NCBI GenBank assembly: GCA_030426805.1 | Contig: JAUHXU010000004.1 | Coordinates: forward strand, 234,792-298,791 | Reading direction: 5' to 3' | Source: a bacterium | GTDB taxonomy: Bacteria > Planctomycetota > JAFGQW01 | DNA length: 64,000 nt | In this document: positions 1 to 64,000 of the stretch, in pieces | Layout of the letters: every line of letters begins with the position of its first letter | Numbering within the stretch: position 1 is the first letter of the stretch | Translations under genes and position numbers: made by a program | The notes under the pieces: model-generated | Told to the model about the DNA's origin: nothing | Database searches by the model: none | Seen by the model: only the letters and a program-made list of their open reading frames with translations

Positions 1-7
1 GCTGCGA

Positions 8-1297
8 ATGCCGTGTCCGGGCGCGCCGCCCGTGCTCGAAACGGGATTGCTTCGCTTCAACGGAGGGATCGTCGCGGTGCTCGACCCCGATCACCTCGGG
101 CCCCGGGCGATCCGGATCGAGGGCGGCACCCTCGTCGTCGACGTCGTCGTGCGGGCGCGCACCGCGGCCGGCGCCGGCGCGCGACTTCGCTTCTCTTGGG
201 GCATGGCGGCGGATCCGATCGGACTCCGGCGCTGGCTCGACGACCCGGGCGGGGGGTGGCGCCCGTCGGCCCGCGCGCTCCGGTCGGCCGGGTGGGCGAC
301 GCCCAAGCGTGCGCCCGGGGCCCTCGCGCGCGACCTGCTCGAACTGCTGCTCGCGGATTTCGACGCCCCGTCGGCGCGCAACGGGCACGACCTCGGCGAC
401 TTCCACGTCCCGCATCTCGGCTGGTCCAACGGCGAGTTCGACGCGTTGCTCGCCCTCGTCCGCGGTGCGCTCTGGGACCGCGATCCTCGGGCCTGGCGAT
501 GGGCGCGCCGCGCGGCGCGTCACCTCCGCGACGTCGACTGGGATCGCGACGCGAGCGACCTGCCGTTCATGCACGGGTTCGAGCACCGCGGCACCGTGGA
601 ACTCGGTCACGTGTGGCTCGAAGGACTCGTCCGCTTCGGCTGCCTCGCCGGGGATGCGCGGTGTCTCGACGTCGCTGAGCGGATCGCCGCGGCGATCGCC
701 GAGCGAGCGATGCGTCGTGACGGTCGCTTTCGACTCGAGCGCGAATACGGTTGGGTCTTGCACGCGCTCACCGTCGCGGCAGACGCGTGGCCCGGCGACG
801 CGCGATTCGACGCCGCGGCGCATGCGGTCGCCGCATCGCTACTGGAGCGAACGCGCGCGAGCGGACACCTCGCGATCGAATCGCTTCGATCGGGGCGCGG
901 CTATCGTACGACGACGTTCGTCGCGGTCGGGATCGTCGCGCCGGCGCTCGCCCGACATGCGATGCGTACCGGTGATCGCCGCGCGGCGGCGGTCGCGCGA
1001 CGGATCGTTCGCGCGGCGCGTCTCGACGGCTGGGATCCCGAACGCGCACGTCTGTCGTGGAGCATCGTCACGGACGATTCGGGCCGCCGCCTCGCCGCGC
1101 GCGGCTCGGTCGCGGGCGGTGACATGCTCTTCGTCGCCGCCGGGGCACGCGTCGCCGGTGGCGCGGACGAGCAGCCGTGGACGCGGACCCTCGAGCGTGT
1201 CGGTGCGCGCCGGTTCCGCCGCAGCGGCCTCGGCGCCCACGGCACGGCCCGCGTCCGAGCGATCCACGCGCTCTGGACGCTGGCCGGCGGCGAGTAG
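8..1297 (+). CDS. unknown protein, probably helical-hairpin (alpha/alpha toroid) fold
   Basis: I do not recognise this 429-residue protein. No signal peptide or membrane segment is visible. After about residue 110 it has repeated Ala/Arg-rich paired helices, with aromatic and acidic clusters such as HLGWSNGEFDALL and MHGFEHRGTVELGHVW. That pattern recalls six-hairpin glycosidase-type toroids, in which such residues line a sugar-binding groove. This is inference from pattern only. The reading frame stays open to the window edge, so the true start may lie upstream and this ATG may be internal. It converges on the cvpA-like gene with a gap of 7 bases. Position and codon use look like a normal chromosomal gene. 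Confidence 0.65.
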   Translation: MPCPGAPPVLETGLLRFNGGIVAVLDPDHLGPRAIRIEGGTLVVDVVVRARTAAGAGARLRFSWGMAADPIGLRRWLDDPGGGWRPSARALRSAGWATPKRAPGALARDLLELLLADFDAPSARNGHDLGDFHVPHLGWSNGEFDALLALVRGALWDRDPRAWRWARRAARHLRDVDWDRDASDLPFMHGFEHRGTVELGHVWLEGLVRFGCLAGDARCLDVAERIAAAIAERAMRRDGRFRLEREYGWVLHALTVAADAWPGDARFDAAAHAVAASLLERTRASGHLAIESLRSGRGYRTTTFVAVGIVAPALARHAMRTGDRRAAAVARRIVRAARLDGWDPERARLSWSIVTDDSGRRLAARGSVAGGDMLFVAAGARVAGGADEQPWTRTLERVGARRFRRSGLGAHGTARVRAIHALWTLAGGE

Positions 1298-1304
1298 CGC
1301 GGCG

Positions 1305-2024
1305 CTACTTCTCGGGCTGCGTGGCCGACGGTGTCGACGGTGTCTCGTCGCCGGACGGTGTTCCGGGCGCGACGCCCGCTGGCGAACCGGATCGCGGATT
1401 GGCCTGGGGGTCGGCCTGGGGATCGGGTTGCGGGTCCGGCTGGGAGTCGCGCTCCCGGTCGCTCTCCGCGGGCGCGTCCTCGAAGCGCAGGGTCTCGATC
1501 ACGCGCCACGCACCGTCCGGGATCCGGTTGCGTTGCTCGAACAGGAACGAGTCGAAGCGCGTGACGCCTTCGCGGCGGGACAGCGATGCCTGGAACTCCG
1601 CGTTGACGTTCCACTCGGCCGGCAGGAACCGATCGATCAGGGCGAGGGCGACGTAGGCGACGAGCGCCCCTTTCGCGAGGCCGAACACGCCGCCGAGGGC
1701 CCGGTCGAACCCGCCGAAGCGCATCCGTTGCATCGCCTTGCGGACGAACGTGCTGAGGACGAGCCACACGCCCCAGGTGAGGATGAACAGCAGCGTGAAC
1801 GAGGCGATCACCGCGGTCGAGCTGTCCTCGGTCAGGCCGAGGTCGAGCATCCACGAGGCGACGGTGTTGCCGAGCTCGAGCGCGACGACGATCGCGGCGA
1901 GCACGCCGATGATCCCGGCCACCTGGGTGAAGAAGCCCTTGATCAGGCCGACGATGAGCGAGAACAGCAGCAGTGCGGCGACGCAGACGTCGACCCAGTT
2001 GAGGTTGTCGAAGAACGCTTCCAT
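1305..2024 (-). CDS. CvpA-family inner-membrane protein
   Basis: This 239-residue protein has the CvpA (colicin V production) layout: four hydrophobic helices in the first 130 residues, starting near NWVDVCVAALLLFSLIVG. The family-typical GFFTQVAGIIGVLAAIV stretch and a later GGVFGLAKGALVAYVAL segment are present. CvpA proteins are inner-membrane proteins linked to envelope homeostasis and colicin V export; the precise role here is unknown. From about residue 185 there is a hydrophilic tail of Asp-Pro-Gln-type repeats followed by Ser/Thr/Pro-rich sequence, which is not part of the usual family core and is probably disordered. The ATG start is followed directly by the first amphipathic segment and has an AGGGAATC-like purine stretch upstream. 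It is convergent with the preceding gene. Confidence 0.85.
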   Translation of the reverse strand: MEAFFDNLNWVDVCVAALLLFSLIVGLIKGFFTQVAGIIGVLAAIVVALELGNTVASWMLDLGLTEDSSTAVIASFTLLFILTWGVWLVLSTFVRKAMQRMRFGGFDRALGGVFGLAKGALVAYVALALIDRFLPAEWNVNAEFQASLSRREGVTRFDSFLFEQRNRIPDGAWRVIETLRFEDAPAESDRERDSQPDPQPDPQADPQANPRSGSPAGVAPGTPSGDETPSTPSATQPEK

Positions 2025-2107
2025 CCGGATTCCCTCTCGAAGGCGCTCGCAATCGGGAGCGGTGCCGCCCTGGCCCGCTCGTCGTGCATTCCCAAAAACC
2101 TACTTGA

Positions 2108-2136
2108 AGCGCTCCGTCAATGGATTTAGGAGCGCT
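2108..2136. promoter_or_regulatory. 8-bp inverted repeat between cvpA-like gene and tRNA
   Basis: AGCGCTCC and GGAGCGCT form perfect arms around a 13-base AT-richer spacer. The repeat lies in the divergent gap between the cvpA-like start and the tRNA. It could be an operator or a promoter-proximal hairpin; nothing else supports a specific role. Confidence 0.3.
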
Positions 2137-2197
2137 CGTTCCGATCCGACCCGTTCGCCCAAGCGGCGCGACGATTCCCGATCGGACGACTCATGAT

Positions 2198-2274
2198 GGG
2201 CGATTAGCTCAGCTGGCTAGAGCGCCACGTTGACATCGTGGAGGTCACTGGTTCAAGTCCAGTATCGCCCACCA
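2198..2274 (+). tRNA. trnV: tRNA-Val (anticodon GAC)
   Basis: A complete cloverleaf can be drawn. The acceptor stem is GGGCGAT with ATCGCCC, the D stem GCTC with GAGC, the anticodon stem CCACG with CGTGG around loop TTGACAT (anticodon GAC at 2232-2234), and the T stem ACTGG with CCAGT around TTCAAGT. The 3' CCA is encoded. GAC reads GUC and GUU valine codons. No duplicated 3' tRNA end or integrase gene is seen nearby, so there is no sign that it serves as an attachment site. Confidence 0.97.
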
Positions 2275-2379
2275 TTCTATCTTCCTGCGGGTCCGAGTTC
2301 GTCGTGACTTTTCGCGCGACCCTCCGGTTCTCGGCCTGAGCCGTCCGGCGTGGGTAGCGAGGGAGCCGAGATCGAGACG

Positions 2380-3705
2380 ATGACCGCTGGCCGCCGCACC
2401 CGACTGATCCTCCTCGGGCTCGCGGTCCTCTACGCGGCCGGCGGGACGTGGGCGCTCTGGCAGGCGCATCGTCCGTCGTTCGTGCCGCTGCGCTTCGAGG
2501 ACCTCACGCGCTATCACGCCGGCGACAGGCGCACCGACCGTGCGATTTCGACGCACGCGTACGTCCGGTGGAGCAAGGACAAGGCGGACGCGTCCAAGCA
2601 AGGCGTGACGCGTCACGACCGCGAGCGCGCGTGGGCCGGCTACAACGTCTTCACCGACGATCGCCAGCACGCGCTGCTCGTCGACATGGACGGGACGATC
2701 GTCTACTCGTGGACGTGGGAGGGCGCACGCTGGCTCGAGTACGCGCTCGTCGGCGACGACGGAAGCCTGCTCGGCATGTCGGTTCAGGAAGGCGTCGTTC
2801 GCCTCGACAAGGACTCCAACGCCGTCTGGGTCGTGCGGTGCCCCGCCCACCACGAGATCGCGATCGCGCCCGGCCGTCGCATCATCGTCCCGACGAAGCG
2901 CCTGTTCGATCTCGACCGCATCGGTCTTCCGACGAAGAAGGTCGCCCTCGACGAGATGATCCTCGTCACGCTGGAGGGCGAGCAGGTCGGGCACTGGAGT
3001 GCCGCGACGCACATCGACGCGCTCCGGAAGTTGCACGGCCCGTCACCGGCCGAGACCGACGAGGAGGACGACTACTACCACCTCAACAGCGTGCAGGTGC
3101 TCCCCGACACGCCGCTCGGCCGTCGCGATCCCCGCTTTCAAGTCGGCAACTTCCTGCTGTGCATGCGCAACGTCAACCTGATCGTGATCCTCGACCGCGA
3201 GACGATGGCGCCCGTGTGGGGGTGGGGAACCGACGTACTCGACTACCCGCACATGCCGCGGATGCTCGAGGGTGGGACGATCCTCGTCTACGACAACGGC
3301 ACGCATCGCGGATCGAGCCGCATCCTCGAGATCGATCCGCCGACCGGTGAGGTCGTGTGGCGCTACGAGGCGTCCGACTTCTTCTCCGCCTACCGCGGTT
3401 CGAGCCAGCGACTCCCGAACGGCAACACGCTGATCTGCCAGTCGGACAGCGGACGCGCGTTCGAGGTCGATCGCGACGGGCAAATCGTGTGGGAGTTCTG
3501 GAACCCGATCATGGACGGGGCGGGCCGTCGCCGCGGTATCTACCGGCTGCACCGCATCGCGCCCGAGCAGGTGGCCGGCTTCCTGCCGCGCCGCGTGATC
3601 CGGTGGGGTTGGATCGTCGGCGCCGCCGTCCCGCTCCTGCTCCTGTTGGCGGCCGCGGTCCGGTTCGGCGGCCGCCGAGCGGCCGACGGTGCCCCCGAGC
3701 GCTGA
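2380..3705 (+). CDS. arylsulfotransferase (ASST)-like membrane-anchored beta-propeller protein
   Basis: The protein resembles the arylsulfotransferase family. Repeated strands carry Trp/Asp motifs of a beta-propeller, such as ALLVDMDGTIVYSWTW, AHHEIAIAPG, YHLNSVQVLPD, MLEGGTILVYDNG and SGRAFEVDRDGQIVWEFWNP. ASST enzymes move sulfate between phenolic compounds in the periplasm, but many relatives have unknown substrates. A hydrophobic helix at about residues 6-26 and another near the C-terminus (IVGAAVPLLLLLAAAV) suggest a propeller held between two membrane anchors. I chose the ATG at 2380 because the anchor follows it; a GTG in frame at 2350 would add ten residues without a visible ribosome site. 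Transcribed alone. Confidence 0.75.
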   Translation: MTAGRRTRLILLGLAVLYAAGGTWALWQAHRPSFVPLRFEDLTRYHAGDRRTDRAISTHAYVRWSKDKADASKQGVTRHDRERAWAGYNVFTDDRQHALLVDMDGTIVYSWTWEGARWLEYALVGDDGSLLGMSVQEGVVRLDKDSNAVWVVRCPAHHEIAIAPGRRIIVPTKRLFDLDRIGLPTKKVALDEMILVTLEGEQVGHWSAATHIDALRKLHGPSPAETDEEDDYYHLNSVQVLPDTPLGRRDPRFQVGNFLLCMRNVNLIVILDRETMAPVWGWGTDVLDYPHMPRMLEGGTILVYDNGTHRGSSRILEIDPPTGEVVWRYEASDFFSAYRGSSQRLPNGNTLICQSDSGRAFEVDRDGQIVWEFWNPIMDGAGRRRGIYRLHRIAPEQVAGFLPRRVIRWGWIVGAAVPLLLLLAAAVRFGGRRAADGAPER

Positions 3706-3805
3706 CCGCCGGCATCGGCGCGGCCGCGGAGGCCGGCATCCGGAATCGGCGCAACGCCGAGCGGTCCCATTCCGATAGGAAAGGCGAAGCGCCACGGTAT
3801 TCGGG

Positions 3806-3834
3806 GTGACGACGCCCGTTCGCACGTCTATAAG
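3806..3834 (+). promoter_or_regulatory. candidate sigma-70-type promoter for the response regulator
   Basis: GTGACG at 3806-3811 and TATAAG at 3829-3834 match the -35 and -10 consensus at four and five of six positions with a 17-base spacer. The implied leader to the ATG at 3882 is about 40 bases. Confidence 0.5.
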
Positions 3835-3881
3835 TCCTACAAATCGAGGCGCCGCAATCGGCTGCGCGAAGGGAACACGGC

Positions 3882-4460
3882 ATGCGGGACAAGGACGTCT
3901 TCACGACCGGCGAGGTCGCCAAGATCTGCAGCGTCACGATCCGCACCGTGATCAAGTGGTTCGAGTCCGGCGATCTCGAGGGGTACAAGATCCCCGGCTC
4001 CAAGGACCGCCGGATCCCGCGCGACAACCTCGTCGCGTTCATGCAGCGCCACGGGATCCCGATGCGCGGCCTCGAGGGGAGCCGGCGCCGCCGTCGGATC
4101 CTGATCGCCGACGACGACCGGGAGTTGGTCGAGATCCTGCGCGACGACCTCGCGGACCTCGGCCTGTTCGACATCCGCGTCGCCCACTCGGGCTACGAGG
4201 CCGGGATGGTGACGGCCGACTTCAAGCCCGACCTGCTGCTGCTCGACTACAACCTCGGCGACATCACGGGCGTCGAGGTCGTCAAACTCGTCCGCGACAA
4301 CGATGCCCTCAAGCGGACGCGCATCATCCTGATGTCCGGGATGCTCCGCGGCAAGAAAGCCGAGCAAGCGGTCGAAGCCGGCGCCGACGGGTTCCTGCCG
4401 AAGCCGTTCGAGTTCGACGCACTGAAGACTCGCGTGTTCGATCTGCTCGAGATGGCGTGA
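3882..4460 (+). CDS. response regulator with N-terminal MerR/excisionase-like helix-turn-helix
   Basis: This 192-residue regulator has the reverse of the common order. Residues 5-55 are a MerR/excisionase-type helix-turn-helix (FTTGEVAKICSVTIRTVIKW, then GYKIPGSKDRRIP). A linker rich in Arg leads to a receiver domain at about 72-190. Receiver landmarks are the acid cluster D77-D79, phospho-acceptor D122 in LLLLDYNLGD, S152 and K174 in LPKPFE. It should bind DNA and be switched by phosphorylation. A GAAGGGAA purine tract precedes the start. The stop overlaps the start of the downstream kinase by one base, so that kinase is the obvious partner. Confidence 0.9.
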   Translation: MRDKDVFTTGEVAKICSVTIRTVIKWFESGDLEGYKIPGSKDRRIPRDNLVAFMQRHGIPMRGLEGSRRRRRILIADDDRELVEILRDDLADLGLFDIRVAHSGYEAGMVTADFKPDLLLLDYNLGDITGVEVVKLVRDNDALKRTRIILMSGMLRGKKAEQAVEAGADGFLPKPFEFDALKTRVFDLLEMA

Positions 4461-5269
4461 TGGACAGTCCACGACCGTCTCCCGGCGATCCCGACCACGT
4501 GCGGCGCCTGGAGGAACAGGTCGCGACGCTCGGTGAGCGACTCGACGCGCTTCGCCGCGAGCAAGCGATGTGGGTGCGCGTCGAGAAGGAAGCCGCGATC
4601 GGCCGGCTCGCCCGGGGCCTCGCCCACGAGATCAACAACCCGCTGCAAGGCGTGCTCGGCTTCGTGCAATTGATGATCCAGCAGGCGCGCGCGGGGACGC
4701 TCGAGCCGTCCGCGATCGAGGAGAAACTCGCGCAGGTCGAGTCGTCGGCCCTGCGGTGCAAGCGGATCGTCGATGCGGTGCTCGACTTCGCCGGCCGCGG
4801 CGAAGGCGAGGCGATGCACCTCGACCTCGTCGGTCTGCTGGAACTCAATCTCGTGCTCCTGCGCGCGGAACTCGAAGCGAAGGACGCGTCGCTCGACTAC
4901 GACACCCCGGGCGCACCGGTTGTCGTCCGCGGGGAACCGGCACCGCTCGCGCAGGCGCTGTTCAACGTGCTCGCGAATGCGCGCGACGCGGTGCCGAGCG
5001 GGGGGCGTGTCGCCGTCGCGGTGACGGTCGACGGTCTCGATGCGCGGATCGCGATCCGTGACGACGGCCCCGGCATCCCGGCCGAAGACCTCGAGCGCAT
5101 CTTCGACCCGTTCTTCACGACCAAGGCGGTCGGCGAGGGGACGGGACTGGGCCTGTGCGCCGCGCGCGGCATTCTGCGCTTGCACGGCGGCGACTTGCTC
5201 GTCGAGAGCCCGACCGGCGGCGGCGCGACGGTGACGCTCGTCGTGCCGCGTGCGCCGACCGACGACTGA
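4460..5269 (+). CDS. soluble NtrB-like sensor histidine kinase
   Basis: A short kinase of 269 residues with no membrane segment and no recognisable sensor domain; the N-terminal 45 residues look like a coiled coil (VRRLEEQVATLGERLDALRR). The H-box is LAHEINNPLQG with H56. The ATPase half shows the N box (NVLANARDAV), G1 (DDGPGIP), F (FDPFFTTK) and G2 (GEGTGLGL). It should autophosphorylate and pass phosphate to the receiver encoded just upstream, with which it shares one base. The lack of a sensor suggests a cytoplasmic cue or a partner protein. The start is fixed by the TGATG overlap. Confidence 0.9.
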   Translation: MDSPRPSPGDPDHVRRLEEQVATLGERLDALRREQAMWVRVEKEAAIGRLARGLAHEINNPLQGVLGFVQLMIQQARAGTLEPSAIEEKLAQVESSALRCKRIVDAVLDFAGRGEGEAMHLDLVGLLELNLVLLRAELEAKDASLDYDTPGAPVVVRGEPAPLAQALFNVLANARDAVPSGGRVAVAVTVDGLDARIAIRDDGPGIPAEDLERIFDPFFTTKAVGEGTGLGLCAARGILRLHGGDLLVESPTGGGATVTLVVPRAPTDD

Positions 5270-5289
5270 TCGGGCACGGCTGGTATACT
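5259..5289 (+). promoter_or_regulatory. weak candidate promoter before the TPR-peptidase gene
   Basis: TATACT at 5284-5289 is a good -10 hexamer. The only -35-like hexamer is CCGACG at 5259-5264, with a long 19-base spacer, so the -35 is doubtful. The following leader to the ATG at 5350 is about 55 bases. Confidence 0.35.
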
Positions 5290-5349
5290 CGAAGTAGCGG
5301 ACACCGCCGACGCGGTGTGCGCAGCGATCCGACGGCACGGGGAGAGACG

Positions 5350-8265
5350 ATGATCCCGAACCACGAGCGCCGGATCGGCCTGCTCGCCCTGCTGCTCGCG
5401 ACCTGGCTCGCGTGTGGCCTCAACGCGCAGGTCGAGCCGGCCGACGAAGACGACGACTGGGGCGTGGCCGAGCAGGAGCTCGCGGTCGGCCGCTACCGCG
5501 AGGCGATCACGCGCTTTCGCGCCGCGCTCGAGCGCGATCCGAGCAGTCGCGGCGACCGCTTCGGCCTCGCGCACGCACTGCTGGCGGTCGGACAGACCGA
5601 TGCCGCCACCGAGCTGCTCGGCGGCCTCGTTGATCAGCACCCGCGATCGAACCGCTACCGCTTGCTGCGCGGGCTCGCGCACCGGCTCCGGGGACGTCTC
5701 GATGCGGCGGCGGCGGACTTCCGGGCAGTGCTCGAGCGGGCACCGGAGCACCCCGAAGCGCACGCCCGACTCGGCGCGCTGCTCCGGTTGCGCGGCAAGA
5801 GCGCCGCCGCACGGGAGCACTTCGAGGCCGGCGTGCGCGCCGTCGCGTCGGATCGCGAGGACGCGGAAGCGCAGTTCTACAGCGGTCTGTGCCTTCGCGG
5901 ACTCGGTCGGCTGGACGCCGCGAGCGAGCGGGTGCTGCAAGCGATTCAACTCGACCCCGAACTCTACGACGCGCACGCGGCGCTGCTCGGCCTCTACTTC
6001 GATGCGAACTACCGACTGTTCGGGTCGCGCGGCGCCTACGTCGACGTGCGGGACAACGCGCTGCGCAACAACCCGAATCACCCGGGCGTCCACCTCGCCC
6101 TCGCCGACATCTACCGGGCCCGCAACGAACACGGGCGGGCCAAGGAAGCGCTCGACAAGGCGCTGGCGGTCAACCCGACGCTCGTACCGGCGCTGTGCCT
6201 GAAGGCCTATTACGCGATCGATCGAATGGACTTCGACGCGGCGGCGCGCCACCTCGACGAGGCGACGGCGACGGACCCGACCGATCGCGAGACGATCGCG
6301 TACCGCGCGGCGTTCGCGTGGCTTCGCGACGACCGCGAGACCGCCGAGAAGCTGTGGACGACCCTCGACGTGCAGGGCCGAGCGGACGGCGAGCCGTTCT
6401 ACATCGCCGCGCAAGTCCTCGATTCGCGGATGCGCTACGCCGACGCCTACGGGTTCGCCAAGCGGGCGGTCGACACCGACGCGACGCACTGGAAGGCGTG
6501 GGACGCATACGCGCGCTACTCGCTCCACACCGGGCGGGAAGCCGAGGCGATACGCGCACTGCGCCACGCCGACAAGCACGATCGGTTCGCGTCGGAGTAT
6601 CCGTGGCGCCACAACCTGCTGAAGTTCTTCGACGAATACGTGGACGAGTTCATCAGCCACGAGTGGGGGCCGTTCAAGCTGCGCTTGCACGCCGAGGACA
6701 ACCCGGTACTGGCGCGCTACATCCGTCGCGCGATCGACGACGCCCACCGCGAGTTGTCGAAGAAGTACGGGTTCACGCCGAAGGGGCCGATCCGCGTCGA
6801 GGTCTTCAACCGGCTCGACGATTTCTCGGTCCGGACGGTCGGTGTGCCCGGCGTGTTCGGCGTGCTCGGCGCGTGCTTCGGCCACGTGATCACGATGAAC
6901 TCGCCGCGCGCGCTGGCGCAGATGCCGTCGGAGTGGGAGTCCACGCTGTGGCACGAGTACGCCCACGTCGTCACACTGCAGATGAGCGACTACCGTGTGT
7001 CGCGCTGGCTCACCGAGGGCTTGAGTCTGTTCGAGCAGAAGGCGCGCAACCCGCGGTGGGAGGACACGCAGGACGAGGAACTCTACACGGCGTTCGCGAA
7101 CCGCGACTTCGCGCCGATCAAGGAACTCGACGGCTGGTTCCGCACGTCGCGGATCTCGTTCGCCTACTTGCAGAGCCTCCACCTCGTCGAGTTCATCGTC
7201 GCGGAGCTCGGTGGCTTCGAGAAGACGCTCGCGATGCTCGACGCGTATCGTCGCGGTCTCGACACCGAGGCCGCGATTCGCGACGTGTTCGGTCTCGGCG
7301 CGAAGACGTTCGACCGGCGCTTCACCGAGTACGTGCAGAAGCGCTTCGACGCGCAGCGGATCCAGGCGGTCTACGACGACGGCGCGATCGAGGACGCGCG
7401 CACGACGATCGAGCTGGACGGCAAGGACGTCGACGCGCTCCGCACGCTCGCGTGGGCGTACTTCCAGCGCGGCAAGGAGCACGTCGTCGACACCGAGGCC
7501 GCGCTCGGCCGTTGGTTGGCGGCGGCGCCGCGCGACGGGGGCGCCTGGTCGCTGCGTGGGCAACTCGCGCTGCGGCGCGGGGACAAGGACGATGCCCGGC
7601 GCTACTTCGCTCGCGCACTCGAACTCGGCCACGACGAGTTCTACTTTCGCCTCGCGCTCGGCGCGCTGGCGCGGGCCGACGACAAGGTCGACGAGGCGAT
7701 CGAGCACTTCGAGCGCGCCAAGGCGCTCTTCCCGCGCTACCCCGATCCGGGTGGGCCGTACGAACTGCTCGCCGAACTCTACGAGAAGAAAGGCGACGCC
7801 GATCGCGCGCTCGCCCAACTCGAGGCCCTCGTTCGGCTGCGGAGCACCGACGTCCGGACGCGGCGGAAGCTGGCGCGCGCGCTGGAGAAGCGCGGCCGGG
7901 ACGCCGACGCGCTCGAACAATACCGCGCGATCAATCGCGTCACGCCGTTCGTCGCCGATGTCCACGCGGCGATCGCCCGCCTGCTCCGCGAAACGGCGTC
8001 GCCGGGCGCGCGCGAGGCGCTCGAGGAAGCGCGACAGGAGATCGACCTCGCGATCCTCTTGCTCGACGTGTCCGATTCTCGCGAGGACTCCGCTGACCGG
8101 AAAGCCGAGCGGCGTGCCGACCTGAGGTTGGAAAGGGCTCGGATCCTCTCTACAATGGGGGACTCGGCAGGCGCCCGGGCGGAAGCGAACGCGGCGCTGA
8201 AAGACCGACCGGAGCACGAGGGGCTGCGCGCCTTCCTGGACAGCGAACAGCCCGACGGTCGGTAG
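5350..8265 (+). CDS. secreted TPR protein with embedded HExxH peptidase (peptidase MA-like)
   Basis: A 971-residue protein with a signal peptide (GLLALLLATWLACGLNAQ). TPR repeats fill about residues 35-420, a metallopeptidase domain about 440-670, and further TPRs about 680-960. The peptidase part has HEYAH at 535-539 and a candidate third ligand E556 in LTEGLSLFEQ, as in gluzincin or peptidase MA-like families. These act outside the cytoplasm on unknown substrates, and the TPRs probably present partners. The ATG at 5350 is preceded by GGGGAGAGACG and is followed at once by the signal peptide; longer upstream frames have no such feature. The gene is alone in its transcription unit. Confidence 0.85.
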   Translation: MIPNHERRIGLLALLLATWLACGLNAQVEPADEDDDWGVAEQELAVGRYREAITRFRAALERDPSSRGDRFGLAHALLAVGQTDAATELLGGLVDQHPRSNRYRLLRGLAHRLRGRLDAAAADFRAVLERAPEHPEAHARLGALLRLRGKSAAAREHFEAGVRAVASDREDAEAQFYSGLCLRGLGRLDAASERVLQAIQLDPELYDAHAALLGLYFDANYRLFGSRGAYVDVRDNALRNNPNHPGVHLALADIYRARNEHGRAKEALDKALAVNPTLVPALCLKAYYAIDRMDFDAAARHLDEATATDPTDRETIAYRAAFAWLRDDRETAEKLWTTLDVQGRADGEPFYIAAQVLDSRMRYADAYGFAKRAVDTDATHWKAWDAYARYSLHTGREAEAIRALRHADKHDRFASEYPWRHNLLKFFDEYVDEFISHEWGPFKLRLHAEDNPVLARYIRRAIDDAHRELSKKYGFTPKGPIRVEVFNRLDDFSVRTVGVPGVFGVLGACFGHVITMNSPRALAQMPSEWESTLWHEYAHVVTLQMSDYRVSRWLTEGLSLFEQKARNPRWEDTQDEELYTAFANRDFAPIKELDGWFRTSRISFAYLQSLHLVEFIVAELGGFEKTLAMLDAYRRGLDTEAAIRDVFGLGAKTFDRRFTEYVQKRFDAQRIQAVYDDGAIEDARTTIELDGKDVDALRTLAWAYFQRGKEHVVDTEAALGRWLAAAPRDGGAWSLRGQLALRRGDKDDARRYFARALELGHDEFYFRLALGALARADDKVDEAIEHFERAKALFPRYPDPGGPYELLAELYEKKGDADRALAQLEALVRLRSTDVRTRRKLARALEKRGRDADALEQYRAINRVTPFVADVHAAIARLLRETASPGAREALEEARQEIDLAILLLDVSDSREDSADRKAERRADLRLERARILSTMGDSAGARAEANAALKDRPEHEGLRAFLDSEQPDGR

Positions 8266-8334
8266 CCGACGCACGACGCGCCCGAGGCTCGAGGCAGTCG
8301 CGCGCGGGGCGAAGCAGCAGCGAAGGTGCGCTCG

Positions 8335-9669
8335 ATGATGGTGCCGGGTTCGGAGAGGCGTGCGGCGCGGCTTGCGGCGATCGGTTCGCCCGCGTCTCGC
8401 CGAGATGCCGGCGGGATCAAGGCGGAGCTGTTCGATGTCGCGGTCGCCGACGCGCGTCGGGATGCACCGAGCGCGCCGTGGGATCGGCTCCGGTTCCTCG
8501 ACTGGTCGGATTCGACGGTGCACGTCGAGTTCGACGGCGCGGCCGGCTCGCCGCGCGACGACCGGCGCGTCCGCGAAGCGCTCGAGGCGGCTCTCGCTCG
8601 GGTGGCCGGCAGCGAGGTGCACCTGCGCGTTCACGGCACCAGTCCGCCACCGACCCGGCGTCGCTGGCGTGCGGCGCAGGGCGGCGCGACGCTCGGCGAC
8701 TTCATCGTCGACGATCCGAATCGCCAGGCGCATCGGTTCCTGCTGACCTACCGCACCGGGCGTGCCCTGTTCGATCCGTGCGTGTTCCACGGGCCGGCAC
8801 GAAGCGGCAAGACGCACCTGCTGCGCGCGTTCTCGCAGCGCTGCCGATCCGAACAGACCGGCCGGCAGGTGCGCTACCTGACGGCGGCCGGTTTCGGCCG
8901 CGGATACCGCGCGTCGCTGCACGGGGGGCGGCTCGACGGCTTCCGCCGCGAGATCGAGACGCCCGAGTTGCTCCTGATCGACGCGCTCGAGGCGATCGCG
9001 AACGAGCCGGCGACGCAGCGCGAACTCACCCGGGCACTCGAACGACGGGGTGCCGCCGGCGGAGCGACCCTGGTCGCGGCACGGGCGCTGCCGACCGAAC
9101 TCGACGGGCTCGACCCCGCGCTCGCGTCGCGGTTGATGGGGGGGCTCGTCGTGCAGATCGGTCCCGTCAGCACCGAGGCACTGGCACGGACCGTGAAGGC
9201 ACGGCTCGTCAAGCGTGGGGTGCGCGTCGGGAGCGCAGTGCTCGAACGCGCGGCGACACTCGCCGCGGGCGCCCCGACGGTCGCGGAGTCGATCGTCCTT
9301 CGAGCGATCGCGGAGCACGAACCGCCGATCAGTCCCGACGACTTGCGACCGCCGCGGGACGAAGGCCCGTCGACGCCTTCGCTCGACTCGGCACGGATTC
9401 GACGCGCCGCGACACGAATCGCGTCGACCTACGGAGTGACCGTCGAGGACCTCGAGTCACCGCGCAAGCACCGGCGCGCACAGCGGCCGCGCGCGTTGCT
9501 CGCACTCGTCCTCCGGGAGCGCTTCTCGCTGACGGCCGCCGAGATCGGCCGCAACCTCGGGGATCGCTCGGTGTCGACCGTGACGAAGATGCTGCGCCGC
9601 GCACGCGAGGCGGTCGCCGAGGACGCCGCGCTGGCCGACGCGGTCGCGGAGTGGATCCGAAGCGCATGA
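8335..9669 (+). CDS. divergent DnaA-like AAA+ replication initiator
   Basis: Architecture follows DnaA: a domain I-like start (to about 100), the domain III entry LGDFIVDDPNRQAH, Walker A HGPARSGKTHLL with K159, arginine-finger region ASRLMGGLVVQI with R266, and a C-terminal DNA-binding domain (about 345-444). Several functional positions differ. The Walker B is LLLIDALEAI, with A217 where DnaA has a second Asp. The sensor-2 Arg of the NVRELEG motif is T315. The DnaA-box motif GGRDHTTV reads GDRSVSTV, losing the base-contacting Asp and His. It may be the chromosomal initiator of a divergent lineage or a paralogue. GAAGG at 8322-8326 supports the ATG at 8335 over the GTG at 8326. It overlaps tmk by four bases. 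Confidence 0.8.
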   Translation: MMVPGSERRAARLAAIGSPASRRDAGGIKAELFDVAVADARRDAPSAPWDRLRFLDWSDSTVHVEFDGAAGSPRDDRRVREALEAALARVAGSEVHLRVHGTSPPPTRRRWRAAQGGATLGDFIVDDPNRQAHRFLLTYRTGRALFDPCVFHGPARSGKTHLLRAFSQRCRSEQTGRQVRYLTAAGFGRGYRASLHGGRLDGFRREIETPELLLIDALEAIANEPATQRELTRALERRGAAGGATLVAARALPTELDGLDPALASRLMGGLVVQIGPVSTEALARTVKARLVKRGVRVGSAVLERAATLAAGAPTVAESIVLRAIAEHEPPISPDDLRPPRDEGPSTPSLDSARIRRAATRIASTYGVTVEDLESPRKHRRAQRPRALLALVLRERFSLTAAEIGRNLGDRSVSTVTKMLRRAREAVAEDAALADAVAEWIRSA

Positions 9670-10295
9670 GCGCGACCGGCCGCTTCTTCGTCATCGATGG
9701 ACCGGAGGGGGCCGGCAAGAGCACGCAACTCGCGCGCGTGACCGATTACCTGACGGCACGCGGCCACCGCGTGCAGAGCTGGCGCGATCCGGGCGGCACC
9801 GCGGTCGGCGAACGCATTCGGGCGCTGCTGCTCGACGCGCGCGACGTGCCGATCGCGCCACTCACCGAGCTGATGCTCTTTCTCGCGTCGCGCGCGCAGC
9901 TCGTCGACGAGTGCGTCGCGCCGGCACTCGCGCGCGGCGAGACGGTGCTCCTCGACCGCTTCTACCACGCGACGATCGCCTACCAAATCCACGGTCTCGG
10001 CGCCGACCGACTGCCGGCGGATGCCGAGGCGATCGTGCGCGCGTTGGCCGGGGTGCGCGAGCCGGACCGCGTCTGGCTGCTCGATGTTCCGCCCGCGCTC
10101 GGTCGCCAGCGGATCGCCCGGGAGGGCGACCGCATCGAGCGGCGGGACGAGGCGTTCCACGAGCGCGTCCGCGCGGGATTCCGGGCGCAAGCGGAGGCCG
10201 CGCCGGACGCGATCGCGTGGATCGATGCGACCGGGACACCGGACGAGGTGTTCGCGGCGATCGTCGACGACATCGAACGCAGGGGACTCGCGTGA
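9666..10295 (+). CDS. tmk: thymidylate kinase
   Basis: Converts dTMP to dTDP with ATP, an essential step for DNA precursors. The 209-residue length is typical. Visible motifs are the P-loop GPEGAGKST (residues about 12-20), the substrate motif WRDPGGT (usually REPGGT, so Glu is replaced by Asp), LMLFLASRAQLV, and the DRFYHATIAYQ motif equivalent to DRYxxSSxAYQ. The LID region carries EGDRIERRDEAFH. The ATG overlaps the stop of the DnaA-like gene (ATGA), and its own stop overlaps holB. Placement before holB matches the order found in Bacillus and many other bacteria. Confidence 0.95.
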   Translation: MSATGRFFVIDGPEGAGKSTQLARVTDYLTARGHRVQSWRDPGGTAVGERIRALLLDARDVPIAPLTELMLFLASRAQLVDECVAPALARGETVLLDRFYHATIAYQIHGLGADRLPADAEAIVRALAGVREPDRVWLLDVPPALGRQRIAREGDRIERRDEAFHERVRAGFRAQAEAAPDAIAWIDATGTPDEVFAAIVDDIERRGLA

Positions 10296-11272
10296 GCGCG
10301 TTCAGCGGCATCGTCGGCCACCAGCGCGAGGTCGCGCGACTCGAGACCCTTCTCGCCGGTTCGCGGCTCGCACACGCCTACCTCTTCTCCGGCGATGCCG
10401 GCATCGGGAAGTTCCGGGTGGCACTCGCGACCGGAGCCGCCCGGCTCGGTGTGACGCCCGATCGGCTGGTGGACGACCCCGACGCGTTCGTCATCGACGA
10501 CGCCGACGACGCGTCGCTCTCGATCGATCGGATTCGCGAACTGATCGACGTCGCCGCGCGCCGTCCGGTCCGCGGGCCGGGGCGGGTGTTCATCGTGCGC
10601 GACGCGGAGCGATTGACCGAGGAGGGGCAAAACGCGCTGCTCAAGACGCTCGAAGAGCCGCCGGCGTCGAGCCTGACCCTGCTCGTCTGCGCGCGCCCCG
10701 AGGGGCTCCTGCCGACGATCCGGTCGCGTGCCCAGACGATCCGCTTTCGACCGCTCGACGGCGCGGCCACCCGATCGGTGCTCGAGGCGGAGGGCGTCGA
10801 GTCCGCGGCGCTGCTCGCGTCGCTCGCGCACGGTTCGCCCGGCAACGCGATGATCCTGGCCCACGCCGGCCTGCTCGAACGCCGCGGGATCCTGCTCGAC
10901 TGGTGGACGGGGCGCGACGCGGATCCGCTCGGTACGGCGGAGGCGCTCTACGTCGAACTCAAGGGCAAGGACGCCGGCGTGCGGCGGCGCACCCGGCTCG
11001 TCGTCGAGCTGTGGGTGACGTTGCTGCGGGACCTCGCGATCGCCGCGGCCGGCGCGCCGGAGATCGTGTGGAATCGCGACCTGCTCGATGAGATCACGGA
11101 TGCGGCCGCGGGCCGCGACCTCGAGGCGACGACCGCCGCACTCGCGCACGCGGTCGCGTGTCTCGGCTCGCTCCACGTCTACGCATCGCCGGAGCTGGTG
11201 CTGACCGATCTCGCGCTGGAGTTGGCCGGTCGAAAGCCCCGAGGTAGATTCGACCCGGTCGTCGGGCGATAA
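10292..11272 (+). CDS. holB: DNA polymerase III delta-prime subunit
   Basis: The 326-residue clamp-loader subunit starts FSGIVGHQREVARL and shows the RuvB-like AAA fold: Walker A-like SGDAGIGKFRVA, the segment IDRIRELIDVAARRPV, GRVFIVRDAERLTEEGQNAL followed by LKTLEEPP, and the sensor-1/SRC-like LPTIRSRAQTIRF. The usual zinc-binding Cys cluster of E. coli delta-prime is not visible; after the P-loop the chain goes straight to ARLGVTPDRLVDDPD. It loads the beta clamp with the other clamp-loader subunits. The GTG start lies in a GTGA overlap with tmk, and the TAATG junction joins it to ricT. Confidence 0.92.
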   Translation: MSAFSGIVGHQREVARLETLLAGSRLAHAYLFSGDAGIGKFRVALATGAARLGVTPDRLVDDPDAFVIDDADDASLSIDRIRELIDVAARRPVRGPGRVFIVRDAERLTEEGQNALLKTLEEPPASSLTLLVCARPEGLLPTIRSRAQTIRFRPLDGAATRSVLEAEGVESAALLASLAHGSPGNAMILAHAGLLERRGILLDWWTGRDADPLGTAEALYVELKGKDAGVRRRTRLVVELWVTLLRDLAIAAAGAPEIVWNRDLLDEITDAAAGRDLEATTAALAHAVACLGSLHVYASPELVLTDLALELAGRKPRGRFDPVVGR

Positions 11273-12417
11273 TGGCCCGCGAAACCGACGGACGACCCGA
11301 GATGCCCGATCGAAACGCGCCGGATCCGCACCCCCGCGACGACGAACCGTCGCCGCGCGGCGGCCCTGCGTATCACCTGCCGCCAAAGGACTACCCGACG
11401 ACGGGCAGCGAGCGCGTCGTGACCGTTCGCTACGGCAAGATGCGCGCCCGGGGTCGGTTTCGTTCGAAGACGCCCGGGCTGATCTACAGCGACCGGGTCG
11501 TCGTCCAGTCGGATCGCGGGATCGAAGTCGGCGAAATCGTCTTCGACGCGCCGCGGGGGGCCGAGTCGCGGAGCGAGCCGCTCGGCTGGGTCGTTCGCCG
11601 CGCCAGCGATGACGACGCCCGGGAGCACTACGAACTCAACGAACGCCAGGCGGGGCCGTCGGGGGAGTTCGAGTTCTGCCGCGATCGGATCGCCGCCCTC
11701 GAACTGCCGATGCGGCTCGTCGATGTCGAGCGGCCGTTCGGCGGGGGCAAGCTGATCTTCTTCTTCACCGCGGACGGTCGTGTCGACTTCCGCGAACTCG
11801 TGCGCGACTTGGCGAAGCGTTTCCGCACCCGCATCGAGATGAAGCAGATCGGCGTGCGCGACGAGGCGAAGGTCCTCGGCGAAGTCGGCGACTGCGGGCG
11901 TGAGCTGTGCTGCCGCACGTTCCTGACACGGATGCAGCCGATCAGCATGCGCATGGCGAAGGTGCAGAAGACCACGCTGGACCCGACGAAGATCTCGGGG
12001 CGGTGCGGACGGTTGAAGTGCTGCCTGCGCTACGAGTTCGATGCCTACCTCTCGCTGCGCGAGGCGCTGCCCCGATCCGGCACGCGCGTGCGCCACGACG
12101 GTCGCACCGCGACGGTGTCCGGGATGGACATCCTGAGCCAGATGGTGACGATCGTCCTGCCGAGCGGGGAGCGGAACGTCGTCCACGTCTCGACGCTCGA
12201 GCCCGCCGATCGTCGCGCGGCATCCAAGCAGCCGGCCGCGACGGAACCCACGACCGAGCCGGCCGCGTCCAACGACGCACCGTCCGACACGGCGCCCGAC
12301 GCGCCGGGCACCGACACGCCGGGCACCGAGTCGACGGGAGCGCCCAAGCGCAAGCGGCGAAAGCGCCGCAAGAAACGCCCGCCGTCGGGTGACGGGTCCG
12401 GAGGCGCGCAGTCGTGA
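11272..12417 (+). CDS. ricT: PSP1-domain protein, RicT (YaaT) homologue
   Basis: A 381-residue protein whose central 45-305 region is a PSP1/RicT domain (VTVRYGKMRARGRF, EVGEIVFDAPRG, KLIFFFTADGRVDFRELVRD). Two conserved Cys clusters are present: C208, C213, C214 in GDCGRELCC and C245, C250, C251 in CGRLKCC. In B. subtilis, RicT with RicA and RicF binds iron-sulfur clusters and affects RNase Y maturation and phosphorelay, and ricT also lies directly after holB. No ricA or ricF is seen here. The C-terminal 75 residues are low-complexity Ala/Pro/Thr-rich ending in a Lys/Arg-rich stretch, probably disordered. Start and stop both overlap neighbours. Confidence 0.9.
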   Translation: MARETDGRPEMPDRNAPDPHPRDDEPSPRGGPAYHLPPKDYPTTGSERVVTVRYGKMRARGRFRSKTPGLIYSDRVVVQSDRGIEVGEIVFDAPRGAESRSEPLGWVVRRASDDDAREHYELNERQAGPSGEFEFCRDRIAALELPMRLVDVERPFGGGKLIFFFTADGRVDFRELVRDLAKRFRTRIEMKQIGVRDEAKVLGEVGDCGRELCCRTFLTRMQPISMRMAKVQKTTLDPTKISGRCGRLKCCLRYEFDAYLSLREALPRSGTRVRHDGRTATVSGMDILSQMVTIVLPSGERNVVHVSTLEPADRRAASKQPAATEPTTEPAASNDAPSDTAPDAPGTDTPGTESTGAPKRKRRKRRKKRPPSGDGSGGAQS

Positions 12418-12833
12418 AGTCACTCGACGACCGGTTGCGCGCGATCGTCGAACACGATCCGCGATTCCGCACGGGCGCCTACGAGTTCGTGCTCGAAGCG
12501 CTCGAGGAGACGATGCGTCACCTCGGCCGCGGCGACGAGAGCGACGAGGACGACCGGCACATCTCGGCAGCCGACCTGCTGCAGGGCATCCGACGGTTCG
12601 CGGTCGAGCGATTCGGATACCTCGCGCGGGCGGTGTTCGAGACGTGGGGCGTTCGCACGACGGGCGACTTCGGCGACGTCGTGTTCAACCTCGTCGAGCA
12701 CGGATTGCTCAAGCGCCGCGAGGAAGACCACCGAAGCGAGTTCGACGACGTCTACTCGTTCGACGCACTCGACGAAGACGCGATCGCGGCGATTCGATGG
12801 CCCGCCGCGACCGCATGCGACGACGCTACCTGA
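12414..12833 (+). CDS. Minf_1886-family small protein of unknown function
   Basis: A 139-residue acidic protein that matches the Minf_1886 family pattern known from Planctomycetes, Verrucomicrobia and Chloroflexi. Conserved-looking segments include HDPRFRTGAYEFVLEALEET, DLLQGIRRFAVERFGYLARA, WGVRTTGDFGDVVFNLVEHG and the acidic SEFDDVYSFDALDED. The function is not known for any member. The GTG start sits in a GTGA overlap with ricT, so it belongs to the dnaA-like/tmk/holB/ricT unit, which links it by position to replication or RNA turnover. Its last eight bases overlap the convergent S41 protease gene. Taxonomically, it is the strongest protein hint of a PVC-type host. Confidence 0.8.
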   Translation: MKSLDDRLRAIVEHDPRFRTGAYEFVLEALEETMRHLGRGDESDEDDRHISAADLLQGIRRFAVERFGYLARAVFETWGVRTTGDFGDVVFNLVEHGLLKRREEDHRSEFDDVYSFDALDEDAIAAIRWPAATACDDAT

Positions 12834-15156
12834 CCCGCTCGGGAAACGTCCGATACTCGGGGATGTCGGCGCCGGGCTCGACCGCCTCGAGCACCTCGAG
12901 GATCGCGCGCTGCAGCTGTCGATCGGCCTGCGGATCGCCTTTGATGAACTTGCCGATGAACTCGCGCCCGCGAATGTCCATCACCTTGCGGCGCACGTAG
13001 ATCCGGAGCCAGACGCGGATGTCGTCGCGGCTGAGCCGCGTGTCGAGACCTTTGTAGAAGGCCTCGAAGTCCGGGTAGGCGGCGGGGTCGTAGCCGTCGA
13101 ACCCGGCGAGGCGGTCGAACGTCGCCCGGTGCTCGGCCCACCGCGCGTCGACGTACTTCCGGAAGACGTCGTCTTCGAGCAGCGTCGAGAGCTGGGCTTC
13201 CTTCCACGCCGCCCAGTCGGTCGCCTCGATCGCGACGTCCGGTGCGATGCCGCCCTCGTCGATCACGACGCCGTCGTGGTCGCGCTCCTTGTGGATGCTG
13301 CGGCCGTCGGGCAAGTAGTAGCGCGCGATCGTCAGCTTGATGCCGGGGCCGACGTCGAATCGACCGTTGCCGTTGAGATCGGTGTACGGCTCGCCGGGAT
13401 CCCACCGGCGGTTGCGGCGCGCGATGTCCTCGAACGGCTCGCCGGCGTCGTAGCGGCCATTGCCGTTGGTGTCGGTGTACGGCTCGTCCCCGTCCCAGTA
13501 GCCGTTGGCGCGGCGCTGATCCTCGAACGTGTCGCCGCGCGCGGCGTTCAGGTTCATGATCTGCTGCACGCTGCCCTTGCCGTAGGTGCGCTTGCCGACG
13601 AGCTTCGCGCGGCCGTGGTGTCGAAGGGCGCCGGCGACGATCTCCGACGCGCTCGCGCTGTGTTCGTTGACGAGAACGACGAGCGGGTAGTTCGGCTGCG
13701 TGCTGGCACCGGTCGTCTTGAGGTCGTCGCGGGGGGCGATCTCCTTGTTGCGCCCCTCGTAGTAGACGACGAGCTTGTCGGCGTCGAGGAACTTGTCGGC
13801 GACCTGCACGGCGGTGGGCAGGTAGCCGCCCGAGTTGTTGCGCAGGTCGAGGATCAGCCCGCGCATGCCGTCGCGGTTGAGCGCTTCGAGCGCCTCGTCG
13901 AGTTCGTGTGATGTCTTCGCACCGAAGTTGCGCAGCTCGACGTAGCCGATCTTCCCCGGCAACATCTCGTGCAGCACCGAGCTGATCCGGATCCGCGCGC
14001 GCTCCACTCGAATGTCGCGCGGCGTCTCCCAGCCCTTTCGCGACACGCGGACCGTGATCATCGTGCCGGGGGGGCCCTTCAGGCGCTTGATGATCGCGTC
14101 GAGCTCCTGGTCTTCGGTCGACCAGCCGTCGACGGCGAGGATCTTGTCGTCGGTCCGCAGCCCGGCGCGATACGCGGGGCCGGAGTAGATCGGTCGGACG
14201 ATCGTGAAGACGCGGTGCTCGTCGAAGTTGACGAACGCGCCGATGCCGCCGTAGTTCCGGTCGAGATCGAACATCCACTCCGCGCGCTGGTCCGCCGTGA
14301 AGTAGTTGCTGTGCGGGTCCATGCGCCGGAGCATGCCCCGGGCGCCGGCCGCTCGCAGCTCGTCTTCGGGGGCGTGGTCGCCACGGAGGTGATTCTGTCG
14401 GATCAGGTGGAGGACCTCGGCGAGCACGGCGAGGCCACCGCCGCTCGGGGCGTACTCCGCGGCGCGCTTGATCGACGCGTCGAGCTGTTTCGAGACGTCG
14501 GCCGTGCGCAGGTAGGCGCGTGCGAGCGTGCCGCGGGCGGTGGGCTCGCCGGCGAGTCGTTCGAGGATCTCGCGCGCGTCGTCGACGTCGCCGATCTCCC
14601 CGAGAACGAGGCCGGCCGCCTCCGCGACGGACGGGTCGGGATCGCGGAGGAGGGCACCGATCGCGCGCCGCGCCGCCGGTCGCCGATCCTGGCTCGCGTG
14701 CCACAGGGCGCGTGCGATCGCGAGCCGCACGTGGGCGTCATCGGGTGCGTCGAGCCGGGAGCCGAATGCGCGCTCGACGGTGCGGCCACCGACGCGCCCG
14801 GCTCGCTCGATCGCGAGTCGGCGAACGGCTCGCGGTTGCGCGGTGTCGACCGCCACTGCGACGAGGGCCTCCACCGCACCGCTCGGCTCGCCGAGCCGGA
14901 TCAGGGCATCGGCCGCGGCGACGCGCACGATCGCGCCGGATGCGTTCAGCTGTGCCCGCAGCGGCGTCACCGCGCCGGCACCCAGCCCGTAGAACGCTCG
15001 CGCGAGTCGCCACGCCTTCGCGGGATCGGCGGCGTCCTCCTGTTCGACGAGGGCGCTCACCTTCGCCGCGATCGCGTCGGCGTCGTCCTGCGCCGTGACG
15101 GTCGGTGCCGCGACGAACAACGCGATGATGAGCACGCAGTGGATCGGTCGTTGCAT
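12826..15156 (-). CDS. S41 C-terminal processing peptidase with HEAT-like N-terminus and EF-hand-like insert
   Basis: A 776-residue secreted protease. It has a signal peptide (CVLIIALFVAAPTVTAQ), HEAT-like helical repeats (about 30-205), a PDZ domain (about 265-360) and an S41 catalytic domain. The catalytic pair is S502 in HSASASEIVAGAL and K527 in RTYGKGSVQQ, with the 25-residue spacing of E. coli Tsp. After K527 an insert of about 60 residues carries two Asp/Asn/Gly calcium-loop-like motifs (YTDTNGNGRYDAGEPF and YTDLNGNGRFD) before the conserved ARYYLPDGRSIH strand. Ctp-type enzymes cleave proteins from exposed C-termini in the periplasm. The start at 15156 has GAGAGGACG upstream; an in-frame ATG ten codons earlier has no signal-peptide logic. 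Convergent with the Minf_1886 gene. Confidence 0.92.
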   Translation of the reverse strand: MQRPIHCVLIIALFVAAPTVTAQDDADAIAAKVSALVEQEDAADPAKAWRLARAFYGLGAGAVTPLRAQLNASGAIVRVAAADALIRLGEPSGAVEALVAVAVDTAQPRAVRRLAIERAGRVGGRTVERAFGSRLDAPDDAHVRLAIARALWHASQDRRPAARRAIGALLRDPDPSVAEAAGLVLGEIGDVDDAREILERLAGEPTARGTLARAYLRTADVSKQLDASIKRAAEYAPSGGGLAVLAEVLHLIRQNHLRGDHAPEDELRAAGARGMLRRMDPHSNYFTADQRAEWMFDLDRNYGGIGAFVNFDEHRVFTIVRPIYSGPAYRAGLRTDDKILAVDGWSTEDQELDAIIKRLKGPPGTMITVRVSRKGWETPRDIRVERARIRISSVLHEMLPGKIGYVELRNFGAKTSHELDEALEALNRDGMRGLILDLRNNSGGYLPTAVQVADKFLDADKLVVYYEGRNKEIAPRDDLKTTGASTQPNYPLVVLVNEHSASASEIVAGALRHHGRAKLVGKRTYGKGSVQQIMNLNAARGDTFEDQRRANGYWDGDEPYTDTNGNGRYDAGEPFEDIARRNRRWDPGEPYTDLNGNGRFDVGPGIKLTIARYYLPDGRSIHKERDHDGVVIDEGGIAPDVAIEATDWAAWKEAQLSTLLEDDVFRKYVDARWAEHRATFDRLAGFDGYDPAAYPDFEAFYKGLDTRLSRDDIRVWLRIYVRRKVMDIRGREFIGKFIKGDPQADRQLQRAILEVLEAVEPGADIPEYRTFPERVR

Positions 15157-15353
15157 TCGAAAAACGTCCTCTCGGCGTCCCGCCACGGACCGGGCGGACC
15201 CACCCAGTCGGTTTCGAAGGTTTTACGCGCTCGACTCGAATCGCGCTCGGACTTTTTTTGGAGCGCGAGATCGCGCGCCGGTCTTTTTGGTGCGACTTCC
15301 GGCGCGCAGTACCGACCGAAGAGGGCGATTGCTGCGCGAGGAGGCGGTCGCCA

Positions 15354-16844
15354 ATGGTCATCGAAGTGTCCACCGGGACCCTGCACGGGCTCGACGCGCG
15401 TGCGGTGCGTGCCGAGATCTCGCAGCGCCGCGGGATCAAGCGGTTCACCTACATCGGGCTGCCCACTGCGGTCGTGCGCGAGAGCAAGGACCGGATCGTA
15501 CGGGCGCTGGATTCCGCGGGGCTGCCGTGCCCCGGGGGCGACGTGCTGATCAGCCTCGCGCCGGCGGACCTCCGAAAGGAGGGCGGCGCGCTCGATCTCG
15601 CGCTCGCGCTCGGCGTGCTCGCCACGCAGCGGGTCGTCCCGCCCGCACGGCTCCGGCGGTGGCTGGTCGCCGGCGAACTCGCCCTGACCGGCGCCGTGCG
15701 GCCGATTCGCGGGGGACTCGCGCTGGCACGGCTCGCCGGCGCGGACGAACGCCTCGAGGGCGCGATCCTCCCGGCCGAGACCTGCCGTGACATCGGGCCG
15801 TTCGTGCAGACCGATCTCGTCGGCGTGCATCACGTCACCGAAGCGGTGCGGTTCCTCGTCGACGGCACGCGCCCGGATCCCGGCGAGGCGCCGCCACCGA
15901 CGCCGCCCGCAATCGTGCCGGACCTCGCCGACGTGCGGGGCCAGGCCGTCGCCAAACGCGCACTCCTCGTCGCCGCGGCCGGCGGGCACAGCGTGCTGAT
16001 GGTCGGGCCACCGGGCGCGGGCAAGTCGATGCTCGCGCGCCGCTTGCCGGGCTTGCTGCCCCCGCTCGACGATGCGGCGGCGCTCGAGTGCGCGCTGATC
16101 GGCTCCGCGGTCGGCCGGCCGCGGCATCCCGCGGATCGCCGGCCGCCGTTTCGCGCGCCGCACCACACGGTCAGTCGTGCCGGCCTCCTCGGCGGCGGCG
16201 CCGTGCTCGCGCCCGGCGAGGTGAGCTTCGCACACCGCGGCGTGCTGTTTCTCGACGAACTACCCGAGTTCGCGCGGCACGTGCTCGAGTCGCTCCGCGA
16301 GTGCCTGGAGACGCGCGAGTCGGTCGTCGCGCGGGCCGGACGGGTCGAGCGATTCCCGGCGGCGTTCCAACTCGTCGCGGCGATGAACCCGTGCCCGTGC
16401 GGATTCGCCGGTCACCCGACCCGGCCGTGCGTGTGCGACCCGGGGCATCGGGATCGCTACGCACGGCGAATCAGCGGCGCCCTGCGGGACCGGATCGACG
16501 TGCAGGTCGGCCTCGGTCCGGTCGATCCGACCGCCCTCGAGCGCGCGCCGGCGGGCCCGGCGACCCCGGAGGCCGCCGCCCACGTCGTCCGCGCACGGGA
16601 ACGACAAGTCGCCCGCAACGACGGTCGGCTGAACCGCTCGCTCGCGGGACGCGAACTCCTCGACGGCGCCCCGCTCGACACGGATGCGCTCGAATTGCTC
16701 CGCGCGTCCGCGCGCAAGCTGGCCCTGTCGGCGCGGGCCTATCACCGCGTGCTGCGGGTCGCGCGGACCGTCGCGGACCTCGAAGAGAACGATTCGATCG
16801 GGGCTTCCGCCATCGCCGAGGCGGTCGGATACCGGGTCCGGTAG
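15354..16844 (+). CDS. YifB/ComM-family Mg-chelatase-like AAA+ ATPase
   Basis: A 496-residue protein of normal family length. The N-terminal domain reads FTYIGLPTAVVRESKDRI, then LAPADLRKEGGALDLALALG. The ATPase part has Walker A VGPPGAGKSMLARRLPGLLP, the FRAPHHTVSRAGLLGGG motif, Walker B GVLFLDELPEF, and the Cys-bearing AAMNPCPCGFAGHPTRPC segment typical of YifB. ComM is a DNA helicase that helps heteroduplex extension in natural transformation. The role outside competent species is less clear. GAGGAGG at 15338-15344 sets the ATG at 15354. The divergent gap to the S41 gene has two T tracts (near 15250 and 15285), which could be promoter-proximal. Confidence 0.92.
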   Translation: MVIEVSTGTLHGLDARAVRAEISQRRGIKRFTYIGLPTAVVRESKDRIVRALDSAGLPCPGGDVLISLAPADLRKEGGALDLALALGVLATQRVVPPARLRRWLVAGELALTGAVRPIRGGLALARLAGADERLEGAILPAETCRDIGPFVQTDLVGVHHVTEAVRFLVDGTRPDPGEAPPPTPPAIVPDLADVRGQAVAKRALLVAAAGGHSVLMVGPPGAGKSMLARRLPGLLPPLDDAAALECALIGSAVGRPRHPADRRPPFRAPHHTVSRAGLLGGGAVLAPGEVSFAHRGVLFLDELPEFARHVLESLRECLETRESVVARAGRVERFPAAFQLVAAMNPCPCGFAGHPTRPCVCDPGHRDRYARRISGALRDRIDVQVGLGPVDPTALERAPAGPATPEAAAHVVRARERQVARNDGRLNRSLAGRELLDGAPLDTDALELLRASARKLALSARAYHRVLRVARTVADLEENDSIGASAIAEAVGYRVR

Positions 16845-16877
16845 TATCGTTGTGGGTCCGTCGGAGGAGGACTGCGC

Positions 16878-16997
16878 TTGATCTGGCTACTCGGCCCGTC
16901 GGCCATCGTGCTCGGCATCGCCGCTTTCGTCCTGATCATCGCGATGTCGGTGTTCGGCTCGGGTGCCGTCCTCGCGTGGCTCAAACGACGTCGATAG
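16878..16997 (+). CDS. small single-pass membrane protein (39 residues)
   Basis: A short frame beginning with TTG, preceded by a strong GGAGGAGG ribosome site at 16863-16870 with seven bases spacing. It encodes a hydrophobic segment (IWLLGPSAIVLGIAAFVLII, then AMSVFGSGAVLAW) and a positively charged end LKRRR. That pattern predicts an N-out or periplasm-facing start with a cytoplasmic basic tail. The strong ribosome site is the main evidence that it is translated. It lies 33 bases after the YifB gene and may be cotranscribed. The family is not recognised. Confidence 0.6.
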   Translation: MIWLLGPSAIVLGIAAFVLIIAMSVFGSGAVLAWLKRRR

Positions 16998-17015
16998 CCG
17001 CTTTCCCATCGGCGC

Positions 17016-17034
17016 GTGCCGAACTAAACGGCAC
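17016..17034. terminator. weak hairpin after the small membrane gene
   Basis: GTGCCG and CGGCAC pair around the loop AACTAAA. It follows the small gene by 18 bases, as a terminator would, but no T tract follows, so factor-independent termination is doubtful. Confidence 0.3.
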
Positions 17035-17204
17035 AGGGGACGGGCGTTGTGCGCGCGTCCACGAACGAGACCCGGCGGTTCCGGCCCGGTGCTCGCGCGC
17101 TCGGGGCCGATCGGCGCCGGGGCGGCGTGGCCCGTACCGGGGGCGCGGATCCGCATTCGGCCTTCCGAGGCGGCGTGAAATACCGATACTCGAACCGACG
17201 GACC

Positions 17205-18014
17205 ATGAGCCCCTGCGTGCAACCTGTCCGGCGTACCGGCCGCGCGGCCGCGATCGTCGCGCTGCTGATCGCCGCCACCGTTGCGTCGGCGCAGGAGGTC
17301 GGTCCCGAGGTGCCCGTCTTCACGCGGCACTCCGGCGTCGTGAAGATGCAGAGCTGGCTGAAGGGCTTTACGACCCGCGGGTGGGTTGCCGCCCATCACA
17401 AGACCGCCTACATCGGCGCGGGCGACTGGTTCCAGCTCTCCGGCAGCGGCGCACAGGCGGACATCGTGCTGCCCGATCTGACGACGATCCTGATGCGCAA
17501 GGCCGCCGAGATGCAGATCCTGAAGCTCGGCGGTGCCGAGCACGAGTTCCGGATCTTCGGGGGCATCAGCTACGACGTGACCCTCCGGTCGACGCCGACG
17601 CGATTCAACCTGCCCGGCGATCTCGCGGTGCGCGGCCGCGACGCGGACGTGTTGATCCAGTTCCAACCGACGTTCGGTCGGCTCCGCGTACGTCACGCGC
17701 GGGGGGAGCCGCTCGAGGTGCTGCGCGCGGGGAAGCTGATCCGGGCGCTGCCGGCCGGGCAGACGTTCCTCGTCGACGTCGACACCACACGACCCGAGCC
17801 GGTCCTGGGTGCGGAGCAGGACATCTCCAAGCCCTTCGTCTTCAAGAAATTCGACCGGCGAATCGAGATCCCGCCGGGGGTCGTCTACCGCTTCGAGGGG
17901 CGTCGCGTGACGTTCACCCGCGATGCGGTCTACGGCAAGCAGTTCGGCATCATCCGAATCGGCGACGAGGTCATCGTCGTCGGTCCGACCTCGACGGTAC
18001 AGGCCTCGCTTTAG
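17205..18014 (+). CDS. secreted FecR-like protein of unknown function
   Basis: A 269-residue protein with a signal peptide (AAAIVALLIAATVASAQ). The body resembles FecR-type domains: a threshold segment (YIGAGDWFQLSGSGAQADIV, then LPDLTTILMRKAAEMQIL) followed by a beta-rich part with DLAVRGRDADVLIQF and ALPAGQTFLVDVD. FecR domains in planctomycete-like genomes are often periplasmic or surface proteins not tied to iron uptake, so no function is assigned. The ATG at 17205 is chosen because the signal peptide follows; an earlier in-frame GTG at 17049 would add an unrelated 52-residue Arg-rich segment. It stands 39 bases before the nucleotide-sugar operon and could be its first gene. Confidence 0.75.
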   Translation: MSPCVQPVRRTGRAAAIVALLIAATVASAQEVGPEVPVFTRHSGVVKMQSWLKGFTTRGWVAAHHKTAYIGAGDWFQLSGSGAQADIVLPDLTTILMRKAAEMQILKLGGAEHEFRIFGGISYDVTLRSTPTRFNLPGDLAVRGRDADVLIQFQPTFGRLRVRHARGEPLEVLRAGKLIRALPAGQTFLVDVDTTRPEPVLGAEQDISKPFVFKKFDRRIEIPPGVVYRFEGRRVTFTRDAVYGKQFGIIRIGDEVIVVGPTSTVQASL

Positions 18015-18053
18015 GGACGGACGTCCCGCAACGAACTTGGAAGGTTTGAATCG

Positions 18054-19001
18054 ATGACGCGTTTCGTGATCACCGGGGGAGCGGGGTTCCTGGGCTCCCA
18101 TCTGTGCGACCGCGTGTTGCAAGAAGGCCACGAGGTGATCTGCCTCGACAACCTGATCACCGGCGACCGACGCAACATCGAGCACCTGTTCGGCGAGGAG
18201 CGCTTCTCGTTCGTCAAATACGACGTGACGGAGTACATCCACGTGCCCGGCGAGGTCGACGTCATTCTGCACTTCGCGTCGCCCGCGAGCCCGGTCGACT
18301 ACCTGAACTACCCGATCCAGACGCTGAAGGTCGGTAGCCTCGGGACCCACAAGGCACTCGGGCTCGCGAAGGAGAAGAAGGCACGCTTCTTGCTCGCGTC
18401 GACGAGCGAGGTCTACGGCGACCCGCAAGAGCATCCGCAGAAAGAGAGCTACTGGGGCAACGTGAACCCGGTCGGCCCCCGCGGCGTCTACGACGAGGCG
18501 AAGCGCTTCGCCGAGGCGATGACGATGGCGTATCACCGATACCACGGCGTCGAGACGCGGATCGTCCGGATCTTCAACACCTACGGCCCCCGGATGCGAC
18601 TGCAGGACGGCCGCGCGCTGCCGACGTTCATGTCGCAGGCGCTCGCGGGCGAAGATCTCACCGTCTACGGCGACGGCAGCCAGACGCGCAGCTTCTGCTA
18701 CGTCGATGACCTGATCGACGGAATCTACCGACTCGCGCACAGCGACGAGCCGAATCCGGTCAACATCGGCAACCCCGCCGAGATCACGATCAAGGACTTC
18801 GCCGAGCGGGTGATCGCGATCACCGGCAACAAGAGCGCGGTGACGTATCGTCCGCTGCCGGAGGACGACCCGAAGGTGCGCCGTCCCGACATCACGCGTG
18901 CGCGCGAGATCCTCGGGTGGGAGCCGAAGGTCGACCTCGAGACCGGGCTCCAACGCACGCTCGACTACTTCATGCAACCCGGCCGGACGGACCGCGGCTG
19001 A
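18054..19001 (+). CDS. uxs: UDP-glucuronate decarboxylase (UDP-xylose synthase)
   Basis: A 315-residue extended-SDR enzyme. The NAD site is [11 protein letters not shown], the catalytic residues lie in ASTSEVYG and [10 protein letters not shown], and the UXS-type segments [28 protein letters not shown] and [17 protein letters not shown] are all present. It converts UDP-glucuronate to UDP-xylose with CO2 release, giving a pentose donor for glycan synthesis. GGAAGG lies before the ATG. It opens a run of same-strand sugar genes that reaches the GT2 at 27.3 kb, with glmS starting one base after its stop. Confidence 0.93.
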
Positions 19002-19002
19002 G

Positions 19003-20850
<1,848 letters not shown>

Positions 20851-20852
20851 CC

Positions 20853-21827
20853 ATGGAGACGACGATCGTCTTGACGGGTGCGGCCGGGTTCATCGGCTCG
20901 CACCTCGCGGAACGACTGCTCGGCGAGGGACGCCGGGTGGTCGGCTTCGACAACTTCAACGACTTCTACGATCCGGCGATCAAGCGCGACAACGTCGCGC
21001 GACTCGAGGCGCGCGGCGCCGATTTCCGGCTCGTCGAAGGCGATCTCCGGTCGACCGACGACGTGGAGCGGCTGTTCGAGGCGGTCGACGGCCCGTTCGT
21101 CGTCGTGCATCTCGCTGCGATGGCCGGCGTCCGACCGAGCCTCGAAGACCCGATGCTCTACCAGATGGTCAACGTGACCGGTACCTACACGTTGCTCGAA
21201 GCCGCGCGCCGTCGCGACTTCGCCGGCTACGTGTTCGGCTCGAGCAGTTCGGTCTACGGCGGCTCGTCGCGGTTGCCGTTCTCCGAGGAGGACGACACGC
21301 TCGATCCGCTGTCGCCCTACGCCGCGACGAAGCTGCTCGGCGAACAGATCGCGTTCGTCTACCACGTCTGCCACGGGATTCCGGCGACGTGTCTGCGCTT
21401 CTTCACCGTGTATGGTCCGCGCCAGCGACCCGAGATGGCGATCCACCAGTTCGCCCGCAAGATCCACACCGGCGAGGAGATCACGCTCTTCGGCGACGGC
21501 ACGACGACGCGCGACTACACGTTCGTCGACGACATCGTCGACGGGATCACCGCGGCGATCGCGCGCCCGCAGCCGTTCGAGATCGTCAACCTCGGCGGCG
21601 GCAATCGCGTCTCGCTCGCGGAGATGGTCGCACACCTCGAACGCGCGCTCGGCACGAAGGCGAAGATCAAGAACGTCCCGGCGCACCTCGGGGACATGCA
21701 GCACACACTCGCGGACGTCACGAAGGCGGCGCGCCTGTTCGACTACGCGCCGTCGCACCCGTTCGAGCGCGGGATCGACGCGTTCGCGCAGTGGTTCCTC
21801 GCGCAGGACGAGGCACGCGTCGGATGA
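20853..21827 (+). CDS. NAD-dependent epimerase, UDP-glucuronate 4-epimerase-like
   Basis: A 324-residue extended SDR with NAD motif TGAAGFIGSHLAERL. The segment FDNFNDFYDPAIKRDNV is characteristic of UDP-glucuronate 4-epimerases. Catalytic residues lie in SSSSVYG and YAATKLLGE, followed by RFFTVYGPRQRPEMA. The likely product is UDP-galacturonate, made from the same precursor used by the UXS at the start of the operon. Substrate is inferred from similarity only. GGTGGAG at 20841-20847, inside the glmS end, supports the ATG at 20853. Its stop overlaps the wecB start (ATGA). Confidence 0.85.
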   Translation: METTIVLTGAAGFIGSHLAERLLGEGRRVVGFDNFNDFYDPAIKRDNVARLEARGADFRLVEGDLRSTDDVERLFEAVDGPFVVVHLAAMAGVRPSLEDPMLYQMVNVTGTYTLLEAARRRDFAGYVFGSSSSVYGGSSRLPFSEEDDTLDPLSPYAATKLLGEQIAFVYHVCHGIPATCLRFFTVYGPRQRPEMAIHQFARKIHTGEEITLFGDGTTTRDYTFVDDIVDGITAAIARPQPFEIVNLGGGNRVSLAEMVAHLERALGTKAKIKNVPAHLGDMQHTLADVTKAARLFDYAPSHPFERGIDAFAQWFLAQDEARVG

Positions 21828-22936
21828 CCGACGCCGCATCCGACGCGAACCGGATCGGCCGCGCGACGGTCGTCGCCGGTGCACGCCCGAACTTCGTCAA
21901 GATCGCGCCGGTGATCCGGGCGCTCCGCGCGCGCGACATCGCCGTCCGGCTGGTCCACACCGGGCAACACTACGACGACGCGATGAGCGAGTCGTTCTTT
22001 CGCGACCTCGGCATCCCGCGTCCGGACGTCGACCTCGAGGTGGGGTCGGCGACGCACGGTGCGATGACGGGCCGCGTGCTCGAGCGCTTCGAGACCGACC
22101 TGGTCGAGCATCCGACCGACGTCGTGGTCGTCGTCGGGGACGTGAACTCGACGATCGCGGCGACGCTCGCGGCGGTCAAGCTCGGCGTCCCGGTGGCCCA
22201 CGTCGAGGCCGGACTGCGCAGCGGTGACCGCGCGATGCCGGAGGAGATCAACCGCGTGCTGACCGATCAGATCTCGACGTGGCTGTTCACGACCGAGCGG
22301 TCGGCGGAGGCGAACCTCGTGCGCGAGGGGATCGATCCGCGTCGCGTCCACTTCTGCGGCAACGTGATGATCGATTCGCTCGAAGCGAGTCGGGCGGCGT
22401 GGGAAGGGCAGGGGCGCGACGGCGACTACGCGGTCTTGACGCTGCACCGCCCGTCCAACGTCGACGACGCCGAGAAGCTGCGCGGCATCCTGCGCGCGCT
22501 GCGACCGCTCGCCGCGCGCATGCCGATCGTCTTTCCGATCCATCCCCGCACGCGGGCACGGATCGATGCGTTCGGCCTCGACGACGAACTCGCCGCGCTG
22601 TCGCAACTCGAGCTTGCGGCACCGCTGGGCTACCTGCAGTTCCTGGGGCTGTTCTCCGGAGCGCGGTTGATCCTGACGGATTCCGGCGGGGCGCAGGAGG
22701 AGGCGGTCGTCCTCGGCGTGCCGTGCGTGACCCTGCGCGACTCGACGGAACGACCCGTCACGCTCGATCACGGCGCCAACCGACTCGTCGGCGCGGACCG
22801 TGACGCGATCGAACGCGGAATCGAAGAGGCGCTCGCAATCGATCCGGCCGCGATTCCGCGACCGGAACTGTGGGACGGCCGAGCGGCCGAACGCATCGCT
22901 GCCGTGCTGGCGGAATCGGAAGGAGAGGCACTGTGA
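21824..22936 (+). CDS. wecB: UDP-N-acetylglucosamine 2-epimerase (non-hydrolysing)
   Basis: A 370-residue GT-B-fold epimerase making UDP-ManNAc from UDP-GlcNAc. Family marks are ARPNFVKIAPVIRALR, HTGQHYDDAMSESFFRDL, VVVGDVNSTIAATLAA, VAHVEAGLRSGDRAMPEEIN and the C-terminal LTDSGGAQEEA with LRDSTERPVT. The family is part of enterobacterial-common-antigen, capsule and teichoic acid pathways. No UDP-ManNAc dehydrogenase is in the window. Start overlaps the preceding gene by four bases and the stop overlaps the next gene (GTGA), so all three are translationally coupled. Confidence 0.94.
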   Translation: MTDAASDANRIGRATVVAGARPNFVKIAPVIRALRARDIAVRLVHTGQHYDDAMSESFFRDLGIPRPDVDLEVGSATHGAMTGRVLERFETDLVEHPTDVVVVVGDVNSTIAATLAAVKLGVPVAHVEAGLRSGDRAMPEEINRVLTDQISTWLFTTERSAEANLVREGIDPRRVHFCGNVMIDSLEASRAAWEGQGRDGDYAVLTLHRPSNVDDAEKLRGILRALRPLAARMPIVFPIHPRTRARIDAFGLDDELAALSQLELAAPLGYLQFLGLFSGARLILTDSGGAQEEAVVLGVPCVTLRDSTERPVTLDHGANRLVGADRDAIERGIEEALAIDPAAIPRPELWDGRAAERIAAVLAESEGEAL

Positions 22937-23874
22937 CTTCCCCACGACTGAACCTCGTGACCGGGGGCGGGGGGTTCATCGGTTCGAACCTCGTGCGCGC
23001 GTTGCTCGACCGGGGTGACCGGGTGCGGGTGCTCGACGACTTCTCGACCGGGCATCGCGAGAACCTCGACGGACTCGACGTGGACATCGTCGTCGGCGAC
23101 CTCGGCACCGACGCCGACGTCGCGCGCGCGTTCGACGGCGTAACGCATGTGTTCCACCTGGGCGCGCTGCCGAGCGTCGCCCGCAGCGTCGAGGCGCCAT
23201 TGCCGAGCGACCGGACGAACGACGTCGGCACGATGAACCTGCTCGTCGCGGCGCGGGAGCAGAAGGTGCAACGCGTCGTGTTCTCGAGTTCCTCGTCGGT
23301 CTACGGCGAGACGCCCACGCTGCCGAAGCGCGAGGGCGAGGAGGGGCAGCCGATCTCGCCGTATGCGGTGAGCAAGCAGGCCGGCGAGTATTACTGCCGC
23401 CTGTTCCACCGCCTCTACGGGTTGCCGACGGTGATGCTGCGCTACTTCAACATCTTCGGCCCGCGCCAGGACCCGGACTCGCACTACGCGGCCGTCGTGC
23501 CGCGCTTCATCGCCGCGCTTCTCACCCGGACGCCGCCGACGATCTACGGCGACGGCCACCAGTCGCGCGATTTCACCTACGTGATGGACGCGGTGCAGGC
23601 GAACCTGAAGGCCGCCGACGCGCCGGAAGCGGCGTTCGGCGAAGCGTTCAACGTCGCGTGCGGCGGGCGCATCTCGTTGCTCGGGTTGCTCGAGGAACTC
23701 CAGGAGATCCTCGACGTTCGTGTCGCGCCGACGCACGAGCCGCCACGGGACGGCGACATCCGCCACTCGCAGGCCGACATCGAGAAGGCGCGCCGCATCC
23801 TGGGATACGAACCGGGCTTCTCGTTCCGCGAGGGGCTCGAAGCGACCGCCGCATGGTATCGCGAACACGGTTAG
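22933..23874 (+). CDS. NAD-dependent UDP-sugar 4-epimerase (WbpP/GalE-like)
   Basis: A 313-residue extended SDR. It has the NAD site [16 protein letters not shown], the LDDFSTGHRENL segment, catalytic Ser in SSSSVYG, YxxxK in YAVSKQAGEYY, and RYFNIFGPRQDPDSHYAAVV. The last two match WbpP/TviC-type epimerases acting on UDP-GlcNAc or UDP-GlcNAcA, although UDP-Glc is also possible. The GTG start lies in an overlap with wecB, with GGAGAGG just upstream. It lies 13 bases before rmlA. Confidence 0.85.
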   Translation: MTSPRLNLVTGGGGFIGSNLVRALLDRGDRVRVLDDFSTGHRENLDGLDVDIVVGDLGTDADVARAFDGVTHVFHLGALPSVARSVEAPLPSDRTNDVGTMNLLVAAREQKVQRVVFSSSSSVYGETPTLPKREGEEGQPISPYAVSKQAGEYYCRLFHRLYGLPTVMLRYFNIFGPRQDPDSHYAAVVPRFIAALLTRTPPTIYGDGHQSRDFTYVMDAVQANLKAADAPEAAFGEAFNVACGGRISLLGLLEELQEILDVRVAPTHEPPRDGDIRHSQADIEKARRILGYEPGFSFREGLEATAAWYREHG

Positions 23875-23887
23875 TGGAGGATCGATC

Positions 23888-24613
23888 GTGAAGGGCGTCA
23901 TTCTCGCCGGTGGCCTCGGGACGCGTCTGCATCCGCTGACGCGCGTCACCAACAAGCACCTGCTCCCGATCTACACGAAGCCGATGATCTACTACCCGAT
24001 CGAGTGCCTCGTGAAGGCCGGCATCGAGGACATCCTCGTCGTGACCGGCGGCAACAGCGCCGGGGACTTCCTGCGCCTGCTCGGCAACGGCGAGGAGTTC
24101 GGGCTCAAGCACATCAACTACACCTACCAGAAGGGCGAAGGGGGGATTGCCGAGGCGCTCGGCCTCGCCCGTCACTTCGCCGACGGCGAGCCGATCGTCG
24201 TCGTGCTCGGCGACAATCTCCTCGAGCACAACATCGCCGACGCGGTGCAGCGGTTCCGCGAGCAAGGGGGCGGTGCGAAGATCCTGTTGAAGCAGGTCCA
24301 CGACCCGCAGCGCTTCGGCGTCGCCGAGCTCGAAGGCGAGAAGGTCGTGCGCATCGTCGAGAAGCCGAAGGAGCCGAAGAGCGACCTCGCGGTGATCGGC
24401 ATCTACATGTATGACGGCACCGTGTTCGAGATGATCGACGACCTGGAGCCGTCGGAGCGCGGCGAACTCGAGATCACCGACGTGAACAACAAGTACATCG
24501 CGCGCCAGGCGATGACGTGGGATCGCGTCGAGGGCTGGTGGACCGACGCCGGCACGTTCGACAGTCTGTTGCGCGCGAGCAACCTGGTCGCCGACGGCGG
24601 CGCGAACAAGTGA
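23888..24613 (+). CDS. rmlA: glucose-1-phosphate thymidylyltransferase-like nucleotidyltransferase
   Basis: Makes dTDP-glucose from dTTP and glucose-1-phosphate, the first step of dTDP-rhamnose synthesis. The 241-residue protein has the nucleotide loop ILAGGLGTRLHPLTRVTNKH, then LLPIYTKPMIYYP, the metal-binding LGDNLLEHNI, and the ELEITDVNNKYI and WTDAGTFDSLL blocks of RmlA. It is shorter than the classical 290-residue enzyme because it lacks the C-terminal allosteric helices, as do many short RmlA forms. GGAGG at 23876-23880 sets the GTG start. It overlaps rmlD by four bases. Confidence 0.9.
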   Translation: MKGVILAGGLGTRLHPLTRVTNKHLLPIYTKPMIYYPIECLVKAGIEDILVVTGGNSAGDFLRLLGNGEEFGLKHINYTYQKGEGGIAEALGLARHFADGEPIVVVLGDNLLEHNIADAVQRFREQGGGAKILLKQVHDPQRFGVAELEGEKVVRIVEKPKEPKSDLAVIGIYMYDGTVFEMIDDLEPSERGELEITDVNNKYIARQAMTWDRVEGWWTDAGTFDSLLRASNLVADGGANK

Positions 24614-25452
24614 CCGGGCGACGCGCGATCGTCTTCGGCGCGGCCGGCATGCTCGGTCGCACGTTGGTCCCGCGTCTCGAAGCCGACGGGTGGCACGTGC
24701 GAGGCGTCGACGTCGCCGACGGCGACGTCACCGACCTCGCGGCCGTGCGCAGCCTCGTCACCGATGTCGCACTCGTCGTCAATTGCGCGGCCTACACCGA
24801 CGTCGACGGCTGCGAGACCGAGCAGGACACCGCCTTTCGCGTGAACGCGATCGGGCCGCGGAACCTCGCGATCGCGGCGGAGGACCACGGCGCACCGCTC
24901 GTGCACGTCAGCACCGACTTCGTGTTCGACGGCGAGCAGCGCACGCCCTACGTCGAGGACGATCCGATCCGACCGGAGTCCGTCTACGGGCGATCGAAGG
25001 CGTGGGGCGAGCAGTTCGTCCGCGACCTGTGCCGGCGCCACTTCATCATCCGGACGCAGTGGCTCTACGGACACGGCGGCAAGAACTTCGTCGACACGAT
25101 GCGTCGCCTCTTCGGTGAGCGCGACTCGGTCGCGGTGGTCGCGGACCAGATCGGTTCGCCCACCTCGACGGTCGACCTGTCCGAGGGCATCGCCCAGATG
25201 GTCGCGGCCGGGGGATTCGGCACCTACCACGGCGCGTGCGGCGGCGAGGTGAGCTGGCACGGCCTCGCGCAACGCATCGCCGCGACCACCGGCTACGCCG
25301 GCGAGGTGCGCGAGACGACGGCCGCGTCGTGGAACGCGCCGGCCCCGCGTCCGGCCTACAGCGTACTGCGCAACCGCCACTTCGAGTTGACGATCGGCGA
25401 CCCGTTTCGGGGGTGGGAAGCCGCGCTCGACGAGCACCTCGCGACCGCGTAG
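24610..25452 (+). CDS. rmlD: dTDP-4-dehydrorhamnose reductase
   Basis: A 280-residue SDR for the last step of dTDP-L-rhamnose synthesis. Visible motifs are VFGAAGMLGRTLVPRL, VNCAAYTDVDGCETEQDTAF, HVSTDFVFDG, YGRSKAWGEQFV, RTQWLYGHGGKNFVDTM and VADQIGSPTSTVDLS. These are close to the RmlD consensus, including the Tyr-x-x-x-Lys site. The GTG start overlaps the rmlA stop. Gene order is rmlA, rmlD, rmlB; rmlC, the 3,5-epimerase, is not in the window and must be elsewhere if rhamnose is made. A 131-base gap follows. Confidence 0.92.
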   Translation: MTGRRAIVFGAAGMLGRTLVPRLEADGWHVRGVDVADGDVTDLAAVRSLVTDVALVVNCAAYTDVDGCETEQDTAFRVNAIGPRNLAIAAEDHGAPLVHVSTDFVFDGEQRTPYVEDDPIRPESVYGRSKAWGEQFVRDLCRRHFIIRTQWLYGHGGKNFVDTMRRLFGERDSVAVVADQIGSPTSTVDLSEGIAQMVAAGGFGTYHGACGGEVSWHGLAQRIAATTGYAGEVRETTAASWNAPAPRPAYSVLRNRHFELTIGDPFRGWEAALDEHLATA

Positions 25453-25583
25453 GGGCGCCTCGGCCTGGAGTTTCGCCGGCGGATTCGCCGATAATGACCG
25501 GAGCGCGGGGGTTGACCGCCCGGGCCGTATGGCCGAAGGGTAGTGGAGGCAAGTAGCGTTCCCCGCACGCGTTAGGAATCGGC

Positions 25584-26597
25584 ATGCGAATCCTCGTCAC
25601 CGGCGGCGCCGGCTTCATCGGCTCCAACCTGGTCCACTACCTGCTCGAGACGCACGCCGACGCGCACGTGGTCACGCTCGACGCGCTGACCTACGCGGGC
25701 AACCTCGCGAACCTCGACGGCTTGCCGGACCCGTCGCGGCACACGTTCGTCAAGGGCGACATCTGCTCCGACGAAGACGTCGCGCGCGCGTTCGAGGGCG
25801 GCATCGACGTCGTCTTTCACCTCGCGGCGGAGAGCCACGTCGACCGCAGCATCCTCGACGGCCGGGCGTTCGTGATGACGAACGTCGTCGGCACGCAGGT
25901 GCTCGTCGATCACCTGCGACGCCAGGGACAGGGCCGCTTCGTCCATGTGTCGACGGACGAGGTCTACGGGTCGCTCGGCCCGACCGGCGTGTTCGTCGAG
26001 ACGACGCCGCTCGACCCGACGAGCCCCTACTCGGCCAGCAAGACGGCGAGCGACCTGCTCGTGCTCGCGGCGGTGAAGACCCACGGCCTCGACGCGGTCG
26101 TCACGCGGTGCTCGAACAACTACGGCCCGATGCAGTTTCCCGAGAAGCTGATCCCGTTGATGATCTGCAACGCGATGAACGACGAGCCGCTGCCGGTCTA
26201 CGGCGACGGCAAGCAGGTCCGCGACTGGATCCACGTGCGCGATCATTGCTCGGCGCTCGATGCGGTGCGCCTGCGGGGCGCGACCGGCGAGGTCTACAAC
26301 ATCGGTGGCGTCGGCGGGGAGCGCGAGAACATCGAGATCGTCACGGCGATCCTCACGGCACTCGACAAGCCCGAGTCGCTGATTCGCTACGTCGAAGACC
26401 GCCCGGCCCACGACCGGCGCTACGCGATCTGCTCGGACAAGACGATCGCGCTGGGCTGGCAGGGCGAGTACGACCTCGAGCGCGGGCTCGGGGAGACCGT
26501 CCGCTGGTATCGCGACAACCAGGCGTGGTGGGAAGCGATCAAGAGCGGAGCCTACTTGCAGTACTATGAGCAGCAATACGGAAATCGACTCCGCTGA
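25584..26597 (+). CDS. rmlB: dTDP-glucose 4,6-dehydratase
   Basis: The 337-residue enzyme converts dTDP-glucose to dTDP-4-keto-6-deoxyglucose. It carries [88 protein letters not shown] and the late [14 protein letters not shown] block, all RmlB hallmarks. A gap of 131 bases separates it from rmlD. A GATAAT hexamer at 25490-25495 could be a -10, but no -35 is seen, so a separate promoter is uncertain. Its 3' end overlaps the following GT2 by 32 bases. Confidence 0.95.
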
Positions 26598-27309
26598 GGG
26601 GGCGGCGAACGCGGGCGACTTCACGCTCTCGGTCGTCATCCCGTGCTACAACGAGACGGACACGGTCGAGGACTTGCTCGATCGCGTCCGCGCAGCGCCG
26701 TACGACAAGCAGATCATCGTCGTCGACGACGGTTCGACCGACGGCACGCGCGAGCAGCTGCGCCGGCAGGTCGAGGCGCACGGCGACATCGACCTGGTCT
26801 TTCACGACGTGAACCAAGGCAAGGGGGCGGCGCTGTCGACCGGCTTTCGCCGTGCGACCGGTGACGTCGTGATCATCCAGGACGCGGACCTCGAATACGA
26901 TCCGGCCGAGTATCCGCGCCTGATCGAGCCGATTCGCACCGACCGCGCCGACGTCGTCTACGGCTCGCGCTTCCTCGGCGGCGGCCCGACGCGCGTGCAC
27001 CTCTACTGGCACTACGTCGGCAACCGCTTGCTCACGCTCGTGTCGAACATGTTCACGAACGTGAACCTGACCGACATGGAGACCTGCTACAAGGCGTTCC
27101 GTCGCGACGTGATCCAGACGATCACGGTCCGCTCCAAGCGCTTCGGCGTCGAACCGGAACTCACCGCCAAGATCGCCCGCAAGCGCCTCCGCATGTACGA
27201 GGTCCCGATCTCCTACTACGGACGCGACTACGCCCACGGCAAAAAGATCGGCTGGCGCGACGCGATCAGCGCGTTCTACCACATCGTCAAGTTCCGCTTC
27301 GTCGACTGA
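26566..27309 (+). CDS. GT2-family glycosyltransferase (polyprenyl-phosphate sugar transferase-like)
   Basis: A 247-residue GT-A enzyme without membrane segments. It shows [32 protein letters not shown], the metal motif [26 protein letters not shown] and a late [18 protein letters not shown]. This is the layout of DPM1/ArnC-like enzymes that move a sugar from a nucleotide to polyprenyl phosphate. The acceptor is inferred. The ATG at 26566 lies inside the end of rmlB, so it is probably translationally coupled. It is the last gene of the sugar operon and is followed by a 588-base non-coding region. Confidence 0.88.
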
Positions 27310-27392
27310 CGACCACGCACAAGCCAAGCGGGTGCGATCGACGTCGACGGTGAGAGAGCCGCGGGGGAGGCGGCGAGCCCGTCGGGGTTGGA

Positions 27393-27562
27393 TGCGCTTG
27401 GCACGCGGATCATGCACCACAAACGCGGCATGGTTGCGCTTGGTGCGCGGTTGTTGCACCGAAACGGACCTGGCTCACTGCCCGCAGCGGGCATTTGGTG
27501 CAGATTCGCTGCGCCAAGCGCACGCATCGCGCGAGTCGGTGCAAGATCGGCCCGCGAAGCGG
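27393..27562. repeat. nested palindrome built from four diverged repeat units
   Basis: Two units read forward from 27393 and 27435, each beginning TGCGCTTGG and ending TGCACC after about 26 bases. Two related units read backward, ending near 27522 and 27562. The outer pair can form a stem with about 19 of 24 matches and the inner pair one with about 17 of 25. A perfect TGCCCGC/GCGGGCA hairpin lies at 27479-27493 near the centre. Total length, 170 bases, equals that of the neighbouring palindromic elements, but no sequence identity with them is obvious. Confidence 0.5.
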
Positions 27563-27715
27563 TTCGAATCGCTTGGCGGCGGTTGAATGGTCGCGTTCAG
27601 GGGGTCGGCTACGCTTGGCGGGCCTCGAGTGCTCTACCCGACAAGCGCCAGTGTCGGCGGGGCGGGAGGTCCCTGGAGACCGGCGAGCCGTCGCGTCGAC
27701 GGGTTGGGGCGTGTG

Positions 27716-27884
27716 CTGCGGCGGCCAGGGGTCCCTGGCGGCGCGAGTAGGCGCGAGCACGTTCGCTCACCTGCCTTTCGCCGACTCTCGCACCGCGGCC
27801 CGGCGCAGCTGCACCTCGCGCCACGTCGTGCGAGCGACGGGACGCCTCTTCCGAAGCGACGACAGGGACCCCTGGTTGCCGCAG
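27716..27884 (+). repeat. palindromic element, copy C
   Basis: The ends are 28-base inverted repeats (27716-27743 and 27857-27884) matching at 24 of 28 positions, each centred on the palindrome CCAGGGGTCCCTG. An inner TCGCTC/GAGCGA pairing is also possible. Length is 169 bases, equal to copy B at 44745. Starting exactly 65 bases in, both copies share CCGACTCTCG followed by CCGCGGCCCGGCGC. The end sequences are unlike those of copies A and B. It lies 13 bases past the stop of the sensor kinase. Confidence 0.7.
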
Positions 27885-27897
27885 CTTCCCGCGGCCA

Positions 27898-29208
27898 CTA
27901 CCCGTCGGCGGCGGGGAGGGTGACGGTGAAGGTCGACCCGGCGCCGGGTTCGCTGTCGACGGTGATGCGGCCGCCGAAGCGTTCGATGATCTCGCGGCTG
28001 ATCGGGAGGCCGAGGCCGGAGCCGCCGATGCGTTCGCCGGTCGTGAAGAACGGGTCGAAGATCCGGGCGCGGTTCTCCTCGGGGATGCCGCAGCCGGTGT
28101 CGGTGAACGAGACGGCGACGTAGCGGCCCACCGCGAGGTCGACCGCACCGGCGCTGACGGCCGCGCGGATGCTCAGACTGCCGCCGTCCGGCATCGCGCG
28201 AGCGGCGTTCGTGATCAGGTTCGTGAAGACCTGCTCCAGCTCGTGGCGCACGACGACGACCTGCGGCAACTCGGCGTCGACCTCGGTCGTCACGTCGATC
28301 GCGCGGCGCGTCCGCAGGTGGTGCTCGGTGAGGATCAGCGTGTCCTCGATCACCGACGCGACCGCGTGGGGCTCCGGCGTGTCGTCGCGGTCGGGCCCGA
28401 CCTGCAGCAGCTTCGACGTGATCTTCGAGATGCGCTCCACCTCGCGCTCGATCTGTGCGGACAGCTTCTCGATCTGCTCCGGCGTCCGAGCGCCACGCTG
28501 CAGCCGCTGCGCGCGCAGCAGGATGTTCGTCAGCGGGTTGTTGATCTCGTGGGCGACGGTCGCGGCCATCTCGCCCATCGCGGAGAGCTTCGTGTGTCGC
28601 TCGCGCTCCTCCTCGAGCACCCGGCGGTGCAGCCGCGCGACCGTGAGCGCCTGGCCGACCGACGCGGCGAAGAGGTGCAGGATCCGACGCAGGCTCGTCG
28701 CGGCTTCGTCGAGGTGGGGGTGACTCAGGTTGATCACCCCCATCAACTCGTCACGCCCGCGGAGCGGGAAGCAGTAGAGGCTGCGGACCTCGACCGCGGT
28801 GCTCATGACTTTGAACGCGTCGTCCGCCCGCACGTCGGCGACGAAGCGGGGGCGACCGCTGACCGCGACCTGTCCGGCGATCCCCTCGCCGAGCGGGATC
28901 TCCCGCGCGCGCTCGAACCGGGCGGCGCGCTCCGCTTCGCTCAGCTCGCCGTCGTCCCGGCCCCGGGCGGCGGCGACGCGGAGGGCGTGTCCGTCGGGGG
29001 TGAGCAGCATGATCGAGCAGTTCACGGCGCCCAGGTCGTCGACCATGACCTGGACAGCGCGATCGCAGATCGAGCGGGCGTCGACCGTGTCGAGCAGGAC
29101 CGCGCCCATCCGACGGACGGCGCGGAGCCCCCGCAGGAGGTGGCGATGGCCGGACCGGTCGCGGCGCGACGGTCGCGCCGCCGGGGTCGATTCGGTGATT
29201 CGCGGCAT
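27898..29208 (-). CDS. GAF-domain sensor histidine kinase
   Basis: A 436-residue cytoplasmic kinase. A GAF domain fills about residues 38-190 (ARSICDRAVQVMVDDLGAVN, IPLGEGIAGQVAVSGRP, FPLRGRDELMGVINLSHP). The dimerisation helix carries VAHEINNPLTNIL with H220, and the ATPase has NLITNAARAMPDGG, DTGCGIPEENRARIFDPFFT and GGSGLGLPIS. GAF domains bind small ligands or chromophores; the ligand is unknown. The gene has no partner regulator next to it. It is divergent from the exopolysaccharide operon across a 354-base gap holding a palindromic operator candidate, which makes control of that operon a reasonable guess. Confidence 0.9.
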   Translation of the reverse strand: MPRITESTPAARPSRRDRSGHRHLLRGLRAVRRMGAVLLDTVDARSICDRAVQVMVDDLGAVNCSIMLLTPDGHALRVAAARGRDDGELSEAERAARFERAREIPLGEGIAGQVAVSGRPRFVADVRADDAFKVMSTAVEVRSLYCFPLRGRDELMGVINLSHPHLDEAATSLRRILHLFAASVGQALTVARLHRRVLEEERERHTKLSAMGEMAATVAHEINNPLTNILLRAQRLQRGARTPEQIEKLSAQIEREVERISKITSKLLQVGPDRDDTPEPHAVASVIEDTLILTEHHLRTRRAIDVTTEVDAELPQVVVVRHELEQVFTNLITNAARAMPDGGSLSIRAAVSAGAVDLAVGRYVAVSFTDTGCGIPEENRARIFDPFFTTGERIGGSGLGLPISREIIERFGGRITVDSEPGAGSTFTVTLPAADG

Positions 29209-29312
29209 GAGACGGCCTTTCGCCCGCGACAGGGTTCCCGCTTGGTAGGACCGTCGGAATTCCGCCCCGGCGGCTGGAGAGGCCCCTCGTCAGCGCCGGA
29301 CTTTGTCGCTTT

Positions 29313-29329
29313 ACTTTGCAACGCAAAGT
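29313..29329. promoter_or_regulatory. palindromic operator candidate
   Basis: ACTTTGC and GCAAAGT form perfect arms around AAC, in the only AT-richer part of the divergent gap. CTTTGTCGCTTTAC just before it and GCGTAAAG just after repeat parts of the arm. Such symmetry suits a dimeric regulator, here upstream of the exopolysaccharide operon and the sensor kinase. Confidence 0.45.
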
Positions 29330-29403
29330 ATCTACCATGCGTAAAGTGGTCGAGCGAATGGGGTCGCCGCGACAAATCGCTGCGGCGGCCGTTCTTGGAG
29401 AGC

Positions 29404-29432
29404 TTGCGAGTACGGGGTCCGCTGTCTATGCT
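29404..29432 (+). promoter_or_regulatory. candidate promoter of the exopolysaccharide operon
   Basis: TTGCGA and TATGCT each match the sigma-70 hexamers at four of six positions with an ideal 17-base spacer. The implied leader to the ATG at 29563 is about 120 bases. Confidence 0.4.
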
Positions 29433-29562
29433 TCGCGCGTTGAATCCAGCCAGACGTGGTGTCGCCCCGGGCGGGGGCGCACCGACACACCGGTGCTCGC
29501 GGGCCGCGACGGCCCTCCGGGCCGAGGACTCCGCACACCGCCGGAGGAGGGACTCCAAGTCG

Positions 29563-30348
29563 ATGAAGCTCCGCAACACGCCGCTCACGCTCCTGGCACT
29601 GGTCGCCGCCTGCGCGCTCACCGCCTGCAACCGCTACCCGAAGCCGGAGGACATCGAGGACCTCTACGTCAAAGAAGGGCAGGGGCTCGGCCACCGGTTC
29701 ATCGGCGAGGCGGCCGCGAACTACTACGTCGGGATCGGTGACGGGATCGTCCTGGCGGTCGCCGGCGCGCCGGAGATCTCCGGCCCGTACGTGGTCGGCA
29801 TCGACGGCAAGATCACGTTGCCGTTCGTCGAGGACGTCTATGTCGGCGGCCTGACGCGCAAGGAGATCGCGAACAAGGTCGAGAACGTCCTCAAGCGCTT
29901 CTACCGCGACCCGAAGGTGTCGGTAACGATGGCGGCGTACAACTCGAAGAAGTTCTACGTGTTCGGGGAAGCGCTGCGCGTCGGCGCGCTGCCGTACACC
30001 GGTGACGTCACGATGCTCGACGTCCTCGCGAACGTCGGGATCAACCCGATCACCGCGAAGAAGGATATCTTTCTGATACGCTCCGACCCGGTCAAGCCCC
30101 GGGTCTACATCAGCAACTACCACCACATGACGTACTACGGGCTTTCGAAGACCAACTTCCAAGTCCGGGAAGACGATATCATCTACGTGCGAGCCAACAT
30201 CTGGGGAAAGCTCGCGAAGCTGATCGCCCGCGTGACCTACCCGATTCAGGTCCTCTCGAGCGCGCTGCTGACCGGCGCTCGGGTGTATGCGCTGCCGCTA
30301 CAGGTGGACATCCAGCGCGAGTATCTCTCGAACGGGCGTCGATACTGA
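29563..30348 (+). CDS. polysaccharide export lipoprotein (Wza/EpsD-type)
   Basis: A 261-residue outer-membrane exporter subunit. The signal ends in the lipobox LTAC with Cys22. The polysaccharide-export domain follows (YYVGIGDGIVLAVAGAPEIS, VVGIDGKITLPFVEDVYVGG), then a SLBB-like part (FYVFGEALRVGALPYTGDVT, ANVGINPITAKKDIFLIR). It is shorter than E. coli Wza and lacks its C-terminal pore helix, as do EpsD-type proteins. It works with the Wzz-like protein encoded next to carry polymer across the outer membrane. GGAGGAGGG lies 11 bases before the ATG. First gene of an eight-gene operon. Confidence 0.9.
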   Translation: MKLRNTPLTLLALVAACALTACNRYPKPEDIEDLYVKEGQGLGHRFIGEAAANYYVGIGDGIVLAVAGAPEISGPYVVGIDGKITLPFVEDVYVGGLTRKEIANKVENVLKRFYRDPKVSVTMAAYNSKKFYVFGEALRVGALPYTGDVTMLDVLANVGINPITAKKDIFLIRSDPVKPRVYISNYHHMTYYGLSKTNFQVREDDIIYVRANIWGKLAKLIARVTYPIQVLSSALLTGARVYALPLQVDIQREYLSNGRRY

Positions 30349-30379
30349 TTCGGTCAGCCTGGGCACGGAAACGACGGCG

Positions 30380-31990
30380 ATGAACGACAACGCCAAATCG
30401 CAATTCGACTTCGGCGGCACCGACTGGCTCAGCCTGATCTGGCGCCGGCGCAAGCTCTTCCTGATCCCGTTCGTCCTCGTCACGGCGGCGGGACTCGCGG
30501 TCGGCACGCTGCTGCCGAAGGGCTACGAGTCGAAGACGGTCACGAAGGTGCTCGATTCGAGCTTCCTCGCGAGCGTCTACCGCGGATTGAGCGTCGCGCG
30601 GCCGTCGGTCGAGTTCACCGCCGCGGAGTACGAGATCAAGCGCAAGGAGGATCTCGAGCAGATCCTCCGCGAAGAGGGCTTCCTCGCCGACCAGTCGAGC
30701 CTCGCGGACCGCGAAGAGGCGCTCGACGCGATCCGCGACAAGATCAAGGTCGAGGTGGCGACGCCGCAGCAAGGCGCCGGCGACAAGCTGCTCAAGATCT
30801 CGGTGCTCGCGCGCTCGCCACACCAGGCGCAAACGCTCGTCACGCGCGTGACCGAGAACTACATCAACCGCCTGATGCGGCGCTACCGTTCGAGCGTCTA
30901 CGACATGCGCAACAAGGCGATCGTCGAGCACGAACGCGCGCAGACGCAGTACGACGAGGCCGAAGAGGCCGTGCGGGAGTTCGAGGAAGAGCACCAGGAC
31001 GCGCTGTCGATCGGCGAGAACCGGTCGAACATCGAACGCGACATCGAGAAGTTCGACGAGCAGATCCAGGAGTGGGTCACGCAGCTCGATGAACTCGACG
31101 CCGAGGTCAACGGCCTCGACCAGCAGCTCAACAACATGCAGCCCGAGACGGTCGAGAAGGACCAGGTGCCGAACCCCGAGTGGCAGCGGTTGATGGCGCT
31201 GCGGACGATCGTCCAGAACGAGCTCGCCCAGCACCCGGACAAGCTGCCGGGCCACCCGGCGGTGCGCGAACTGATGACGAAGCTCGCCGAGATCGACCAG
31301 CTCCTCGCGGCGCAGCCACAGTTCCTCCGCAACGTCGAGCGCCGGACACCGAACCCCGAGTGGGGGCGCGTGAACCTGCTCTACTCGACGCTGTCGACGA
31401 AGCAGGCGAGCTTGCAGCGCAAGCTCGCGGCGCGGCAGAAGAAGCTCAAGCAGATGCGCGAGCGCGTCAAGAAGCTGCCGGAGATCAACGCGCAGCGCCA
31501 GCGCTACATGGACCAGCTCGCCGGCCATCGCGAGAACCTCGATCGCTTCGCGGAGCTGCGCTGGCACGCGGACGTCGCGTGGAAGCGCGTCGTCGCGGCA
31601 CTCGGCGATCTGTTCATCCCGATCGAGAACGCGAGCAAGCCGCTGAAGCACTCGACGCCGCCGCCGGCGATGATCCTGTTGATCAGCCTCGGACTCGGCG
31701 TCGCGATCGGACTCGGCCTCGTCTTCGTGGTCGAGCTGAGTCGCAAGACGTTCTTCTCGCCGGAGGACGTCACGGCGATGATCTCGCTGCCGGTGCTCGG
31801 GATGGTGCACACGATCCTGAGTCCGATCGAGGCGGAGCAGCGCAAGCGCAAGCGGGCGGCGGCGATCCTCGCGACCCTGCTGCTCACGCTCGGTGCGCTG
31901 ACCGTGCTCTACGTCTACAACCGCAACCCGTCCCTGCTGCCGCCGGTCGTCGTCGACTCGGTGCAGCGGGTGAAGGACCTCGTCTCGTAG
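30380..31990 (+). CDS. Wzz/GNVR-type polysaccharide chain-length and export protein
   Basis: A 536-residue inner-membrane protein. The first helix is at about residues 27-46 (FLIPFVLVTAAGLAVGTLL), followed by a long periplasmic coiled coil rich in Glu, Gln and Arg (about 170-430). A GNVR-like region leads to a second helix (PPPAMILLISLGLGVAIGLG). A third helix (AAAILATLLLTLGALTVLYV) near the C-terminus follows a cytoplasmic stretch, which is more than the usual two. These proteins set chain length and link exporter to kinase. The kinase is separate, three genes downstream. The start at 30380 places the cytoplasmic tail and first helix correctly. Confidence 0.88.
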   Translation: MNDNAKSQFDFGGTDWLSLIWRRRKLFLIPFVLVTAAGLAVGTLLPKGYESKTVTKVLDSSFLASVYRGLSVARPSVEFTAAEYEIKRKEDLEQILREEGFLADQSSLADREEALDAIRDKIKVEVATPQQGAGDKLLKISVLARSPHQAQTLVTRVTENYINRLMRRYRSSVYDMRNKAIVEHERAQTQYDEAEEAVREFEEEHQDALSIGENRSNIERDIEKFDEQIQEWVTQLDELDAEVNGLDQQLNNMQPETVEKDQVPNPEWQRLMALRTIVQNELAQHPDKLPGHPAVRELMTKLAEIDQLLAAQPQFLRNVERRTPNPEWGRVNLLYSTLSTKQASLQRKLAARQKKLKQMRERVKKLPEINAQRQRYMDQLAGHRENLDRFAELRWHADVAWKRVVAALGDLFIPIENASKPLKHSTPPPAMILLISLGLGVAIGLGLVFVVELSRKTFFSPEDVTAMISLPVLGMVHTILSPIEAEQRKRKRAAAILATLLLTLGALTVLYVYNRNPSLLPPVVVDSVQRVKDLVS

Positions 31991-32011
31991 CGGGAGGCCG
32001 GGCGGCGTGCG

Positions 32012-32887
32012 ATGTATCTGAAGCACTACCGCTTCGAGCGGATGCCGTTCAACAACACGCCGGATACGTCGTTCTTCTTCGGCAGCCCACGGCACAACGA
32101 GGCGCTCGCTGCGCTCGTCTACACCGTGCAGGCGAAGAAGGGCTTCGCGGTGCTGACGGGCGAGGTCGGCGCCGGCAAGACGACGGTCGCGCGCGCGCTG
32201 TTTCGGCAGCTCGAAGCGGACACGCTGACCGCGGTCATCACGAATACACACCTGACGAGCACCCAGCTCCTGCAAGCGCTCGCCGGCGAGTTCGGCGTCG
32301 AGGTGGGCGACGGGGGCCGGGTCGAGTTGCTGCAGCGCATCGAGTCGTTTCTCGAGCGCGCCGGCCAGGAGAGCCGCGACGTCGTGATCCTGATCGACGA
32401 GGCGCAGAACCTGAGCCCTCAGGCGCTGGAGGAAGTGCGGATGCTGTCGAACATCGAGAGCGAGGACGAGAAGCTCGTTCAGCTGATCTTGATGGGGCAG
32501 CCGGAGTTGAACGAGAAGATCGACCGTCCCGATTTGCGCCAGTTCCGACAGCGGATCGCCGTGCGGTATCACCTGGAGGCGCTGACGCGGGAGGAGTGCT
32601 TCGAGTACATCCGCCATCGGCTGGCGATCGCGGGCCCGCGGGCCGAGGCCAAGTTTTCGCGCGGGGCGCTCCGCGCGATCCACCACTACACCCGCGGGAT
32701 TCCGCGCCTCGTGAACACGGTCTGCGACATGGCGCTCTTGATGGGCTTCGTTCGCTCGACGAAGCGCATCTCGAGCGCGATCATTGCCGATGTAATCAAG
32801 GACCGGGAGGGCCACACCGAGCGCGCCACCCGCGAGGGAGCGACCGGGAAGCGGTCGTTCCGACTGTTCAGCGGAAGGAGGGGCTGA
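32012..32887 (+). CDS. ExeA-like AAA ATPase of exosortase-A-type polysaccharide loci
   Basis: A 291-residue ATPase related to ExeA/GspA and to the ATPase found beside EpsH/exosortase A genes. It begins MYLKHYRFERMPFNNTPD, has Walker A TGEVGAGKTTVARAL (K56), Walker B VVILIDEAQNLS (D129, E130), and ARRANGED sensor motifs SNIESEDEKLVQLILMGQPE and RQRIAVRYHLEALT. In ExeA the ATPase helps assemble a secretion channel; in polysaccharide loci the role is not established. No peptidoglycan-binding domain is attached, unlike ExeA. It lies 21 bases after the Wzz-like gene and 4 bases before the tyrosine kinase. Confidence 0.88.
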   Translation: MYLKHYRFERMPFNNTPDTSFFFGSPRHNEALAALVYTVQAKKGFAVLTGEVGAGKTTVARALFRQLEADTLTAVITNTHLTSTQLLQALAGEFGVEVGDGGRVELLQRIESFLERAGQESRDVVILIDEAQNLSPQALEEVRMLSNIESEDEKLVQLILMGQPELNEKIDRPDLRQFRQRIAVRYHLEALTREECFEYIRHRLAIAGPRAEAKFSRGALRAIHHYTRGIPRLVNTVCDMALLMGFVRSTKRISSAIIADVIKDREGHTERATREGATGKRSFRLFSGRRG

Positions 32888-32891
32888 ACCG

Positions 32892-33674
32892 ATGGGGAAT
32901 TTCTACGACGCGCTGCGCAAGGCGGAGAGCGAGCGCCGGGGGCGAGCCGGCGGCTCGGACGACCCGCTGGCCCCGCGCCAGGCCGGGGACGTCGATGCCC
33001 GCGTGGTCGCGCACGTCGACAAGATCAGTCCCGAGATGGAACAGTTCCGGATGCTCCGGACGAACATCCTCGCGACCGACCCGGCACACCCGCCGCGCGT
33101 GATCGGCGTCACGAGCTCGATCAAGAAAGAGGGCAAGAGCATCACGAGCCTGAACCTCGCGACGACGTTCGCCGAGCAGCGGGACACGAAGGTCGTCGTG
33201 GTCGACGGCGACCTCCGCCGCCCGAGCCTCGCCGAGATGCTGTCGGTGAGCGGGCGGTTCGGACTCAGCCACCTGCTCACGCGCGACTTGCCGCTCAACA
33301 AGGCGGTCTACGAGACGCCGATTCCGAAGCTGCACTACCTCCCGGCCGGGGATCCGACCGAAAACCCCGCCGAGTTGCTCGGGTCGAAGCAGATGGCCGA
33401 CCTGATCGACGTGCTGCGCGCCGAGTACGACTTCGTCGTCATCGACACCCCGCCGATCCTCTACGTGCACGACGCGGGCATCGTCAGCACGAGCGTGGAC
33501 GGGATGGTCTACGTGATCAAGCTCGGCGTGACGCCGCGCGAGCGGGTCACGAAGGGGCTCGAGATCCTCGAGCGAAGCCGGGCTCGGATGCTCGGCCTCG
33601 TCTTGACGAACGTCAGCCGCGGACACCAGACGGTCAGCGTCAGCGAATACTACAGCTACAGCTACCAAGGGTAG
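32892..33674 (+). CDS. CpsD/CapB-family bacterial tyrosine kinase
   Basis: A 260-residue BY-kinase. The P-loop is SSIKKEGKSITSLNLA with K82, Walker A' is VVVVDGDLRRPS with D105 and D107, and Walker B is FVVIDTPPIL. A C-terminal Tyr cluster, SEYYSYSYQG (Y253, Y254, Y256, Y258), is the usual autophosphorylation site. Cycling of this cluster in related systems controls polymer length and export through the Wzz partner. The membrane adaptor is therefore most likely the protein encoded at 30380. It precedes the GT4 gene by two bases. Confidence 0.92.
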   Translation: MGNFYDALRKAESERRGRAGGSDDPLAPRQAGDVDARVVAHVDKISPEMEQFRMLRTNILATDPAHPPRVIGVTSSIKKEGKSITSLNLATTFAEQRDTKVVVVDGDLRRPSLAEMLSVSGRFGLSHLLTRDLPLNKAVYETPIPKLHYLPAGDPTENPAELLGSKQMADLIDVLRAEYDFVVIDTPPILYVHDAGIVSTSVDGMVYVIKLGVTPRERVTKGLEILERSRARMLGLVLTNVSRGHQTVSVSEYYSYSYQG

Positions 33675-33676
33675 CG

Positions 33677-34876
33677 GTGGACGTCCTCTTCATCTCGCAT
33701 CGGATTCCGTTTCCGCCGGACAAGGGGGACAAGATCCGGTCGTTCCAGCAGGTGCGCCACCTCGCGGAGACGCACCGCGTCCGCGTCGTGTGCGCGGCGG
33801 ACGACCCCGACGACGTGCGGCACGCCGCCGCGCTGCGCGAGGTCGTCGACGACGTCGTCGTGCTGCCCTTCGGCCGCATGGGCGCGCTCGCGCGGACCGC
33901 ATGCGCGCTGCCGTCGACACGGCCGCTGAGCCTCGGCTACTTCCCGTCGACCGCGCTGACGCGTGCGGCGCGGGATCTGGTCGGCGACCGACGCCCGGAC
34001 GTCGTCCTCGCGTTCAGCGCCCAGGCGGCGCCGGCCGCGTTCGCGATCGGCGCGCCGGTCGTGCTCGACCTCGTCGACCGTGACAGCGTCAAGTGGGCAC
34101 AATACGCGCGGTGGTTTCGGCGCGGGGTACGCGAGCGTTTCCGGGGCCTCGTCTACCGGATCGAGGCGGGGCGGCTCGCACGCGCCGAGGAGGCGTGGAT
34201 CCGACGGGCCGCGAGGACGCTGATCGTGTCCGACTACGAGCGAACGCTCTTTCCCGAAGCGCTCCAGCCGCGAATCGACGTCGTGCGACCGACGGTCGAC
34301 CTCGACGGCCTGCGCCCCGACCGATCCGCCGAAGACGCCGCGACGATCCTCTTCGCCGGTGCACTCGACTACTTCCCGAACGAGGACGCGGTCTGCTGGT
34401 TCGCGCGCGAGGTGATGCCGCGGGTGCGCGCCGAGCGGCCGGATGCGCGCTTCCGCGTCGTCGGGCCGCGTGCGCCCGCCGCGGTGCGGGCGCTCGCGGA
34501 GTTGCCCGGTGTGGACGTGGCGGGCTACGTCGACGACATCCACGACGAGTATCGCAAGGCGACCCTCGACGTCGCGCCGTTTCGGGTCACGCAGGGCGTC
34601 CTGAACAAGGTCCTGGAGGCGATGGCCTCGGGCATCGCCGTCGTCGCCACCCCGGAAGCGGTTCGGGGCATCGGTGCCGAAGAAGGCGAGGGCGTGCGCC
34701 TCGGTCGCGATCCGGAGAGCCTCGCCACAGCCGTCACCGCGCTGCTCGCCGACCGCGACGCGCGGCACGCGCTCGGCCGCGCGGGTCGTGCCTTCGTGAC
34801 GGACGGCTACGGCTACCCCGGCGATCTGACCGCGTTCGAGCGGATCGTGCGGGACGTCGCGGGGGGAGGCGTTTGA
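33677..34876 (+). CDS. GT4 glycosyltransferase of the exosortase-A-associated Stp1 type
   Basis: A 399-residue GT-B enzyme. It opens VLFISHRIPFPPDKGDKIRS, a signature of the sugar transferase found beside EpsH/exosortase A polysaccharide genes. The C-terminal half has ILFAGALDYFPNEDAV, FRVVGPRAPAAVRAL and PFRVTQGVLNKVLEAMASGI, with the acidic ligand of retaining GT4 enzymes in KVLEAMASG. Donor and acceptor are not predictable. The GTG start follows the kinase stop by two bases; the next gene starts three bases after its stop. Confidence 0.87.
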   Translation: MDVLFISHRIPFPPDKGDKIRSFQQVRHLAETHRVRVVCAADDPDDVRHAAALREVVDDVVVLPFGRMGALARTACALPSTRPLSLGYFPSTALTRAARDLVGDRRPDVVLAFSAQAAPAAFAIGAPVVLDLVDRDSVKWAQYARWFRRGVRERFRGLVYRIEAGRLARAEEAWIRRAARTLIVSDYERTLFPEALQPRIDVVRPTVDLDGLRPDRSAEDAATILFAGALDYFPNEDAVCWFAREVMPRVRAERPDARFRVVGPRAPAAVRALAELPGVDVAGYVDDIHDEYRKATLDVAPFRVTQGVLNKVLEAMASGIAVVATPEAVRGIGAEEGEGVRLGRDPESLATAVTALLADRDARHALGRAGRAFVTDGYGYPGDLTAFERIVRDVAGGGV

Positions 34877-34879
34877 TCG

Positions 34880-36235
34880 ATGCGCGCCCTGATCGTCTAC
34901 CTGATCATCGCGTTGAGCTTGCCGATCGCGTTCTTCCGTCCGTTCTACGGGACGCTCCTGTGGAGCTGGGCCGCCTACTTCCGGCCCCAGGACCTCGCGT
35001 GGAACATGAAGAACACGCAGCTCAGCAAGTGGATCGCGATCGTCACGGTGGCGGGCCTGGCGCTCGCGCTCGTGACGAAGCGAGAGCGCGTCTACCGGAT
35101 CTTCACACGCGAAGTCGTGTTGATGGCCGTGATGCTGATGGTGATCGCGATCGTCTGCAGCGCCGCGTTTCGCCCCGATCTCGCATGGCCGAAGTTCGAC
35201 GACTATTGGAAGATCTTCCTGATGACGTTCCTGACGGTGCTGCTCGTCACCGACAAGGAACGGCTGCGGATGACGTTCTGGGTGATCGCGCTGAGCCTCG
35301 GCGCGCTCGGGCTCAAGGGCGGACTGCTCGGCGCACTGCGCGGCGCGAAGATCCAGGGGCCGGGTGGCTTCCTGCTCGACAACAACGACTTCGCGCTCGC
35401 GCTGAACATGTCGCTGCCGCTGCTCTACTACCTGACGATCACCGAGAAGGAGAAGCTGCACCGGTGGGCGTTCGGCGTGACGACGTTCTTCACGGCGATC
35501 GCGGTCGTATTGACGAACAGCCGCGGCGGGTTCCTCGGCCTGTGCACGGTCTCGTTCCTGATCGCGTGGAAGTCGCCGTATCGCGCGAAGGCGCTCGCGA
35601 GTCTCGCCGGAATCGGCTTCGTCGGCGCAATGTCGGTCGCGGTCGCACGCCCCGACTACGTCGAGCGACTCTGGACGATCACCGAATGGCAAGAGGACGG
35701 AAGCGCACTCGGGCGGATCAACGCCTGGGAGACGTGCTGGAACATCGGCAATGCACTGCCCTTCACCGGGGTCGGGCCCCGCAACCTCGACCTGCCCGAG
35801 ACGTTCGAGAAGTACTCCCCGAACCCGGGGCGCCGACACGTGGCGCACAACATCTACTTTCAAACGCTCTCGGACGGCGGCTTCACGTTGCTCGGGATCT
35901 TCCTGCTCCTGCTGCTCTGGACCTGGCGTTCGCTGCGGACACTGCGCCGGGTGACGCCGAAGCTCGAGGAGAATGCGTGGTTCCTGAACTACACCCACGC
36001 GCTCGAAGTCGCGCTCGGCGCCTACGTCGTCAGCGGGTTCTTCCTGTCACGAAACGACTTCGACCTCTACTACCACATGGTCGGGATCACGATCGCGATG
36101 AAGCTGATCGCACCGCGGGTGTTGCTCTACGAGCGCCCGGTCGTTGTCGACGTCGAGGAGCGCCGGGAGCGGCCGTCGCTCCGCCCGCAGTTCGGACAGG
36201 CGGGCTCGTCGCTGTCCTACGGAGGCCGGAGATAG
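34880..36235 (+). CDS. O-antigen-ligase/Wzy-like membrane protein of exosortase-A type
   Basis: A 451-residue polytopic inner-membrane protein with about ten hydrophobic helices. The N-terminus (LSLPIAFFRPFYGTLLWSWA, then AYFRPQ) matches the DUF5935 region of the putative O-glycosylation ligase seen in exosortase-A loci. The Wzy_C/ligase part has LTNSRGGFLGLC and the periplasmic loop TGVGPRNLDL with RRHVAHNIYFQTL, whose Arg and His residues are typical of ligases and polymerases. It either polymerises repeat units or transfers polymer to an acceptor; sequence cannot separate these. Four bases separate it from the amidotransferase gene. Confidence 0.86.
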   Translation: MRALIVYLIIALSLPIAFFRPFYGTLLWSWAAYFRPQDLAWNMKNTQLSKWIAIVTVAGLALALVTKRERVYRIFTREVVLMAVMLMVIAIVCSAAFRPDLAWPKFDDYWKIFLMTFLTVLLVTDKERLRMTFWVIALSLGALGLKGGLLGALRGAKIQGPGGFLLDNNDFALALNMSLPLLYYLTITEKEKLHRWAFGVTTFFTAIAVVLTNSRGGFLGLCTVSFLIAWKSPYRAKALASLAGIGFVGAMSVAVARPDYVERLWTITEWQEDGSALGRINAWETCWNIGNALPFTGVGPRNLDLPETFEKYSPNPGRRHVAHNIYFQTLSDGGFTLLGIFLLLLLWTWRSLRTLRRVTPKLEENAWFLNYTHALEVALGAYVVSGFFLSRNDFDLYYHMVGITIAMKLIAPRVLLYERPVVVDVEERRERPSLRPQFGQAGSSLSYGGRR

Positions 36236-36239
36236 CGCG

Positions 36240-38159
36240 ATGTGCGGCATAGCCGGATACCTCGACGGATCCCGAAGCCGCGCCGAGTCGCCCACCGCGC
36301 CCGGCGTGCTGGTCGCGATGACCGACACGCTCGAGCACCGCGGGCCGGACGGCGAGGGGCACTACGAGCGTGACGGCGTCGGCCTCGGCCACCGTCGCCT
36401 GAGCATCGTCGACCTCGCCGGCGGCGCGCAGCCGATGGGCAACGAGGACGGCGCGGTGCAAGTCGTGTTCAACGGCGAGATCTACAACCACGCCGAACTC
36501 CGCCCGACGCTTGAGGCGCGCGGCCACCGCTTCCGGACGACGTCCGACACCGAAGTGCTCGTGCACCTGTGGGAGGAGCACGGCCCGTCGATGGTCGAGC
36601 ACCTCAACGGCATGTTCGCGTTCGCGATCTGGGATGCACGCAACGAGACGCTGTTCCTCGCGCGCGATCGCCTGGGGATCAAGCCGGTGTACTGGAGCCT
36701 GCTCGGGGACCGCCTCGTCTTCGGGTCGGAGCTGAAGGCGGTGCTCGCACACCCGGCCGTGCCGCGGCAGCTCGATCCGACGTCGCTGAGCGACTACCTG
36801 AGCTTTCTCTACGTGCCGGCCCCGCGCTCGATCTTCCGCGACGTGCAGAAGCTCCCGCCGGCGCACACGCTCCTGCTGCGGCGCGGCGAAGCGCCGGTCG
36901 TCAAGCGCTACTGGCACGCGCGATTCGACCACGATCTGCACACCGGCGACGCCGACGCGCTCGCGGCGGAGTTGCGCGCGCTGCTCGTGCGATGCGTCGA
37001 GCGCCGCCTGATGGCCGAGGTGCCGCTCGGTGCGTTCCTGTCGGGCGGGGTCGATTCGTCGATCGTCGTCGCGCTGATGACGGAAGCCGGCGTCGCCGCG
37101 CCGAAGACGACGACGATCGGCTTCGAGGTCGAGGGCTTCGACGAGCGCGATCGCGCGCGCCTCGTCGCGGAGCGCTTCGGCGCCGACCACACCGAGCGCG
37201 TCGTGACGCCGGACGCGTTGTCGATCGTCGACCGCCTGTCCTACTTCTTCGACGAACCGTTCGCCGACGCGTCCGCCGTGCCGACCTACTACCTGAGCGA
37301 AGCGACGCGCACCCGCGTCACCGTCGCGTTGTCCGGCGACGGAGGCGACGAGACCTACGCCGGCTACCGACGCTACTGGTTCGACGGCTTCGAGCACCGG
37401 ATGCGCCGCTGGATGCTCGGGGGGCTCGGGCAGAGCGTCGCCCGCGGCCTGTCGGCCGTCTATCCGAAGGCGGACTGGTTGCCCCGGCCGCTGCGCGCGA
37501 AGACCCTGCTCGGCAACCTCGGCGACGGCCCGGCGGCCGCCTACTATCGGACGATCACGCAGATGGGCGAGCGCGCCAAGCACGCGCTCCTCGCGCCGGA
37601 CCTCGTCGCGGCGCTCGGCGACTACGACCCGCTCGCGCGGTTCCGCGGGGTCTACGAGAGCGTGGACGCGAAGGACTCGATCTCGCGCGCGCAGGCGACC
37701 GATCTCGTGACCTACCTCGCCGACGACATCCTGACGAAGGTCGACCGGGCGAGCATGGCGCACTCGCTCGAGGTCCGCGTCCCGATCCTCGATCACACGG
37801 CGGTCGAGTTCGCTGCGCGCGTGCCCCGCGACTTGCGGCTCCACGGGCGCGACCACAAGCACCTGCTGAAGCGCGCGGTCCGTGGCACGATTCCCGACGA
37901 GATCCTCGACGGTCGCAAACACGGCTTCGAGGTGCCGCTGAAAGCCTGGTTCCGCAACGAACTGCGACCGCTCGCGGAGAGCCTCGGCGAACGCGCCGCG
38001 ATCCGCGATCACTTCCGCGTGGACGCGGTGCAGACACTCGTGCGCGACCACACGCGCGGCCTCGCGGACCACAGCGTGGCGTTGTGGACGCTGTTGATGT
38101 TCGACCGCTGGGCCGAGCGCTACCTGCAGCCGACCGCCACGACGGGAGCGACCGCATGA
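36240..38159 (+). CDS. asparagine synthetase-like amidotransferase of polysaccharide locus
   Basis: A 639-residue protein with an N-terminal glutaminase domain (Cys2 in MCGIAGYL, then HRRLSIVDLAGGAQPM, FNGEIYNH) and a C-terminal synthetase domain with the ATP motif FLSGGVDSSI, ALSGDGGDETYAGY and LTKVDRASMAHSLEVRVPIL. It resembles AsnB and the exosortase-A-associated amidotransferase 1. Relatives in glycan loci probably amidate a sugar carboxylate, here perhaps a uronic acid from the upstream sugar operon. The ATG is fixed because Cys must follow Met. A second copy of the family is encoded at 58739. Stop overlaps the next gene (ATGA). Confidence 0.88.
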   Translation: MCGIAGYLDGSRSRAESPTAPGVLVAMTDTLEHRGPDGEGHYERDGVGLGHRRLSIVDLAGGAQPMGNEDGAVQVVFNGEIYNHAELRPTLEARGHRFRTTSDTEVLVHLWEEHGPSMVEHLNGMFAFAIWDARNETLFLARDRLGIKPVYWSLLGDRLVFGSELKAVLAHPAVPRQLDPTSLSDYLSFLYVPAPRSIFRDVQKLPPAHTLLLRRGEAPVVKRYWHARFDHDLHTGDADALAAELRALLVRCVERRLMAEVPLGAFLSGGVDSSIVVALMTEAGVAAPKTTTIGFEVEGFDERDRARLVAERFGADHTERVVTPDALSIVDRLSYFFDEPFADASAVPTYYLSEATRTRVTVALSGDGGDETYAGYRRYWFDGFEHRMRRWMLGGLGQSVARGLSAVYPKADWLPRPLRAKTLLGNLGDGPAAAYYRTITQMGERAKHALLAPDLVAALGDYDPLARFRGVYESVDAKDSISRAQATDLVTYLADDILTKVDRASMAHSLEVRVPILDHTAVEFAARVPRDLRLHGRDHKHLLKRAVRGTIPDEILDGRKHGFEVPLKAWFRNELRPLAESLGERAAIRDHFRVDAVQTLVRDHTRGLADHSVALWTLLMFDRWAERYLQPTATTGATA

Positions 38160-39394
38160 GGGTGCTGCACGTCCTCGATCACTACCTGCCGTTTCACAGC
38201 GGCTACACGTTCCGATCGGGCAACATCCTGGCGCAGCAGCGCGCGTTCGGATGGGACCCGGTCGTGCTGACGTCGCCGAAGCACGACTATCCCGACGGCT
38301 CGGGGCCGGAGAAGCCGGATTGGTTGTCCGTCCACCACGCGCCGCTCGGGCGCGGCGGTGCGCGTGGCCTCGTGAACCGGGTGCCGTTCGCCGGTCAGCA
38401 CGCGCTGATGCGCGACTTGCGCAAGGAACTCGCCGCGACCGTCGCTCGGGTCGGCAACGTCGATCTCGTGCACGCGCACAGCCCCGCGCTCAACGGCCTG
38501 CCGGCGGTGCAGGTGCGCGACGCCGGGGGGCCACCGGTCGTCTACGAGGTGCGCGCCCTGTGGGAGGACGCGGCGGTCGACCTCGGCAACACGACGCCGG
38601 GCTCGCTCCGCTATCGCGCGACCGCTGCGCTCGAGACCCGGCTGCTGCGCCGCGCGGATCGGATCGTCGTGCTGTGCAAGGCACTCGAGCGGGAGTTCGT
38701 CTCCCGCGGGATCGATGCGGACAAGATCACCGTCGTCGGCAACGGCGTGGACCCCGAGCGGTTCGCCGCCCGCGACCCGGATCCCGCCCTGCGCGACTCG
38801 CTGGGACTCGGCACCGGGCCGGTGATCGGCTTCCTCGGGTCGTTCTACGCGTACGAGGGACTGCCGATGCTCGTCGATGCCGCGGCGCCGATCCTGCGCG
38901 ATCGACCGGATGCGCGGCTGCTGCTCGTCGGCGGCGGTCCGGACGAGTCGGCCATTCGCGACCGCGTCGCCGCGTCGGGTGTGGCCGAACAGATCGTGAT
39001 GCCCGGTCGCGTGCCGCACGAGACCGTCCCGGACCACTACGCGCTCGTCGACCTCTTGGTCTACCCGAGGCTCAGCAACCGCCTCACCGAATTGACGACG
39101 CCGCTGAAGCCCCTCGAGGCGATGGCGTTCGGCAAGGCGGTGCTCGGAAGCGACGTCGGCGGGATCGACGAGTTGATCGGCCCGGCCGGCGACGGAGCGG
39201 CGTCGTTTCCGGCCGGCGATCGCGATGCGTTGACGCGCGCGATCCGTGCGCTGATCGATGCGCCGGAGCAGCGCGCGCGGATGGCGACGCTCGCGCGGGA
39301 ATACGTGCTGCGCGAGCGCACGTGGGCCGTTCAGGTCGGCCGGTATCGCGAGGTCTACGCGGGCGCACTCGGCCGCGACCTCGCGCACGCGTGA
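38156..39394 (+). CDS. GT4 glycosyltransferase of the exosortase-A-associated Stp3 type
   Basis: A 412-residue GT-B enzyme. LHVLDHYLPFHSGYTFRSGN and VVLTSPKHDY at the N-terminus are characteristic of the third exosortase-A-associated sugar transferase. The catalytic half shows NGVDPERF, IGFLGSFYAYEGLPMLVDA and TPLKPLEAMAFGKAVLGSDV, with the E-x7-E pattern of GT4. Substrates unknown. It is the last gene of the operon that starts at 29563 and overlaps the amidotransferase by four bases. It converges on a secreted protein gene with an 11-base gap. Confidence 0.87.
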   Translation: MRVLHVLDHYLPFHSGYTFRSGNILAQQRAFGWDPVVLTSPKHDYPDGSGPEKPDWLSVHHAPLGRGGARGLVNRVPFAGQHALMRDLRKELAATVARVGNVDLVHAHSPALNGLPAVQVRDAGGPPVVYEVRALWEDAAVDLGNTTPGSLRYRATAALETRLLRRADRIVVLCKALEREFVSRGIDADKITVVGNGVDPERFAARDPDPALRDSLGLGTGPVIGFLGSFYAYEGLPMLVDAAAPILRDRPDARLLLVGGGPDESAIRDRVAASGVAEQIVMPGRVPHETVPDHYALVDLLVYPRLSNRLTELTTPLKPLEAMAFGKAVLGSDVGGIDELIGPAGDGAASFPAGDRDALTRAIRALIDAPEQRARMATLAREYVLRERTWAVQVGRYREVYAGALGRDLAHA

Positions 39395-39405
39395 GGCGGG
39401 GTGGC

Positions 39406-40233
39406 TCAGTGGGCGTGGAGGTCGCGATCGAGCGACGCGAGGGTCGCGCGCAGGCGCCAGCGTCGGACGCGCACGGACGCGGGCCATTGCGGCGCCGCGA
39501 TCAGCGGACGCGTGTCGCCGAGGCGGGTTCGCGCGACGCGTCGGTCTCCGACCCGTTCGATGCGAGCGAACGGCAGTCGAGTGAAACGCGCGAATCGGCC
39601 GGGCGACACGACGGTCAACGAGACGACGGTCTTGCCGGGCTGGACCGCCCCGAGCGCCATCGGTGCCCGCAGACCCGGGGTCGCGCAGTGGATCCGCAGC
39701 GGGGCGATCGCCCGGACCTCGGGGCCGACGACCACGTGAAAGAACAGGAACCAGCGCGCGCCGTCGACGCGCACCGCGTGCTCGAGCCGCTCACGGAGTC
39801 CGGCGGGCAGGTAGCTCTTCTCGACCCCGGTCGCGACGACGCGACGGTGAATCCACGAGAGCAACTCGACGGGGTTCGTGATCTCGACCGTCTCCATCCG
39901 GATCGGCGTGACGGTCGGGGGAAGGGTCAGACGGGTCGCGTCGCCGGCCAGGGCGCCGAGTCCGTCGGCGAGTGCGACGAAACGCTCGTGCGGCACCGGC
40001 TCGATGACGGCCTTGCCCGGCAGCGGCAGTGCGTAGACGATCGTCGTCGGCCGCGCGGCACGCAACTCGACCGACCAGAGCGTCGTCTGCTGGTCGCCGT
40101 TGCGGGCGATCAACGCGTGTTCGCGCGGGGTCGACACCTCGACGCCCGCCTGGACCGGCACGACCGCGCCGCCGGCGAGCGCGTGCGTCGCCACGAGGGC
40201 GAGGGCGAGCGCCACGGCCGGCATCGACTTCAT
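39406..40233 (-). CDS. secreted protein of unknown function
   Basis: A 275-residue protein with a clear signal peptide (SMPAVALALALVATHALAGG). The mature part is beta-rich with few Cys residues; segments such as TTIVYALPLPGKAVIEPVP and ALGAVQPGKTVVSLTVVSPG suggest an extracytoplasmic sandwich fold. I do not recognise the family. The start at 40233 is chosen because the signal peptide follows and a GGAGAGA ribosome site lies just upstream. The frame extends a further 107 codons upstream without such features. It is divergent from the CapK-like gene across 62 bases, and the context suggests the envelope or matrix. Confidence 0.7.
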   Translation of the reverse strand: MKSMPAVALALALVATHALAGGAVVPVQAGVEVSTPREHALIARNGDQQTTLWSVELRAARPTTIVYALPLPGKAVIEPVPHERFVALADGLGALAGDATRLTLPPTVTPIRMETVEITNPVELLSWIHRRVVATGVEKSYLPAGLRERLEHAVRVDGARWFLFFHVVVGPEVRAIAPLRIHCATPGLRAPMALGAVQPGKTVVSLTVVSPGRFARFTRLPFARIERVGDRRVARTRLGDTRPLIAAPQWPASVRVRRWRLRATLASLDRDLHAH

Positions 40234-40295
40234 CGTGTTCTCTCCATGCGCGGGGTGTTTGGCCCGCGTCCGCTCGGGCGATAGGATCTTACCCG

Positions 40296-41672
40296 ATGTA
40301 CGACGCGCTGGTCCGCTCGATCTTCTTCCCGATCCACGAGCGCCTGAAGGGGCACCCGACCGCAGCCGCGCTGCGCGAGGCGCGCCGGGTGGATCGCATG
40401 TCGAGCGACCAACTCGCCGCGTTCCAGCTCGCGAAGCTCCGACGCATCGTCGCACACGCCGAAGCACATACCGGCTACTACCGCGATGCGTTCGCGGCAT
40501 CGAGCGTGACCGCCGACGACCTCCGGCGCGTCGACGACCTCCGACGGTTTCCACTGCTCGAGCGCGCCGCCCTTCGCGCGGACGCCGATCGGTTCGTCGC
40601 GACCGACCGCACGCGCCGCACGACGGCGATCCCCACGGGTGGCTCGACCGGGGAGCCCGTCGTCGTCCAGGTGGACCGGCGGCGCTGGGCGGTCAACATC
40701 GCGGCGCGGCTTCGCGCGCGGGAGTGGTGGGGCGTACGCGTCGGCGAGCGCGAGGCCGTGCTCTGGGCCAGCCCCATCGAGATCGACGCGCAGGAGCGGT
40801 TGCGCGCGTGGCGCGACCGACTCCTCAACACACGGCTCTACAGTGCGTTCGAGGGCAGTGACGTCGGCTTCGAGCGACTCGTCGCGGAACTGGCCGCATA
40901 CCGACCGACACACCTCTACGGCTACGCGTCGAGCATCCACCTCGTCGCGCGCCATGTCTTGCGCGACGCACCCGACGGCCGCGACTTCGGGCTGCGGGCG
41001 ATCTTCGCGACGGCCGAGGGGATGTCCGACGAACAGCGGGCGGACGTCACGCGGGCCTTCCGCGCGCCGGTCGGCGGGGAATACGGTGCGCGCGACGCGG
41101 GGTTGATCACGCACGCGTGCCCGTCGGGCGCGAACCACATCCTCGCCGAGGGGATGTTCGTCGAGATCCTCCGCCCCGACGGCACGCCGGCCGACCCGGG
41201 GGAGAAGGGCGAGATCGTCACGACGCACCTGGAGGCGTTCGGCTTCCCGTTGATCCGCTACCGCACCGGCGACGTCGGCGTCGTCGCCGAATCCGGGGCG
41301 TGCGCCTGCGGGCTCGTGCTGCCGCGCATCGAACGCATCGAGGGGCGCGCGACGGACTTCCTGATCGCACCGGACGGACGGCTGCTCCACGCCCTCGGCG
41401 CGATCTACGTGCTGCGCGTGCTGCCGGGCGTCGGTCGGTTCCAGATCGAACAACCGACGCGCGAACGGCTCCTCGTGCGCGTCGTGCGCGAGGACGGCTT
41501 CCCCGCCGACGGGGTCGACCGGATCCGGGACGGGCTGCGCGACCTGATGCGCCACCCCGTCGAGGTCGAGGTGTCGTTCGTCGACGCGATCGCGACGAGC
41601 GGCTCGCGCAAGCACCGCTACGTGATCTCGCCGGTCGCGCAGGCGGCGATCCGGGGGGACGCCGATGGCTGA
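40296..41672 (+). CDS. CapK/phenylacetate-CoA-ligase-like adenylate-forming protein
   Basis: A 458-residue member of the AMP-binding superfamily of the CapK type common in capsule loci. It has the P-loop-like TTAIPTGGSTGEPVVVQVD, the YGYASSIHLVARHVL and GEYGARDAGLITHACPSG blocks, and the AMP-binding end IRYRTGDVGV with IEGRATDFLI. Such proteins may activate an acid for addition to a glycan, but the substrate is unproven. An AGGAT ribosome site precedes the ATG. The stop overlaps the following GT4 gene by eight bases, so they work together. Confidence 0.88.
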   Translation: MYDALVRSIFFPIHERLKGHPTAAALREARRVDRMSSDQLAAFQLAKLRRIVAHAEAHTGYYRDAFAASSVTADDLRRVDDLRRFPLLERAALRADADRFVATDRTRRTTAIPTGGSTGEPVVVQVDRRRWAVNIAARLRAREWWGVRVGEREAVLWASPIEIDAQERLRAWRDRLLNTRLYSAFEGSDVGFERLVAELAAYRPTHLYGYASSIHLVARHVLRDAPDGRDFGLRAIFATAEGMSDEQRADVTRAFRAPVGGEYGARDAGLITHACPSGANHILAEGMFVEILRPDGTPADPGEKGEIVTTHLEAFGFPLIRYRTGDVGVVAESGACACGLVLPRIERIEGRATDFLIAPDGRLLHALGAIYVLRVLPGVGRFQIEQPTRERLLVRVVREDGFPADGVDRIRDGLRDLMRHPVEVEVSFVDAIATSGSRKHRYVISPVAQAAIRGDADG

Positions 41673-42729
41673 ACCGCGCGTCGCGCTCGTCGCTCCGTGG
41701 CCGCCGCCCGAGGGCGGGATGGCCGTGCAGGCGCGCGGGCTGCGGGACGCGCTGGTCGCCGCAGGGACGCCCGTGGAGGTCGTGCCGACAAACGTCGGGC
41801 TCGGCCCGATCGGGCGCGTGCGCGGCCTCCGCGGGATCGTCAATCTCGTGATCTTCCTCGCGCGGCTCGTCTGGACCGTGCCGCGCGTCGACGTCGTGCA
41901 CGTCCTGTCGGCGAGCGGCCTGACGTTCTTCCTGTTCACCGCGCCGGCGGTCGTCGTCGGCCGGATCGCGGGCCGCCGCGTCGTCGTGAACTACCGGGGC
42001 GGACTCGCCGAGTCGTTCCTGGCGCGGCGATCGCGGTCGGCGGGCTGGTTCCTCCGTCGCGCCCACCGTCTCGTCGTGCCGTCCGGCTTCCTCGATGCGA
42101 TCTTCCGACGCCATGGACACGCACCCGAGATCCTGCCGAACTACATCGACGTGGATCGCTTCGACGCGCCACCGGACCGCACCGGCGATCCACGCTTGCT
42201 CGTGACGCGCAACCTCGAGCCGATCTACAACGTCGGCCTGGCGATCGACGCGCTTGCGATCGTGCGAAAACGCATCGCGGGAGCCACCCTGTGGATCGCC
42301 GGCACCGGCAGCGAGCGGGACGCGCTCGCGGCGCGCGCACGCGCGGCCGGCGTGGGCGGGGCGGTGCACTTCCTCGGGCGGGTGCCGAACGACGACGTGC
42401 CGTCGCACTACGCGACCGCATCGATCGCCGTGAACCCGACCAACGTCGACAACATGCCGATCTCGGTGCTCGAGGCGTTCGCGGCCGGTGTGCCGGTCGT
42501 CAGCACACGCGCCGGCGGCGTGCCGTTCCTCGTGGACGACGGCGTCGATGGTCTCCTCGTCGACGTCGGCGATGCACCGGCTCTCGCCGCGGCATGCATC
42601 CGCGTGCTCGAGGACCCGGCGCTCGCGGAGCGCCTGGTCGACGCCGGACGCGCGCGCGTCGAGGGGTTCCGGATCGCGCGGGTCGTCGAGGCGTGGCAGC
42701 GCCTCTATCGGAGCGAGGTGCGGCCATAG
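41665..42729 (+). CDS. GT4-family glycosyltransferase
   Basis: A 354-residue GT-B enzyme. It begins VALVAPWPPPEGGMAVQARG, a glycine-rich N-terminal loop. The donor-site half has LLVTRNLEPIYNVGLAID, LWIAGTGSERDALAARA, VHFLGRVPNDDVPSHYATAS and NMPISVLEAFAAGVPVVSTR, giving the GT4 acid pattern. A hydrophobic stretch (LVIFLARLVWTVP) suggests membrane association. Donor sugar unknown. It overlaps the CapK-like gene by eight bases and ends 76 bases before nadB, from which it is separated by its own promoter candidate. Confidence 0.88.
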   Translation: MAEPRVALVAPWPPPEGGMAVQARGLRDALVAAGTPVEVVPTNVGLGPIGRVRGLRGIVNLVIFLARLVWTVPRVDVVHVLSASGLTFFLFTAPAVVVGRIAGRRVVVNYRGGLAESFLARRSRSAGWFLRRAHRLVVPSGFLDAIFRRHGHAPEILPNYIDVDRFDAPPDRTGDPRLLVTRNLEPIYNVGLAIDALAIVRKRIAGATLWIAGTGSERDALAARARAAGVGGAVHFLGRVPNDDVPSHYATASIAVNPTNVDNMPISVLEAFAAGVPVVSTRAGGVPFLVDDGVDGLLVDVGDAPALAAACIRVLEDPALAERLVDAGRARVEGFRIARVVEAWQRLYRSEVRP

Positions 42730-42754
42730 ACGCGGCATCGCAGCGCGCTATACT
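42727..42754 (+). promoter_or_regulatory. candidate nadB promoter
   Basis: TAGACG at 42727-42732 and TATACT at 42749-42754, spaced 16 bases, match the sigma-70 hexamers at four and five of six positions. Transcription would start near 42761, about 45 bases before the GTG. Confidence 0.5.
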
Positions 42755-42805
42755 CCGGGCACCGGGCAGTCGGTTCGGCCGCCCTCGGCAGCAGGGGAGA
42801 GACGA

Positions 42806-44386
42806 GTGACTTCGGAATCGCGAATACGCTGCGACGTGCTCGTCGTCGGCGGCGGGATCGCCGGCGCATCGACCGCGATCCAGGCGGCCGATGCCGGGCT
42901 CGACGTCCTCGTCGTCACGAAGGAAGACGACCTGTTCGAGACGAACACCCGATGGGCGCAGGGCGGCATCATCGGGACCGGGCCCGGGGACACGAAGGAC
43001 CTCCTGCGCGCCGACATCCTCCGGGCGGGCTGCGACATCAACAATCGCGCCGCCGTCGAGGTCTTCTGCGACGAGGGACCCGCTCGCGTCGACGCGTTCC
43101 TCGTCGAGCGGCTCAAGGTGCCGTTCAACCGCGATGGGCGCGGCCGGATCGCGGTCACGGCCGAGGCGGCGCACTCGCGACGGCGGATCTACTACAAGGA
43201 AGACCGCACCGGCCTCGCGATCCAGGAGGCGTGCGAGCACACGATGCGACGGCACCGCCGGATCCGCGTGCTCAAACGCCACATGGCGGTCGACCTGATC
43301 ACGAGCCCGCACCACGACCGCCGCCCGACCGCCGCGTACGAGCCGTCGCGCACCGTCGGCGCATACGTCCTCGCGATCGACGCCGGCCGGGTGATCCGGG
43401 TATTCGCGAACCACGTCGTCCTCGCGACGGGCGGCGTCGGCCACATCTTCCTGCGCACGTCCAATCCCGTCGGCGCGACCGGCGACGGGATCGCGATGGC
43501 GTATCGCGCCGGCGCGCGGTGCGTCAACATGGAATACGTGCAGTTCCACCCAACGACGCTGCACCACGCGGCAGCCCCGGGATTCCTGATGACGGAGGCG
43601 TTGCGCGGCGAAGGGGCGGCGCTCGTGAACCTGCGCGGCGAGCGCTTCATGAAGCGCTACCACAAGGACGGCGAACTCGCGCCGCGCGACGTCGTCGCCC
43701 GCTCGATCTACGAGGAGATCGGCGCCCACAAGGAGGACTTCGTCCACCTCGATCCGTCGACGATCCCGTCGAAGATCGACGTGCGCAAGCGGTTCCGTGG
43801 CATCGCCGACAAGCTCGCCCCGCTCGGGATCGACATCACGCGCGACAAGATCCCGGTCGTGCCGGCGGCGCACTACTCGTGCGGCGGCGTGCTGACCGAC
43901 ATCGACGGTGCGGTCGACGGGATCGCGGGACTCTACGCCGTCGGCGAGACCGCGTGCACCGGCCTGCACGGCGCGAATCGCCTCGCGTCGACGTCGCTGG
44001 TCGAGGGACTCGTCTGGGGAAGCCGCGTCGCCCGTCACATCGTCGAGGGGGGCGAGGTCGATCGACGCATCCGCATGAGCGACTTCCCGGCATGGCGCGC
44101 GGTGCGTTCCCGCGAGAAGCTCGACCCGTTGCTCGTGAGCCAGGACCTGTTGAACATCCGCGCGACGATGTGGAACTACGTCGGGATCGTCCGGACGCGC
44201 AAGCGCCTCGAGCGTGCGCGCTCCGACCTCGGCTACCTCTCGCACCGCGTCGAGAAGTTCTACCGCGAGATCCCGGTGCAACGCGATCTCCTCGAACTCC
44301 GCAACGCGCTGATCGTCGCCCGCGTCATCGCGCAGGCGGCGGCCTCCAACACCCACAGCATCGGCTGCCACTTCCGGTCGGATTGA
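42806..44386 (+). CDS. nadB: L-aspartate oxidase
   Basis: A 526-residue flavoprotein that oxidises aspartate to iminoaspartate, the first step of de novo NAD synthesis. The FAD site is DVLVVGGGIAGASTAIQAA, followed by NTRWAQGGI, LATGGVGHIFLRTSNP, EYVQFHPTTLHH, LMTEALRGEGAALVN, HYSCGGVLTDIDG and TGLHGANRLASTSLVEGLVW. A helical C-terminal domain (MWNYVGIVRTRKRLERA) completes it. GGGGAGAG lies before the GTG. It has its own promoter candidate and no NadA or NadC neighbour, so it looks like an ordinary metabolic gene lying between glycan loci. A palindromic element begins 20 bases after the stop. Confidence 0.95.
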   Translation: MTSESRIRCDVLVVGGGIAGASTAIQAADAGLDVLVVTKEDDLFETNTRWAQGGIIGTGPGDTKDLLRADILRAGCDINNRAAVEVFCDEGPARVDAFLVERLKVPFNRDGRGRIAVTAEAAHSRRRIYYKEDRTGLAIQEACEHTMRRHRRIRVLKRHMAVDLITSPHHDRRPTAAYEPSRTVGAYVLAIDAGRVIRVFANHVVLATGGVGHIFLRTSNPVGATGDGIAMAYRAGARCVNMEYVQFHPTTLHHAAAPGFLMTEALRGEGAALVNLRGERFMKRYHKDGELAPRDVVARSIYEEIGAHKEDFVHLDPSTIPSKIDVRKRFRGIADKLAPLGIDITRDKIPVVPAAHYSCGGVLTDIDGAVDGIAGLYAVGETACTGLHGANRLASTSLVEGLVWGSRVARHIVEGGEVDRRIRMSDFPAWRAVRSREKLDPLLVSQDLLNIRATMWNYVGIVRTRKRLERARSDLGYLSHRVEKFYREIPVQRDLLELRNALIVARVIAQAAASNTHSIGCHFRSD

Positions 44387-44885
44387 GGAGGGGGGGTGTG
44401 GGGAAGCGGTCGCGGATGGATGCCCCTCGCTAGGCTCCATTTGGCTCCCGCCGCGGACAAGCTGCGCTGCGTGCGGTGCATGAGGTGCCGGGCCGCGGCT
44501 GCGAGAGTCAGTGGAGATTGCGGTGCGAGGTGTCCGCGCCTACGTCGCTACGCGAGGGGCATCCATCCGCGACCGCAACCACGTCCCACCTCGATCCGAG
44601 CGGAATGCGAGGCACCCGCGGGGGTGAGATGCGCGCGGCGAGGGCGGGCCCCGTCCTTCGACTACGCCGGCTCGCAGCCGGCCGGCAGCTCGCACGGCCG
44701 GCGCCTCCGGTCGCGCGCTTCCCGTTCACACCGCTGTCGTTTGAGCGGTCGGGGGGTGAACCCCCTCGCGTAGCGACATAGGCGCGGACACCTCGCACCG
44801 CCGTCTCCACCGACTCTCGTAGCCGCGGCCCGGCGCCTCCCACCCCGCGCGCTGTGCACATGTCCGCGGCGGGAGCCCCCGGAGC
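44387..44885. other. 499-base intergenic region between convergent genes, two palindromic elements
   Basis: No gene supported. It holds two opposed copies of a palindromic element (44406-44576 and 44745-44913) separated by 168 GC-rich bases that contain a small GCCGGC hairpin and nothing else recognisable. The facing genes are nadB and a polysaccharide deacetylase. Confidence 0.8.
44406..44576 (-). repeat. palindromic element, copy A
   Basis: This 171-base element has perfect 25-base inverted ends (44406-44430 and 44552-44576). An inner 8-bp stem is formed by CGCGGACA at 44452-44459 and TGTCCGCG at 44531-44538. Reverse-complemented, its first 96 bases match copy B at about 83 positions, and the far side shares TGTCCGCGGCGGGAGCC and GGAGCCTAGCGAGG. 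The terminal stems differ from those of copy B at six positions per arm. It starts 20 bases after the nadB stop. No flanking target duplication is obvious. Confidence 0.85.
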
Positions 44886-44913
44886 CTAGCGAGGGGGTTC
44901 ACCCCCCGACCGC
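44745..44913 (+). repeat. palindromic element, copy B
   Basis: This 169-base element has perfect 25-base inverted ends (44745-44769 and 44889-44913). An inner stem joins 44783-44790 and 44861-44868. It is the inverted relative of copy A and shares the CCGACTCTCG core with copy C. Its right end runs into the deacetylase gene and supplies that gene's last eight codons and its TAG stop. It carries no gene of its own. Confidence 0.85.
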
Positions 44914-45824
44914 ACCCCGCCTGCGGCGCGCTCCGGGAAGAGCACGGCCGGAGGCGCCTGTTGCGCGAGTTCCGGCCGGCGTGCGAGTTCGGCGTCGAGG
45001 ACGTTCAGGGCGGTGTCGAACGGGAAGCGGTGCACGAGGTAGCGGATCTTGCGTGCGGTGCGGGAGAGGTTGACGGTGTGCATGAAGCGCTTGAGCGCCG
45101 GGATGCCGTCCGGGAGTGGTTGGTCGGGATCGAGTTCCCACGGGTGCAGGTAGAGCATGGCCGGGTGTCCCGCCGCGTTCATCGCGCGCACTGCCGACGC
45201 GATCCACCGGATCGGGAAGAGGCGCAGGTAGCCGCCGCCGGCGACCGGGAGATTCCGCGCGGCGAGTCCCACGCGGCGCGTCAGCAGCGGAAACGACCAG
45301 AGCACGCGCTCGCCGTCCCGGCGTGCCGGGCCGATGTGCCGGGGCGCGTCCGGGCAGCCGTAGCGCTCGCGCGCGACCGGAAAGACGCTCGAGTCGTAGC
45401 GGTAGCCGCGGCGAAAGAGCACGTCGAGGGCCCACCAGGTGCCCGGCATCACCGTGAAGCTCGGCGCCCGATAGCCGAGCGGGCGGGTCCCGACGATCCC
45501 CTCGAGGAGTTCCTCGGCTCGCTCGAGGTCGCGTTCGAACGCGTCCGGGTCGAGTTCGGTCAGCAGGTCGTGGCCGTAGCCGTGCGACGCGATTTCGTGC
45601 CCGCGTCGTGCGATCTCGGCGACCAGGTCCGGTTGGCGCTCGGCGACCCAACCGAGGACGAAGAACGTGCCGCGCGCGTCGCGTTCGTCGAGCAGATCCA
45701 GGAACGTGCGCGTCGAATCGACGACACGGCTCGGCAGCGTCTCCCACGCGTCCCGTCGAATCCGGTCGCGCAGGTTGTAGACGTGAAACCACTCCTCGAC
45801 GTCGAGGCTGAGGACGTTGTGCAC
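44886..45824 (-). CDS. polysaccharide deacetylase of the exosortase-associated (NodB, DUF3473) type
   Basis: A 312-residue carbohydrate esterase with a NodB fold. Motif 1 is SLDVEEWF (D8, E10), the metal-binding HxxxH is HGYGH (H81, H85), and motif 3 is LGYRAPSFTV. RYDSSVFPV, VAGGGYLRLFPI and LYLHPWELDPDQP are typical of the subfamily found beside EpsH/exosortase A genes. It removes acetyl groups from amino-sugar polymer. No signal peptide is seen. The GTG start lies four bases after the TPR gene stop. The final residues RSGGEPPR and the stop lie inside palindromic element B, so the natural C-terminus has been replaced or extended. Confidence 0.9.
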   Translation of the reverse strand: MHNVLSLDVEEWFHVYNLRDRIRRDAWETLPSRVVDSTRTFLDLLDERDARGTFFVLGWVAERQPDLVAEIARRGHEIASHGYGHDLLTELDPDAFERDLERAEELLEGIVGTRPLGYRAPSFTVMPGTWWALDVLFRRGYRYDSSVFPVARERYGCPDAPRHIGPARRDGERVLWSFPLLTRRVGLAARNLPVAGGGYLRLFPIRWIASAVRAMNAAGHPAMLYLHPWELDPDQPLPDGIPALKRFMHTVNLSRTARKIRYLVHRFPFDTALNVLDAELARRPELAQQAPPAVLFPERAAGGVRSGGEPPR

Positions 45825-45828
45825 CGGC

Positions 45829-48800
45829 CTACTTCCCCAGCAGCAGTCGTTCGCGTCGGATCGTCTTCTGCACCTCGTCGGGCCAGGTGTCCATCTTCTG
45901 CGCGAGCATGCCGAGCACCTTCAACGCGAGATCGCGCTGACCGTCTTCTCGTGCGAGGGCGATCACGCGCAGCATCGGACGCGGGTCGCTCGGCTCGAGC
46001 TGCCACGCGTGGAAGTGCGCCATCAGCGCGTCCTTGATCTGCAGCCCGCGCTCGTAGAGATCCGCGAGCGCGCGCTTGGCGCGGGCGTTGTTCGGGTGGA
46101 ACGCGACGAGTCGCTGCGCGGCCGCGAGGGCCGCGTCGGACTTCAGGCGGCGCTTCTGGATCTCGATGACCTCGAACATCGCCTCCGGTTGCCCCTTCGG
46201 ATCGAGGGTGAACGCGAACTCGAACTGCGCGATCGCCTCGTTCAGCCGGCCTTCTCTACGGTCGATCTGGCCGAGCGCATACGCCGCCTCGGGCGAATAC
46301 GGGAACGCCTGGAGGAGCGGGCGCGCCTCGCGAAACCGCTCGAGCTCGAAGAGTCGCAGGCCGACACGCAGGTCGAGGTCGGGGAAGCGCAACCGGATCG
46401 CGGGCATCCGCATGTAGAGTTGCAGGGCTTCGTCCCGCTTGGCGGCGAGCATACGGCACGCGAGCACGTAGCCGACGTCGAGCCGGCGGGGATCGGCGAC
46501 GAGTGCATCGCCATACGCCTCGATCGCCGCGTCCGCGGCGTCCTTGCCCATCGCATCCAGCGCGCGGGCCCGGATGCTGTGAATCCGCGAATCGAACGGC
46601 GCGGCGAGCGCCTTCTTCGCGCGGTCGAGCGCGGCGATCGCGGCCTGCGGGTGGCCGCGGCGCAGGTGCAACTCCGCCAGTTCGACGTGCGCGAGGCTCG
46701 TCTTCGGGAAGCGCTCCAGCACGCTCTCGAACGCTTTGACCGCCGCGTCCCATCGCACCGGATCGTGCGCGTCCAGGCGGGCGAGGCCGAGCGCGCGCAG
46801 CCCCGCACCCGCGGGCGCCCGCAGGTCGTCGTAGAGGGCGCGTGCACGGTCCCGCTCCCCGAAGCGGATGTACTGCCGCGCGAGGAGATCGATGAAGAGC
46901 GGGTGCTCCGGGTCGGTCGCGAGCGCGTCCTCGGTGAACTGGAGCGCGCGGTCCCGGAACTGAGGCAGGCCACTGAGTGCGATTCCGCGGATCAGGCGCT
47001 TCCAGAGCGCGATGAAGCGCAGCTCGTTGCGCACGTTGGACTGCTGCAGCAGTTCGTGCAGGTAGGCACCGGAGACACTCGAACGATCCGGGAGCTGACT
47101 TCGCGCCCCGTCGGGCCCGTCGACGATGTAGGAAAGGCCGGTGAGGAAGATCGTGTCGGTGAGATCCCAGTGCCAGTGCGGCTCGCTGCGCAACGTCCGC
47201 AGCGCGTTCGCCCAGTGCGCGCCACCGACCTCGAATTGCGCCCACAGCAGGAGCAGCCCGCCGAGGTGGGGGTGCGCCTTCGCGTAGGCCTGGAGGATCG
47301 GGATGGCACCTTCGTCTTGTGCCAGCGCGAGGAGAACCGCGCGGTCGCGCGCCGCGTCGACGTCGCCGCTCGCCTGCGCGCGCGACAGGAGCGTCATCGC
47401 TTCCTTGCCGTCGCCGGCCCGACGCATCGCGTGGCCCATCACGTAGGCGACCCGCCCGTCGTTCGGATACGCGGATCGGGCGACGTCGAGCACTTCGCGC
47501 GCCGCGACGAGTTCGCCCCGCAGCAACTGGCACTCGGCGATCGTCGCCAGGACGAGGCGACCGAAACCCGGACGGCGGCGCGCGACCGCGGTCGCGAACG
47601 TCTCCCATCCACGATCGAGTGGCACGCCGGGAACGGCGGCAGCCGCGTCTGCGACCACCCCCGAGAGCCGACCGTCCCGAAGGTCGAGCGCCGCGCGAAT
47701 CAACCGGAGAAACGGCGCGGTCGGCATCTCCTTCAGGCCGTCCGTGACGATCGTGCGCGCGGTCGCGTGATCGCCGCTGAAGAACGCGAGCAGGGCGCGC
47801 GCCCGGGCCGGGCTGCCGGGCAGTCTCCGGTCGAGGTCCGCGATGCGCTCCAACGCGATCCGCCACTGCCCGAGCCGCAGCAGGCCGTGGATCGTCGAGC
47901 AGAGCAGCGCTTCGGCCTCCTGCGGGGTCGAGTCGGTCGCACCGATTCGACCGCGCACGTACATCGCGATCAGCTGGTCCATCTCGACGCGCCCGAGATA
48001 GGTGGCGATCCGACCGGCGAGCAGGTAGCCGCGCTCGTCGTTGGGCGCCAGGCGCTGCATCTCGGTCGCGAGGTCGAGCGCCGGTTCGAGTCGCCAGTGC
48101 TCGAGCAGGATCGCCGCGAGGCGTGCATTGACGTCCACGTCGCGTCCGCCGCGGCGGTAGAAGCCGTGCAGGAGGCGAGCCGCCTCGCGCGGGTTGGGCT
48201 GCTCCAGGTAGAGGTCGGCGAGTCGGACGACGAGGTCGGCCCGATCCGGCGCTCTCTCGAGTCCTGCCTCGTACTCCGCGAGCGCGGCGGCGGTCTCGTC
48301 GGCGCGCTCGTGGATCAAGCCCATGAAGTACTCGTAGTCGCCGGGTTGCGCGCGCGGATCGCGGCACACGTTCTCGACCGCCGTGCGCGCGGCCTTGAGA
48401 TCGCCCTGTTTGAGGCGCAGGCGGAGATCGAGGCGCCGCAGCTCGTAGGGGGGCTTCGCGTTCAACTCGAGAGCGCGATCGACGTGATAGCGAGCCGCAC
48501 CGAGCATGTGCGAAGAGCCGCCGATCAAGCGGGCGTAGGCGAAGTGGGTCTCCCAATCGCGCGGGTCGAGTTCGGTCGCCTCGCGCATCAACGCGGTGCA
48601 ACGCGGCACGTCGCCGCGGCGGCGAGCGACCTCGGCCGCGAGCTTCACCGGACGCGCGTCGGCCGGATCGACCTCCTGGGCATCGCGGATCGCGCGGTCG
48701 GCGGTACCGAGATCACCGGCACCCAGCGCGACGCGCGCGAGCAAGAGGTGGGCGATGATGTGCTTCTTCGCGACGACCGCGAGGCGTTCCGCGAACGGCC

Positions 48801-50379
48801 GGGCCTTCTCGTAGTTCCGCTTCTCGACCCAGTGGCTCGCGAGATAGTGGAGCGCCGAACGGTCGCGGTCGTCGCGCCCGAGTGCGCGTCGGGCGGCCGC
48901 GAGGTCTTCGAGCGGCTTCTTCCGATCCGGATCGAGCAGTGCGATCTCGGTGCGATCCCGAAGTGCGTAGATCCCCTCGGGGATTCGCCAGCGCCAGTCG
49001 GGCCGCGCCAGCGCGTTGGCGACCTCCCGCTGCGCGCTCCGGTAGCGCCCCTCGGCGACGTGGAGGTTCGCGATCGCGAGGATCGGCTCGACCTTGTCCG
49101 GGCGGAGCTTCGCCGCGTCCTGGTAGCGGCCGAGGGCCTGCTCGGTGTTCAGCGGGCCGCCCTGCTCGACGAGGATGTCGCCGAGGGTCATCAGCGCGCG
49201 GTAGTTGGAGCCGCGGTTGAGCGACGCGAGCAGGTCGCGCTTCGCGTCCTTGAACTCCTGGCGGAACGCGTGTGCCATCCCGCGGTAGTAGAGGCCGCTC
49301 GAGCTGTTGCGATCGCCGGTGAGCAACGTCGTCGCGACTTCTTCGACGAGCGTCGCGTCGCGCATCAGCACGCCGAGACGGCCTCGCGCGTCGATCGCGC
49401 GGAAGCGCGCCTGGGCGACCTCCTGCATCGTCATCTTCAGGTCGTCGAGCCCGATGAGGTAGCTGCCCCAGTGCGGCACCGCGCGGCTCAGCACAGCCGG
49501 GTCCTGGGAGCGTCGCTCGAGGGACTCGGCGAACAGGCGGTGCGCATACACCTTGACCGCGACGTCGACCTCCTTGTCCGAGTGGGCGAGGAGTTCGGTG
49601 AGCAACGCTTCCGCGGGGCCGTGCGCGAGGAGTCGATCGTGAACGCGCGCCAGTTCGAGCGTCGCGTAGCCCCGACAGCGCAGCGTGCGACGCGCGGTCT
49701 CGAGGTGGTCGATCGCGTCGCGCTTCGTGCGGTGGAGATGGTCGACCTTCGCGAAGATCGGGTGCTTCGGCGGGAGATCGGCTTCGCGCCCGAGTGACGT
49801 GACGATGTCCTGCCGGGCGCGCGCGAAGTTCGGGTGGCGCAGGCACCAGTCGACCGAGTGAATGATCCCCCAGACGTTGGCGCCTCCGTGGTTCTCGAGG
49901 AGGTCGTCCTTGAACGTCGTCCACTCGTCCGCGAGGCGCCGCGCGAGTGCGAGGCCGACCGCGTAGTGGCCGACGGGGTCCGCCGGGTCGGACTGGATGC
50001 GCTGGCGCCCGTAGTCCTCGGCGCGCTGGAACTTCGGCTTGTCGCGCGTGCCCGCGATGACGAGCATCTCGGCGAGTTGGCGCGGGTAGACGTCGCTGCG
50101 CGGGTAGCGCGCGATCAGGTCCCGGTAGATGCGGTCCGCTCGCGTGAACCGCCTCGTCAGGACGAGCGCCTTCACGTAGTCCTCGCGGTCTTCGTCGGTG
50201 AGCTTGCCGCGCTCGCCGAGTCGCTGGTAATAGACGACCGCCCGGGGATAGTCGCGCTCCCAGAACGCCTCGCGCGCCGCCTCGCGAGCACGGGGTGCGC
50301 TCAGCAGGAACGCAGCGCACGCGAGCGCGATTGCCGCGACGCACGCGGACAGGAGCAGCAGCTTCGTTCTCGATCTCAT
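45829..50379 (-). CDS. giant membrane-anchored TPR protein
   Basis: A 1516-residue protein with a single N-terminal hydrophobic helix (LLLLSACVAAIALACAAFLL) and more than thirty TPR-like helical pairs running to the C-terminus; AYALGQIDRREGRLNEAIAQ and KRALADLYERGLQIKDALMA are examples. It should sit in the inner membrane with the solenoid in the periplasm, or be secreted. TPR proteins of similar kind (PrsT type) occur in exosortase polysaccharide loci, though no lipobox is evident here. The start at 50379 places the helix at residue 7; the frame is open 29 codons further. It lies four bases upstream of the deacetylase and 135 bases after the regulator. Confidence 0.85.
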   Translation of the reverse strand: MRSRTKLLLLSACVAAIALACAAFLLSAPRAREAAREAFWERDYPRAVVYYQRLGERGKLTDEDREDYVKALVLTRRFTRADRIYRDLIARYPRSDVYPRQLAEMLVIAGTRDKPKFQRAEDYGRQRIQSDPADPVGHYAVGLALARRLADEWTTFKDDLLENHGGANVWGIIHSVDWCLRHPNFARARQDIVTSLGREADLPPKHPIFAKVDHLHRTKRDAIDHLETARRTLRCRGYATLELARVHDRLLAHGPAEALLTELLAHSDKEVDVAVKVYAHRLFAESLERRSQDPAVLSRAVPHWGSYLIGLDDLKMTMQEVAQARFRAIDARGRLGVLMRDATLVEEVATTLLTGDRNSSSGLYYRGMAHAFRQEFKDAKRDLLASLNRGSNYRALMTLGDILVEQGGPLNTEQALGRYQDAAKLRPDKVEPILAIANLHVAEGRYRSAQREVANALARPDWRWRIPEGIYALRDRTEIALLDPDRKKPLEDLAAARRALGRDDRDRSALHYLASHWVEKRNYEKARPFAERLAVVAKKHIIAHLLLARVALGAGDLGTADRAIRDAQEVDPADARPVKLAAEVARRRGDVPRCTALMREATELDPRDWETHFAYARLIGGSSHMLGAARYHVDRALELNAKPPYELRRLDLRLRLKQGDLKAARTAVENVCRDPRAQPGDYEYFMGLIHERADETAAALAEYEAGLERAPDRADLVVRLADLYLEQPNPREAARLLHGFYRRGGRDVDVNARLAAILLEHWRLEPALDLATEMQRLAPNDERGYLLAGRIATYLGRVEMDQLIAMYVRGRIGATDSTPQEAEALLCSTIHGLLRLGQWRIALERIADLDRRLPGSPARARALLAFFSGDHATARTIVTDGLKEMPTAPFLRLIRAALDLRDGRLSGVVADAAAAVPGVPLDRGWETFATAVARRRPGFGRLVLATIAECQLLRGELVAAREVLDVARSAYPNDGRVAYVMGHAMRRAGDGKEAMTLLSRAQASGDVDAARDRAVLLALAQDEGAIPILQAYAKAHPHLGGLLLLWAQFEVGGAHWANALRTLRSEPHWHWDLTDTIFLTGLSYIVDGPDGARSQLPDRSSVSGAYLHELLQQSNVRNELRFIALWKRLIRGIALSGLPQFRDRALQFTEDALATDPEHPLFIDLLARQYIRFGERDRARALYDDLRAPAGAGLRALGLARLDAHDPVRWDAAVKAFESVLERFPKTSLAHVELAELHLRRGHPQAAIAALDRAKKALAAPFDSRIHSIRARALDAMGKDAADAAIEAYGDALVADPRRLDVGYVLACRMLAAKRDEALQLYMRMPAIRLRFPDLDLRVGLRLFELERFREARPLLQAFPYSPEAAYALGQIDRREGRLNEAIAQFEFAFTLDPKGQPEAMFEVIEIQKRRLKSDAALAAAQRLVAFHPNNARAKRALADLYERGLQIKDALMAHFHAWQLEPSDPRPMLRVIALAREDGQRDLALKVLGMLAQKMDTWPDEVQKTIRRERLLLGK

Positions 50380-50476
50380 CGCGAGTCCCCAGCGTGGCGC
50401 GGTGGCACGACCGACCGTTTCGTGCCCCGACGCCGCCCCTCCCATGGTAGCCGACGTTTTCGTCACTTTCCATGCC

Positions 50477-50499
50477 GCGCCGCCGTCAGCAGGCGGCGC
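50477..50499 (-). terminator. GC hairpin after the sigma-54 activator gene
   Basis: GCGCCGCC and GGCGGCGC form a perfect 8-bp stem around a 7-base loop, 15 bases past the regulator stop. No T tract follows, so it could slow rather than stop transcription into the TPR gene. Confidence 0.4.
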
Positions 50500-50514
50500 C
50501 GGAGGGCGACCGCG

Positions 50515-51921
50515 TCAGTCCTTCAACAGGCCGTACTTCTTCATCTTGTTGAACAGCGTCGTGCGATTGACCTGGAGCACGTCGGCCGTGCGCTGGCGGT
50601 TCCACTTGTTCGCGCGGAGTGCGCGCTCGATGATCCGCTTCTCCGGATGCGCGAGGGCGTCTTTCAACGGGAGCATCGACTCGCCCGGATCGGGGAGGAC
50701 CACCTCGGGATCGGCAGTGCCGTCGAGCAGAGCACGGGGTAGATCCGCCTTCGTGATCACGGGTTCGCGCGTCAACACGACCGCGCGCTCGATGACGTTC
50801 TCGAGTTCGCGCACGTTTCCGGGCCACGCGTACGCGCGCAGTGCCGCGAGCGCCTCGTCGTCGATCCCGCGCACGTCCTTCTGGTTCTCGTCGACGTACT
50901 TGTCGAGGAAGTGGTTCGCGAGGAGGTCGAGGTCGTCACGCCGCTCGCGCAGCGGCGGCAACTCGATGCTCACGACGTTGATCCGATAGTAGAGGTCTTC
51001 ACGGAAGTCGCCGGCCTGCACCGCGCGAGCGAGGTCCTTGTTCGTCGCGAGCACGACGCGAACGTCGACCTGCACCGTCTCGTGTTGACCGATGCGCTCG
51101 AACTCGCGATCCTGCAGCACGCGGAGCAGCTTCACCTGGAACGCCGACGACGCGTTTCCGATCTCGTCGAGGAAGATCGTGCCGGTGTCGGCCAGTTGGA
51201 ATTTGCCGACGCGGTCGGCGTGCGCGCCGGTGAAGGCACCCTTGGCGTGGCCGAACAGTTCGCTCTCGAGGAGTGTCTCGGGCAGCGCGCCGCAGTTGAC
51301 TTCGACGAACGGATTGTCGGACCGGTTCGAGTTGTAGTGGATCGCGCGGGCGATCAGCGTCTTGCCGGTCCCGCTCTCGCCGGTGATCAGCACGGTCGCG
51401 CGCGTGTCGGCGACCATCTCCGCGGTCTCGAAGACCTGCTTCATCTTCGCGTCGCGTCCGATGACGTCGTCCACCGAGAAGCGCTTGCGAAGCGACCGAC
51501 GCAGGCGTTCGTTCTCCGCGCGCAGGACGGTCCGTTCGCGCAGCAGGCTCGACCGCTCGATCTCGCGGTCGATCGCGTGCAGGATCTCGTCGTCGCGCAG
51601 CGGCTTCGTGACGTAGTGGCTCGCACCCGCGCGCATCGCCGCGACGGCGTTCTCGATCGTGCCACAACCGGTGATCATGATCACCGGGAGGTCGGGCTTC
51701 CGCTCGCGGAGCCGTTCGAGGAGTCCGAGCCCGTCGAGGCGCGGCATGTCGACGTCCGACAGAACGAGGTCGAACTCGCCGTCCTCGTCGAGGCGCGCCA
51801 GTGCGTCGGCGCCATGGGCCGCGGTCGAGACCGACCAGTCGTTGCGCTCGAGGAAGGCGACGAGACTCTTGCGGATCAACGGGTCGTCGTCGACGACGAG
51901 GATCCGTCCCGCGCGACCCAT
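50515..51921 (-). CDS. NtrC-family sigma-54-dependent response regulator
   Basis: A 468-residue activator. The receiver has D56 in VLSDVDMP, T84 and K106 in YVTKPL. The AAA+ domain has Walker A TGESGTGKTLIARAI, the sigma-54 contact loop GAFTGA, Walker B TIFLDEIGN, and YAWPGNVRELENVIERAVVL. The C-terminal Fis-type helix-turn-helix is RTADVLQVNRTTLFNKMKKY. It would activate RNA polymerase with sigma-54 at enhancer-like sites. Regulators of this kind (PrsR) serve exosortase polysaccharide loci. It overlaps the upstream receiver-kinase by one base, its likely phosphodonor. No clear sigma-54 promoter was found in the neighbouring gaps. Confidence 0.95.
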   Translation of the reverse strand: MGRAGRILVVDDDPLIRKSLVAFLERNDWSVSTAAHGADALARLDEDGEFDLVLSDVDMPRLDGLGLLERLRERKPDLPVIMITGCGTIENAVAAMRAGASHYVTKPLRDDEILHAIDREIERSSLLRERTVLRAENERLRRSLRKRFSVDDVIGRDAKMKQVFETAEMVADTRATVLITGESGTGKTLIARAIHYNSNRSDNPFVEVNCGALPETLLESELFGHAKGAFTGAHADRVGKFQLADTGTIFLDEIGNASSAFQVKLLRVLQDREFERIGQHETVQVDVRVVLATNKDLARAVQAGDFREDLYYRINVVSIELPPLRERRDDLDLLANHFLDKYVDENQKDVRGIDDEALAALRAYAWPGNVRELENVIERAVVLTREPVITKADLPRALLDGTADPEVVLPDPGESMLPLKDALAHPEKRIIERALRANKWNRQRTADVLQVNRTTLFNKMKKYGLLKD

Positions 51922-53012
51922 CAGACCGCCGCCGCTGCCGGCACGTCGGCGAGCGGCACGCGCACGGTGAAGCGCGTCCCGCTCTCGTCGGACTGGACGT
52001 CGATCGTCCCGCCTTGCTTCTCGACGATCTGCTGGCAGAGGCTCAGGCCCAGGCCGGTGCCGTGACCGAGCCGCTTCGTCGTGTAGAACGGCTCGAAGAT
52101 GTGTTCGATCGCCTCCGCCGGGATGCCGGGGCCGTCGTCGGTGACTTCGATCGTCGCGTGGGCGTGGTCCACCGTCGCGTCGACCGCGATGTGACCGCCG
52201 GACTCCAGCGCGTCGAGCGCGTTCTTCACGAGGTTGGAGACGACGTGGAGCACCGCGCCGGGCACGGCTGCGTCGCCGCCGGCGATCCGTGTCTCAAGCG
52301 AGACCGACTTGTCGCGCATCGCCGACTCGAACGGGCGTGCGGCGTCGCCGACGACGCCTTCGAGCGACTCCGGCTCGGCGTCCGCGCCGATGCAGCGCGC
52401 AAACGACAGCAGGTCTTTGACGATGCCGCCGATCCGGGTCAGGCCGGCCTGTGCGTCCGCCAGGTTGCCGCGCGCCTCGTCGTCTTCGACGCGCTCGAGC
52501 GTCAGGTTGACGAATCGCATGATCCCGTCGAGCGGGTTGTTGATCTCGTGCGCGACGCCGGCGGCGAGCTGTCCGATCGCGGCGAGCTTCTCGCTCGTCT
52601 CGAGCTTGCGGCCGAGTTCGCGATTCTCCTTCGCGAGATCGTGATGTCGGATCGCCTTGTCGATCGTCACGCGGATCTCGTCGAGACTGAACGGCTTCGT
52701 CAGCACGTCGAAGGCGCCGGTCTTCATCAGCGAGACCGCGTCCTTGATCGTGCCGAAGCCGGTGATCGCGACCACCGTCACGGTCGAGTCGATGCGCTGG
52801 ATCTCCTGGATCAGCCCGATGCCGTCCATCTTCGGCATGCAGAGATCCGTCACGACCACGTCGTAGCTCTTGCGCGCGATCCGGCGCGCCGCCTCTTCGC
52901 CGTTGGACGCGCAGTCCACGCGGTAGTGGTCCTTCGGGAAGATCTCTTGGAAGAAGCCGCGGATCGCGGCGTCGTCGTCCACGATCAGCAGGTGCTTGAG
53001 GTCAGCGGTCAT
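51921..53012 (-). CDS. receiver-histidine kinase (REC-HisKA-HATPase)
   Basis: A 363-residue soluble protein with the receiver first: LLIVDDDAAIRGFF, acceptor Asp in VVVTDLCMPKMDG, and DVLTKPFSL. A coiled linker leads to the H-box AAGVAHEINNPLDG, then NLVKNALDALESGG, DDGPGIPAEAIEHIFEPF and GHGTGLGLSLCQQI. There is no membrane or other sensor domain, so its input is probably phosphate from another kinase onto its own receiver. It then feeds the sigma-54 activator encoded downstream (one-base overlap). The ATG at 53012 begins the receiver; the longer frame upstream is Arg-rich and unlikely. Confidence 0.92.
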   Translation of the reverse strand: MTADLKHLLIVDDDAAIRGFFQEIFPKDHYRVDCASNGEEAARRIARKSYDVVVTDLCMPKMDGIGLIQEIQRIDSTVTVVAITGFGTIKDAVSLMKTGAFDVLTKPFSLDEIRVTIDKAIRHHDLAKENRELGRKLETSEKLAAIGQLAAGVAHEINNPLDGIMRFVNLTLERVEDDEARGNLADAQAGLTRIGGIVKDLLSFARCIGADAEPESLEGVVGDAARPFESAMRDKSVSLETRIAGGDAAVPGAVLHVVSNLVKNALDALESGGHIAVDATVDHAHATIEVTDDGPGIPAEAIEHIFEPFYTTKRLGHGTGLGLSLCQQIVEKQGGTIDVQSDESGTRFTVRVPLADVPAAAAV

Positions 53013-53212
53013 CGCCCCATCCCGTCGCTCACGAAGCTCTCTCGAACACCGAAACAATCGATATTCGCCCGGAAGCGCTGAACCCAAAACCGCCCGCGAC
53101 TCAGGTCGAGACGCCGGCGAAATCCTTTCCCGTTTCGGCCATGGGCAGCGGGGGGTCGGATGCCGATCGACTCCGAGTAGGAGGGGGCGCAGTCCGCGCC
53201 TGGCGTGGGGAG

Positions 53213-55345
53213 ATGTCGCGAGAGTTCGTCTGTTCACTCTGTCACAAGCGATCGACGACCGCCGTCTGCGCGTGGTGCGGGATGGTCTCGGACGTCGATG
53301 CGGTGATCGTCGAGGCCAACGCGCTCTACCGAGCCGAGGGGCTGGCGGTGCCGCAGGGCGCGCTCGACGGTCTCGCGGCGTTGCGTCCGCTGCGGCCGAT
53401 CGCACCCGCGCCGGTGCCCGCACCGGTGGCGGCCGCGCCCGAGTCGATCGCGGACGACGCACCGGCCGTCCCGGACACCGTGCCGCAGGGGATGGTGCGC
53501 GTGGCGGGCGGGGCGTTCCTGTTCGGTGAGGAGCGCGCGAGCACCGACGTGGCGACCTTCTGCATCGACCGCTACCCGGTGACGAACTCGCAATACGCCG
53601 CATTCGTCGCGGCGACCGGACATCGCGCGCCGCGCTACTGGACCGGCGCGACCCCGCCGCCGAGCAAGCTCGACCACCCGGTCGTCGGCGTGACGTGCGA
53701 CGACGCGGCGGCCTACCTGGTCTGGTGCGGAAAGCGACTGCCGACCGAAGCCGAGTGGGAGAAGGCCGCGCGCGGGACGGACGGTCGCGTCTATCCCTGG
53801 GGGGACGCGTTCACGACCGGCATGGCGAACGTGTCCGGTGCCGAGATCAAGGACACGACCGCGGTCGGTCGCTATCGTCAGGGGGCGAGCGTCTACGGCT
53901 GTGAGGAACTCGCGGGCAACGTGTGGGAGTGGACGTCGACGCGCTACGTCTCGGGGGGCACGAACCTCACGCTCAAGGGCGGCAGCTGGTACGACTTCAG
54001 CAATCACGCGCGCGCGGATCACCGCTTCAGCGCGCCGCCGGAGCACGAGGGTGCCTGTGTGGGCTTCCGCGGCGTGTGGGACGCGACCAGCGCGTTGCCG
54101 ACGCACGTGCCGATCCGCACCGAGGAGACACCGGGCGCGCCGGACGTGATGCCACAGACGGGTCGTCGCGCCGCGATCGCGACGACCGTCGCACTGGGGG
54201 ATCCGTTCGCGATCGCCGACGTCGTCGAATCCACGGTCGGCGCGATGGACGACTACGACGTGCACTCCGCGAAGGCACGCATCGACGAACTGTTCACGCC
54301 GCTGGAACCGCTGCCCGGCACCGCCCGGCCGCAACCCGTGCCGGCCGCGACGACGTCGAAGACCGTCGATCCGAGTCCCGCGGGCCGCTTCGTGCCGCAC
54401 CGACTGCGCATCGTCGCGGCCGCGTTGCTCGTCGTCGTGCCGTTGTCGGTGATCGGCGTCGTCGTCTTCGATACGAGCGACGCCACCCCGGAGACGCCGG
54501 AGAGCGTGGCCCCCTCGACGCCGGCGCCGAAGCCGGCGGCCGCGAAACCCGCGGCACCGTCCGTTGCGCGCACGGAGCCCGCTCCACCCGTCGTGGTTCC
54601 GACACCCGCGCCGAAGGCCGCCCGGTCGAAGACGCCGGAAGCGGCACCTGCAGCAACTCCGGCAGCAACTCCTTCACCCCGACCCGCGGCCGGGATGCCG
54701 GCGGCGCCGCCGGGCATGGTCGCCGTGCCGGCCGGCGAGTTCCTCTACGGCGCACGGGAAACGCGGAAGCCGGTCTTCGTGAAGGCGTTCTTCATCGACC
54801 GGCACGAGGTGACGAACGAGGCGTTCGCGAAGTTCGTCGCCGCGACGAAGTACCCGGCACCGCGGCATACGCGCCACTGGCGAAACGGCCGGGTCGTGCC
54901 GGGATACGAGCGCTTCCCGGTCACGATGATCGATCACGGCGCGGCGCGGCAGTACGCGGCGTGGGTCGGCAAGCGGTTGCCGACCGAGATCGAGTGGGAG
55001 AAAGCGGCGCGGGGCACCGACGGCCGCAAGTATCCGTGGGGGGACGGCGCCAACTCCGGACACGCCAATCTTTTTCCGCCCGTGAACAGCCAACTCGGTC
55101 CGCGGGCGGTCGGTTCCTACCCGTCGGGCCGGTCGCCGTTCGGTTGTGACGACATGTGCGGCAACGTCCTCGAGTGGACGAGCTCGCGCGACGGCTTGAA
55201 ATTCGTGCTCCGCGGAGGCAGCTGGGGGATGATCCGGTCCAAGGGTGTGCTCAGCCATCGCTACCTCGACTTCGCGCCCGAGTCGCGCTCGCCGATCGTC
55301 GGATTCCGCTGTGTTCAGGACGTACCGGACCCGAATCGAAGATAA
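53213..55345 (+). CDS. zinc-ribbon membrane protein with two SUMF1 (FGE-sulfatase) domains
   Basis: A 710-residue protein. A short zinc-ribbon-like start has C7, C10, C19 and C22. A first SUMF1 domain (about 92-285) shows DRYPVTNSQYAAFV, RLPTEAEWEKAARGTDGRVY, PWGD, GNVWEWTSTRY and LKGGSWYDF. A helix at about 396-418 (IVAAALLVVVPLSVIGVVVF) and a Pro/Ala linker lead to a second SUMF1 domain (about 502-705; DRHEVTNEAFAKFV, KRLPTEIEWEKAARG, GNVLEWTSSRD, RGGSWGMI). The domains should lie on opposite membrane faces. Neither keeps the two catalytic Cys after GGSW known from formylglycine-generating enzyme, so binding or another chemistry is likelier. Divergent from the receiver-kinase. Confidence 0.85.
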   Translation: MSREFVCSLCHKRSTTAVCAWCGMVSDVDAVIVEANALYRAEGLAVPQGALDGLAALRPLRPIAPAPVPAPVAAAPESIADDAPAVPDTVPQGMVRVAGGAFLFGEERASTDVATFCIDRYPVTNSQYAAFVAATGHRAPRYWTGATPPPSKLDHPVVGVTCDDAAAYLVWCGKRLPTEAEWEKAARGTDGRVYPWGDAFTTGMANVSGAEIKDTTAVGRYRQGASVYGCEELAGNVWEWTSTRYVSGGTNLTLKGGSWYDFSNHARADHRFSAPPEHEGACVGFRGVWDATSALPTHVPIRTEETPGAPDVMPQTGRRAAIATTVALGDPFAIADVVESTVGAMDDYDVHSAKARIDELFTPLEPLPGTARPQPVPAATTSKTVDPSPAGRFVPHRLRIVAAALLVVVPLSVIGVVVFDTSDATPETPESVAPSTPAPKPAAAKPAAPSVARTEPAPPVVVPTPAPKAARSKTPEAAPAATPAATPSPRPAAGMPAAPPGMVAVPAGEFLYGARETRKPVFVKAFFIDRHEVTNEAFAKFVAATKYPAPRHTRHWRNGRVVPGYERFPVTMIDHGAARQYAAWVGKRLPTEIEWEKAARGTDGRKYPWGDGANSGHANLFPPVNSQLGPRAVGSYPSGRSPFGCDDMCGNVLEWTSSRDGLKFVLRGGSWGMIRSKGVLSHRYLDFAPESRSPIVGFRCVQDVPDPNRR

Positions 55346-55373
55346 ATCTCGATTCGAGCCGACGATTTCCGTC

Positions 55374-55403
55374 TGGACCGGCATCCGGAACCGGCATTAG
55401 AAT
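55374..55403 (+). promoter_or_regulatory. candidate promoter with leader hairpin for the hydrolase-like gene
   Basis: TGGACC at 55374-55379 and TAGAAT at 55398-55403, spaced 18 bases, match four and five of six sigma-70 positions. The transcript would begin near 55410, right at a CCGTCTC/GAGACGG hairpin (55411-55434). Confidence 0.5.
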
Positions 55404-55514
55404 CCCCGAGCCGTCTCCAGACCCGGAGAGACGGCAAGAGCCCCGGGGACCCGCGACGGCAGCCGCCATGCGCCGACGCACCGTCCTACCCGCACGATCT
55501 GTCTCGCACGGAGG

Positions 55515-57263
55515 ATGAACAGAGCGAACATGCGAAGCTCCATCGTTTCGCGGTGCGCCCGACGTCAGGGAACCGTTGCCTTCTCGCCCATCGCCTGCGC
55601 GCTGGCCTTCTTCATCGCGACGACCGCGATGCCGACGGCCGTCGACGCGCAGACGCCGCGACTGAACGTCCGCGGCAACGAGTTGTTCTACGGCGACCAG
55701 CCCGTCTACCCGTTCGGCCAGGGTTTCTGGCACGCGGTGGTCAAGGGCGGCTTCGACGTGACGCGCGAGGCGAATTGGTATGCACCATTCCAGGCGAACT
55801 TCACCCGCGTGAAGATCGTCACCACGCGCATCAAGGCCGGCGCGACGTGGAAGCCCGAGAACCCGTGGCTGCTGCTGACCAACAACAAGTACGACCTGAC
55901 CCGCTGGAACAACACGTTCTGGTCGCGGCTCGACACGTTCTTGCGTCGCAACGAGCAGAGCGGTCGCTTCGTGATCCTGCAGATCGTCGACGACGTGACG
56001 ATGAAGCAGGGGACGGATGCGTGGGATCTCCACCCGCTCAACCCGAACCGGAACATCAACAACCTCGGACTCCCCGGCAACGGGGTGTCGGGCAAGCCTG
56101 ACGTCTACGACGTCAACGATTCGCGCGTGATGGACGTGCACCGTCAGTTGCTCAACGAGGTGCTGAACCGCACGAAGCAGTTCGGCAACGTCATCTACGA
56201 GATCGGCAACGAGTACGCGGGCACGAAGCAGTTCTTCGACGAGATGGTCGCCGAGATCAAAGCGTTCGAGCAGTTCCACAACATCGACCTGCTCGTGACC
56301 AACATGCCGAGCACGGTTGCGCAGTTCGACCACGAGGCGAGCCATCCCGACGTGGACCTGCTCGACTTCTGGCACGCGCCGAAGTCGATCCGCTCCCTCG
56401 CACCGAACCAGCTGCACGCGACGATGACGTCGCTCTACGCAAAGTACGGCACGAAGCCGTTGATCGCCGGTCGCATCGGCCCGGAGCCGGACACCGAGAA
56501 GGACACGCCGACGTGGCGCGGCATCGCGCGGCGCGACTTCTGGGCGATCCTGCTCGGCGGTGGGCGCGGAGCGACGACGAAGGAGGACGAGGACGACATC
56601 GAGAACGGGCCCAGTGCCTACGATGTCTCCGAGGACTGGGAGGCCGAGGGCATCCTCGGGCTGCAGACGGTACTCGACAACCTGCTGCTCCAAGGGCCGA
56701 TCGAGCCGCGGCAGCAACTCGTCTACTCCAACGGCTTCCAGTGGACGTGGGCCTCGTCGTCCGGTCCCGAGTTCATCGCATACGTCGCGGGTGCCGGTCA
56801 GGGCAACGTCGAACTGACGGGCGTGCCGGCGTCGCGCTACACGGTCAAGGTCTACGACCCGGAGCGCGCGCAACTCCTGACGACGAGCCGCATCACCGTG
56901 CCGAGCAGTGGCCGCGTATCGGTGCCGGTGGGCGCGCTCTCGAGCAGCGACGACCGCGCCGTGTGGCTCACGCCCGAACCGTTCGACGTCTCGATCCGTT
57001 GGGAGCAACTCGGGAACACCTATCGGCTCGTGCTCGAAGGGCAGGACCTGCCGGGACTCTACGGACTGTCGGTGCGCCTCAACGGGGTCGCCGAAATCGT
57101 CCCGTGGATCCAGAAGGTCGGTGTCGTGACGCCGATTACCGGTGGCATTCGGATCACGACGCCCTACCTGGCGCTACCGCCGAAGGCCGTCTACTCGTTC
57201 GAGCTGACGGCATTCGGCCCGACCTGGACCGATCGTTCCGTGTCGCGGCTCTGGGTGCCGTAG
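55515..57263 (+). CDS. secreted clan GH-A-like (cellulase-fold) protein
   Basis: A 582-residue protein with a long N-region and signal peptide (ACALAFFIATTAMPTAVDAQ). A TIM-barrel-like domain follows (about 50-370): YPFGQGFWHAVVKGGFDV, FTRVKIVTTRIKAG, and VIYEIGNEYAGT, where E233 fits the acid/base Glu of clan GH-A. At the strand where GH-A enzymes have the nucleophile Glu, KPLIAGRIGPEP carries R320, so catalysis may be altered or lost. A beta-sandwich part closes the chain. It may trim or bind the polysaccharide made nearby. Two ATGs (55515, 55530) are possible; GGAGG lies only one base before the first. Confidence 0.7.
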   Translation: MNRANMRSSIVSRCARRQGTVAFSPIACALAFFIATTAMPTAVDAQTPRLNVRGNELFYGDQPVYPFGQGFWHAVVKGGFDVTREANWYAPFQANFTRVKIVTTRIKAGATWKPENPWLLLTNNKYDLTRWNNTFWSRLDTFLRRNEQSGRFVILQIVDDVTMKQGTDAWDLHPLNPNRNINNLGLPGNGVSGKPDVYDVNDSRVMDVHRQLLNEVLNRTKQFGNVIYEIGNEYAGTKQFFDEMVAEIKAFEQFHNIDLLVTNMPSTVAQFDHEASHPDVDLLDFWHAPKSIRSLAPNQLHATMTSLYAKYGTKPLIAGRIGPEPDTEKDTPTWRGIARRDFWAILLGGGRGATTKEDEDDIENGPSAYDVSEDWEAEGILGLQTVLDNLLLQGPIEPRQQLVYSNGFQWTWASSSGPEFIAYVAGAGQGNVELTGVPASRYTVKVYDPERAQLLTTSRITVPSSGRVSVPVGALSSSDDRAVWLTPEPFDVSIRWEQLGNTYRLVLEGQDLPGLYGLSVRLNGVAEIVPWIQKVGVVTPITGGIRITTPYLALPPKAVYSFELTAFGPTWTDRSVSRLWVP

Positions 57264-57533
57264 TCGCTGCGTCGGCCGTCTCGCGAGCGGGCGGCCGTGT
57301 TGGGTATCGGGGCGACCGTTTCGGGCGCAAGCCCGGAGCGCGTTTCGCCGATGGAGGATGGGAACGGGTCGCGGCCGCGCACGTGCGATAGTATCGTTTT
57401 GATACGCGGTGTGCGCTGACGGTCCGGTTATACTCCGGGTCGTGATGGATGGCCCATGGGAAGCCGGTCGGGCGGATCGATGGCGGAACGAGTCGAGGAC
57501 TCCGGACGGAGAGAGGGGCGGGGTGAGCAGCCG

Positions 57534-58736
57534 ATGCGCATTCTGATGATCGCGCCTCAGCCGTTCTTCGAACCGCGGGGCACGCCGTTCAGCATTCTCA
57601 ACCGCCTGTCGTCGTTGACGCGTGGGCCGGTCGAAGTCGATCTCGTCACCTACCCGATCGGGCGCGACCCCGGGATCTTCGGCGTGACGATTCACCGCTC
57701 TGCGCGGTTCCCCGGGATCAAGTCGGTGCCGATCGGCTTCAGCGTCCGCAAGATCGTGCTCGACGCGCTGTTGATCCTCAAGGCGCGAAGCCTCTTGCGC
57801 AACAATCGCTACGACCTCGTGCACACGCACGAGGAAGCGGGGCTCGTCGGCAACTGGATGGCCGGCCACTACGGCGTCCGCCACCTCTACGACATGCACT
57901 CGAACCTGCTCGAGCAGATGCGCAAGAGTGTGTTCTTCCGCCATGGCCCGCTTCGGTGGCTCGGTGAGAAGCTGCAGAAGTCGGCGCTCCGCAACGCGGA
58001 TGCAGTGATCACGATCTGTCCGGAGTTGCAGCACTACGTCGACCGCGTCGCGCCGACGGTGCCGCACGTGTTGATCGAGAACACGTTCGACCACTTCGCC
58101 GAGACCGCCGAGGGCACGCGCGACGAGGTGGAGAAGCTCGGGCTCGAGCCGGACGAGTCGGTCTTGCTCTACGCGGGCACCCTCGAGTCGTATCAGGGCA
58201 TCGAACTCGTGATCGATGCCGCACCCAGCGTGTTGGCACGACACCCGCGGACGCGATTCGTCCTCGTCGGTGGCACGCCCGGGCAGGTCCGCTACTACAG
58301 TGCGCGCGCGGACGCCGCGGGCGTCGGCGAGCGCTTCAGCTTCACCGGCATGGTCGAAGCACACGCGATCCCCGGCTTCATCGACGCCGCCACGGTGCTG
58401 CTCAGCCCGCGTCGCCGCGGGACCAACACGCCGAGCAAGATCTACACCTACCTGCGCAGCGGCAAGCCGATGGTCGCGACGGCGCTCGAAACGCATACGC
58501 AGGTGCTCACCGACGACGTCGCGGTGCTCACGCCACTCGACGGCGAGGCGTTCGCCGCCGGCATCAACGCGATGCTCGACGACCCGGCACGACGCGACGC
58601 GATCGCGACACGCGCGCAGGCCTACGCGGCCGAGAAGTACGACGTCGCGCTGTATCACGACGCGCTGCGCGAACTCTACGCGAGCCTCGGTGCGGTCGAC
58701 GAATCGAACGGCCGGGGCGACGCGAGCGACGCCTGA
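57534..58736 (+). CDS. GT4-family glycosyltransferase
   Basis: A 400-residue GT-B enzyme. It starts MRILMIAPQPFFEPRGTPFS and has HTHEEAGLVGNWMAGHYGV, VITICPELQHYVD, LLYAGTLESYQGIELVIDAA, FVLVGGTPGQVRYY and the donor-site SPRRRGTNTPSKIYTYLRSG. The last lacks the usual E-x7-E spacing and instead has a Thr/Ser-Lys-Ile-Tyr segment seen in some GT4 subgroups. The ATG at 57534 has GGGGTGAG nine bases upstream and begins the fold; a longer frame from 57456 adds a hydrophilic 26-residue stretch. A TATACT hexamer at 57429-57434 may be a -10. First gene of the second glycan operon, two bases before the amidotransferase. Confidence 0.88.
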   Translation: MRILMIAPQPFFEPRGTPFSILNRLSSLTRGPVEVDLVTYPIGRDPGIFGVTIHRSARFPGIKSVPIGFSVRKIVLDALLILKARSLLRNNRYDLVHTHEEAGLVGNWMAGHYGVRHLYDMHSNLLEQMRKSVFFRHGPLRWLGEKLQKSALRNADAVITICPELQHYVDRVAPTVPHVLIENTFDHFAETAEGTRDEVEKLGLEPDESVLLYAGTLESYQGIELVIDAAPSVLARHPRTRFVLVGGTPGQVRYYSARADAAGVGERFSFTGMVEAHAIPGFIDAATVLLSPRRRGTNTPSKIYTYLRSGKPMVATALETHTQVLTDDVAVLTPLDGEAFAAGINAMLDDPARRDAIATRAQAYAAEKYDVALYHDALRELYASLGAVDESNGRGDASDA

Positions 58737-58738
58737 TC

Positions 58739-60643
58739 GTGTGCGGCATTGCAGGCGTCTGGTACGCCGACCGGTCGCGAGCGCCGGCGCCGGGGGTTCT
58801 CGATCGGATGGTGGCGACGCTGCACCATCGCGGACCCGACGACCGCGGCACCTGGGCCGCATCCGGCGCGGGGCTCGGTGCCGCACGCTTGAGCATCGTC
58901 GATCTCGCGGGCGGACACCAGCCGATCGCGAGCGAGGACGGATCCGTCGTCGCCGCGCAAAACGGTGAGATCTACAACCACGAGGCGCTGCGCGACGAGC
59001 TGATCGCGCTCGGCCACACGTTCCGCTCGCGCGTCGACACCGAGGTGCTCGTGCACGGCTACGAGGCCTGGGGGGCCGAGGGGCTCGCGACGCGACTGCA
59101 CGGGATGTTCGCGGTCGCGATCTACGACGTCGCATCACATCGCCTCACGCTGATCCGCGACCGCCTCGGCGTCAAACCGCTCTACGTCTTCGCGGCCGAC
59201 GACCGCGTCGTGTTCGGCTCCGAGCCGAAGGCGATCCTCGCGCACGGCGACGTGCCGCGGCGCCTCGACCCCGATGCGATCGACCTGTTCCTCACGTTCG
59301 AGTTCACCCCGGCGCCGCGGACGCTGCTGCGCGACGTGCGCAAGCTGCGACCGGGATCGTTGCAGACCTTCGAACCGACGGGCCGGGCGACGCACCGCTA
59401 CTGGCGACTGCCGGAGCCGGGCGCGCTCGCCGCGACCAGCGACGCCGATGCGATCGCGGGTGTCGGCGCGCGGATCGAAGAGGCCGTTCGCGCACGCCTG
59501 ATGGCCGACGTGCCACTCGGCGCGCTGTTGAGCGGCGGCATCGACAGCTCGACGATCGTCAGCCGGATGGCGGCGCTCGGCGTCCGTCCGCTGTCGACGT
59601 TCTCGGTCGGCTTTCGCGATCCGAGTTACGACGAGTCCGCCCATGCCGAGGCGATCGCGACCCACTTCGGCGCGACGCATCACGCGGCGGGACTCGTCCC
59701 GCGCGCGGTCGAGTTGGTCGACCGGCTCCTGCCGTTCCTCGACGACCCGATCGGGGACTTCAGCATCTTCCCGACCTACCTCGTCAGCCAACTCGCACGC
59801 CAACGCGTCAAGGTCGTGCTGAGCGGCGACGGGGGCGACGAGGTGTTCGGCGGCTACGACGCCTACCTCGCGGATCGGGTGGGCCGTCGCCTCGCGTGGT
59901 TGCCCGCCGGGCTTCGACGCGGTGCGTTCGCGATGGCCCGTCGCATGCGGCCACGCGACCGCAAGAAGGGGATGTGGAACGCGACGCGGCGGTTCCTCGA
60001 GGGACTCGTCCACCCGGCCGAGCTCGGCCACATGCGGTGGATGGTCTTCCTCGGCGAGGCGGACAAGGCCGAGGCCTACGGCGACGGCCTCGCCGGCCGG
60101 GATCCGGAGGCGTGGCGGGGCGTCGTCCGCGAAGCGCTCGACGACCGCGACGTCGCCGACCCGGTCGAGCGAAATCTCCGGCTCGATCTCGCGCTCTACC
60201 TGCCCGAGAACATCCTCCTCAAGGTCGACCGGATGTCGATGGCCAACTCGCTCGAGGCGCGTGTCCCGCTCCTCGACCACCGGCTCGTCGAGTTCGTCGC
60301 CGGGCTCCCGTCACGCTGCAAGCTCCGGGGCAGCGAACGCAAGTGGGTGCTGCGCCGGGCCGTAGGCGACTGGCTCCCACCGGCGGTGCTCGCGCGCCGC
60401 AAGACCGGCTTCAGCATCCCGATGAAGACCTGGCTTCGCGACGAACTGCGCGATATGGTCGAGGCCGTCGTCCACGGCCGGATCGTCGAGGATCTCGGTC
60501 TGATCCGGCGCGACTATCTGCGCCGTCTTGTCGATGAACACTGTGCGGGACGCGCGGATCACGCGCATCGGCTCTGGGCGATGGTGGTGCTCGAGTCGTG
60601 GGTCGGGCAGACGCTCGCCGCCGCGCCGGGGAGGACGACGTGA
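58739..60643 (+). CDS. asparagine synthetase-like amidotransferase, second copy
   Basis: A 634-residue paralogue of the protein at 36240. The glutaminase domain starts with GTG then Cys2 (CGIAGVWYADR), with AARLSIVDLAGGHQPI and QNGEIYNHEAL. The synthetase domain has LLSGGIDSSTIV, VVLSGDGGDEVFGGYDAYL and ILLKVDRMSMANSLEARVPL. It is closer to classical AsnB in the late RKTGFSIPMKTWLRDEL segment. It probably amidates a glycan precursor, as its neighbours are a GT4 and an acyltransferase. The stop overlaps the acyltransferase start (GTGA). Confidence 0.88.
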   Translation: MCGIAGVWYADRSRAPAPGVLDRMVATLHHRGPDDRGTWAASGAGLGAARLSIVDLAGGHQPIASEDGSVVAAQNGEIYNHEALRDELIALGHTFRSRVDTEVLVHGYEAWGAEGLATRLHGMFAVAIYDVASHRLTLIRDRLGVKPLYVFAADDRVVFGSEPKAILAHGDVPRRLDPDAIDLFLTFEFTPAPRTLLRDVRKLRPGSLQTFEPTGRATHRYWRLPEPGALAATSDADAIAGVGARIEEAVRARLMADVPLGALLSGGIDSSTIVSRMAALGVRPLSTFSVGFRDPSYDESAHAEAIATHFGATHHAAGLVPRAVELVDRLLPFLDDPIGDFSIFPTYLVSQLARQRVKVVLSGDGGDEVFGGYDAYLADRVGRRLAWLPAGLRRGAFAMARRMRPRDRKKGMWNATRRFLEGLVHPAELGHMRWMVFLGEADKAEAYGDGLAGRDPEAWRGVVREALDDRDVADPVERNLRLDLALYLPENILLKVDRMSMANSLEARVPLLDHRLVEFVAGLPSRCKLRGSERKWVLRRAVGDWLPPAVLARRKTGFSIPMKTWLRDELRDMVEAVVHGRIVEDLGLIRRDYLRRLVDEHCAGRADHAHRLWAMVVLESWVGQTLAAAPGRTT

Positions 60644-61416
60644 ACGCGGACAGGGCTGCGGCCGATCGAACCGAACTGCAGGCCGAACTGCAGGAGCAGG
60701 GGGGCGGTCCGCTCGAGACCTACCGACGGATGGCGATCGGCCGACCCGGGTGGTGGGCGCTCATCCGCTACGAGCTGATCACCGGGCTCTTCGGCAGCTT
60801 CCCGGGGGCGATCGGCTACGGGCTGCGCCGACTGTTCTATCCGCGACTCTTCCGCTCGTGCGGCAAGAGCGTCGTGTTCGGTCGTCACTTGGTGCTGCGG
60901 CATCCGCACAAGATCGACATCGGCGATCGCGTCGTGATCGACGATCACTGTGTGCTCGACGCCAAGCGCGAGGACGAGGCGCGGATCGCGCTGGGCAACG
61001 GCGTCCTGTTGAGCCGGGGTACCGTCATCAGCACCGCCGGCGTCGTCGAGATCGGCGAGAACGGCAATCTCGGCCTCGAGACCGTCGTGCACTGCGATCA
61101 CGAGGTGATTCTCGGCCGAAGCGTCCTGACCGCCGCGCGCTGCTACCTGATGGGCGTCGCCGATTATCGCCACGACCGCACCGACGTGCCCGTCGTCGCC
61201 CAGGGCAAGGGGCCGAAGCGCCCGCTGCGCCTCGAAGACCACGTCTGGGTCGGCGCCGGATCCTACGTGCGGGCGGGCGTGACGGTCGGCCACGACGCGA
61301 TCATCGCGGTCAACAGCGTCGTCAATCGAGACGTCGCCCCGTTCGCGATCGTCGCCGGGGCGCCGGCGCGCGTCGTCAAGATGCGCCGCGGACAGGAGAG
61401 CCGCGATGCCCTATAA
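60640..61416 (+). CDS. hexapeptide-repeat (LbetaH) acyltransferase
   Basis: A 258-residue left-handed beta-helix transferase. After a membrane-associating N-terminal part (WWALIRYELITGLFGSFPGA), hexapeptide turns run from HKIDIGDRVVIDDHCVLD through GNGVLLSRGTVISTAG to DHVWVGAGSYVRAGVTVG and AVNSVVNRDVAPFAIVAGAP. His in VVHCDHEV may be catalytic. Enzymes like this acetylate sugars of O-antigen or capsule; the acyl donor is presumably acetyl-CoA. The GTG start lies in an overlap with the amidotransferase. A promoter for the next gene lies inside its last codons. Confidence 0.88.
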   Translation: MNADRAAADRTELQAELQEQGGGPLETYRRMAIGRPGWWALIRYELITGLFGSFPGAIGYGLRRLFYPRLFRSCGKSVVFGRHLVLRHPHKIDIGDRVVIDDHCVLDAKREDEARIALGNGVLLSRGTVISTAGVVEIGENGNLGLETVVHCDHEVILGRSVLTAARCYLMGVADYRHDRTDVPVVAQGKGPKRPLRLEDHVWVGAGSYVRAGVTVGHDAIIAVNSVVNRDVAPFAIVAGAPARVVKMRRGQESRDAL

Positions 61417-61417
61417 T
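61389..61417 (+). promoter_or_regulatory. promoter inside the acyltransferase 3' end
   Basis: TATAAT at 61412-61417 is a perfect -10, and CGGACA at 61389-61394 matches the -35 at four positions with a 17-base spacer. It would start a transcript near 61424 for the GT2 gene at 61483. Confidence 0.55.
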
Positions 61418-61482
61418 ACGTGCAGGCAATTGGTTACGGCGTCCGTGGCGACTGTGCGCCGACGCCCGAGGGGTGCCCGCTG

Positions 61483-62451
61483 ATGTCCGAGCTGCCGGAA
61501 GCGCCGGTCCTGTCGATCGTGATTCCGCTCTACAACGAGGAGGAGAGCCTCCGTCCGTTGTGGGACGCGATCCAGGCCGTGCTGCCCGAGCTCCCGAGCA
61601 CCGAGGTCGTCTTCGTCGACGACGGCAGCAGCGACACGACCCCCGAGATCCTCGCGGAGCTCAAGGCGACCGGCGCCCCGATTCGCGCGCTGATGCTCAA
61701 GCGCAACTTCGGGCAGACCCCCGCGATGGCCGCAGGCTTCGACCACGCGCGGGGGCGGATCGTCGTGACGCTCGACGGCGACCTCCAGAACGACCCGACC
61801 GACATCCCGCGTCTGCTCGAGGAGATGGACAAGGGCTACGACCTCGTCTGCGGCTGGCGCAAGAACCGACGCGACACCTACCTGACGCGCATCCTGCCGA
61901 GCCGGATCGCGAACTGGCTGATCGGCCGGATCACCGGGGTGCGGATCCACGACTACGGCTGCACGCTCAAGGCGTTTCGCTCGGAGGTCGTCCGCCACCT
62001 GAACCTCTACGCCGACCAGCACCGTTTCATCCCGGCGATCGCGGCGGGCCACGGCGCGCAGGTCAAAGAGATCGTCGTCAATCACCACCCGCGGCGCTAC
62101 GGCACGTCGAAGTACGGCATCGGCCGCACGTTCAAGGTGATGGCCGACGTCGTGACGCTGCGGATGTGCACCCGATTCGCGTCACGTCCGGCGCACTGGT
62201 TCGGCATCATGAGCGTGCCGTTCTTCGTGATGAGCGTGATCTTCGGCCTCGCGACGTTCCTCAACCTGCTGGAGCTGATCCGCTTCGGCGGGCTCGACGT
62301 CGGCTACGAGGCGCAGACGGTCTTCCCGTCGATCGCGTTCCTGTTCTTCTACCTCGCGGTACACCTGATCGCGCTCGGCTTCCTGAGCGAGCTGTTCCTC
62401 CGGGTGTCCGACCACCGAATGACGGAGATCATCGATGCCGGAGGCGTCTGA
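61483..62451 (+). CDS. GT2 polyprenyl-phosphate glycosyltransferase with two C-terminal helices
   Basis: A 322-residue ArnC/GtrB-like enzyme. It has LSIVIPLYNEEESLRPLW, VVFVDDGSSDTTPEIL, the metal motif VTLDGDLQNDPTDIP (D98, D100), and VRIHDYGCTLKAFRSEV. Two hydrophobic helices near the end (FFVMSVIFGLATFLNLL and FLFFYLAVHLIALGFL) are the usual anchors. It moves a sugar to polyprenyl phosphate on the inner membrane face. The ATG at 61483 is chosen because GAGGGG lies upstream and the fold starts there; a GTG at 61420 would lie at the expected transcript start. It overlaps its paralogue by 17 bases. Confidence 0.9.
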   Translation: MSELPEAPVLSIVIPLYNEEESLRPLWDAIQAVLPELPSTEVVFVDDGSSDTTPEILAELKATGAPIRALMLKRNFGQTPAMAAGFDHARGRIVVTLDGDLQNDPTDIPRLLEEMDKGYDLVCGWRKNRRDTYLTRILPSRIANWLIGRITGVRIHDYGCTLKAFRSEVVRHLNLYADQHRFIPAIAAGHGAQVKEIVVNHHPRRYGTSKYGIGRTFKVMADVVTLRMCTRFASRPAHWFGIMSVPFFVMSVIFGLATFLNLLELIRFGGLDVGYEAQTVFPSIAFLFFYLAVHLIALGFLSELFLRVSDHRMTEIIDAGGV

Positions 62452-63436
62452 CATCGTGACCCCCGAGGTGACGCGGCCGCACGCGCCGACGATCGCCCCG
62501 GGTCCGCCCGAACTCGATGTGTCGGTCGTCATCCCGGTCGGCCGGGACGTCGGTGACCTGCGCGGGCTCTTCGGTGCGATCACGCGCGAGTTGAGCGCGC
62601 TCGAGCGCAGCCACGAGATCATCTTCATCGCAGACGGCGTGTCGGGCGACACCCTCGAGATCCTGACCGATCTCGAAGCCGAGAGCGATCGAGTCGTCCT
62701 GATCCGCTTCCGCCAGACGTTCGGCGAGAGCGTCGCGCTGAGCGCCGGGTTCGAGCGCGCGCGGGGCGCGACACTCGTCACGTTCGCGCCGTACTTGCAG
62801 GTCGTGCCGTCCTGCCTGCGCAAGGTGCTCGAGGCCCTCGACGCAGGCAACGACTTCGTCAGTGCGTGGCGGCATCCGCGCGTCGACCCGTTGCTCAATC
62901 GCCTGCAATCGAACTCGTTCAACTGGGTCACGCGCGCGGTGACCGGCGTGCCGATCCACGACTTGAACTGCGGGCTGCGCGGGATGAAGCGCGAGGTGGC
63001 CCAAGACCTGACGTTCCACGGCGACATGTTCCGCTTCCTGCCGATCCTCGCGAGCAAGCAGGGCTTCCGCGTCGCCGAGGTCAAGGTCAACCACATGACC
63101 GAGATGGGCAAGCGCGGCTTCTTCGGGGTCGGTGTCTCGATCCGTCGCTTCCTCGACATCCTGACGCTGTTCTTCCTCGTGAAGTTCACGCGCAAGCCGC
63201 TTCGCTTCTTCGGCCTGATCGGCGCGGTCCTGATCTTCAGCGGGCTGCTGATCAGCGCCTACCTCGTCGTGCTGAAGGTCATGGGGGAGAGCCTCGCGGG
63301 CCGGCCGTTGCTCCTGTTCGGCACGCTGCTGCTCGTGCTCGGGGTGCAGATGCTCAGCATCGGGCTGCTCGGCGAGATCATCATCTACCTGCACGCGCGC
63401 AAGATCCGGGAGTACGTCGTCGATGAAGAGCTCTGA
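62435..63436 (+). CDS. degenerate GT2 paralogue lacking the DxD motif
   Basis: A 333-residue paralogue of the protein just upstream, with the same order of domain and two C-terminal helices (LIGAVLIFSGLLISAYLVVL and LLLFGTLLLVLGVQMLSIGL). The nucleotide-binding acid pair is reduced (IIFIADGVSGDT instead of VDDGSSDT), and the metal motif is VTFAPYLQVVP, with A118-P119-Y120 in place of Asp-Gly-Asp. VPIHDLNCGLRGMKREV is kept. It is therefore probably not a metal-dependent transferase; a regulatory partner of the intact enzyme or a lipid-flipping role is possible. The frame is intact and its start overlaps the neighbour by 17 bases, so it is not a pseudogene. Confidence 0.85.
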   Translation: MPEASDIVTPEVTRPHAPTIAPGPPELDVSVVIPVGRDVGDLRGLFGAITRELSALERSHEIIFIADGVSGDTLEILTDLEAESDRVVLIRFRQTFGESVALSAGFERARGATLVTFAPYLQVVPSCLRKVLEALDAGNDFVSAWRHPRVDPLLNRLQSNSFNWVTRAVTGVPIHDLNCGLRGMKREVAQDLTFHGDMFRFLPILASKQGFRVAEVKVNHMTEMGKRGFFGVGVSIRRFLDILTLFFLVKFTRKPLRFFGLIGAVLIFSGLLISAYLVVLKVMGESLAGRPLLLFGTLLLVLGVQMLSIGLLGEIIIYLHARKIREYVVDEEL

Positions 63437-64000
63437 CGGCGCGACCCGGCGCTGGCTCGTCCTCATCGTCCTGCTCGCCGGCGTGCTCCGCTTCTGGTCG
63501 ATCGACCACGGCTTGCCGTACTCCTACTACGGTGACGAGCAGCACTTCGTGAAGCGCTCGGTCGCGTTCGGAAGCGGCGACCTCAACCCGCACTGGTTCC
63601 ACAAGCCGGCGTTCTTCATGTACACCCTGTTCGCCGAATACGTCGGCTACTACGGCGTGGGCAGGGTGTGCGGCTGGTGGTCCGGCAGCGACGGCTTCGC
63701 ACAGCACTTCTTCAGCGACCCGTCGTGGTTCTTCCTGCTCGGCCGGATCACGGCCTCGCTGTTTGGGATCGGGCTCGTACTCGTCGGCTTCGCGTGTGGG
63801 CGCCGGCTCGGCGGGGATCGGGTGGGACTGATCGCCGCGGCGATGCTCGCGACGAGTGCATGCCTCGCGGAAGCGGGGCGCTGGGTGAAGGCGGACGTGC
63901 CCGGCGCGTTCTTCGCGCTGTTGGCGACGCTCTACCTGATTCGCATCGTCCAGGAAGGTCGTTGGCGGGACTACCTGCTGGCCGGCGCGGCGATCGGCAT
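63423..64000 (+). CDS. GT-C (PMT/GT39-like) membrane glycosyltransferase, truncated by window end
   Basis: The first 192 residues of a polytopic enzyme, open at the window edge. Helix one (WLVLIVLLAGVLRFW) is followed by YYGDEQHFVKRS, whose Asp-Glu lies where GT-C enzymes hold the catalytic acid in the first outer loop. HWFHKPAFFMYTLFAEY and KADVPGAFFALLATLYLIRI are typical of the PMT/ArnT superfamily. It would use a polyprenyl-phosphate sugar from the upstream GT2. The ATG overlaps the degenerate GT2 by 14 bases, so the three genes form one unit. Confidence 0.85.
   Translation, partial: MKSSDGATRRWLVLIVLLAGVLRFWSIDHGLPYSYYGDEQHFVKRSVAFGSGDLNPHWFHKPAFFMYTLFAEYVGYYGVGRVCGWWSGSDGFAQHFFSDPSWFFLLGRITASLFGIGLVLVGFACGRRLGGDRVGLIAAAMLATSACLAEAGRWVKADVPGAFFALLATLYLIRIVQEGRWRDYLLAGAAIG

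Follow-up and report, generated by a model that had tools for sequence, protein, structure and literature searches.

Bacterial MITEs (ERIC/RU-1, NEMIS, RUP, Bcr1, and Nezha) are non-coding sequences of 70-300 bp with long terminal inverted repeats, which lie between genes, multiply in lineage-specific bursts, and are able to fold. The repeat described here resembles them in all these respects, whereas its ends are not a fixed sequence and the end of the neighbouring gene has been copied in inverted form. REP/BIME sequences, REPINs, and TIR repeats, which are moved by Y1 transposases (RAYT/TIRYT), are also palindromic and are found downstream of genes, sometimes as opposed pairs; their recognition as single-strand hairpins fits the strand-specific wobble of our repeat. 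A REP has been defined as a palindrome of 20-40 bp with a GTAG or CGTC tag at one end (PMC3733652). In contrast, our repeat is ~170 nt long without GTAG or CGTC as an end tag, (G/A)TAG being found only internally, beside the inner stem P2. Moreover, the RAYT/TIRYT gene is flanked by the repeat in those systems, whereas the Y1 gene of the present genome has no copy beside it. Identity with REP was therefore rejected on length, end tag, and RAYT adjacency.

Two further systems are comparable. In quasipalindrome template-switch mutation and the template-switch origin of hairpins, arms are copied from each other, compensations of several bases arise, and adjacent sequence appears inverted (PMC8794818, PMC7202029), as in our repeat. 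In retron ncRNA, a structured core is enclosed by long paired arms at the termini (a1/a2), the sequence of which is free, and a retron-type reverse transcriptase is encoded in the present genome; however, the repeat occurs as 19 dispersed copies, none of which adjoins the reverse transcriptase. To our knowledge, most template-switch cases described so far are short and affect single sites, whereas ours is a dispersed repeat family at many loci that reaches 60-150 nt into gene ends. We file the repeat with the dispersed intergenic palindromic repeats, as a variant not before described.

Results

The window analysed is a stretch of 64,000 nucleotides from a planctomycete genome, in which an earlier sequence-only reading had described two opposed palindromic elements. 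This description was confirmed for copy A (44406-44576, minus strand in family orientation) and copy B (44745-44913, plus strand), each of which has perfect inverted ends of 25 nt (100%) that form the terminal stem P1. The two arms of P1 lie at 44406-44430 and 44552-44576 in A, and at 44745-44769 (5' arm) and 44889-44913 (3' arm) in B. The copies have 83 of the first 96 positions in common as well as an identical 17-base block, and their arms differ at six positions, all six compensated on the opposite arm and none confined to one arm, as had been reported. The inner stem P2 of 8 bp is likewise kept in both copies (CGCGGACA/TGTCCGCG). Its 5' and 3' arms are at 44783-44790 (CGCGGACA, where most other copies have CGCGAGCA) and 44861-44868 (TGTCCGCG) on the plus strand in B, and at 44531-44538 and 44452-44459, respectively, on the minus strand in A.

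The two copies lie, as stated earlier, between the convergent genes nadB and XrtA polysaccharide deacetylase, but this placement needs correction for B, which overlaps the deacetylase reading frame by 27 nt because the frame extends into it. The 3' end of A is directed towards the nadB stop (44386) at a distance of 20 nt, and that of B abuts and overlaps the end of the deacetylase frame. This frame (44886-45824) terminates in ...VRSGGEPPR, encoded by a P1 arm of B, whereas the protein of the sister genus ends near ...DGGRGG; from this difference in the C-terminus, it seems that the insertion of B cost the gene its native stop. The gene order nadB, XrtA deacetylase, and PEP-CTERM TPR protein (42833-50466; L138) is conserved in the sister genus.

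A third copy, C (27715-27885, plus strand), is located 13 nt from the stop of a minus-strand histidine-kinase-like gene. The segment of ~400 bp from the glycosyltransferase stop to copy C (27310-27714) is missing in the sister genus, contains background-level palindromes only, and may be the eroded remnant of a partner element.

When the complete genome (5.58 Mb, 6 contigs) was searched at the DNA level, ~19 full-length copies were retrieved, each of 163-171 nt and none truncated, at unrelated loci on all six contigs, a number far higher than chance would give. The copies were thus first detected through DNA similarity and not through structure. A covariance model built from the 19 recovered precisely those 19 (E values from 3e-35 to 1e-21) together with weak self-complementary echoes; hence, the further copies that the sequence-only reading had proposed to seek in this way, and whose absence would have told against it, are present. 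The repeat is, like MITEs, short, non-coding, and dispersed, with terminal inverted repeats. Its core is well conserved and includes the near-invariant motif ACTCTCG..CCGCGGCCCGG, and no Rfam match was obtained at the copies in five loci searched. The core is ~170 nt long, or perhaps 200 nt counting the semi-conserved edges. At one copy, L029 (L003, 1250-1640; G000 C2, ~352,600-352,950), which adjoins a tRNA gene, two partial tandem copies of ~112 bp directly precede the full copy; they consist of the 5' P1 arm and the far flank, and look like the result of slippage at the hairpin.

Subsequently, pairing was scored on the 24 pairs of P1 and the 8 pairs of P2 in the 19 copies. Across the copies, 98.7% of the stem cells were paired, and changes on both sides were seen in 21 of the 24 P1 pairs (23 of the 32 pairs of P1 and P2). 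The covariation value was 0.48, compared with 0.15 for shuffled and at most 0.09 for slid alignments, and no shuffle out of 500 reached the observed value. The earlier proposal that the pairing is kept while the sequence is free therefore extends from the first pair to all 19 copies, and the many copies with uncompensated arm differences that would have spoken against it were not seen. Covarying stems across homologues are what is looked for in a structured RNA.

The ends of P1 vary between copies (GTTCGGGG, GCGGTCGC, GCTGCGGC, and GCGCGGGG), GTTCGGGG/CCCCGAAC being present in most. The lengths of the two arms vary together: they are 22/22 nt in ten copies and 23/23 nt in six (A, B, L019, L020, L023, and L027), while C, L024, and L031 are bulged or not cleanly scorable. 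Approximately 60% of the double-compensated differences are transversions, compared with 54% of the differences in the core (pairwise counts, which are not independent), so that most of these changes cannot have gone through a G.U pair. The paired changes in arm length and the transversion flips favour the copying of one arm onto the other.

The strand that folds was examined through the mismatches. In the family orientation, the mismatches in P1 comprise 21 G.T and 1 A.C (p = 1e-5), spread over most copies and many columns, whereas the outer flanks contain 55 G.T and 82 A.C (P1 vs flanks, Fisher p = 6e-7); these counts come from related copies and are not fully independent. On the opposite strand, the 21 G.T would read as 21 A.C. 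This strand-specific wobble suggests that P1 is selected for pairing on the family strand, either in RNA or in single-stranded DNA, and the lack of a G.T excess in the outer flanks suggests that these are not selected for pairing. We infer that the folded strand, which is read towards the abutting gene, is the active form. In 18 of the 19 copies, the whole element has a lower RNA folding energy on the opposite strand, which is no help to this assignment and is probably due to base composition or G-rich loops.

The flank beyond P1 on the side away from the gene repeats, in inverted and imperfect form, the gene-side flank of its own locus. In A, the gene-side flank (44362-44405, plus strand) contains the last nadB codons and the stop, and the far flank (44577-44618, minus strand) is an imperfect inverted copy of this nadB end (p = 0.004). 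In B, the end of the deacetylase coding sequence (44914-45003, minus strand) is likewise found, imperfect and inverted, in a far flank of ~93 nt (44652-44744, plus strand; p = 0.0001). The mean flank match score was 29.8 within the same locus vs 15.8 between loci, a difference reached in 0 of 2000 permutations, and 12 of the 19 loci gave p < 0.01 against 8859 control positions in the window. The outer copy was not significant at C, L016, L022, and L024 (p > 0.13) and was borderline at L017 (p = 0.053). No other palindrome in the window rose above the background, in which imperfect palindromes scoring 32-38 are common; a general tendency of this genome to form palindromes was rejected on this ground.

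The inverted copies extend over ~60-150 nt and often take in coding sequence, such as the nadB end at A and the deacetylase end at B. Mean flank identity is maximal (0.76) at 20-30 nt from the stem and falls to background by ~100 nt, and the 10-20 nt adjoining P1 pair worse than positions further out. The sister genus has kept the coding side (the ends of nadB, an HU-like gene, and others), which indicates that the inverted copy derives from the gene. Two loci, L021 and L026, share a duplicated gene end and serve as an internal control for the behaviour of P1 and of the outer flanks: their outer flanks are more alike between the loci than within each, and their P1 stems carry three changes that affect both arms. 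Locus-specific inverted copies together with multi-base compensations are the marks of template switching at quasipalindromes.

As for placement, the first gene on the 3' side presents its own 3' end to the repeat in 16 of the 19 copies (p = 0.004; gene calls by a simple codon-usage script, not a full gene finder), usually at a distance of 12-55 nt, and L029 faces the 3' end of the tRNA. The three exceptions are L026, at which part of the L021 gene end is present as a duplicate, its partner L015, and L022. Four opposed pairs were found (A/B, L021/L019, L026/L015, and L023/L020); at A/B and L021/L019, and less securely at L023/L020, they stand between convergent genes, each copy serving its own gene. 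A single simple segmental duplication does not account for the opposed pairs, since the flanks of L019/L015, L020/L023, and A/B are not homologous and only L021/L026 share the duplicated gene end. Beside the copies, neither strong upstream conservation nor a promoter-like sequence was seen, and no U-run follows the stem. A terminator acting in the sense of the gene is made less likely by the missing U-run and by the P1 wobble on the other strand, yet the folding energy of the whole element favours the gene-sense strand.

The sites were then compared with relatives. In the sister genus, represented by one genome of the same family, nadB and the deacetylase gene are also convergent, but only ~25 bp separate their stops, compared with ~500 here; the spacer of the gene pair around copy C is ~25 bp vs ~590 here, although the comparison is with a different genus and another rearrangement is possible. 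The covariance model found no copy in 58 relatives and 391 genomes of the phylum, the same-family genome included, where few candidates were scored per genome and diverged homologues could escape. A DNA search of 392 genomes gave four weak matches, none with an element around it on inspection. A scan of 84,980 species genomes with the core motif gave 61 single matches, none backed by the covariance model, and one match on a phage contig also had no covariance-model support. As in the covariance-model search, only a few candidates per genome were scored in these searches, so that diverged homologues could have escaped all of them. Copies in relatives, which the earlier reading had suggested looking for, were thus not found, and this absence fits a young lineage-specific repeat. 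Together with the empty sites, the absence from the phylum genomes indicates that the element spread in this lineage.

Two genes in the genome might encode a mobilising enzyme. The only Y1 transposase gene (IS200-like, RAYT/TIRYT-like; L033, 1234-1917; G000 C2, 736 kb) has at its locus no copy, no matching repeats or arms, and no obvious flanking terminal repeats. The other gene encodes a retron-type reverse transcriptase (L107, 5935-7170; G000 C5, 593 kb), whose best PADLOC match was RT_XIII (type XIII-like) and which adjoins a DNA methyltransferase-like reading frame; no copy of the repeat is present at this locus. Accordingly, neither enzyme was accepted as the partner of the repeat. Isolated arms do not flank any transposase in the genome, and conserved ends shared with a transposase-bearing element, as expected of a MITE, were not found, since the ends vary and no isolated arms lie beside a gene. 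No consistent direct repeat was seen at the element ends, where the inverted flank copies would hide a target-site duplication. We infer that the non-autonomous repeat was moved by an enzyme.

Discussion

The sequence-only reading had left two alternatives, a structured RNA or DNA element and a mobile palindrome in which one arm is copied from the other. Each is supported in part, and the data favour their combination. The strand-specific wobble indicates selection on one folded strand and so supports the first; the co-varying arm lengths, the double flips that bypass G.U, and the locus-specific inverted copies of gene ends support the second. We consider that there is about an even chance that the family is a lineage-specific, non-autonomous palindromic repeat, in which fold-back (template-switch) copying, together with selection on the hairpin of one strand, preserves the match between the arms.

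Such a repeat would spread as a non-autonomous element and settle at gene 3' ends in one orientation. A single template-switch event during replication could compensate for changes of several bases, for transversions, or for indels, and variants that do not pair would be removed by selection on the folded strand. Where fold-back copying overran the element, the end of the neighbouring gene would be copied in inverted form onto the far side; only copies that overwrote the non-coding side would survive, and hence the gene would always appear as the source. The outer inverted copy, lying outside the selection for pairing, would be decaying. According to published work, template switching can both give rise to hairpins and preserve them (PMC8794818). 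The poorer pairing of the 10-20 nt adjoining P1 speaks against this reading in that it is not expected of simple contiguous copying, and so do the four loci with no significant outer copy and the failure to link a mobilising enzyme to the repeat.

The covariation, the strand-specific wobble, the near-invariant core motif, and the placement and orientation at gene 3' ends would also be consistent with a functional structured RNA. In that case, a transcript of the family strand, convergent to the gene, would fold and act at the gene 3' end, for example by blocking or processing antisense or read-through transcription; ordinary selection would compensate the stems, and mobility would be secondary. 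However, no conserved promoter-like sequence lies beside the copies and no U-run follows the stem, the transversion flips and paired length changes are hard to reach base by base, no copy was found in any relative searched and no match in Rfam, and the inverted gene-end copies would be left unexplained. We therefore regard this explanation as rather unlikely.

It is unlikely, too, that the repeat is a SINE-like retroposon or a single-strand hairpin element that inserts beside stop codons and whose own arms prime fold-back synthesis, each insertion making an inverted copy of the gene end. A MITE, or a REP-like single-strand element, whose transposase acts on the terminal inverted repeats and whose arm variation reflects subfamilies, seems quite improbable. 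The size, terminal inverted repeats, intergenic copies, and lineage-specific burst are alike (PMC3733652), and one Y1 (RAYT/TIRYT-like) transposase gene exists. Nevertheless, a transposase that reads the ends would hold them constant, whereas here they vary; target duplications, which the inverted flanks would hide, were not seen, no arms flank the Y1 gene, and inverted gene-end flanks are not a feature of MITEs.

Very doubtful is retroposon-like insertion by target-primed reverse transcription with a snap-back second strand, to which the retron-type reverse transcriptase might contribute in trans. The cDNA would join the coding strand after the stop codon, and its end would fold back through P1 and copy the gene end. 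This single step would yield the order gene end, element, and inverted gene end and would explain why the abutting gene is the source; it needs a folded RNA of the family strand, and the genome encodes a type XIII-like retron reverse transcriptase. On the other hand, this reverse transcriptase has no nearby copy and looks ordinary, retrons being common; all copies are full-length, while target-primed insertion usually leaves 5' truncations, and neither poly-A nor another target signature was observed. Finally, an assembly artefact or chance palindromes is scarcely conceivable: although the genome is G+C-rich and its background of imperfect palindromes scoring 32-38 is dense, such an origin is contradicted by the 19 copies, which occur on 6 contigs at unrelated loci, have flanks specific to each locus, and score well beyond the background, as well as by the permutation tests.

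How paired stems come to change on both sides together is a long-standing question. Returning to the preferred reading, in which fold-back copying and selection on one strand act on a mobile repeat, a single genome offers 19 copies that display arms altered in step, both by point changes and in length, alongside the ends of unrelated genes copied in inverted form, and the strand-specific wobble bias separates selection from copying. The template-switch model of hairpin evolution thereby becomes directly testable in a bacterium, with a repeat family of a sort that is missed by transposon searches based on matching ends.
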